Of a stretch of DNA of 33,900 bases, positions 1 through 33,900 are shown one piece after another; positions within the stretch are counted from its first letter, which is position 1; the number at the start of each line of letters is the position of its first letter. Both the position numbers and the translations under genes were made by a program. This DNA comes from Anaerolineae bacterium (GTDB lineage: Bacteria > Chloroflexota > Anaerolineae > SpSt-600). Location: the NCBI GenBank assembly GCA_025062375.1, contig JANXAG010000020.1, forward strand, positions 1-33,900, in the 5' to 3' direction. Below the pieces are notes generated by a model that had not been told where the DNA came from, searched no databases, and saw nothing but the letters and a program-made list of their open reading frames with translations.

Positions 1-210
1 TTGGGGGACACCCCCAAACCCCTGGGATGGGGCAAAGCCCCCCTCCACCCCCCGATTTTTTCCCCGTCCTCGGGGGCATAGGGGTTGCCACGGTTTTGGG
101 TCCCACTCGTGGGCGGGGTGCAAATGGTGGCTGATCTCTCCCTTTTTAGGGGTTTTTGAGGGAGCACCTCTAAATCCCTGGGAGGGGGCTTGGGCTCCCT
201 TTCACTTGTC
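1..210. repeat. GC-rich hairpin-rich repeat, left-end copy plus degenerate second head
   Basis: Bases 1-147 match, with scattered substitutions, the units at 33562-33900. Shared landmarks in the same order are a run of G followed by a run of C, GGGGCAAAGCCCC, a CCCCG..CCTCG block, GGTTGCCACGGTT, GGGTCCCACTCGTGGGCGGGGTGCAAA, and CTCCCTTTTT. From 148 a second, decayed unit head follows (GGGGTTTTTGAGGGAGCACC) and fades out by about 210. The unit is cut by the window edge. It lies upstream of ssb and contains no credible gene. Confidence 0.85.
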
Positions 211-268
211 ATAAGCAGAAAACGTTTCGCTTACCATGAATCAGGATTGGTGCAAGGGCCAGCAATAG

Positions 269-306
269 TTGCACTTTCAGGCCGTTTGGGTTAAAATTTA
301 CCCAAA
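269..306 (+). promoter_or_regulatory. Predicted ssb promoter with overlapping inverted repeat
   Basis: A -35 TTGCAC at 269-274 and a -10 TAAAAT at 292-297 are separated by 17 bases. The -10 lies inside an inverted repeat with arms TTTGGGT (285-291) and ACCCAAA (300-306), which could be an operator. The promoter is a visual consensus match. Operator function is inference. Confidence 0.5.
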
Positions 307-333
307 ACTTTCCATAAAAGCAGGAGGAAAACC

Positions 334-759
334 ATGTACCACAGGATAATAATTGTGGGCCATCTTGGGGCCGACCCGGAAATGCGCTATACGCCCACGG
401 GGACTCCCGTTACTCATTTTCGCATGGCTTCTAACAGGGTTTTCGTTGACGCCCAGGGAAACCGTAAGGAGATTACCACGTGGTTCCGAGTCACCGCCTG
501 GGGCAAGTTGGCTGAACAATGTAACGAGTATCTCCAAAAAGGCCGCCTTGTGCTGGTAGAGGGAGTTCTCGTTCCGGATGAGAGCGGAAATCCAAGGGTT
601 TGGATAGGAAGCGACGGTACTGTAAGGGCTTCTTATGAGGTAAGAGCCGAGAGGGTGAAGTTCCTGGGACCTCGCCCGACAGCTCCTGAGGAGGTTGTCG
701 CTGAAGAAGGCTACGAGGCTCTCCCCGAGCTCGGAGAAGAAGAGGAGATCCCCTTCTAA
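334..759 (+). CDS. ssb: Single-stranded DNA-binding protein
   Basis: This 141-residue protein binds single-stranded DNA during replication, recombination and repair. The N-terminal ~110 residues form an OB fold with typical SSB landmarks: the VGHLGADPEMRYTPTG start, the TTWFRVTAWGKLAEQ block and KGRLVLVEG. The acidic C-terminus ends EEEEIPF, the conserved tip by which SSB contacts partner proteins. The disordered linker is short, as in several non-proteobacterial SSBs. The start is fixed by an AGGAGG ribosome site at 322-327, six bases before ATG. The next gene begins six bases after the stop, so the two are probably co-transcribed. Confidence 0.95.
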   Translation: MYHRIIIVGHLGADPEMRYTPTGTPVTHFRMASNRVFVDAQGNRKEITTWFRVTAWGKLAEQCNEYLQKGRLVLVEGVLVPDESGNPRVWIGSDGTVRASYEVRAERVKFLGPRPTAPEEVVAEEGYEALPELGEEEEIPF

Positions 760-765
760 GCTACC

Positions 766-1518
766 ATGGAAAACTTCACACCATGGCTGGCCCTCGGGCT
801 GGCTTTTATCTTTCTGCTTTTTTTAAACCGCTGGATAAGCCAGCACCTGCAGGGTGTTGGTCTTCTTCTTACCGGTAATCAGAAGGCAAGCCTCATCTTT
901 TATTTTATCCTTCTCTTCCCGGGAATATTGGTCCATGAACTGAGCCATTGGCTTATGGCCAGGCTTTTGGGCGTAAGAACCGGCAGGATAAGGTTGGGAC
1001 CCGTAAACGAGGGAAGGACTGGTTATTATTCAATGGGTTCAGTAGAGGTGGCCAAGAGCGACCCCCTTAGGGATAGTCTCATAGGTCTTGCTCCTCTGCT
1101 GGCAGGATGCGCCCTTCTGGTATTTATAACCTCTCATGTGTTCAAAGTCCCTCAATTTGCTCACAGTTTAAACTGGGGCGAGCTTTTAGATGCTTTCAGG
1201 CAGTGGTTCAGCAGGAAAGATTTCTGGCTCTGGCTCTATCTTGTGTTCACTATAAGCAATGCCATGATGCCAAGCGCCAAGGATCGGGAACCGTGGGGGC
1301 CTGCTATATTTTTTATCACGATCGTGGCGCTGGCGGGTTACTTCACGGGATGGATTTCAAGGATTCCTCCTTCTATCGGGAATTTAGCCAGAGATTGGGC
1401 CACTTCTCTAGCCTGGAGCCTGGGCTTTACCTGCGGGGTAGACCTGGTTTGGGCCTTTCTCCTGGGCCTTGTTGAAAGGTTTATTGAGTTCGTGACCGGT
1501 AAGCGAGTAATCTATTGA
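766..1518 (+). CDS. Polytopic membrane protein with HExxH motif, M50-like metallopeptidase
   Basis: A 250-residue protein with about six hydrophobic segments. Residues 57-61 read HELSH, an HExxH zinc motif inside a membrane segment, as in site-2-protease/M50 enzymes. A second conserved-looking stretch, SNAMMPSAKDRE (164-175), sits where M50 enzymes carry the third zinc ligand (an N..P..D pattern), and D173 is the natural candidate. No PDZ domain is present. The family resemblance comes from motifs only, so the substrate is unknown. It lies tightly between ssb and a PPC-domain gene and is probably in their operon. It could instead be an inactive relative, since the second motif is not canonical. 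Confidence 0.65.
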   Translation: MENFTPWLALGLAFIFLLFLNRWISQHLQGVGLLLTGNQKASLIFYFILLFPGILVHELSHWLMARLLGVRTGRIRLGPVNEGRTGYYSMGSVEVAKSDPLRDSLIGLAPLLAGCALLVFITSHVFKVPQFAHSLNWGELLDAFRQWFSRKDFWLWLYLVFTISNAMMPSAKDREPWGPAIFFITIVALAGYFTGWISRIPPSIGNLARDWATSLAWSLGFTCGVDLVWAFLLGLVERFIEFVTGKRVIY

Positions 1519-1528
1519 CGAGGGAGCC

Positions 1529-1957
1529 ATGCAAGTTTTCGGGTCGCGGTTCTCTGATGTTATAATCATCAAACTTGATTCGGGAGAGGAGATTTTCTCT
1601 TCTCTCAAGCAGTGGGCTGCCGAGCAGCAAGTTTTTTCGGGCACTTTCTACGCTATCGGGGCTTTGGCTCGTGCTGTCCTGGGTTATTTTGATCCCAAAA
1701 CTCGCGATTATTTGAAAATTCCTGTTGAAAGCCAGACGGAAGTGGTCTGCATGCTTGGAAATTTAGCTATAGGGGAAGATAGAGCTCCTATCTTTCACAT
1801 CCATGTCATTCTTTCCTTCCCTGATGGTCGCACCGTTGGGGGACATCTCTTTGAGGGGGTTGTCAATCCCACTCTTGAGATCACTTTTTTCCCTGTCCGC
1901 ACCATTATGCTTCGCCGATTTGATCCCGGCATCGGCCTGAGGCTTTTGAGTGTTTGA
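1529..1957 (+). CDS. PPC-domain (DUF296) protein
   Basis: A 142-residue single-domain protein of the PPC/DUF296 family, whose plant members are AT-hook DNA-binding proteins. Bacterial members are stand-alone trimers of unclear role. Visible family marks are the GTFYAIGALARAVLGYFD segment (38-55) and three histidines in the FHIHV and GGHLFEG motifs (H90, H92, H106), which probably bind a metal. No DNA-binding hook is present. It starts 10 bases after the metallopeptidase-like gene with GAGGGAG upstream of ATG, so it is the third gene of the ssb cluster. The function cannot be stated beyond the family. Confidence 0.8.
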   Translation: MQVFGSRFSDVIIIKLDSGEEIFSSLKQWAAEQQVFSGTFYAIGALARAVLGYFDPKTRDYLKIPVESQTEVVCMLGNLAIGEDRAPIFHIHVILSFPDGRTVGGHLFEGVVNPTLEITFFPVRTIMLRRFDPGIGLRLLSV

Positions 1958-2010
1958 GGTTTCTATCCGGGTAGAGCCAGCTTCAGTAATTGCCTGCATT
2001 GTAAGGCGGC

Positions 2011-2096
2011 GTGGTTGCTCGCTCTCTTTTTGAGTACTCTGGGGGCGCACCCCCCAGATCCCCTGGATACACCAACTGCCTACCCTCGTGGGGGCT
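2011..2096. repeat. Internal fragment of the GC-rich repeat
   Basis: GTGGTTGCTCGCTCTCTTTTT (2011-2031) followed by a G-run, GCGCA and a C-run matches the junction between consecutive units at the right end of the window. A short ACCCTCGTGGG piece follows at about 2082-2092. The middle of the unit has been lost. It sits between two convergent genes and may add to transcription termination by its G5/C5 hairpin, which is inference. Confidence 0.75.
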
Positions 2097-2102
2097 CTTT
2101 TA

Positions 2103-3746
2103 TCACTTGTGCTTTCTATCAGGGGAAGAAGATTTTACCCACAAAATTGCTTCTTCTTTTTCCCTTGGAGCGACGGGTTCCCGGTAAAGGAGCCAGCGCA
2201 GGAGACGAAAACCTTTCAAAGTTTTAATCTGGCAATTTTCCCTCACCGCAAAGCGCCTTCCTCTGAAGTTCTCCCCCACTGAGATGGATTCTTCAGTAAG
2301 AGCTATAATTGCTTCCGCTACCGGTAAAATTTGGCCCTTTTCCACAACTTTAAGGGCCGAGAATTCTTTCAGGTACCACCTGAGCTCTGGAGTCTCCCCC
2401 ACCACAATTACCTCAAGAGCAGTGGGGTCGCCAGCACGGTAACTGGAAAGTTTGCGGAGGGAACCTTTAACTTCTTTCACTTCAGAAGATGTAAACTGAC
2501 AGCGAGGAAGGTGTTCTTCAACGTAAGGTGAGAAGTTGAGCCCACGAGCTAATTTTATTTCCCACAGGAAAGAGGCTACGAGCACGAAAACTAATACAAC
2601 CCACACGGAAGCCTCAGGGCCCCGCATTAACCCGAGAAAGGTCAGGATGCTCACAATGCCGATGAGGGCCACAACGGAAATTAAAAGATAGCGAGTATCA
2701 CCCCCTACAGTGTAGCCTGTTACTCCCAGAAAACCCCATACTCCAAGGCATAGGGTTAAAACCAGAGCTACAGGTCCTTGCGGGGAGAAGGTTTCCCGCA
2801 CGAGAATTCGGATAAAATCATAGAGCCCATAAGCAGCCATAACCGTCAGGGGGAGAAGGATTGGCAGAAAGCCAGCGGGACCTTCAAAGCCTCCCAAGAT
2901 TGCTATGAGAAGGCCAAAAATTACAGGTGCCAGAAGGTAAAGGCGCTCCAGCCCCCATAGGGCTCCCAGAATAAGGAGGGGCTCATATAGAACTAAATTG
3001 AGCAAAGGCTGAAAAGATAGCTGCCCCCGGAAAATGCTCATAAGCCATAAAGCTAGAGAATCAGCAACGAGGCCAAAACCCGGTGGGTAAAAGAGAAAAA
3101 GGGTAGAGCTCAGGAAAAAGCTTGCCCCAAAAGCAATCCAGAAGCCGTGGCTCACCCTTAGCTCCGAAATCTTTATCTTGCCTCTCAGCAGGACCGCCAG
3201 AATTATCCCCTCGCCTGCTAAGGTCCATACCGAAAGGCCAGAGGTGATCCCAAGTCCCAGAGCGCAGGCTCCACCGTAGAGCCAAAGGGAATTTCCGGTC
3301 TCTTGAAACCGAAGAAAGGCTCCCACAGCTACCAGAATTGCCAGCACCCCTATTGCTTCGCCGTCGGCCTGAGAGGAGGAGAAAATCCAGAGGGGAGAAA
3401 AGGCGGAAAAGGCGGCCGCTACAAGAGCCCTCTCTTTACCCAGAATATGGCGGAACAGGAAAAACGCCAGAGGGATAAGAGCACCAGCCAAGATAGCTGG
3501 CAGCCTCGCAGCCACATCCCCTGGCCCAAAGAGAAAGAAAACCAGAGTCTGAAGCCCCATAAGAGCCGGGCTAAGAGGCCACGCCGGTTCAGGAGGCTGC
3601 CCCTGCAGGAATTCCCAGGCTGCCAGAGCCCTTAAAGCTTCCTCCTGGTTCAGAAGATGGCGGGAGGAAGCCCAAATTCTCAAGACCAGGGAAACAAAGG
3701 CCAGGGAGAGATAAGCCAAAATCTCAAAGGTGAAAATCCTGGGCAA
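2103..3746 (-). CDS. GT39-like membrane glycosyltransferase
   Basis: About 547 residues with a string of roughly ten hydrophobic helices followed by a soluble C-terminal ~130 residues. The first loop carries LNQEEALRA, the acidic pair expected in GT-C enzymes of the GT39/ArnT/PMT type that transfer sugars from lipid carriers on the outer membrane face. Donor and acceptor are unknown. I place the start at a TTG at 3746, because GGAGGG (3753-3758) lies six bases upstream. The open frame continues to an ATG at 3860, but those extra residues are arginine- and tryptophan-rich, not membrane-like, and overlap tlyA further. With the TTG start it overlaps the end of tlyA by 23 bases. Confidence 0.7.
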
Positions 3747-4548
3747 CCTTTTCCCTCCTTCTAAGCAATTTCCCCCTTTCCACGCAATCTTTAATGGCTT
3801 TCGCCAGGTCCAGAGGTGGTGCCTCAATCCCGCGGGCCCAATAGGCGAAAAACTCCACATTCCCAGCAGGCCCTAAAAGGGGTGAAGTCGCAAGGCCCAG
3901 GGTGTGCAGACCAAGGCTGCGAGCGTATTCCACAAGAGTTTCCAGAACTTCCCTGTGGACCTGGGGGTCGCGTACCACTCCTCCTTTCCCCACTTTTTCC
4001 CGGCCGGCCTCAAACTGCGGCTTCACCAGCGCCAAAATCTCTGCCCTCGGTTTCATGAGCCTCAACACAGGAGGGAGGACAAGCTTTAGTGAAATAAAAG
4101 AAACATCTATGGTGGCCAGGTCCACAGGCTCTGGCAGGGACTCAAGATAACGGATATTAGTTCGCTCCAGAACCACCACCCTGGGGTCCTGGCGGAGTTT
4201 CCAGGCCAGCTGACCGTAGCCTACATCCACGGCGTAAACTCTGGCCGCACCATGCTGAAGCAGGCAATCGGTAAAGCCGCCGGTGGAAGCTCCTACATCT
4301 ATCGCCACTTTTCCCGCCGGATCAATCCCGAAAGCTTTAAGGGCAAACTCCAGTTTCAACCCACCACGGCTGACGTAGGGTATGCTTTCCTTGACTTCAA
4401 TGTTGGCATCTGGAGGGATAAGGGTTCCGGGTTTGGAAATGATCTCCCCTTCCACTGAAACTTTGCCGGCTAATATGAGGGCCTGGGCTTTCTCCCGGCT
4501 CTCAGCCAATCCTTTTTCCACCAGAAGGAGATCTAGTCTTTTCTTCAT
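3724..4548 (-). CDS. tlyA: TlyA family rRNA (cytidine-2'-O)-methyltransferase
   Basis: A 274-residue protein with an N-terminal S4 RNA-binding domain (about residues 2-60, starting [14 protein letters not shown]) and an FtsJ-like Rossmann methyltransferase domain. The SAM-binding loop is DVGASTGGF (84-92). The later [10 protein letters not shown] segment is typical of TlyA. Characterised members 2'-O-methylate cytidines of 16S and 23S rRNA, and some are also called hemolysins. The ATG overlaps the stop of the upstream methyltransferase gene by 4 bases (translational coupling), and the downstream glycosyltransferase starts inside its 3' end. Confidence 0.92.
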
Positions 4549-5321
4549 CCCAATTTTTCGGCTACCAGGATGAGGCCCCCTCCTTTCCTCACCGGCCCCC
4601 TGAGGAACGGCAAAAGGATGGCTGTAAAAGACCCCAGGATAGCGCCTTTTAAAGGTGTTCGGTAAAGGAGGAAGAGGAAGGGGAAAATAGCATTTCCCCA
4701 GAAAAATGAGTGGGCCCAGAAGGCTGTCGCTCTCGGAGGGAGGATGTAGCGGAAGCGAACCAGCTTCATTCCGGCTCTATGGAGCATGGTGCCCCAGTGG
4801 GAAGGAGTGTAAAAATGCCGCATCTTTAATAGGCCGTTTATAACTCCTGCCAAACTTCGCCTGAAAAAAGAGAGGGAAGGGGAGGTTCTGGCTTCCGGGG
4901 CCAGAACGTAACTTTCAAAGTGCTGGCTCGGGACGCTGAAGATAAATTTTCCCCCCGGCTTGAGGATTCTTCCCACCTCTTCTATGACCAGCTCAACTCT
5001 CGGGATGTGCTCCAGGACGCATGCGCTGAAGACCGTTCCGAAGCTCTGATCCTGGAAAGGAAGGCCACAGGCATTGGCCTGAAGGGTAGCCCGGTAGGCT
5101 CCGGCTTTAAGGGCTTTTTTCAATCTCCCCCTGTTGATGTCAATCCCGAAATCAATTGAATTCGGGAAAAGAGTGCAGGCGAATTTGCCATCGCCGCACC
5201 CCAGATCCAGAACCGGCGGAGTTAGTTCCTCCTCTCGGAAAGCTAAATACTCCCAGGCTTTCCAGAGAGCATTATCTGGTGGTGCTGAAAGGAGCAATTT
5301 TTCCAGCACCTCTTCCATCAC
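4545..5321 (-). CDS. Class I SAM-dependent methyltransferase
   Basis: A 258-residue protein with a type 11 methyltransferase fold. Motif I is [12 protein letters not shown] (37-48), and a later [10 protein letters not shown] segment and [15 protein letters not shown] complete the core. The C-terminal ~60 residues contain two hydrophobic stretches, suggesting membrane association. Combined with the glycosyltransferase two genes downstream, this hints at methylation of a lipid or glycan, but the substrate cannot be read from sequence. It lies 11 bases after topA and overlaps tlyA by 4 bases. Confidence 0.85.
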
Positions 5322-5332
5322 TTGCCTCCCAG

Positions 5333-7609
5333 CTATGCGGGTTCTTCCTCCACAGCCATGGATTCACCGCAGCTGAGGCAACGGACTTCCTTTTTCCCTG
5401 CCTCCACCATAAGGCCGCCGCAGGAAGGGCAGGGAGTCGGAACAGGTCTCTGCCAAGTAGCGAAGTTGCACTCGGGGTAATTTATGCAGCTATAGAAATT
5501 GCGTCCTTTTCTGGTCTTGCGCTCTACAATATCACCCCCGCATACGGGGCAGAGGGCTCCAGTTCGGGTTAAATAAGGTTTCGTGTTGCGGCAGGCTGGA
5601 AAATTGGAACAGGCCAGGAATTGCCCGAATTTTCCCCATTTTACCACCATGGGGCTGCCGCAAAGCTCGCACTTGATACCTGTTTCCTCCTGAGGTAGCT
5701 CCACCTTCTCAATACTTCTGTCGGCCCAGGCTACTGCCTCAACAAAGGGGCCATAAAACTCCCGCAGCATCCCCACCCAGTCTTTTTCTCCACGCGCTAT
5801 GCGGTCCAGGTCTTCCTCCATTTCCGCTGTGAACCCCACGTTGATGAGATCGGGAAAATGCTGGATAAGAAGGTCGTTAACGATAAAGCCGATCTCTGTG
5901 GGCACAAGGCGCTTGCCATCTCGCTTAACGTAGCCCCTGGCATAGAGGGTGGAAATTATAGGAGCGTAGGTGGACGGACGCCCTATCCCATATTCCTCCA
6001 GAGTTCGGATGAGGGAAGCTTCGGTATAGCGTGGCGGTGGCTCAGTAAAGTGCTGTTCGGGGAGGAGCTTTACCAGATCCAGAGGCTCATCGGTATCAAG
6101 GGGCGGGATAGGAAGAGCTTCTTCCTCAGGAGGTGCTTCTTCCTCTCTGGCCTCCTGGTAAACCACCAGGAAGCCTGGAAACCTGATGGTTGAGCCCGAG
6201 GCTCTGAAGAGGTAACGAGTATCGGCAGCGATTTCCACCGAAAGGGTGTCGTAAACAGCGGGAGCCATTTGGCTGGCCAGGAACCTTCGCCAGATGAGCT
6301 CATAGAGCCTGAACTGGTCTTTGTTAAGGTATGGCTTGACATATTCTGGGGTGCGGTAGACACTGGTGGGCCGTATAGCTTCATGGGCTTCCTGAGCCAC
6401 CCTGGCGCTAGTTTTGTACTCCGGTGGTTTAGGGGGCAAAAGGTCCTCCCCGAAGTTTTCGGCTATGAAACGGCGGGCTTCTTTCTGGGCCTCCTCGGCC
6501 ACCTGAACGCTGTCCGTTCGCATGTAGGTTATGAGGCCAACGGGCCCCTCTTCCCCAAGGGGTATGCCTTCATAGAGCTGTTGCGCAATAAGCATGGTTT
6601 TCTTGGCAGAAAAACCCAGTTGTCTGGAAGCTTCTTGCTGAAGGGTGCTGGTGATGAAGGGAGGCGATGGATTCCTTTTCCGGGTACCCCTCTTCACACT
6701 TTGAACTACATAGGAGGCCTTCTCCAGCTCTGCCAGGATTGGCTCTACCTGCTCCTGGTTTTTCAGATCGGCCTCCTTTCCGTCAATGCTTACCAATCTG
6801 GCTATGAAAGAAGGGTGCTCGGGGGTGCGCTTGGCCAGTTCAGCCTTTATGGTCCAGTATTCTTCCGGGACAAAGTTCTGAATTTCCCTTTCCCTTTCAA
6901 CGATGAGGCGCAAGGCAACGGATTGAACCCTTCCAGCAGAAGTGCGGTTACGGACTTTCCGCCAGAGCAGTGGGCTCAGCATGTAGCCCACAAGGCGATC
7001 CAGAACGCGGCGGGCTTGCTGAGCGTTGACCAGGTTCATATCAATGCCCCGGGGGTGGCTAAAGGCCTCTTCTATGGCCGGCTTTGTAATCTCATGGAAT
7101 ACAACCCTCCTAATTTTATAGCGAGGTATCCTGGCTACTTCAGCCAGATGCCAGGCAATGGCCTCTCCTTCCCGGTCCGGGTCGGTAGCCAGATAAACCT
7201 CGGAAGCGTTCTGAACGGCTTCCCTCAGCTCCTCCACCACCTTCTTCTTTTCCTTCGGGACTACATAGAAAGGCTTGAAATCATTGCTCACGTCTACACT
7301 CAGGCGAGAGCGGAGAAGGTCCCGCACATGGCCAATGGAGGCCTTAACCAGATAGTCTTTGCCCAGAAACTTTCCCACAGTGCGGGCTTTAGCCGGCGAT
7401 TCCACAATAACCAGTTTATATCGCTCCTTTGGAGGATCTGGTAGCTGGTCGTGAGCAGGAGTTTTACCCAGCCTCGCAAGGGTTGAACCGCAATCGGGGC
7501 ATTGGCCTTTGATGGCTGGTCTGCCTCCAGGTATATACACAGGCTCGGGGTCTTTCACTGGCTTGCGGGCCCTGCACTTCATGCAATAAGCGAAAATAGG
7601 CTCAGTCAT
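5333..7609 (-). CDS. topA: DNA topoisomerase I with extra N-terminal zinc ribbon
   Basis: A 758-residue type IA topoisomerase that relaxes negative supercoils. Residues 1-50 form an added zinc ribbon with CxxC pairs at C9/C12 and C37/C40 (DUF5679-like). The Toprim domain follows with E70 (VIVES) and ATDPDREGEA (141-150). The catalytic tyrosine is Y362 in ITYMRTDS, with R364. The C-terminus has three more zinc ribbons: CELCG..CSNFPAC, CPVCG..CINYPEC and CPSCG..CLSCG. The ATG at 7609 is the first in frame and places the added ribbon within the protein. It lies 13 bases after the guanylyltransferase gene in the dprA operon, matching the common dprA-topA association. Confidence 0.96.
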   Translation of the reverse strand: MTEPIFAYCMKCRARKPVKDPEPVYIPGGRPAIKGQCPDCGSTLARLGKTPAHDQLPDPPKERYKLVIVESPAKARTVGKFLGKDYLVKASIGHVRDLLRSRLSVDVSNDFKPFYVVPKEKKKVVEELREAVQNASEVYLATDPDREGEAIAWHLAEVARIPRYKIRRVVFHEITKPAIEEAFSHPRGIDMNLVNAQQARRVLDRLVGYMLSPLLWRKVRNRTSAGRVQSVALRLIVEREREIQNFVPEEYWTIKAELAKRTPEHPSFIARLVSIDGKEADLKNQEQVEPILAELEKASYVVQSVKRGTRKRNPSPPFITSTLQQEASRQLGFSAKKTMLIAQQLYEGIPLGEEGPVGLITYMRTDSVQVAEEAQKEARRFIAENFGEDLLPPKPPEYKTSARVAQEAHEAIRPTSVYRTPEYVKPYLNKDQFRLYELIWRRFLASQMAPAVYDTLSVEIAADTRYLFRASGSTIRFPGFLVVYQEAREEEAPPEEEALPIPPLDTDEPLDLVKLLPEQHFTEPPPRYTEASLIRTLEEYGIGRPSTYAPIISTLYARGYVKRDGKRLVPTEIGFIVNDLLIQHFPDLINVGFTAEMEEDLDRIARGEKDWVGMLREFYGPFVEAVAWADRSIEKVELPQEETGIKCELCGSPMVVKWGKFGQFLACSNFPACRNTKPYLTRTGALCPVCGGDIVERKTRKGRNFYSCINYPECNFATWQRPVPTPCPSCGGLMVEAGKKEVRCLSCGESMAVEEEPA

Positions 7610-7622
7610 TCCCTGCTACTCC

Positions 7623-8693
7623 TCAGAGATATTCGTCCAGATTTTTGCCCTTCAGCATCTCTACCAGTTTTTTAACGTCCTGGGCCCTGTCCTTGGGGCA
7701 TACCAGGACGACATCATCGGTATCCACTACAATCATATCCTTAAGGCCGATAGTGGCGATAAGGCGTTTTGTGCTGTAAAGCAGGGAACCCGTGGTATCT
7801 ATGCCAATATGCTCCCCCCCGACTATCACATTGTTCTCCTCGTCTTTGGGGAGTATATCGGCCAGGGTGGACCAGTTGCCTACGTCGCTCCAGCCTATAT
7901 CTACGGGAATTACCATGACGCGGGAGGATTTCTCCATTATCCCCTGATCTATGGATTCGCTTTCCACTTCCTGCCAGACTTCTTCTAACACCTTTTCCTC
8001 TTCTTCAGTGCCAATGGCCTCGTCAATGCGGAGGAGCTGGGAGTAGAACCTGGGCATATGCTCGCGAAATTCTTCCATAATGGTGGAGAGTTTCCAGACG
8101 AAGATCCCGCTGTTCCAGTAAAAGCCACCCTGAGCCAGGAAAGAACAGGCGGTTTCAAAGTCTGGTTTTTCGGTGAAACTCTTAACTTTATAGACCGGAA
8201 AACCGTCCACTTCCTTCCAGAACTGGCCCTGGCATATGTACCCATAACCCGTTTCCGGGCACGTTGGCTTTATCCCCAGGGTTACCAAGTAACCTTCCTG
8301 GGCCACCTTAGCTGCTGCCAGAAGAGCTTTCCGGAATTCCTCAGCCTTTTCTATGACGTGATCCGCGTGAAGGGAAGCCATGACTTCTTCCGGATTTTCA
8401 CGCCTTATGTAGAGAACTGAAAGGCCAATGCATGGGGCGGTCCCTTTACCTTCAGGCTCTATAATGATGTTCTTGCCCGGAATAAGAGGCAGCTGGGCTT
8501 TGATAGTGGGGGCATAGGTTTTGTTGGTGACCACGAAAATTCTGGTTGGGTCCAGGATTGGCCTTATGCGCATGAAAGTTTCCTGGAGCATGGTGTTTTT
8601 AGCCACAATATCCAAAAGCTGCTTAGGCCTGTGTTTCCGGCTTTTGGGCCAGAGCCTCGTTCCCGTCCCACCTGCCAGTATAAGAGCGAACAT
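7623..8693 (-). CDS. manC: Mannose-1-phosphate guanylyltransferase
   Basis: A 356-residue nucleotidyltransferase that makes GDP-mannose from GTP and mannose-1-phosphate in the cytoplasm, feeding glycan synthesis. The signature GGTGTRLWPKSR (8-19) is the sugar-nucleotide binding loop, followed by PKQLLDI. The FTEKPDFETA and YWNSGIFVWK motifs and the VDIGWSDVGNW segment near residue 260 fit mannose-1-phosphate guanylyltransferases rather than glucose enzymes. There is no C-terminal isomerase domain, so it is the single-function form. It sits between dprA and topA, 15 bases after dprA. Glycosyltransferases in the same operon are plausible users of the product. Confidence 0.9.
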   Translation of the reverse strand: MFALILAGGTGTRLWPKSRKHRPKQLLDIVAKNTMLQETFMRIRPILDPTRIFVVTNKTYAPTIKAQLPLIPGKNIIIEPEGKGTAPCIGLSVLYIRRENPEEVMASLHADHVIEKAEEFRKALLAAAKVAQEGYLVTLGIKPTCPETGYGYICQGQFWKEVDGFPVYKVKSFTEKPDFETACSFLAQGGFYWNSGIFVWKLSTIMEEFREHMPRFYSQLLRIDEAIGTEEEEKVLEEVWQEVESESIDQGIMEKSSRVMVIPVDIGWSDVGNWSTLADILPKDEENNVIVGGEHIGIDTTGSLLYSTKRLIATIGLKDMIVVDTDDVVLVCPKDRAQDVKKLVEMLKGKNLDEYL

Positions 8694-8708
8694 GGCTTAT
8701 TACCTCCT

Positions 8709-9818
8709 TCAATCCACAAAGTATTCCGCCTTGCTTTCCCTTGCCAAGACGTAATGCATCCCTCCCACCTGGCGCACCAGACCTTTTATCTCCATTATGG
8801 CTAAGGCGCTGGAAACCTCGGAAATGGGCAGGCCGGTGGCTCTCTTGATTTCATCTATGTGAGTTGGCTCAGAAGATAGGTGGGAAAGGATAAGGCTTTC
8901 GGTGGTGGTGGCAGGCACAGCCGCTTTTACTTCTTCCCTGGTTTTCACAGCCGTTACGTTGAGCTCTTCCAGGATATCTTCAGCGGAGATGACAAGTTTT
9001 GCTCCCTGTTGAATAAGGCGGTTTGTCCCCCTGCAGGTTTTGTAGAAAATGCTTCCGGGCACAGCAAAGACTTCCCGATTCTGCTCCAGGGCAAACTCGA
9101 CGGTTATGAGAGCGCCGCTGGTTTCCCCTGCCTCTACCACCAGAACTCCTTTGGCCAATCCGCTTATGATGCGGTTGCGAGGGGGAAAATTGATAGCTTC
9201 GGGCGGGGTACCAAGAGGATATTCGCTTATCAGAGCTCCGTTCTCGGCCACAGCCTGAGCGAGGGCTTTGTGTTCAGGTGGGTAGATGATATCAAGACCT
9301 GAACCCAGAACCGCTATGGTTCTGCCTCCGGCCTCCAAAGTTACCTGATGGGCCAGGCCGTCTATGCCTTTTGCCAGCCCGCTTACGATAGTGATTCCGC
9401 TTCGAGCTAAGGGCTCCACAATGAAGCGGGTGGCCTCTTTGCCGTAAGCGCTTGGCCTTCTTGTGCCCACTACTGCAATAGCCCATTCATCCTGTGGTTT
9501 AACGGTGCCCTTTATGAAAAGCAAAAAGGGCGGGTTATCGATGTGGCGCAGATTATACGGGTAATCATCGTCCTTCCAGGTTACGATGCGAACCCCTGCC
9601 TTTTGCAGTTTTTCCATCTCTTGTTCCAGGGATACCCGCTTTCGGAGGGCCAAGAGGTTCTCCAGGGAGCGACGGTCCAGTCCTGCTCGGGCGAGTTCTT
9701 CTGGCCGGGCTTCCCAGGCCTCTTTAGCGTTCCCAAAGTACTCCAGGAGATTCCTGAACCGGACCGGTCCGATGCCCTTCACCAGACTGAAACCAAGCCA
9801 ATACTTTAGCTCTTCCAT
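8709..9818 (-). CDS. dprA: DNA-processing protein DprA
   Basis: A 369-residue protein that in competent bacteria binds incoming single-stranded DNA and loads RecA. It has an N-terminal SAM/HhH-like region (LVKGIGPVRFRNLLEYFG), a Rossmann-like core with VVGTRRPSAYG, VSGLAKGIDG, GSGLDIIYPPEH, ISEYPLG and FPPRNRIISGL, and a C-terminal winged helix (about residues 295-360). Length and domain order are normal. It is the first gene of a six-gene minus-strand operon, downstream of a strong predicted promoter. No other competence genes are in the window. Confidence 0.95.
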   Translation of the reverse strand: MEELKYWLGFSLVKGIGPVRFRNLLEYFGNAKEAWEARPEELARAGLDRRSLENLLALRKRVSLEQEMEKLQKAGVRIVTWKDDDYPYNLRHIDNPPFLLFIKGTVKPQDEWAIAVVGTRRPSAYGKEATRFIVEPLARSGITIVSGLAKGIDGLAHQVTLEAGGRTIAVLGSGLDIIYPPEHKALAQAVAENGALISEYPLGTPPEAINFPPRNRIISGLAKGVLVVEAGETSGALITVEFALEQNREVFAVPGSIFYKTCRGTNRLIQQGAKLVISAEDILEELNVTAVKTREEVKAAVPATTTESLILSHLSSEPTHIDEIKRATGLPISEVSSALAIMEIKGLVRQVGGMHYVLARESKAEYFVD

Positions 9819-9845
9819 GAGCTTTTCCCTGAAAATTTTGGTTTA

Positions 9846-9874
9846 AGGATACACAAACGGGGTGGTTTTGTCAA
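9846..9874 (-). promoter_or_regulatory. Promoter of the dprA-topA-tlyA operon
   Basis: Read on the minus strand: a perfect -35 TTGACA (9874-9869), a 17-base spacer and -10 TATCCT (9851-9846), 28 bases upstream of the dprA start. This is a close match to the housekeeping sigma consensus. It faces away from the riboflavin-transport promoter at 10016. Nothing else is evident in 9875-10015. Confidence 0.75.
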
Positions 9875-10015
9875 GGAAAGGAAAATCTGCATCTAATATT
9901 GAAGATTTCTGCCCGGATACTTTCAAACCCCCTGGCCTAGTGCCTCACCTGGTATTTGCAACCTCTTTGATGGTTTTCGGAAAGACACTTCCGGGCTTTG
10001 TGCCTTCTCCAGAGT

Positions 10016-10043
10016 TTGACAAAGCCGGTTTTATGGATATAAT
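10016..10043 (+). promoter_or_regulatory. Promoter of the FMN-riboswitch/riboflavin transport operon
   Basis: A perfect -35 TTGACA (10016-10021), a 16-base spacer and a perfect -10 TATAAT (10038-10043). Transcription should begin near 10050, about ten bases before the riboswitch P1 helix. Confidence 0.85.
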
Positions 10044-10060
10044 GCTAAACGCAAAGGGCT

Positions 10061-10242
10061 TGACCTTCGGGGCAGGGTGAAATTCCCGACCGGCGGTAGG
10101 ACACCTGGGTTGGCTTGACCCTGCCAGCCCACCAAGAGGTGTCGAGCCCGCGAGCCCGAGGAAACCTCGGGTTGATCCGGTTCAACGGTCCTGAGGGCCG
10201 CTAAGCCGGAGCCGACGGTATAGTCCGGATGGGAGAAGGTCA
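10061..10242 (+). ncRNA. FMN riboswitch aptamer (RFN element)
   Basis: The sequence has the conserved RFN blocks in order: GGGGCAGGGTGAAATTCCCGACCGGCGGTA (about 10069-10098, written here only as a landmark of the J6-1/P2 region), AGCCCGCGAGC (10145-10155), GATCCGGTTCAACGG (about 10174-10188), and GCCGACGGTATAGTCCGGATGGGAGAAGG near the 3' end. P1 closes with eight perfect pairs, TGACCTTC (10061-10068) with GAAGGTCA (10235-10242). The aptamer binds flavin mononucleotide. Its placement ahead of an ABC transporter operon predicts that the operon imports riboflavin or a precursor and is shut off when FMN is plentiful. Confidence 0.96.
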
Positions 10243-10287
10243 GCCTGAGGGTCCTTAGCTTTTTATGGGGCTTATGGACTCTCATTG

Positions 10288-10320
10288 TGCCCCGAAGGTT
10301 ATGCCTTCGGGGCAATTTTA
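10288..10320 (+). terminator. FMN riboswitch expression platform: intrinsic terminator
   Basis: Perfect 11-bp hairpin TGCCCCGAAGG (10288-10298) / CCTTCGGGGCA (10304-10314) with a 5-base loop, followed by ATTTTATTT. The same 11 bases CCTTCGGGGCA also occur at 10064-10074, in the 5' strand of the aptamer, so the left terminator arm can pair there instead. With FMN bound, P1 holds that strand and the terminator forms. Without FMN, the 10064-10074/10288-10298 helix forms and transcription continues. The competing structures are read directly from sequence; the direction of control follows known RFN elements. Confidence 0.93.
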
Positions 10321-10337
10321 TTTGGGAGGAATTGGCC

Positions 10338-11087
10338 TTGAAAGGTTTAAGCCGCTATATCGGGGTGGTTTTATCGCTGGTTACCATCATTGCCCTTTGG
10401 AAAGCCATAGTCTGGCTCGGCCGCTACCCAAGCTTTATCCTGCCTCAACCGGAGGAGGTAGCCATACGCTTCTGGTTTGTCCTCACAGATGGTTCCCTTC
10501 TATACCATGCTAAAATCACTCTATTGGAAATAGCGGCAGGGTTGAGCCTTGGCCTCTCCTGTGCTTTCGTCCTCGGCTATTTCCTGGCTAAAGTTCCATT
10601 CCTGGAGTCTTACCTTACACCCCTCGTGGTTATTTCCCAGTCCATGCCAGTGGTAGCCTTAGCACCCCTCCTGGTAATCTGGTTTGGATTTGGACTGGCC
10701 TCCAAGATCGCCGTCTGCGCCTTAACGGTCTTTTTCCCGGTTCTGGTGGGAACCATCGTAAGCATCCGGTCCGTGGAGAAAGAGCTCTACGACCTTATGC
10801 GCATCTTCATGGCAAACCGGTGGCAGGTTTTCTGGCTCTTAGAGCTTCCAGCAGCCCTCCCCTTCCTCATGAGCAGCCTCAAGGTCGGGGTCACCTTATC
10901 TGTAATCGGTGCAGTGGTGGGGGAATTTGTGGCTGCCGATAGAGGTCTCGGTTTTCTGGTGAATCTGGCCAGGGGTTTGTTTGATACCCCGCTCCTTTTC
11001 GTTGCCCTCTCTTCCCTGGCCATTATAGCCCTTGTTTTATACCTTGCTGTGGCTTTTCTGGAGAAAAAACTGGTGAAATGGAGGTGA
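10338..11087 (+). CDS. ribX: ABC transporter permease, probable riboflavin importer (RibX type)
   Basis: About 249 residues and six predicted membrane helices, a binding-protein-dependent permease of the SsuC/TauC/ThiX class. The cytoplasmic coupling motif is visible around VEKELYDLMRIFMANRWQVF, followed by LPAALPFLMSSLKVG. I choose TTG at 10338 because GGGAGGA (10324-10330) is seven bases upstream. An in-frame GTG at 10287 lies within the terminator hairpin and cannot be the start. The riboswitch just upstream points to riboflavin. By family alone it could be a thiamine-precursor or sulfonate permease, so the substrate rests on regulation. Confidence 0.85.
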   Translation: MKGLSRYIGVVLSLVTIIALWKAIVWLGRYPSFILPQPEEVAIRFWFVLTDGSLLYHAKITLLEIAAGLSLGLSCAFVLGYFLAKVPFLESYLTPLVVISQSMPVVALAPLLVIWFGFGLASKIAVCALTVFFPVLVGTIVSIRSVEKELYDLMRIFMANRWQVFWLLELPAALPFLMSSLKVGVTLSVIGAVVGEFVAADRGLGFLVNLARGLFDTPLLFVALSSLAIIALVLYLAVAFLEKKLVKWR

Positions 11088-11090
11088 AAA

Positions 11091-12047
11091 ATGCGAGGTA
11101 AAAAGATTGTTTTCTCTCTAACCCTTCTGTTCCTGCTCCTTGTCAGCTGTGCCAGACCCACTCCTGCCCCACAAAAGGTAACCATAGCCATGGGATACAT
11201 TCCCAACGTTCAGTTCGCTCCCTTCTACGTGGCTGTTGAAAAGGGCTACTTCCGCGAAGAGGGCATTGAACTGGAGTTCAATTACGGATGGGAAGTGGAT
11301 TTAATTAAGCTGGTAGGAACGGGCGAGCTGAACTTTGCCGTAGCCAGCGGGGAACAGGTCCTTCTGGCCAGAAGCCATGGCTTGCCTGTCGTTTACGTGG
11401 CTGGATGGTATCACCGCTTCCCGGTGGTAGTGGTTTCCCTGGAGGAGAAAGGGTTTAAGAGCCTCCAGGACCTCAAAGGTAAAAGGGTGGGGATACCTGC
11501 CCTTTTTGGGGCAAGCTATATAGGATGGCGAGCGCTTCTCAAGGCTGAAGGGCTGAAAGAGGAAGAATTTAACCTTCAGGAAATAGGCTATACCCAGGTG
11601 GAAAGCCTGACCAGAGACCTGGTAGATGCAGCTATATGCTACGCCATGAACGAGCCAGTCCAGCTCCGCCTGGCAGGCTATAAAGTAAACATCATATCCG
11701 TGGCCGATCGGGTTAATCTTATTTCCAATGGCATAATGACCAACGAAAAGACGATAAAGGAGAACCCCAGACTAGTAAGGGGAATCGTCAGGGCTTTCCT
11801 GAGAGGCCTTCGCTATACTCTGGAGCATCCCGATGAGGCTTTTGAGATAAGCAAAAAATATGTTCCGGAAATGAAGGAAGAGCAGAAGGAAGTCCTTAAG
11901 GAGGCCATCAAGTTCTGGACTTCGCCTCACCTCGGCAAAACGGAGAAGGCCGATTGGGAAGCCACGCTCACCACATTGCGAGAGATGGGCCTTATTACCA
12001 GAGAAGTGAACGTGGAGGAAGCTTTTACCAACGAGTTTGTCCCCTGA
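11091..12047 (+). CDS. ribY: NMT1/THI5-like substrate-binding lipoprotein, probable riboflavin binder (RibY type)
   Basis: A 318-residue extracytoplasmic solute-binding protein. A signal peptide with a lipobox ends at C20 (LLLVSC), so it is anchored in the membrane as a lipoprotein. The mature part is an NMT1/SsuA-like fold beginning KVTIAMGYIPNVQFAPFYVA, followed by KGYFREEGIELE and the LQDLKGKRVGIP hinge motif. RibY proteins of Chloroflexota belong to this family and are FMN-riboswitch controlled. Start ATG with GGAGGTG upstream, three bases after the permease stop. Confidence 0.87.
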   Translation: MRGKKIVFSLTLLFLLLVSCARPTPAPQKVTIAMGYIPNVQFAPFYVAVEKGYFREEGIELEFNYGWEVDLIKLVGTGELNFAVASGEQVLLARSHGLPVVYVAGWYHRFPVVVVSLEEKGFKSLQDLKGKRVGIPALFGASYIGWRALLKAEGLKEEEFNLQEIGYTQVESLTRDLVDAAICYAMNEPVQLRLAGYKVNIISVADRVNLISNGIMTNEKTIKENPRLVRGIVRAFLRGLRYTLEHPDEAFEISKKYVPEMKEEQKEVLKEAIKFWTSPHLGKTEKADWEATLTTLREMGLITREVNVEEAFTNEFVP

Positions 12048-12056
12048 GGAAAGGCT

Positions 12057-12809
12057 TTGGTTGTCTTAGAGGCAGTAAACATAAGCATGACCTATAGCTC
12101 ACGGCAGGGGCCTGTGGAGGCTCTGCGAGGTGTTTCCCTGGAGGTGAGGGAAGGGGAATTTGTGTGTATTGTGGGACCTTCAGGGTGCGGAAAAACCACG
12201 CTCCTGCGCATTCTGAGCGGGCTCCTCAAGCCTGTTTCCGGGCACGTCCTCTGGAAAGGCAAACCCCTCAGAGGCCCAAGACCAGAAATGGGCTTCGTTT
12301 TTCAGAAGGCTAACCTCATGCCCTGGCGCAATGTCCTGGAAAACGTCCTTCTGCCTCTGGAAGTAAAGGGCATAAATAACTCCAAGGCTATGGAAAAGGC
12401 CTCCTCTATCCTGAAAGCCATGGGCCTTGAGGGCTTCTTCCACGCCTATCCGAGAGAACTCTCCGGAGGGATGGAACAAAAGGTAGCTCTGGCCAGAGCT
12501 CTGGTTTATGACCCTGACATCCTCTTCTTGGATGAGCCCTTTAGTTCCCTTGATGCTCTGACCCGTGAGAAACTAAACGTTGAGCTCGCAAGGCTCTGGC
12601 GCAACCGCTGCAAGACCGTGGTAATGGTTACCCATAACCTTCAGGAAGCCGTCTTCCTGGCCGACAGAGTAATGGTTATGAGCCCGCGCCCTGGTACGCT
12701 GAAGGCCCAGTTTGCTGTCCCCTTCCCTCACCCCAGGGATTTATCTATAACTTTCACGCCTGAGTTTGTGGCTCTGGCCCGGACGGTTAGAGAAGCGGTG
12801 GAGCATTAG
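12057..12809 (+). CDS. ABC transporter ATP-binding protein of the riboflavin importer
   Basis: A 250-residue ATPase of the nitrate/sulfonate/taurine class that drives the transporter. Walker A is GPSGCGKT (40-47), the Q-loop lies in VFQKANL (81-87), the signature is LSGGM (135-139) where LSGGQ is usual, and Walker B is ILFLDE (155-160) with catalytic E160. The H-loop is in VMVTHNL. The start is TTG with GAGGA six bases upstream, 9 bases after ribY. Its 3' end overlaps the 3' end of the opposite-strand gene by 69 bases. Confidence 0.9.
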   Translation: MVVLEAVNISMTYSSRQGPVEALRGVSLEVREGEFVCIVGPSGCGKTTLLRILSGLLKPVSGHVLWKGKPLRGPRPEMGFVFQKANLMPWRNVLENVLLPLEVKGINNSKAMEKASSILKAMGLEGFFHAYPRELSGGMEQKVALARALVYDPDILFLDEPFSSLDALTREKLNVELARLWRNRCKTVVMVTHNLQEAVFLADRVMVMSPRPGTLKAQFAVPFPHPRDLSITFTPEFVALARTVREAVEH

Positions 12810-13436
12810 CCCCAGAAGGCAAAAAACACCAGCGGTAGCTCCACTTATCGTAAGCCACCATCTGGTGGCATCTACCCAGAAAGTCAGGGGGTAAAGCTGA
12901 ATTAACGAATCGGAGTAGGGGAAAAGCCAGCTATCTCCTTCAAAGAAGAGCCTGTGAAAAAGAGTGAAGAATAGATCAAAATTGACAAAGGCCATAATTC
13001 CCGTAGCTAACCCGAATCCCACCAGCAATAAAGTTCCTGCGAAGAGGCCAAGGATCAGCTCCCGCCTCCACCCCTTGAGCCATAAGGCAGTAGCTGAAAG
13101 AAAAGCCAGAGCGAGGGAAAGCCTCAGGGCGAGCAAAGCTCCGCTGGCCACCCTTTTCACATCGGCCATGTGGCGAAGTTCCCGTTCGTTGTAGATGGGG
13201 CCACTTTCATCGGAGAGTGTTCTGAGGTATTCCAGGCCTTCACCGCCTATGACGTAGCGGAGGGTGGCTACGGAAAGCTTTTCCCTTTCCTCAGGGGTGA
13301 ACCTGAAGGAGGGGGGAAAACCAGGGCGAGCGTACTCCCAGCGGATGAATTCCGGACGGGCCAGGAAAGGATAAGGGGCAAGGAGTATGATGAAGAACAC
13401 GCCCATAGCCAGTAGCAAGGAAAGAAACAGACGCAT
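12741..13436 (-). CDS. DUF1461/TIGR01906-like integral membrane protein
   Basis: A 231-residue protein with an N-terminal membrane helix, a ~75-residue outside loop and about four further helices. The loop has features I associate with the TIGR01906/DUF1461 family: an ATLRYV segment, the invariant-looking ELRHMADVK stretch and aromatic residues before the third helix. Function is unknown. The ATG is two bases after the pheT stop, so it is co-transcribed with pheST. Its last 23 codons overlap the ABC ATPase gene on the other strand, where the sequence is polar and may be a run-on tail. Confidence 0.7.
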   Translation of the reverse strand: MRLFLSLLLAMGVFFIILLAPYPFLARPEFIRWEYARPGFPPSFRFTPEEREKLSVATLRYVIGGEGLEYLRTLSDESGPIYNERELRHMADVKRVASGALLALRLSLALAFLSATALWLKGWRRELILGLFAGTLLLVGFGLATGIMAFVNFDLFFTLFHRLFFEGDSWLFPYSDSLIQLYPLTFWVDATRWWLTISGATAGVFCLLGLMLHRFSNRPGQSHKLRRESYR

Positions 13437-13438
13437 AC

Positions 13439-15862
13439 CTACCCTCGCAATGTAGCTCCTAATCTTTTTTCCAGTTCTCTGATAACTTTTTCCCTCAACT
13501 GGGCCACTTCTTCATCAGTGAGGGTGTGATCGTCGGCCTGGAAAGTCAGGGAGTAAGCAAGGCTCTTCTTCCCCGGTGGTACAGGCTTGCCTCGGTAAAG
13601 ATCAAAGAGAACGGCGCTGCGGAGAAGAGGTTGCCCGGCTTCTATAATGACTTTGCGCACCTCTTCGGCGGGGATTTCCTCATTCACCACCACTGCTATA
13701 TCCTGGATCACGGCTGGATAGCGGGATATGGGTTTGAATTCCCTGAAGGAGGAGGCACGGGAAGCCAGGGCTTCAAAGTTCAATTCAGCCATAAAGACTT
13801 CTTCCTTCACCTCAAAAGCCTCCGTTATGTCGGGATTGAGCTTGCCCAGGATGCCTATGGTTTCTTCCCCTATTTTTAAGGCAGCCGTCTGTCCCGGGAA
13901 GAAAATTCTATCCTGAGCTGCGGTGAACCGGTAGTCCGAAATCCCCATCCTCTCCACCAGCTCTTCAATTACCCCTTTGAGGTCAAAAAAGTCCAGCCTT
14001 CTTCCTCCTCCAAACCAGCTCATCTCTTCTGCTTCCCCAGCCATGGCTATGGCCAGAGTTGACCTTTCGCGGGGGAGGTCGTTCTCTCTGGGGAGGTACA
14101 CCCTGGCCAGTTCAAAGATTTTGACCCCTTCATGGAAGCGCAGGTTGTAGGCAAGAGTACGCAGAAGGCTTGGCAAAAGGGTTGGCCGCAGAAAAACATG
14201 TTCGGGGGTCATGGGGTTAGCAACGGAAAGAAGGGGCACCTGGTAAGAAAGGCCGAACTTATCCAGCATATCCTGGCTTATCAGGGCGTAGGTTTTGACC
14301 TCATAAAGGCCGCAGGCTATCAGTATATCCCTGGCGGTTTCTTCCCATTTGAGAAGCTCGGGAAAGATTTGAGGGGCGGTAGGAGTCGGGATCATCTCGG
14401 TGGGGATGAGCTCGTAGCCAGTTATCCTGGCGATTTCTTCCACCAGATCAGCAGGTTCTTCCACGTCACCCCGGTGGGTGGGCACAGTCACCAGATAAGT
14501 CTGGGGCCCTTTTTCCTCCAGCTCAAAGCCCAGCTTATTGAGGATTGAAGTGACCTGCTCCCTGGGGTAGCTCATTCCAATGAAACGCTCCAGTTCTTTC
14601 AGGTGGAAGGTTATAGTCCGGCGCGGAGGCAGCGGGATGTGGACGTCCACCAGGCCTCTGGCGATGGTTCCACCGGCCCATTCCTTAATGAGCTGGGCTG
14701 TTCTCCTGGCGCCTTCAGGTGGGAGGTATGGGTCAAGGCCCTTTTCAAAGCGAAGGGAAGCTTCGGTCCTGAGCCCCAGGAGCCTTGAGGTGCGCCTTAT
14801 GCTTACCCGGTTGAAATTGGCCGATTCAATCAGGATGTTCCGGGTTTCAGGGGTCACCTCGCTTTCCATTCCTCCCATTACTCCGGCTATAGCCACGGGG
14901 CCTTCAGCATCGGCGATGAGCAGAACATCGGGAAAAAGCTCACGCTTGAGTCCATCCAGGGTGGTGAAAGCCCGGTCGTCCTTGGCTCTGCGGACGATTA
15001 TCTTCTTCCCACGGATTTTATCGTAATCAAAGGCATGGATGGGCTGGCCCAATTCCAGCATGACGTAGTTGGTGGCATCCACTACATTGTTTATTGGCCT
15101 CATTCCTGCAGCTCTCAAGCGTCTCTGAACGAAATAAGGGGAAGGACCAATCTCAGCCCCGAGGACCACCGCCGCAGCGTAGCGGGAGCAAAGGTCGGGG
15201 TCAGCGATTTCAACTTCTATTAATTCTCTGGCTCCAGGGCCGTCTTCAACGTAATTGATGGTGGGGGGGCGGAATTCAGCATCGGTAAGGGCAGCCACCT
15301 CCCTGGCTATCCCGAGGATGGATAGACAATCGGGACGGTTGGTGGGAACTTCTATCTCCAGGATAATATCTCCAAGGTAATCGGCCAGGGGCATCCCCAC
15401 AGGAGCATCGTCCGGGAGAATGATAATGGATTCGTGGTCTTCGGAAAGGTCCAGTTCCTTCTCCGAGCACACCATTCCCGGAGAAAGCACCCCTCTTATC
15501 TTCGCTGGTTTCAGGGTGAAATACGTCTTCTGGGGGGAGTAGGGATCCACAAGGCGAGCCCCGGCCAGAGCCAGGGCTACCTTTTGCCCCCTCTGGCCAA
15601 CTTTTATGTTGGGTGCTCCGGTGACCACTTCCACCGGCTCAGAAGCTCCATAATCCACTACTGCTATGGTGAGGCGATCGGCATTGGGGTGAGGCTTTAC
15701 CTCCAGAATCTGCCCCACGAAGACCTTATCCCGGTCCCAGAACTCTCCCACCCGGTGGATTTCTGCTACTTCAAAACCAGCCATGGTGAGTTTGTAGGAA
15801 AGTTCTTCCGGAGGAAGCTTTATTTCCACGTAATCTTTAAGCCAGCTTAAGGGAACCCTCAT
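13439..15862 (-). CDS. pheT: Phenylalanine-tRNA ligase beta subunit
   Basis: An 807-residue subunit of the alpha2-beta2 enzyme that charges tRNA-Phe. It contains the N-terminal tRNA-binding OB domain (about 40-155), the B3/B4 editing region (about 210-380), B5, a degenerate class II core, and the C-terminal FDX-ACB anticodon-binding domain (starting near SRYPAVIQDIAVV). Length is normal. ATG follows AAGGAGGAG, 15 bases after pheS. Expression is governed by the T-box upstream of pheS. Confidence 0.97.
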   Translation of the reverse strand: MRVPLSWLKDYVEIKLPPEELSYKLTMAGFEVAEIHRVGEFWDRDKVFVGQILEVKPHPNADRLTIAVVDYGASEPVEVVTGAPNIKVGQRGQKVALALAGARLVDPYSPQKTYFTLKPAKIRGVLSPGMVCSEKELDLSEDHESIIILPDDAPVGMPLADYLGDIILEIEVPTNRPDCLSILGIAREVAALTDAEFRPPTINYVEDGPGARELIEVEIADPDLCSRYAAAVVLGAEIGPSPYFVQRRLRAAGMRPINNVVDATNYVMLELGQPIHAFDYDKIRGKKIIVRRAKDDRAFTTLDGLKRELFPDVLLIADAEGPVAIAGVMGGMESEVTPETRNILIESANFNRVSIRRTSRLLGLRTEASLRFEKGLDPYLPPEGARRTAQLIKEWAGGTIARGLVDVHIPLPPRRTITFHLKELERFIGMSYPREQVTSILNKLGFELEEKGPQTYLVTVPTHRGDVEEPADLVEEIARITGYELIPTEMIPTPTAPQIFPELLKWEETARDILIACGLYEVKTYALISQDMLDKFGLSYQVPLLSVANPMTPEHVFLRPTLLPSLLRTLAYNLRFHEGVKIFELARVYLPRENDLPRERSTLAIAMAGEAEEMSWFGGGRRLDFFDLKGVIEELVERMGISDYRFTAAQDRIFFPGQTAALKIGEETIGILGKLNPDITEAFEVKEEVFMAELNFEALASRASSFREFKPISRYPAVIQDIAVVVNEEIPAEEVRKVIIEAGQPLLRSAVLFDLYRGKPVPPGKKSLAYSLTFQADDHTLTDEEVAQLREKVIRELEKRLGATLRG

Positions 15863-15877
15863 TTTTCTCCTCCTTGC

Positions 15878-16921
15878 CTAAGCACGGAATTGTTTTAAGA
15901 ACCGCAAATCGTTGGCATAAAAGTAACGGATATCGTCTATCCTGTGCTTGAGCATCGCAATTCTTTCCACCCCCATCCCGAAAGCGAAGCCGGTGTAGAC
16001 ATCAGGATCGTATCCCACATTACGCAGCACCTGAGGGTGAACCATCCCTGCTCCCAAGATTTCCAGCCAGCCGGTGAATTTACATACCCGGCAACCTTTA
16101 CCACCGCACACTATACAATCCATAGCCATATCGGCTCCCGGCTCCACGAAGGGGAAATAATCGCATCGGAACCGCACTTTCCTCTCCCTACCGAACATCT
16201 CCTGGACAAAAGTGGTGAGCACACCTTTAAGGTGAGCCATGGTTATACCTTTATCCACCGCCAGACCTTCTACCTGATAGAACATCCATTCGTGGCTGGC
16301 ATCGGTGGCTTCATGGCGGTAGCATCGGCCTGGAACCACTACTCTTATGGGCGGCTTCATGGCCTGCATAACCCTTATCTGATCGGGAGAAGTATGGGTG
16401 CGCAGGAGCATGTTGCCGTTCTTGCCATAGGGAGGGGCGATGTAAAGAGTATCCCACATATCTCTGGCAGGGTGATCCTGGGGTATGTTGAGGAGGCCGA
16501 AGTTGTAATCGTCCCATTCCACTTCGGGCCCCTCGTAAACCCCGAAGCCCATGCGGGAAAATATTCCAAGGATTTCCCTCAAAGTTTGAGTTACGGGATG
16601 GAGCGTTCCAACCTGGGGTCTCCTTCCGGGTAGGGTTATATCAACAGCCTGGACCTTTGCTGCCTGGAGGCGTTCAGCCTCTTTGATGGCGAAGGCTTTC
16701 TCCTCATAGAGTTTGGTCAATTCATCCCGGAGCTGGTTTGCTGCTTCTCCTACCGCCGGCCTTTCCTGAGGGGGAAGGTCCCGTATCCGGCGCAGGAGCT
16801 GAGTTACCAGGCCTTTCTTGCCCAGGTAGGTCCTTCTCCACCCTTCAAGGGAACTGGAGTCGGTCACCTTCTCCAGCTCTCGAAGGGCTTCATCTCTGAG
16901 GATTTTTACCTGTTCCAGCAT
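15878..16921 (-). CDS. pheS: Phenylalanine-tRNA ligase alpha subunit
   Basis: A 347-residue catalytic subunit. The N-terminal ~90 residues are the coiled-coil tRNA-binding arm. Class II motif 2 lies around RCYRHEATDASHEWMF, and motif 3 is GFAFGMGVERIAML near the C-terminus. A cysteine cluster, CIVCGGKGCRVCKFTGW, precedes motif 3. Start ATG with AGGAGGG six bases upstream. It is the first gene after the T-box terminator. Confidence 0.97.
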   Translation of the reverse strand: MLEQVKILRDEALRELEKVTDSSSLEGWRRTYLGKKGLVTQLLRRIRDLPPQERPAVGEAANQLRDELTKLYEEKAFAIKEAERLQAAKVQAVDITLPGRRPQVGTLHPVTQTLREILGIFSRMGFGVYEGPEVEWDDYNFGLLNIPQDHPARDMWDTLYIAPPYGKNGNMLLRTHTSPDQIRVMQAMKPPIRVVVPGRCYRHEATDASHEWMFYQVEGLAVDKGITMAHLKGVLTTFVQEMFGRERKVRFRCDYFPFVEPGADMAMDCIVCGGKGCRVCKFTGWLEILGAGMVHPQVLRNVGYDPDVYTGFAFGMGVERIAMLKHRIDDIRYFYANDLRFLKQFRA

Positions 16922-16943
16922 TTTTCCCTCCTGCTAAGGAATT

Positions 16944-17215
16944 AAAAAAGGCTGCCTCCAGGGACGAAGAGGCAGCCTTTCCTCCCCGCGGTACCACCCT
17001 GCTTGGCCAGCCAGAGCTGACCCTCTCTTCAGAGCTTGCCCCTTTAACGGAGGGCTTCCGGGGCAGACTACTGAGGGTTAACCCTGTTCGCCTGCCCAGC
17101 TCGGGAGCGAACTTCAGCAGGCTTCACCTGTGGGGAGGTCCCAGCCACGCCTCCCCTTCTCTGTCAGGCTCCCCCTGCCTACTCCTCTCCGTCATCGCCT
17201 TTGACTTTATTTTTG
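16944..17215 (-). ncRNA. T-box riboswitch upstream of pheST (Phe specifier)
   Basis: On the minus strand the leader has GATGACGGAGAGGAGTAG (stem I base with the AGUA element), a candidate UUC specifier at 17111-17109 in the context GAAGUUCGCUCC, and the T-box proper AGGGTGGTACCGCG (17000-16987), whose UGG binds the free 3' end of uncharged tRNA. The intrinsic terminator is a 12-bp stem AAAGGCTGCCTC/GAGGCAGCCTTT (16980-16969 with 16958-16947) and a U-run. Uncharged tRNA-Phe should favour the antiterminator and turn pheST on. UUC coding for phenylalanine agrees with the downstream genes. The specifier position was assigned by eye. Confidence 0.94.
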
Positions 17216-17221
17216 AAGAAA

Positions 17222-17249
17222 ATTATACTCAGATTGCCCGGATAGTCAA
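17222..17249 (-). promoter_or_regulatory. pheST promoter
   Basis: Minus strand -35 TTGACT (17249-17244), a 16-base spacer and a perfect -10 TATAAT (17227-17222). The predicted start is near 17215, at the beginning of the T-box leader. Confidence 0.8.
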
Positions 17250-17288
17250 AAACCGTAACCTATCCTGACGCAAAGAGGGTTACCGTTT
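17250..17288. repeat. Imperfect inverted repeat in the divergent region
   Basis: AAACCGTAACC (17250-17260) and GGTTACCGTTT (17278-17288) pair at 10 of 11 positions across a 17-base spacer. The repeat abuts the -35 of the pheST promoter and lies upstream of the divergent membrane-protein gene. It might be a regulator site, but there is no direct evidence. Confidence 0.35.
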
Positions 17289-17351
17289 GCTCCACCTGCA
17301 TTGGCGGGCGGATGGTTAGCGCAAACCAAAATCCGTAACGGCCTGTGGGCG

Positions 17352-18449
17352 ATGAAGGACAAGCTTTGGAGCACGCTAATACGCCCTTGGACAATTGTCC
17401 TGATGGCGTCTGTTATTTATCTGATTGTGATTTTGGGCCTGAACAAATGGGACCCTATGGTCCTGGCAGCAATAGGGACCCGTTTCAGCGAACTGGACCC
17501 AGCAGGCAGCGAAGGATATGATGGTCAGTTCGCTTACTACATAGCCACAAACCCTTCGGGTGCTGCGCCCCATCTTGATGTACCAGCTTACCGTTATCAG
17601 CGCATACTGTATCCGCTGCTGTGCCGCTTCCTCGCCTTTGGCCAGCGCGACCTTATACCCTGGATTATGCCTCTGGTGAATATACTGGCCCTGACGGCAG
17701 GAACCTACTTTGTCGAAAGGCTGCTTAAGGGGTTCGGTGTAACTTCTTACTACGCCATAGTTTACGGACTTTTCCCGGGCCTATTTTTATCCTTAAGGCT
17801 GGACCTGAATGAACCTCTGGCCTATGCTCTGGTTTGTGGAGGCATACTGGCTTTCGAAAGGGGAAAAGAGCGCTCAGGAGCAATACTGTTCGGATTGGCA
17901 GGCCTGGCTAAGGAACAGGCCCTGCTTTTTGCGGGGGGATATGCCCTGGCTTTCATAGCCAGGAGGAAGTGGGAGGAGCTGAAAGAGCTGGCGCTCTTCT
18001 CCTTCTTTCCCATGGCTGTTCTGCAGGGGGCTCTCTGGTTGCGTTTCGGGGATTTTGGCATAGGTTCAGGGGGAGCTGGGGCCACTCCTTTCAGTATCAT
18101 TCCCTACGGAGGACTTTTGCAGATAGGATTCTTAAACATTCGTGCCCTTTTACTGTGGCTTATCATCCTTGGCCCCGGCGCCCTTTTCCCTTCCATAGCT
18201 TTGAGCTATCTATCAGCAGTTCGCCTCGTAAAGGGGGAACGTCATCCCCTGGCTTTTTCCACGTTACTGCACGCTCTAATTTTGGCTTTTCTGCCCTTTT
18301 CCACGTGGCGGGAATTCCTTGCTATTTTAAGGTTCCTATCCGGGCTTGCCGCAGCGACTATCCTCTACGGAGCTCTCATTCGCTCACGCCGTATGCTCAA
18401 TTACTCGCTTTTCTGGCTGAGCTATCTTGTCTTTATTTTCAAGGTGTAA
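17352..18449 (+). CDS. Polytopic membrane protein, GT-C-like
   Basis: About 365 residues with nine or so hydrophobic segments. An early outside loop contains EGYDGQFAYYIATNP and, after it, AYRYQRILYPLLCR. This combination resembles membrane proteins linked to cell-surface glycopolymer formation and mannosyltransferase-like GT-C enzymes. The RLDLNEPLAYAL stretch (about 155-166) carries conserved-looking acidic residues in a membrane context. I prefer ATG at 17352 because the open frame's earlier start at 17301 adds a polar tail. No clear ribosome site is seen. No enzymatic role is proven. It is divergent from pheST. Confidence 0.6.
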   Translation: MKDKLWSTLIRPWTIVLMASVIYLIVILGLNKWDPMVLAAIGTRFSELDPAGSEGYDGQFAYYIATNPSGAAPHLDVPAYRYQRILYPLLCRFLAFGQRDLIPWIMPLVNILALTAGTYFVERLLKGFGVTSYYAIVYGLFPGLFLSLRLDLNEPLAYALVCGGILAFERGKERSGAILFGLAGLAKEQALLFAGGYALAFIARRKWEELKELALFSFFPMAVLQGALWLRFGDFGIGSGGAGATPFSIIPYGGLLQIGFLNIRALLLWLIILGPGALFPSIALSYLSAVRLVKGERHPLAFSTLLHALILAFLPFSTWREFLAILRFLSGLAAATILYGALIRSRRMLNYSLFWLSYLVFIFKV

Positions 18450-18548
18450 TCTCAAAACACAATGGGTGGAGAGGGCAGGACACAATCCCTTCTTGGACTG
18501 CATCCGTATTCACCTATCAGGAGAGTCACGGCTGCGCCGGAAGCGATT

Positions 18549-18576
18549 TTGCCATTCGCGGAACAAGGTGTAAAAT
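18549..18576 (+). promoter_or_regulatory. Promoter of the FmdB-like gene
   Basis: -35 TTGCCA (18549-18554), a 16-base spacer and -10 TAAAAT (18571-18576), about 50 bases ahead of the start codon. Confidence 0.55.
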
Positions 18577-18625
18577 TTTTAAATTGAAACTTAATAGAAA
18601 CTCTCACACGGCGGAGGTGATGGCT

Positions 18626-18862
18626 ATGCCTATTTACGAATACGAATGTCTGGACTGCGGGGTGCACTTTGAACGGATTCAACGCTTTTCTGATCCACCA
18701 GTGGAGGAATGCCCTAATGGCCATCGCCATGTGCGCCGGGTGTTTCACGCTCCGGGCGTAATCTTCAAGGGCTCTGGTTTCTATACCACCGATTATGCCC
18801 GAAAAAGCAGCAATGGCAGTGAGAAGAAGGAAGATAAAGGCGAGGGGAAAGAGAAGGAATAA
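18626..18862 (+). CDS. FmdB-family zinc ribbon protein
   Basis: A 78-residue protein starting MPIYEYECLDCG, the hallmark of the FmdB/CxxC_CXXC_SSSS putative regulatory family. Ligands visible are C8 and C11. The second knuckle is CPNGH (C29, H33) in place of the usual CxxC, so the fourth ligand is likely histidine or missing. VRRVFHAPGVIFKGSGFYTTDY is the conserved core, and the tail is charged and lysine/glutamate-rich. ATG at 18626 is preferred over 18620 because GGAGGTG (18612-18618) is correctly spaced only for the former. The role is unknown; the name comes from genes near formamidase. Confidence 0.9.
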   Translation: MPIYEYECLDCGVHFERIQRFSDPPVEECPNGHRHVRRVFHAPGVIFKGSGFYTTDYARKSSNGSEKKEDKGEGKEKE

Positions 18863-18926
18863 CTGAGGCAAGGCGATTCCAATCACCGAAGGATGGTCAT
18901 TGTAAAGGTGTGAAGCGCCCAAAATG

Positions 18927-18956
18927 TAAAAAGGGCCGGCGCTCTCCGCACCGGCC
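18927..18956 (-). terminator. Intrinsic terminator after the htrA pair
   Basis: GC-rich hairpin at 18934-18956 (GGCCGG..CCGGCC with one bulge) followed on the minus strand by CTTTTTAC. It lies about 50 bases beyond the stop of the second protease gene. Confidence 0.65.
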
Positions 18957-19007
18957 TCCAATATCATTTTTACAGGCTAATTGTCAGGGGTAGAGCGGCG
19001 GTGTCTT

Positions 19008-20150
19008 TTACTGCGGCTCTTCTTCCAGTATTGCTTTAATTTTGAAGCTTTTCCCTTCCCTTATGATTTTCAATTCCACCGTTTGCCCCACTCTGGTGTT
19101 ATCCTCAATATATGCGTTGAGGGCTTCAACACCCTTTACGGGAATGCCATCTATTTCCGTTATTATGTCCCCTCCCACAAGGATAATCCGGTTTCCTATG
19201 GTAATCTGCCCTGTAGCCCCTCTTATGCCTGCTTTGTGGGCCGGGCTCCCCCGGTAAACACGAGCCACCAGCACCCCCTCCTCCACCGGGAGGTTCAAGC
19301 GGCGGGCCAGTGTCGGTGTTATGGTGTATCCAATGATCCCTAACCAGGGATGACGATAGCGGCCATAAGCAATGAGCTCAGGCACAACCCTTTTGAGAAC
19401 ATTTACAGGGATAGCAAAGCCCACTCCAGCGTAAGCCCTGCTGGGAGATACTATCGCCGTGTTAACGCCTATCACCCTGCCTTTAGAGTCCAGCAATGGG
19501 CCTCCGGAGTTACCAGGGTTAATGGCTGCGTCAGTTTGAATAAGATTCCTGATAATCCGTCCGTTCTCCAGTTCCAGAGTTCGGTTCAATGCGCTCACCA
19601 CTCCTACCGTTAAAGTCCGCTCAAACCTTCCGAAGGGGTTACCTATGGCTATAGCCCACTGCCCAACCTGTAACGCAGAAGAATCCCCAAGCTCCACCGG
19701 AACCAGCCTGTCAGGAGGAACGTTGACTTTAAGCACCGCCAGGTCGTTGATGGGGTCAACGCCCACTACTTCAGCGGGGACTGAGAGGTCTTCCCCAAAG
19801 CTCACCTCGATAGATTGGGCACCCTCAATTACATGGTAATTGGTAACAATGTGGCCTTCTTTATCGTAAACAAAGCCCGAACCAGCGCCCTCCTCCGGGT
19901 AAACTCCGAAGAAGAAATCCCACTGGAGAACCTGAGTGGTGATGTTGACAACAGATGGGGCCACTTTTTTGTAGATGTTGATGAGAATTTGCTCTCCTGG
20001 CTCCAGATCCGCAGGAACTGCGGGGGTGGGAGTCGGGGTTGGAGCAGGGGTGAAACTTACCACCTCTTTAACATCCGCAAAGGTTGGAACCAAAGTGCAA
20101 CCCGTTGTCAGAAGTATCAGCATCAGTAAAAGTATCAGCCTTCTGCTCAT
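19008..20150 (-). CDS. HtrA/DegP-like serine protease, lipoprotein (second of pair)
   Basis: A 380-residue S1C protease that would act outside the membrane on misfolded proteins. A signal peptide with lipobox LTTGC anchors it at C18. A Thr/Pro linker (about 34-45) follows. The trypsin-like domain carries H106 (TNYHV), D136 (NDLAVL) and S215 (GNSGGPLL), a complete triad. One C-terminal PDZ domain (about 290-375) has RVYRGSPAHKAGIRG. Its ATG overlaps the stop of the upstream paralogue by 4 bases. Together they look like a tandem duplication. Confidence 0.93.
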   Translation of the reverse strand: MSRRLILLLMLILLTTGCTLVPTFADVKEVVSFTPAPTPTPTPAVPADLEPGEQILINIYKKVAPSVVNITTQVLQWDFFFGVYPEEGAGSGFVYDKEGHIVTNYHVIEGAQSIEVSFGEDLSVPAEVVGVDPINDLAVLKVNVPPDRLVPVELGDSSALQVGQWAIAIGNPFGRFERTLTVGVVSALNRTLELENGRIIRNLIQTDAAINPGNSGGPLLDSKGRVIGVNTAIVSPSRAYAGVGFAIPVNVLKRVVPELIAYGRYRHPWLGIIGYTITPTLARRLNLPVEEGVLVARVYRGSPAHKAGIRGATGQITIGNRIILVGGDIITEIDGIPVKGVEALNAYIEDNTRVGQTVELKIIREGKSFKIKAILEEEPQ

Positions 20151-21376
20151 TGCTCCTCCTCCAGAGCCTGGGGCCTCTTGCCCAGCACCACTCTGACTTT
20201 AACCTCCTCCCCGTCTCTTATAACTTTCAGGGTGATTTCCTGGCCCACGGAGGTGTTGTAAATCAGGTAAGTGAGGAGGTCATCAAACCGCCGTATTTCC
20301 TGCCCATCCACGCCTGTAATTATATCGCCTCCTACGGTTATCTCTCCGCCCATGAACTGGACCTTCTTCGTTCCTCCCTTGATGCCAGCCTTGTGAGCCG
20401 GGCCATCCTTTATTGTTCGGATCACCAGAGCCCCGTAATCCACGGGCAGGTCAAATTCCCTGGCGAGGGCTTTGGTGACGGTTGTGCCTTCAATTCCAAG
20501 CCATGGGTAATCGTATGAACCCTTTTCTATCAAAACGGGAACGATTTTCTTAGCCAGGTTTATGGGCACAGCGAAACCGATGCCTGCATTTATGCCCACG
20601 GGAGACTCTATAGCTGTGTTTATACCTATGACCTGGCCGGAGGAGTTCAGCAGCGGTCCGCCCGAGTTCCCCGGGTTTATAGTCGCATCTGTCTGGATTA
20701 CTTCCGGAATTGTGAAAGGAATTGCGGCGGGCCGGAGGGTCCTGCCCACTGCGCTTATTATCCCCACCGTCATGGTACCTGCCAGACCAAAGGGGTTGCC
20801 GATGGCAATTGCCCTCTGGCCAACCTTAACCTGGGAAGAATCTCCCAGTTCTGCAGGGTGAGCACCCTCTGTCAGTTCGTCCACTTTTAGAACCGCCAGG
20901 TCACTGTGAGGGTCCGTCCCCACCACCCTTGCCCTGGCAGCGTCACCGTTGTAAAAGATGACCTCTATCTCTTCGGCATCGGAAACCACATGGTTGTTCG
21001 TCACTATGTAACCTCTTTCGTCCCACACAAACCCTGAACCCCTTCCTTCCGAGGGGATCTCAGGATGAGAGAAGGGGAGCCGGATTAACCCTTTTTTGAC
21101 CACTCTTATGGATACAACGGCTGGATTAACCCTCTCGTAAATGCTTACAAGAAGGGCTTCCTCCTCTTCATCCAGCACCTCACCTGTGACCACCACTTCT
21201 TTGGAAGTGAGAGCTGCCGGAGTTGGCGTTGGAACGGGTGTGACCTTAACAGTCTTGGGTTGCGGGGTTGGAGTCGCCTCCCAAATCCGGGGTATTTTAA
21301 GGAGGTCCAGCTCCATCTTGCAGGCTCCTGAGAGCAGAGCGGTTACAAGACCGATTATTAGCCATTTACGACTCAT
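20147..21376 (-). CDS. HtrA/DegP-like serine protease, lipoprotein (first of pair)
   Basis: A 409-residue paralogue of the following gene with the same plan: lipobox LSGAC (C19), Thr/Pro linker (about 35-55), trypsin-like domain with H129 (TNNHV), D159 (SDLAVL) and S238 (GNSGGPLL), and one PDZ domain near the C-terminus (IKDGPAHKAGIKGG). All catalytic residues are present, so it should be active. The start has GGGAGGTGAGGG just upstream. A single PDZ domain and a lipid anchor suggest DegS/HtrA-like membrane-tethered quality control rather than a soluble chaperone cage. Confidence 0.93.
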   Translation of the reverse strand: MSRKWLIIGLVTALLSGACKMELDLLKIPRIWEATPTPQPKTVKVTPVPTPTPAALTSKEVVVTGEVLDEEEEALLVSIYERVNPAVVSIRVVKKGLIRLPFSHPEIPSEGRGSGFVWDERGYIVTNNHVVSDAEEIEVIFYNGDAARARVVGTDPHSDLAVLKVDELTEGAHPAELGDSSQVKVGQRAIAIGNPFGLAGTMTVGIISAVGRTLRPAAIPFTIPEVIQTDATINPGNSGGPLLNSSGQVIGINTAIESPVGINAGIGFAVPINLAKKIVPVLIEKGSYDYPWLGIEGTTVTKALAREFDLPVDYGALVIRTIKDGPAHKAGIKGGTKKVQFMGGEITVGGDIITGVDGQEIRRFDDLLTYLIYNTSVGQEITLKVIRDGEEVKVRVVLGKRPQALEEEQ

Positions 21377-21449
21377 CCCTCACCTCCCACCACTAACAAA
21401 TCCTTTATTTTTATTGTTCCACAGCTCTGTGAAAGATTTGTGAAGAAAC

Positions 21450-21477
21450 CCTGAAGGGGCATGGATATCCCCTCAGG
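21450..21477 (-). terminator. Intrinsic terminator of polA
   Basis: CCTGAAGGGG (21450-21459) pairs with CCCCTCAGG (21469-21477) with one bulged A. On the minus strand it is followed by GTTTCTTC. The stem includes the polA stop codon, so it ends the polA transcript before the htrA pair. Confidence 0.6.
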
Positions 21478-24214
21478 CCTCCAGGGGCTGCAGTTCTCCC
21501 CAGTTCTTGCCCACCTCCAGCTCCACCTTTAAGGGAGCTTTAAGTTCGTAAGCACCTTCCATGATTTCTCTAACCATAGGGGCCACAATGGAGAGCTCTT
21601 CCTCGGGGACCTCTATAACCAGTTCATCGTGAACCTGAAGGACAAGGCGGGAACGAAGGCCACGCTCTTTAAGGGCCCGGTGGAGGCGTACCATGGCAAT
21701 CTTTATTATGTCAGCAGCGCTTCCCTGAATGGGGGCGTTTATCGCCATGCGTTCGGCAGCAGCTTTAACCTGACGATTGGCTTTGCTTTCGGGGGAAAGC
21801 TCCGGGAAATAGCGGCGACGACCCAGCAGGGTTTCCACGTAGCCTTCCTGCTGGGCTCTGGCTTTGGTGTTTTCAATGTAAATCTTCACTTTTGGGTAAC
21901 GGGCAAAGTAGTTCTGGATGAATCTGTGAGCTTCTTCGGGGGTGAGGCCCGTTTCCTCGGCCAGGCCGTAAGCGCTCATCCCATAACTTATGCCGAAGTT
22001 GACAGTCTTGGCCAGCCGGCGCATCTCAGGTGTAACTTGGTCTATCGGAATTCCAAGGATGGTGGAAGCTGTGCTGGCGTGGATATCTTCACCCCTGAGG
22101 AAGGCAGCAATAAGCCCTTCGTCTCCGCTTATGTGCGCTAAAATCCTCAATTCCACCTGAGAATAATCAGCCGAAAGGAGCAACCACCCATCTTCAGCTA
22201 CGAAAGCCCTGCGCACAGCTTTGCCTATATCGGTCCTGGTAGGGATGTTCTGGAGGTTAGGGTCGCTTGAGGAAAGCCTGCCTGTTACGGTTCCAGTTTG
22301 GTGGTAAGAGGTGTGAACTCTTCCAGTGGTCCTGTTAACCATGCCAGGCAGAGCGTCCACATAGGTGGATTTTATCTTGGCAAGATGTCTGTGTTCCAGC
22401 AGGAGCTCTATGACCGGATGGCGTCCCCGTAATTTCTCCAGAACGTCCGCCGAAGTAGAATAATGGCCGGACTTGGTCCTGGGGACACCCTGGGCGGAAA
22501 TGCCCAGCTTACCGAAGAGGGCATCGGATAATTGCTCCGGGGAATTGACGTTAAAGCGATAGCCCACGTACCTGTAGATTTCATCCTCAAGGCTCTGGAG
22601 CTTCTGAGCCAGTTCTCTGGACATCTCCCGCAGGAAGGGTATATCCAGCTTAACCCCCGTCATCTCCATGTCCATGAGCACGGGGATGAGGGGGAGTTCC
22701 ACCTCGTAGAAGAGTTTGGTCAGCCCCAACTCCCGCAGTTTCTGGTCCAGCAGGCCCACCAGGCGATAGGTTATATCGGCATCTGCGGCGGCATAAGGGG
22801 CAACTTTGGGTATGGGCAGCAGGTCCATGCTGATCTGGTTTTTCCCTCTGCCTATGAGCTCTTCAATGGTGGTCATTTCAACGCCGAGGTAAGCCCAGGC
22901 CAGGTCTTTGAGGTTCAGGTTCCGGCCTGCTGGGTTTACAAGCCAGCCTGCTACCATGGTATCAAAGGCGAGGCCTCTGACTTTTATCCCATTCCTCGCC
23001 AGCACAATCATATCGTATTTAGCATGGTGGGCGTACTTGGCTATGGTTTCGTCTTCCAAGATGCGAGCCAGCTTCTCTTTTACCAGCTCCCAGGGGAGTT
23101 GCTGGCCCTCCAGATGCCCTATGGGGATGTAATATCCATCTCCTTCCTTGAAAGCCAGCGATATCCCTACAAGTCTGGCCCTCATCGGGTCTATGTCCGT
23201 GGTTTCAACGTCGAAAGCCAGCCCTGTGGCCTCGGAAAGTTTCTCCATAAGGAGGTTGAAGGCTTCTTCATCTTGAATGGCAACATATTGTCCCGGTTCG
23301 GCCCTGTGGCGGACTTCCACCTGACCTATGAGGGGTAGCTGGCGGATTTCACCTGTCTCGGGGAGGCGCTTGTATAGAGAGCGAAATTCAAGTTCGCGGA
23401 AAACTTCCTTGACTTTTTCCTCATCGTAGCCCTGATACCGTAAATCCTCCAGGGTTATATCCAGGGGTATGTCGGTTCGGATAGTAACGAGGGCTTTGTT
23501 GAGGAAAGCTTTATCCCGATTCTCTAGGAGGGCTTCTTTTACGGATGAGGGGGTGATTTCGTCTATGTGCTGGTAAATACCCTCAATGCTTCCATACTCC
23601 CGCAGGAGCCTTGTGGCAATGGTTTCGCCTATGCGAGGTATGCCGGGGATGTTATCGGTCTTATCGCCCACCAGAGCTTTGAAATCGGCCAGCTGGTGCG
23701 GTTCAAGGCCGTACCTTTCCAGGATTTTCTCCCGGTCGTAAACAATCGTGTCCGAAAAGCGCCGGCCTGAAGTCAAAACCCTCACCTTTGGGCCTATAAG
23801 CTGGAAAGCATCGGTATCGCCTGTAACGATGAGGGTTTCCACACCTTCCTCGGAAGCTTTCCGAGCCAGAGTTCCCAGAATATCATCGGCTTCGTATCCC
23901 TCTATCGCTATGGATTTTATTCCCAGTGCTTCCACTACCTGCGATATGCGTTTCAGCTGGACGGCCAGGTCTTCGCCCATTTTAGCTCTGTGAGCTTTGT
24001 ATTCGGCGAAGGACTCATGGCGGAAACTTCGGCCAGCATCAAAGGCAACAGCTATGTAGTCGGGTTTCTCTTCCTTCAAGACATTAAGGAGCATGGAGGT
24101 GAAGCCGTATACGGCGTTGGTGGGCTCCCCTTTTGAGGTACTCATCTCCAGGGGAAGAGCGTGGTAGGCTCTGTAAGCGAGGGCGTGCCCGTCCACAATA
24201 ACCAATTTTTTCAT
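21473..24214 (-). CDS. polA: DNA polymerase I
   Basis: A 913-residue three-domain repair and Okazaki-fragment polymerase. Residues 1-290 form the 5'-3' exonuclease (VDGHALAYRAYHAL, GYEADDILGTLA, GDTDAFQLI). Residues about 310-500 are the 3'-5' exonuclease, with acidic residues kept in FDVETTDIDP and AAADADITYRL, so proofreading is likely active. The polymerase domain has motif A DYSQVELRILAH, motif B RRLAKTVNFGISYG and motif C QVHDELVIEVP. Length and order are normal. The start overlaps the stop of the upstream REC gene by 4 bases, so the two are translationally coupled. Confidence 0.97.
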   Translation of the reverse strand: MKKLVIVDGHALAYRAYHALPLEMSTSKGEPTNAVYGFTSMLLNVLKEEKPDYIAVAFDAGRSFRHESFAEYKAHRAKMGEDLAVQLKRISQVVEALGIKSIAIEGYEADDILGTLARKASEEGVETLIVTGDTDAFQLIGPKVRVLTSGRRFSDTIVYDREKILERYGLEPHQLADFKALVGDKTDNIPGIPRIGETIATRLLREYGSIEGIYQHIDEITPSSVKEALLENRDKAFLNKALVTIRTDIPLDITLEDLRYQGYDEEKVKEVFRELEFRSLYKRLPETGEIRQLPLIGQVEVRHRAEPGQYVAIQDEEAFNLLMEKLSEATGLAFDVETTDIDPMRARLVGISLAFKEGDGYYIPIGHLEGQQLPWELVKEKLARILEDETIAKYAHHAKYDMIVLARNGIKVRGLAFDTMVAGWLVNPAGRNLNLKDLAWAYLGVEMTTIEELIGRGKNQISMDLLPIPKVAPYAAADADITYRLVGLLDQKLRELGLTKLFYEVELPLIPVLMDMEMTGVKLDIPFLREMSRELAQKLQSLEDEIYRYVGYRFNVNSPEQLSDALFGKLGISAQGVPRTKSGHYSTSADVLEKLRGRHPVIELLLEHRHLAKIKSTYVDALPGMVNRTTGRVHTSYHQTGTVTGRLSSSDPNLQNIPTRTDIGKAVRRAFVAEDGWLLLSADYSQVELRILAHISGDEGLIAAFLRGEDIHASTASTILGIPIDQVTPEMRRLAKTVNFGISYGMSAYGLAEETGLTPEEAHRFIQNYFARYPKVKIYIENTKARAQQEGYVETLLGRRRYFPELSPESKANRQVKAAAERMAINAPIQGSAADIIKIAMVRLHRALKERGLRSRLVLQVHDELVIEVPEEELSIVAPMVREIMEGAYELKAPLKVELEVGKNWGELQPLEA

Positions 24215-24909
24215 CTCGGCACCACCTCCTTCTTCTTCACCACCAGCCGTATCATCCCCAAAGGCACCTCGCGGGAAAAGGCCATGGCCAGTAGGCTACC
24301 GTCGCTCAACCTTGTCCCGTATATGCATCTTTTTTCAGAGCGGTAATAGATTTCAGCCGAATGAGCATGACTGTAAGGGTTTTCTTCCAGAACTTTGGCA
24401 ACCCACTGGAAAAGCTTTGAAGCTTCTTCTCTGTCTCCACCTGCCCAGAAGCGAGGATCTGAATCGCCGAAGGTTAAAAGTTCAGGCGATAATTCCTGAA
24501 AGATTTCTTCAGCCCACCTGGTAAATTCCCTCGCTGGGGGAGCAGCCACCACTTCCCTCTGGGAAAGGGCCTTTCCCATGATCTCTGGCAGATCGCCCAC
24601 AAAGAAGGGCTTGGGTATTATGCCGTCTACCCCAAGCTTTTCAGGGATTGGGGAATCTCCAAAAGGTATAGCCAGGATTTTCAAGTGAGGCTTTACGTCT
24701 CGGAGGGTCTGGATCAGGCTTTCCGGATTTATATCTTTGAGGCCCATGTCCACGATCACCATCCTTGGATGCTCTTCTATGGATTTGGCAAGGCCCTCTT
24801 CTCCGGTGGTTGCGATGGAAGCTTCATAGTCCCCTGAAGATTCCAGGGCCTCTTTAAGGATGGTGGCGAAAGCCAGATCATGGTCAATGATTAAGACCTT
24901 TTTCTTCAT
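24211..24909 (-). CDS. Response-regulator receiver protein with C-terminal roadblock-like domain
   Basis: A 232-residue protein from the ATG at 24909, chosen because GGAGGCGAGG lies just upstream and the longer frame (start 24939) would begin inside the promoter. Residues 3-118 form a complete REC domain: acidic D9 and D11, phosphoacceptor D54 in VIVDMGLKD, and K100 in IIPKPFF. The remaining ~110 residues contain no helix-turn-helix. The segment ending GTRLSDGSLLAMAFSREVPLGMIRL resembles a roadblock/LC7 fold, a weak call. It is not a DNA-binding regulator and no kinase is adjacent. It is coupled to polA. Confidence 0.75.
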   Translation of the reverse strand: MKKKVLIIDHDLAFATILKEALESSGDYEASIATTGEEGLAKSIEEHPRMVIVDMGLKDINPESLIQTLRDVKPHLKILAIPFGDSPIPEKLGVDGIIPKPFFVGDLPEIMGKALSQREVVAAPPAREFTRWAEEIFQELSPELLTFGDSDPRFWAGGDREEASKLFQWVAKVLEENPYSHAHSAEIYYRSEKRCIYGTRLSDGSLLAMAFSREVPLGMIRLVVKKKEVVPR

Positions 24910-24929
24910 TTTCCTCGCCTCCGGAAAGG

Positions 24930-24958
24930 ATTTTATCACTTGCCAAAGGATTGCGCAA
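24930..24958 (-). promoter_or_regulatory. Promoter of the REC-polA operon
   Basis: Minus strand -35 TTGCGC (24958-24953), a 17-base spacer and -10 TAAAAT (24935-24930). The -35 shares the palindrome TTGCGCAA (24951-24958) with the opposite-facing thiolase promoter. Confidence 0.65.
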
Positions 24959-24979
24959 CTAATTTTGCTGTGCTATAAT
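24951..24979 (+). promoter_or_regulatory. Thiolase promoter
   Basis: -35 TTGCGC (24951-24956), a 17-base spacer and a perfect -10 TATAAT (24974-24979). Transcription should start near 24986, leaving a ~29-base leader with AAGGAGG before the ATG. Confidence 0.78.
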
Positions 24980-25014
24980 TGCGGCCGGTTCATCAATCCC
25001 TTAAGGAGGCTGCC

Positions 25015-26208
25015 ATGGCAGAAGAAGTTGTCATCGTAAGCGGATGCAGAACCCCCATTGGTCGTTTCATGGGTTCCCTCTCTGCCATTCCCGCTCCCAA
25101 GCTCGGGGCTATTGCAATAAAAGAGGCTGTAAGGCGCGCTGGAGTGGACCCTGCCACTATTGATGAGGTTATAATGGGCAATGTGGTTTCGGCCGGGATA
25201 GGGCAAGCTCCTGCCCGTCAGGCTGCTATATTTGCCGGCTTGCCCCCTTCTGTTGGGGCTGTTACTGTGAACAAAGTCTGTGGCTCAGGCCTCAAAGCTG
25301 TTATGATGGCAGCTTCCATGATTAAAGCAGGCGAGGGTGAAATCTACGTGGCGGGGGGCATGGAAAACATGAGCATGGGGCCTTATCTTCTCTTGAAAGC
25401 CCGCCAGGGCTATCGCCTGGGCCACGACCGAGTCCTGGACGCCACCGTCCACGACGGGCTCTGGTGCGCCTTTGAGGACCAACACATGGGCAATGCTGCA
25501 GAATTTATCGCAGAGCAGTTTGGGATAACGCGAGAGGAGCTGGACCGTTACGCTTATGAAAGCCACATGAAAGCAATTGCAGCCATAGATGCAGGTAAAT
25601 TCCGGGAGGAAATCGTTCCCGTAGAAATTTCCCAGCCTAAAGGGCCACCTCTACTTTTTGATACTGATGAAAACCCGCGGCGGGATACTTCTTTGGAGAA
25701 ACTGGCTCAGCTTAAACCTGCCTTCAAGCCCGATGGCATAGTCACGGCTGGGAACTCCCCGGGTATAACCGACGGTGCGGCAGCGGTAGTGATTATGAGT
25801 CGGAAGAAAGCCGATGAACTCGGGATAAAGCCTTTAGCCAGGATAGTGGACTACACATACGCTGCCGTTGAACCCAAATGGCTCTTCATAGCTCCCGTGC
25901 ATGCCATCCGGAGGCTCTTGAAAAAGACTGGCACAACCCTGGCAGATTATGACCTCATTGAACTTAACGAGGCCTTTGCTGCCCAGGTCCTGGCCGATGG
26001 CAAAGCCCTGGCTGAAGAAGGGTGGGACTGGTCAAAGGTTAACGTTAACGGAGGAGCCATAGCTCTTGGCCATCCTATAGGGGCAAGTGGCACTCGCTGC
26101 CTTGTTACTCTCCTTTACGCTCTTAAAGACCGGGGCCTGAAGAGAGGCCTTGTCTCTCTTTGTCTTGGGGGAGGGGAGGCAGTGGCCATGGCCGTAGAAA
26201 TGGTTTAA
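25015..26208 (+). CDS. Acetyl-CoA C-acetyltransferase (thiolase)
   Basis: A 397-residue thiolase that condenses two acetyl-CoA to acetoacetyl-CoA, or runs in the reverse direction in fatty acid breakdown. The nucleophile is C89 in [13 protein letters not shown]353 is in [14 protein letters not shown], and the second active-site cysteine is C383 in LCLGGGEA. Length and motifs fit biosynthetic or degradative acetyl-CoA acetyltransferases, which cannot be told apart here. ATG at 25015 follows AAGGAGG. The earlier in-frame start at 24979 lies in the promoter. It is monocistronic. Confidence 0.93.
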
Positions 26209-26321
26209 GTGGTAGGGCATAAGGACACCTTCAGATCGTGCTGGAAAGGTATTGTTTCACCCACTTGAACACAGATTTCGCTTCGGCATGGGCTCAACCC
26301 GTGGATAGGTTACAGAACAAG

Positions 26322-27137
26322 TCAGATGAAAGCAAGCGCCTCTGGGTCAACCAATTTTCTCAGTTCTTCTTTTGAGCCCTCGGCTTTGGTGGCAACAATC
26401 TGGACGAAAAATTTGGGGGTAAGGCAGTACAGCAATTGAAGCCCTGCTTTCCGGGTAAAAATTATTAGCTCCTGAGGAGTGGCGAAGCGACTGTGATGGA
26501 TCGGGCGAACTTCCCTGCCTTTGTAGTGTTCTATTTCCCAGACAAACCGCGCCCATCCCTCTTCTGTGCTGAGGTTGAGGGCGTCATAAAAAATAAGGCC
26601 GCCAGGTTTCGTAACTCGCCCCATCTCTTTGATATAAGCAAAAATGTCTATCTGGGGAATATGCATGAAAACTGCGTGGCAATATACCCGGTCAAACTCG
26701 TTATCGTTAAAGTCGCGTAAGGAATTATCGCTCAGCACCTTGAGGTTCACATTCTTCAGGTGAGCAGTTCTCTGTTTTGCGATACGTATAATTGAGCTGG
26801 AAATGTCACATCCCCACCATTCGCCACAATGTGGAGCTAACTCGCGACCGATGCGTGCAACGCCACAGCCAACCTCTAAAACCTTATGACTCTGGTTTAT
26901 GCTTAGCCCTTGCACCAATGCTTGAGCAGCTCGTTGTCCACTTTCTCGCAACTCTTCTTCGCTTTTGCTACTATCCATCATTAAATAGGCAACTTTTCGA
27001 TCTTTACCGATGTACTCCCAAACTTCTTTTGGGCTCGCCCACTTGCGGTTTTCCATTCGCCATAATCGGTAAGCAGATATCGGATTTCGCCACCATTTTT
27101 CCTGGAAAAACCTAGTTATTATATCCCGCCCAGGCAC
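26322..27137 (-). CDS. Class I SAM-dependent methyltransferase, solitary
   Basis: Up to 271 residues from a GTG at 27137. Motif I is VLEVGCGVARIG (about 92-103), then the acidic WWGCDIS, then FDRVYCHAVFMHIP and KEMGRVTKPGGLIFYDAL. This is a methyltransferase type 11/25 fold with unknown substrate. The start is uncertain: no ribosome site is clear, and a TATAAT (27145-27140) just upstream of the GTG would, if a real promoter, force a later start such as the ATG at 27056 (244 residues). It stands alone between a convergent thiolase and hflX, with no operon to guide function. Confidence 0.75.
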   Translation of the reverse strand: MPGRDIITRFFQEKWWRNPISAYRLWRMENRKWASPKEVWEYIGKDRKVAYLMMDSSKSEEELRESGQRAAQALVQGLSINQSHKVLEVGCGVARIGRELAPHCGEWWGCDISSSIIRIAKQRTAHLKNVNLKVLSDNSLRDFNDNEFDRVYCHAVFMHIPQIDIFAYIKEMGRVTKPGGLIFYDALNLSTEEGWARFVWEIEHYKGREVRPIHHSRFATPQELIIFTRKAGLQLLYCLTPKFFVQIVATKAEGSKEELRKLVDPEALAFI

Positions 27138-27192
27138 AAATTATACCCTCGCAGAAAACTGAAAATAGCCGTACCCCCACAGTGGAGGGATT

Positions 27193-28518
27193 TTACTTAA
27201 CCTTTTCAAGTTTTCCCATCAGATCGGGAGGCACGTAGCCGCGGATGTAAACTCCGCTGTCGCGGGGTTCTTCGCTTTCCACAATTCCCCATTGCCGGAA
27301 GAGGCTGAGAAGGTAGCTCTGGGTGTAAGGGATAAAGAGTTCCACCCATTCATACCTTCTCCGCAGAATTTCCTCCACCTTTCCCATGAGCCTATCAAGG
27401 CCTATTTTCTTCAGGGCTGAGATAGGAACTACGTTGGGGAAGTAGGAGGCGAGTGCTTCCACTTTGCCCGGGTCCTCAAGTTTGTCAATCTTATTTAGCG
27501 CGGTAATTATCGGCTTAGTATTAGCCCCAAGCTCGTGAAGTATATCCCATACCGTCCGGCTCTGGTTGAGGGCGTGAGGGCTAGTTATATCAACCACGTG
27601 GATTATTATGTCTGCATCCAGAACTTCCTCCAGAGTAGCCCGGAAGGCAGCTAAAAGTTGCGGCGGTAGTTTTTGGATAAACCCTACTGTGTCGGTAACC
27701 AGCACCTCCTTGCCGCTGGGGAGTTTAACCCTTCTGGTGGTAGGATCGAGAGTGGCAAAGAGCTTGTCTTCTACCAGGACATCGGCGTTGGCCAGGGCGT
27801 TGAGGAGGGTAGATTTGCCTGCGTTGGTGTAGCCAACTATGGCCACTATCGGTATTCCTGTGCTTTTCCTCCTATGCCGGTAAAGGTGACGGTGAGTCTT
27901 TATGTGTTCCAGTTCTTCTTTGAGGTGAGCGATCCTCTCCTTTATGCGGCGTCTGTCCATTTCCAGCTGAGTTTCACCGGGACCTCTAAGGCCAACACCA
28001 GTGCTTCCGCCCCCGGGTCCCCTCATAGTGCTGCGACCACCAGCTGGCCCACCAACCTGCCTTGAAAGGTGGGTCCAGTAACGGGTAAGACGAGGGAGGC
28101 GGTACTGGTACTGGGCCAGTTCCACCTGGATTCGTCCCTCGTGGGTTTTGGCATGCTGCGCAAAGATGTCAAGGATGAGAACGGTCCGGTCTATTATTTT
28201 GACCTTGAGAGCCTTTTCCAGCTCCCGCTGCTGGCGAGGGGAGAGTTCATCGTCAAAGATGATAAGGTTGCATCCCAGGGCTTCCTTCATAGCCTTGAGC
28301 TCCTCCACCTTGCCCGAACCGATAAAGGTGGCAGGATTTATCCGGTCAAGTTTCTGGTAAGTTTGTCCCACCACCCGTACTCCAGCAGTCCAGGCAAGCT
28401 GAGCGAGCTCCGCCAGAGAGTCCTCTATGGACCACCTGGAAGGTTTACCTTTGATTTCAACTCCTACCAGAATGGCCCTTTCCTCTTCCTGGTTGGTGGC
28501 TATAAGCCTCTTACTCAT
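27193..28518 (-). CDS. hflX: GTPase HflX
   Basis: A 441-residue ribosome-associated GTPase that splits stalled or heat-damaged ribosomes. It has the N-terminal HflX domain (about 20-190) with GSGKVEELK and the glycine-rich GGGSTGVGLRGPGETQLE linker, a helical segment, then the G domain with P-loop GYTNAGKS (229-236), switch region FATLDPTTR, DTVGFIQ and NKID. A ~70-residue C-terminal domain follows. ATG overlaps the stop of the kinase-HAD gene by 4 bases. Confidence 0.95.
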   Translation of the reverse strand: MSKRLIATNQEEERAILVGVEIKGKPSRWSIEDSLAELAQLAWTAGVRVVGQTYQKLDRINPATFIGSGKVEELKAMKEALGCNLIIFDDELSPRQQRELEKALKVKIIDRTVLILDIFAQHAKTHEGRIQVELAQYQYRLPRLTRYWTHLSRQVGGPAGGRSTMRGPGGGSTGVGLRGPGETQLEMDRRRIKERIAHLKEELEHIKTHRHLYRHRRKSTGIPIVAIVGYTNAGKSTLLNALANADVLVEDKLFATLDPTTRRVKLPSGKEVLVTDTVGFIQKLPPQLLAAFRATLEEVLDADIIIHVVDITSPHALNQSRTVWDILHELGANTKPIITALNKIDKLEDPGKVEALASYFPNVVPISALKKIGLDRLMGKVEEILRRRYEWVELFIPYTQSYLLSLFRQWGIVESEEPRDSGVYIRGYVPPDLMGKLEKVK

Positions 28519-30449
28519 GAACTACCCTTCTCCAGCAAACTCTCAAGGATTTCCGGCGTCAACACCATAAGGCTTTCTACGATGAGGTCTGCCTCTCTGA
28601 GCTCCTCCTGGGGTCTAGTGGTAGTCAAAGCTACCGCTTTCATTCCGGCTGATTTTGCGGCCTGAATCCCTGCCGGTGAATCTTCTATCACGATGCAATT
28701 CTGAGGCTGAGCCATGCATTTTTCGGCTGCCTTGAGGAAGATTTCGGGGTCAGGCTTGCCGAATTCCACGTCCTCTTCAGTTACGAGAGCCACTATTTCA
28801 TGCTCAAGCTTAAGGGTCTTAAGGATGAGGGAAGCGTTAGGTTTGGAAGTAGAGGTGGCCACAGCGATGCGGAACCGCTTCGCTTTAAGGTCCTGGATAA
28901 GCCTCAAAAGGCCTGGCATAGGGGTAAGGTGCCTATAGACAAGTTCCCGGTAGATGGCATCTTTACGCCGGCCAATCTCTTCCACCTGTTCGGATGTAAA
29001 CTTAGAGCCATAGAGGGTGCGAATTATCTCCTGATTCCGCATCCCGAAGGTAGAACGAAATTGTTCGTAACTCATCTCAAGGCCAAACTCGGCCAGAGCT
29101 TTCTGCCAGGCTTGAAAATGGTAAGGAGCCGTATCCACCATAACACCGTCCAGGTCAAAGATAACAGCCCTCACAGGCAATTTTAACTGATGGATGTAAA
29201 CGGACCTGGGAGGCTGGGCTTTAACGGGCAGAAGGACGTGAAAGGAGCTTCCTGGGAGGCGTTTTTCGTCGTACCCGGGGCTTTCAGCCCAGATTTTCCC
29301 GCCATGAGCCTCCACTATTCCTCTGGCAATGGTCAATCCGAGGCCAGGTCCCGCCCCCTTGAAATCAGTCTTACTGGTGCTATGGTGCTTGAAATCTTCA
29401 ACTCTGTAGAACTTGTCAAAGATGCGCTCAAGCTTATCGGGAGGGATTCCTATGCCCGTATCTTTAACGGTTATGTGGACGAAATCCGTCTCGCCTCTGA
29501 TAAGTTGCCCGGTAACGGTTATAGAGCCGCCGTCGGGGGTGTATTTTATAGCGTTGCTGAGGAGGTTGTAGAAAACCTGCCGCAAACGTTGGGGATCCCC
29601 TTCCACCAGCGGCAGTTCCTCTAACCCGGATAAAGAAAGGTTCAGACGCCTGTTCTGAAGGGCGGGCTGAAATTCAATCAAAAGGGACTGGAAGATTTGG
29701 GACATAGGCACTGGTTGAAGGCTAAGGGTCAAGACTTCAGCATCAATGTAGGAGACATCAATGAGGTCCCGAATTATGGATTCAAGCCTGGCTATCCCTT
29801 TGTTTAATCCCTGGAGGATGGATTGGAGACGGCTTTTATCGGGGAAATCTTCTGCCGCCAGCATCCCCACATAGCCCTGGACAAGGGTTAAGGGGGTGCG
29901 GAGCTCGTGAGCGGCAATTCGGATAAAATCGGATTTGGCCTTGTCTATGCGTTCCAGCTCTTCTTTAGCTCGCTGGAGTTCCTGGGTTCTCTCCCTCACT
30001 TTTTGCTCCAGACTCCTGTTGAGCCTCTTGATGAAGGCGAAACTTTCATCGGTAAAGGTGCTGGTCATTTTTAAAATCATGCGATCAAAGAGCTCCTCGG
30101 CCTTTTGGATGTACTCCAGCGCCTGAAGAGAAGGAAACTCCTTGGTTATTTCCTCCCAACAAGTTCTCTTCAATTCTGTAGCGATAACCAGGACTTCCCG
30201 GAGGTTATATTCTCGCTTGAGGCGGTCTTTGACCAGCTGTTCCAGGATAGCCTCAAGTGGGGAAACATCGCCCGTATCCAGGGCGGAAATAAAAGCATCA
30301 TATAAAGCTTCCAGGTGACGCGCTCCCAGTTCTTTTGTTGGAAGAAGGGAATCAGTTCCGGGACTTGCCTTCCTAACAGCCCTTATCCATTTGACCATTA
30401 CTAAATCCTTGCGGTCTCTAAGCCAGCAAGCCAGCTCCCTGGAAGCCAT
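28515..30449 (-). CDS. Histidine kinase fused to HAD-family phosphatase
   Basis: A 644-residue hybrid. Residues about 1-130 resemble an RsbRD-type helical sensor region, and 140-170 is a coiled coil. HisKA follows with phosphoacceptor H181 (AAHELRTPL), then HATPase_c with N299 (NLLSNAIKYTP), D330 (KDTGIGI) and GAGPGLGL (365-372). A ~13-residue linker leads into a complete HAD subfamily IA domain (424-640) with nucleophile D432 and D434 (FDLDGVMVDT), S533 (ATSTSK), K565 (GKPDP) and D590 (IEDS), closest to beta-phosphoglucomutase-like phosphatases. No stop codon or ribosome site separates the halves. No transmembrane helix is present, so it is cytoplasmic. The HAD substrate is unknown. Confidence 0.88.
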   Translation of the reverse strand: MASRELACWLRDRKDLVMVKWIRAVRKASPGTDSLLPTKELGARHLEALYDAFISALDTGDVSPLEAILEQLVKDRLKREYNLREVLVIATELKRTCWEEITKEFPSLQALEYIQKAEELFDRMILKMTSTFTDESFAFIKRLNRSLEQKVRERTQELQRAKEELERIDKAKSDFIRIAAHELRTPLTLVQGYVGMLAAEDFPDKSRLQSILQGLNKGIARLESIIRDLIDVSYIDAEVLTLSLQPVPMSQIFQSLLIEFQPALQNRRLNLSLSGLEELPLVEGDPQRLRQVFYNLLSNAIKYTPDGGSITVTGQLIRGETDFVHITVKDTGIGIPPDKLERIFDKFYRVEDFKHHSTSKTDFKGAGPGLGLTIARGIVEAHGGKIWAESPGYDEKRLPGSSFHVLLPVKAQPPRSVYIHQLKLPVRAVIFDLDGVMVDTAPYHFQAWQKALAEFGLEMSYEQFRSTFGMRNQEIIRTLYGSKFTSEQVEEIGRRKDAIYRELVYRHLTPMPGLLRLIQDLKAKRFRIAVATSTSKPNASLILKTLKLEHEIVALVTEEDVEFGKPDPEIFLKAAEKCMAQPQNCIVIEDSPAGIQAAKSAGMKAVALTTTRPQEELREADLIVESLMVLTPEILESLLEKGSS

Positions 30450-30461
30450 CTTCTTCCTCTT

Positions 30462-31235
30462 TCAATCGTAAAACCCACGCCAATCGTTCCAGCGAACTTT
30501 GATGATATCCATCAGCATCCGGAAAGAGTCCTTAAAGGGGTTTACCTTTGTGTTCTCACCGTAATACCACACCACAGGCACCTCTTTAACCTTATAGCCC
30601 CTCTTGTGGGCGAGGAGGAGGATTTCCACATCAAAGGCTGTGACAGCCCCACCCTTTATTTCCACCGCATCATCCCCGTAAAGCCTCACACGTCGGAAGA
30701 GGTCATGGCCTGCTTCGCGGCGGAAGCCTTTGAACCCGCATTGAGTATCCTGATAATGGCCCACCACGAGGAGCCTGACCAGTAAGTTGAAAATTCTGCC
30801 CATAAGGTGGCGATGCCATGGTTCTCCGTAACGGCGAGCCCCAAGGCCCTCCCTTGAGCCTATGGCCACATCGTAACCTTCTTGCAGAGGGTTAAGTAAC
30901 TTGGGCAGTTCTTCTATTGGGGTGGCCAGGTCAGCATCTGAAAAAACAATAAACCGGCCGCGGGAAGCTAAGACACCGCTCCTCACAGCATAACCTTTGC
31001 CCCGATGAGTGTTACGAATAAGATGTAAATTAGGGGTACGGCGCTGGAAGCTCTCTACCACCGAAGCAGTTCCGTCCTCGCTCCCGTCATCTACGACGAT
31101 AATTTCCCAGGAATAATCTTGTTTTCCAAAATAATCCAGCACCCTTTCCAAGGTGCGGGGAAGTCTTTTTTCTTCGTTATAAGCTGGAATCACAAAGCTC
31201 AGGAAAATTTCCTCGGCCGTGGCTGCCCTCCTCAC
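30462..31235 (-). CDS. GT2 glycosyltransferase, polyprenyl-phosphate sugar transferase type
   Basis: 257 residues from the GTG at 31235. GT-A fold with FVIPAYNEEKRLP (about 14-26), VVDDGSEDGT (47-56) and the metal-binding DAD (100-102) in FSDADLATP. The CGFKGFRREAG segment and absence of C-terminal membrane helices fit dolichyl-phosphate glucosyl/mannosyltransferase-like enzymes that load a sugar onto a lipid carrier. The product could feed GT-C enzymes such as those elsewhere in the window. The frame is open to an ATG at 31373, but a strong promoter lies inside that extension and AGGGGA is correctly placed for the GTG, so the shorter form is preferred. Confidence 0.85.
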   Translation of the reverse strand: MRRAATAEEIFLSFVIPAYNEEKRLPRTLERVLDYFGKQDYSWEIIVVDDGSEDGTASVVESFQRRTPNLHLIRNTHRGKGYAVRSGVLASRGRFIVFSDADLATPIEELPKLLNPLQEGYDVAIGSREGLGARRYGEPWHRHLMGRIFNLLVRLLVVGHYQDTQCGFKGFRREAGHDLFRRVRLYGDDAVEIKGGAVTAFDVEILLLAHKRGYKVKEVPVVWYYGENTKVNPFKDSFRMLMDIIKVRWNDWRGFYD

Positions 31236-31254
31236 TGAGTTTTCCCCTTTATGC

Positions 31255-31283
31255 TTTATACTCCTTGAAGCCAATTTTGTCAA
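31255..31283 (-). promoter_or_regulatory. Promoter of the GT2-kinase/HAD-hflX operon
   Basis: Minus strand perfect -35 TTGACA (31283-31278), a 17-base spacer and -10 TATAAA (31260-31255). Transcription should start near 31248, 13 bases before the GTG, with AGGGGA as the ribosome site. Confidence 0.8.
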
Positions 31284-31313
31284 TTTAACGCCGTTCTTGC
31301 GCCGGGAGGTTAG

Positions 31314-31852
31314 ATTAACCCTGAGGCTGTTGAAAGCCTTATTCTTTCTCTGTGGGTCTTTAAGCAAATCCATCGTCTTTCCTGGCGTAAGTTAAAAGCA
31401 ATAGCCAGGCAGTTGATACTAAAGGTGCCTGACTTCTCTACCCTGCATTATCGGATAAAATTCAATGCTTGGCTTGCTCAGCAAATCCTTGCCGGTGAAT
31501 CTTTGGAGATTCCCTTTCCCTGTCTGATGGCGCCGAGGTAGTAATATTGATTGAGGCATCCCTTGGACCACCCTATTCGGATGAGCGGGTTTTATTCTTG
31601 AAATGGCTGAAGAAAAGGGAGATATGGGGCGAATTGGTGCATAGTTCAGGTTGGCAGGCAGTAGTGGCAGTTCATGAGAATTTCTAAAGCTGTGGGCTCA
31701 AGATTTATCGGCAGCGCTTTCTGGTGGAATCATGGATAGGTTCTAAATATGGCTTTAAGAGCTGTATGGGGGCGCTTAGTAGTGTGAAATCTGGGCATTC
31801 TCTTTTGGTGATTCCAGACCAACTAATCCCCCCTTTAGAACAGCCTCGTTAA
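31314..31852 (+). pseudogene. Degraded DDE transposase (IS5-like) remnant
   Basis: Two open stretches in different frames read as transposase pieces. Bases 31314-31541 give SLWVFKQIHRLSWRKLKAIA followed by VPDFSTLHYRIK, the N-terminal style of IS5-type transposases (reads as LSYRE..VPDYTT in relatives). From 31538 the frame shifts by one. After an in-frame TAA at 31685, the piece YRQRFLVESWIGSKYGFKS looks like the C-terminal YRxRxxxE segment, ending at TAA 31850-31852. The core between them is shortened, so it is inactive. The remnant runs up against the glycosyltransferase promoter. Family assignment is by eye. Confidence 0.65.
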
Positions 31853-31855
31853 TTC

Positions 31856-31884
31856 TTGACATTTGTAGATGTTTATGTTACCTT
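31856..31884 (+). promoter_or_regulatory. Promoter-like sequence ahead of the tnpB remnant
   Basis: Perfect -35 TTGACA (31856-31861), a 17-base spacer and a weak -10 TACCTT (31879-31884), eight bases before the ATG at 31892 of the broken tnpB. Confidence 0.45.
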
Positions 31885-31891
31885 AAGGGCC

Positions 31892-32484
31892 ATGAAGTTA
31901 TCTCTGCGGGCTAAGAAAACGGGGATTAGTTTTGCCCAATGCCCGACAATCGCCCATCGGGACGATATTGGTTCTTGAGGATGAAAACGCGCAGAAGAAA
32001 CCATGAAGGGTGGCAAGCGTGTCCTTTTGTGGAGATAGTCCAGAAGGAAGGAAAATGGTATGTGAAGCTGAGCTTTAAGAAGGTGGTGGAACTCCGAGAG
32101 GAGCTGCCAAAAGGTATAGACATAGGCTATAGGAAGCTCATAGCTACTTCAGATGGAAAACACATAAAGGAGTTTGTAGAGAAGGAGATAGACAAGAAAA
32201 GGCAAGGGTCTAAGAACTTCAGGCAAAAGAAGCACGATCTGAAAAGGGTCGTGGATGGGGCGTTCAGTAATGGGGATGTTTTCAGGTGCCTGCAATGTGG
32301 ATACGCGGAAGATGTGGACATTATAGGTGCGAGGAACATCCTCAAGCGGTTTATAGAGAAGCCTATAGTCCCTTTATACCTGTGAAACCTGTTCCCATAG
32401 CAATGTGAATAAATGTCTATGGGAATGGGAACTACAACTGCAGGCAAAGGAGCCATTAAAGGGTTCAGTTCTGAGGTTATGTGA
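31892..32484 (+). pseudogene. tnpB: Broken IS200/IS605-family tnpB
   Basis: From 31939 an open frame gives EIVQKEGKWYVKLSFKK, then GIDIGYRKLIATSDG (RuvC I with its catalytic D), and later FRCLQCGYAEDVDIIGARNIL (second half of the zinc finger plus the RuvC III aspartate). Between them only ~45 residues remain, so the RuvC II glutamate region and the first CxxC are missing. After the TGA at 32383, three further stops interrupt the same frame. Yet the tail GFSSEVM still reads in frame to a TGA at 32482-32484, showing decay by point mutation and internal deletion. The N-terminus is also frameshifted after the ATG at 31892. It cannot encode an active RNA-guided nuclease. Confidence 0.82.
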
Positions 32485-32631
32485 GCCGAAGGGGAGAATT
32501 GACGCCGTACCCACGGATGACGGAAGAATTGCCCGATAAAGGGCAGGCTCCCATACAATGGCTTGAGATTCGCCGGCAAAGGGCTCAATTTGTTAACATA
32601 TTCCAAATGGTCATAGGCTGAAGGAGGAAAC
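32391..32631 (+). other. Intergenic remainder of the tnpB element
   Basis: A hairpin TTCCCATAG (32392-32400) / CTATGGGAA (32417-32425) lies in the decayed tnpB tail. The ~145 bases after 32484 have GC-rich stem-like pieces (for example TTGCCCGATAAAGGGCA at 32529-32545) and could be what is left of the element's right end and guide RNA. I see no gene in it. AGGAGG before the next ATG is the ribosome site of the iron protein. Confidence 0.3.
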
Positions 32632-33519
32632 ATGAAGGAAGGTCAAATCCCGTTGACTTCTGAGCAAAGAGAAATCTTGCTGGCTTACCAGCGAGATGAG
32701 TTGACCGAACACCACATTTATACCCGGCTGGCACGGACAATTCGCTCGCCGGAGAATCAGGCGATTTTGGAGCGCATTGCCGCAGACGAGCTGCGCCATT
32801 CCCGCCAGTGGCAATCGTTCACCGGACAGGAAGTCCATCCCGATTGGCTCAAGGTCTGGTTCTACACGCTGGTCGGCCGTATCCTGGGTTTTACCTTTGC
32901 TGTCAAGCTAATGGAGCGAGGGGAAGAAGGAGCGCAGGAAAACTATTCTCGTATAGAAGACGTCATTCCCGACGCCGCAGCCATTGCTCAGGAGGAGAAA
33001 GCACACGAAGAAGCTTTGCTGGGGATGCTGGATGAGGAACGGCTCCGTTATACTGGCTCTATTATCCTGGGCCTGAACGATGCGCTGGTGGAGCTGACGG
33101 GCGCACTGGCGGGGCTGACTTTTGCGCTCCAGAATACCAGTCTGGTAGCAATGACAGGTGCTATTACAGGCATAGCCGCTGCCCTTTCCATGGGAGCTTC
33201 CGAGTATCTCTCAACAAAAGCAGAAGGGGGTGGACGGAACCCATTGCGGGCGTCTTTATATACCGGTGTTGCCTATATTTTTACTGTACTGGCTCTCATC
33301 ATGCCATATCTGGTGATGAAAAATCCGTATCTCTGTCTGGCAACCGCACTGGTGATAGCTGTGCTCATTATCGCCTTTTTCAATTACTACATTTCTGTGG
33401 CCCGTGATCTTCCGTTCCGGCGGCGGTTCCTTGAGATGGCCGGATTGAGCTTGGCTGTGGCAGCGATTAGTTTTGGCATTGGAATACTGATGCGAGCGGT
33501 GTTTGGAGTTGAGATATAA
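32632..33519 (+). CDS. Ferritin-like/VIT1 fusion membrane protein (MbfA type)
   Basis: A 295-residue protein. Residues 1-135 are a ferritin/rubrerythrin-like four-helix domain with metal ligands visible as E23, E53 and H56 (DELRH), and E122, H125 and E126 (EEKAHEE). Residues 140-295 are a VIT1/CCC1-type membrane domain with five helices, including GLNDALVELTGALAGL and the SMGASEYLSTKAE motif after the second helix. Membrane-bound ferritin MbfA has this layout and exports iron, protecting against peroxide. ATG follows AGGAGG. It lies alone between insertion-sequence remains and the tandem repeats, so it may be in a variable region. Confidence 0.9.
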   Translation: MKEGQIPLTSEQREILLAYQRDELTEHHIYTRLARTIRSPENQAILERIAADELRHSRQWQSFTGQEVHPDWLKVWFYTLVGRILGFTFAVKLMERGEEGAQENYSRIEDVIPDAAAIAQEEKAHEEALLGMLDEERLRYTGSIILGLNDALVELTGALAGLTFALQNTSLVAMTGAITGIAAALSMGASEYLSTKAEGGGRNPLRASLYTGVAYIFTVLALIMPYLVMKNPYLCLATALVIAVLIIAFFNYYISVARDLPFRRRFLEMAGLSLAVAAISFGIGILMRAVFGVEI

Positions 33520-33561
33520 ATCGCAGGTAGTAAACGGCTGGATCAAGGGGAGACCGCTTTA

Positions 33562-33900
33562 GAGGTTTATGGGGCACATCCCCCAGACCTCCTGCCGTGG
33601 GGCAAGCCCCCTGGACCCCCCAATTTTCCCCGCCCTCGTGGGCCTAGGGTTTGACACGGTTCTAGGTCCCACTCGTGGGCAGGATGCAAGGGGTGGTTGA
33701 TCGCTCCCTTTTTGAGGTTTTTGGGGGCACATCCCCCAGACCCCCTGCCATGGGGCAAGCCCCCTGGACCCCCCCAATTTTCCCCACCCTCGTGGGCCCA
33801 GGGTTTGCCACGGTTCTGGGTCCCACTCGTGGGCGGGGTGCAAAGGGTGGTTGATTGCTCCCTTTTTGAGGTTTTTGGGGGCACATCCCCCAGACCCCCT
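33562..33900. repeat. Tandem ~153-bp GC-rich hairpin-rich repeat
   Basis: Unit heads GAGGTTT at 33562, 33714 and 33868 give spacings of 152 and 154 bases: two full units and a third cut by the window end. Each unit has a G5-CACAT-C5 hairpin, TGGGGCAAGCCCC, TTTTCCCC with CCTCGTGGG, CCCACTCGTGGG, and ends GGTGGTTGAT.GCTCCCTTTTT. Units are 90% or more alike by eye. Unlike a CRISPR array, there are no unique spacers. The same unit occurs at 1-210 and in part at 2011-2096, so it is an interspersed family. Open frames inside it are compositional. Confidence 0.92.

Follow-up and report, generated by a model that had tools for sequence, protein, structure and literature searches.

The window analysed here, a stretch of 33,900 bp, is one entire contig (G000:C20:1-33900) of an Anaerolineae genome of 94 contigs and 2.15 Mb, and it carries copies of a tandem repeat at both of its ends (Table 1). 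Tandem Repeats Finder assigns a period of 154, 2.2 copies and 92% matches to positions 33558-33900. Together with BLAST and direct reading, this confirms the first-pass annotation, which had placed a tandem repeat of ~153 bp at 33562-33900 and further copies at the window start and at 2011, all of them intergenic. The consensus unit of ~152 bp consists of module A, with two hairpins, and module B. Hairpin H1 has the form TTTCTGGGGG-CACAT-CCCCCAGA or GTGGGGGG-ACA-CCCCCCAC and hairpin H2 the form CCA-GGGGGC-TTCG-type loop-GCCCCC-TGG, and 3-4 nt beyond each hairpin lies another C5 run, conserved as strongly as the stems. Module B comprises CCCTCGTGGGC and CCCACTCGTGG, ends in CTCCCTTTTT, and is built from sequence-conserved CTCGTGGGC elements, two per unit. 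A protein-coding repeat was considered and rejected, given that units of ~150-155 bp keep no frame and the arrays avoid predicted genes.

Table 1 Features of the repeat family in the window.
Feature	Position	Strand	Remark
Repeat unit 1: module A, two hairpins; module B, CCCTCGTGGG...CCCACTCGTGGG...CTCCCTTTTT	33562..33714	+	
Repeat unit 2, 92% identical to unit 1	33715..33868	+	
Start of third unit, cut by contig end	33869..33900	+	
Diverged copy, 81% identity, at opposite contig end	1..147	+	
Decayed module A, terminating the array at the contig start	148..210	+	Same decay at other array ends
Decayed remnant with internal deletion: end of B, H1, start of B	2011..2096	+	Direct reading
Hairpin H1 of unit 2 (TTTGGGGGCACATCCCCCAGA)	33720..33740	+	Compensatory C-G / G-C / T-A at base across copies
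Hairpin H2 of unit 2 (CCATGGGGCAAGCCCCCTGG)	33748..33767	+	Double compensation, CC..GG to GG..CC, in other copies
Potential intrastrand triplex motif G5-TCT-G5-ATGTG-C5, H1 plus third run	33723..33745	-	
Potential intrastrand triplex motif G5-TCCA-G5-CTTG-C4, H2 plus third run	33752..33773	-	
CCCACTCGTGGG, near-invariant module B element	33822..33833; also 33668-33679, 102-113	+	

Of the 33 arrays that could be scored across the genome of the window (hereafter G000), 22 start no more than 7 model positions from the junction between TTTTTGAGG and TTTCTGGGGG, and six start at the A/B junction (positions 56-59). Array ends fall directly after module B, at CTCCCT(TTTT), in 22 of 36 cases, usually with a decaying partial module A beyond. 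These statistics do not support a unit boundary near GTGGTTG, which had been proposed from a reading of the 2011 copy as spanning a unit junction. That copy is a decayed piece of a longer array; it can be read by eye as GGTTGCTCGCTCTCTTTTTGAG..CTGGGGGCGCACCCCCCAG..CCCTCGTGGG and, being too decayed, falls below the threshold of the profile search.

A BLAST search of G000 with one unit as query, as the first-pass annotation had proposed, returned 75 pieces and revealed a dispersed family with dozens of copies, which rules out a merely local tandem duplication. An iterated profile applied to the stretches around these copies arrives at ~72 units, which form ~42 intergenic arrays of 1-4 units each; this count takes in the 2011 remnant, added by eye. 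The sole other genome of the genus compared (G001; MAG RSWS10 'Anaerolineae bacterium', JAPWUT01) has ~116 arrays with 1-7 units each and ~390 units in total, as found by profile search of fetched loci with duplicates between overlapping loci removed approximately. Both genomes are fragmented MAGs, with a completeness of 95% for G000, and they are not close relatives (67% median protein identity over 53 reciprocal best hits). With up to 2 mismatches, the 20-nt core GTTYTGGGTCCCACTCGTGG occurs 57 times in G000 (26/31 per strand) and 413 times in G001 (196/217), while its reversed control occurs 0 times in either; the abundance of the repeat is far above chance. The same core was found 0-1 times in each of 58 other genomes. 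A class set of 298 genomes, G000 and G001 included, yielded one negligible 35-bp match (E 7e-4) among the 296 others, and RSWS10 was the sole match among 84,980 species genomes, a set from which the window's own records may be absent. These searches show a family confined to one uncultured genus, in two genomes. A viral carrier was likewise sought and rejected, with no match to the repeat among IMG/VR contigs.

The repeat also explains break points of the G000 assembly, which is fragmented by this family. About 20 of the 188 contig ends lie in repeat copies or a few hundred bases from them, and the G000 copy numbers are therefore minima that underestimate the family. Breakage of the assembly by arrays is most likely also why the contig of the window stops within the repeat at both ends.

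A simple gene caller marks 84-90% of the sequence as coding, yet only one of the 158 arrays overlaps a predicted gene. Every gene arrangement is present around the arrays, divergent pairs included, and the upstream gene points into the array in 16 of 27 cases in G000 and 26 of 83 in G001. Where it does so in G000, the array often starts 2-25 nt past the stop codon, which speaks for a transcription terminator module at gene 3' ends, one of the functions suggested at first. However, with many arrays between divergent genes and a mixed upstream orientation, the placement is not terminator-like and follows no single-orientation 3'-end rule, and a terminator search gave 1 match against 1.0 expected from shuffles. 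We therefore regard a terminator as extremely improbable. The gene upstream of a G001 array is directed away from it in 57 of 83 cases; this 57 to 26 preference of the arrays' 5' side for gene starts makes the pattern not purely neutral. Relative to GC skew, array orientation has only a weak bias (26:13 and 58:39 in the two genomes). As a separate observation, 78 of the 116 G001 arrays run opposite to the locally dominant coding strand. No recurrent gene family was found beside the arrays, with at most 2 of 54 neighbours having a common Pfam family.

Compensatory changes maintain the pairing of two hairpins, without a sign of selection on an RNA strand. Over 70 units, 90% of cells are paired; shuffles give 84.7%, and sliding the positions gives 65% at most. 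In addition, 63 cells are changed on both sides, compared with 25.6 expected (0 of 500 shuffles reach the observed value); these counts are of sequences rather than events, in a family in which few haplotypes recombine. Compensation is clearest at the bases of H1 and H2 (Table 1), for H2 in both G000 and G001. The first-pass annotation had listed three conserved palindromes and suggested compensatory changes as a check. Such changes are present in two, G5-CACAT-C5 and GGGG(G)CAAGCCCC(C), while the third, CCCACTCGTGGG, is uncompensated and conserved as sequence only. Many G001 units have a broken CCCAC...GTGGG helix in the first B element.

Compensated hairpins would also be a property of a structured RNA, as had been suggested earlier, or of an RNA-level element made from each unit (a small RNA, an attenuator or an mRNA stabiliser). 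The - strand unit folds slightly better than its shuffles (z -2.0), and the CTCCCTTTTT end lies behind an imperfect stem, both of which agree with such an element. Yet the core stem pairs depart from pairing about as often by G-U as by A-C (~24 and ~25, counted across copies), which indicates that neither strand behaves as RNA. The + strand folds like its shuffles (z -0.16 as RNA, -0.10 as DNA), the third hairpin is broken in G001, and the arrays occur in every arrangement relative to genes. Rfam searches gave only chance-level matches below gathering scores, and no promoter-like site was found. On this evidence, a functional RNA is highly improbable.

The sites of the arrays are partly conserved between the two genomes. 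The repeat occupies none of the three window sites in G001, and clear orthologous loci free of it were found for the ssb-M50-PCC block next to the left copies as well as for the VIT1-like gene next to the right array. For nine other array-adjacent genes, a G001 counterpart lies within the fetched loci. In three cases an array is present on the matching side and runs in the same direction, in three more the side agrees but the orientation is reversed, and the last three counterparts have no array. This mixed sharing indicates that array sites are partly old and partly gained or lost. Within G001, unit identity is 0.848 between adjacent units, 0.883 between units two apart and 0.816 between different arrays, and the difference in G000 between near units and different arrays is small (0.83 vs 0.81). 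The higher identity of nearby units is as expected from local duplication.

Against a difference of ~18% between units of different arrays, CCCACTCGTGG stands out as near-invariant, with ~95-100% conservation per position in both genomes and no compensation. One explanation is that a nucleoid or segregation protein, or a regulator, binds CTCGTGGGC/CCCACTCGTGG and that the arrays are host sites for chromosome organisation or regulation. The almost strictly intergenic position of the arrays and the sites common to G000 and G001 fit this explanation as well. However, the majority of checked sites are not common to both genomes, copy number differs several-fold between these sister genomes, many copies are decayed, and orientation shows no rule with respect to genes and only a weak one with respect to GC skew. 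A host DNA-binding array thus appears unlikely.

For a family that is dispersed, short, palindromic and non-coding, mobilisation in trans by a transposase, as in a classical MITE or a RAYT-mobilised REP/REPIN family, has to be weighed. A search of G000 for a Y1/RAYT transposase (PF01797; 95% completeness) gave no match while positive controls were detected. G001 has one Y1-type gene (locus L184, 1501-1821), a weak IS200-type match whose protein appears to lack the HUH motif. It is flanked by its own REP-like palindromes, and no profile match to the repeat was found around it. Palindromes of this type and a triplex-like module occur in 11-26 copies each in the fetched G001 loci and in 0 copies in the G000 loci, and several lie inside G001 arrays of the ~152-bp repeat, which makes these arrays mosaics. 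The Y1 gene, and the occurrence of its flanking-type palindromes inside some arrays, are what G001 offers in favour of a REP-like system. A RAYT or IS200-type mobiliser was nevertheless rejected, given that G000 has none and the G001 copy is unlinked to the repeat.

Nor do the arrays show the terminal inverted repeats of a MITE: they start with TTTTTGAGGTTTCTGG and end with GATCGCTCCCTTTTT, which are not complementary. As for target-site duplications, the longest word common to the two flanks of an array was no longer than in shuffled pairs (5.1 vs 5.4 and 5.5 vs 5.5), in a test that decayed edges weaken, and none of the flanking genes is a transposase linked to the arrays. We consider a MITE or RAYT-mobilised family very unlikely. 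With no target duplication, terminal inverted repeat or linked transposase seen and no Y1 gene found in G000, we infer transposition from dispersal only. Of the non-autonomous mobile element named as one possibility in the first-pass annotation, the mobile-like behaviour is supported, with sites not common with the sister genome. Separately, the window holds at 31860-32385 (+) an apparently internally deleted relic of an IS200/IS605-type TnpB, recognised by its C-terminal TNB domain at a sub-threshold E of 2e-4; it is the genome's only TNB match and lies ~1.2 kb from the array.

On the - strand, each hairpin and the run beyond it follow the order G5-N3/4-G5-N4/5-C4/5, that is, three adjacent G/C runs in the order of a hairpin plus a third strand. 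The window contains 7 such triplex-type motifs, compared with 0.07 expected, all within the repeat. Intrastrand triplex motifs with a minimum run of 6 have been tied to genome instability (PMC4666352). The repeat resembles these motifs in its hairpin G/C runs with a third run at 3-4 nt, in its many copies and in its intergenic position. It differs in that the potential triplex pattern occurs twice per tandem 152-bp unit, with runs of mostly 5 nt; measured against the stem length of at least 6 nt in PMC4666352, most G000 runs fall short at 5/5/5 while some G001 copies reach 6. For H1 in G001, the lengths of the G-run and the third run are correlated (rho 0.34, p 5e-6), which linkage could also cause. 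G001 arrays additionally hold a CCCTTCCC-GGGAAGGGGG-GGGGGTTAGG module built as the motif pattern of PMC4666352. A more far-reaching and, in our view, doubtful reading is that the arrays, as tandem DNA that forms triplexes, would be copied elsewhere without a transposase, through replication or repair at hairpin or triplex barriers. They would then be a non-coding satellite that propagates itself and drives rearrangement of the genome in the lineage. In some G001 loci, for example L089, L096 and L097, a second G/C module (CCCTTCCCTCGCAGGGAAGGGGGCCAGGGGGTTAGGT) resembling the triplex motifs is inserted between units; it was counted 26 times across the fetched G001 loci and 0 times across those of G000.

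The repeat lies between genes at many places, in either orientation, and its arrays end in decayed partial copies. The reading we prefer, with a probability of roughly two in three, is that of a genus-restricted, non-coding, dispersed family of tandem DNA repeats, a mosaic palindromic satellite that spreads and amplifies as DNA. Its units would multiply and disperse at the DNA level; G/C runs able to form hairpins or triplexes would stall or misdirect replication and recombination, and slippage or unequal recombination would make the arrays grow and shrink. The element would be selfish or nearly neutral to the host, and insertions within genes would be purged by selection. The near-invariance of CCCACTCGTGG in both genomes could reflect a bound protein and a host function, and this counts against the reading.

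As a satellite, the repeat appears to add a new family to a class of bacterial repetitive DNA that is known but uncommon, the class that includes BIME, NIME, BOX and prokaryotic satellites. Dispersed non-coding satellite families with long repeats are reported to be rare in prokaryotes (PMC6749651). Like those of Leptospira interrogans and Methanocella conradii (PMC6749651), the family consists of tandem non-coding repeats of more than 30 nt in several separate arrays at many places of the genome, is species- or genus-specific, and has its transposition deduced from spread alone. Unlike them, it has a ~152-bp unit with compensated hairpins, short arrays (1-7 units), far more of these arrays (~42 and ~116) and a distribution common to two species. 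With BIME, REP and REPIN (PMC2817692, PMC3116915) and with NIME and BOX (PMC3049150) it has in common that it is intergenic, palindromic, modular, dispersed and often in short arrays; BOX also has a tandem middle module, and REPINs have compensatory changes. In contrast to these elements, the unit is larger and arranged head-to-tail with no alternating REP orientation, G000 has no RAYT, and neither terminal inverted repeats nor target duplications were found. The MIRU of mycobacteria likewise form tandem units at tens of intergenic loci, but they belong to an unrelated organism, measure 77-101 bp and are not known to have strong dyads. The Anaerolineae family is large, its sites and number differ between sister species, it has no obvious transposase, and its compensated hairpins carry a third run. 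Hence, a link between non-B DNA structure and repeat spread becomes testable within one genus.

One further locus bears on genome order. In G000, two divergent genes flank an array (L059, 5306-9301). Their counterparts lie on separate G001 contigs (L138 and L162), and an array is found 5' of each, so that synteny may be broken here at the repeat.
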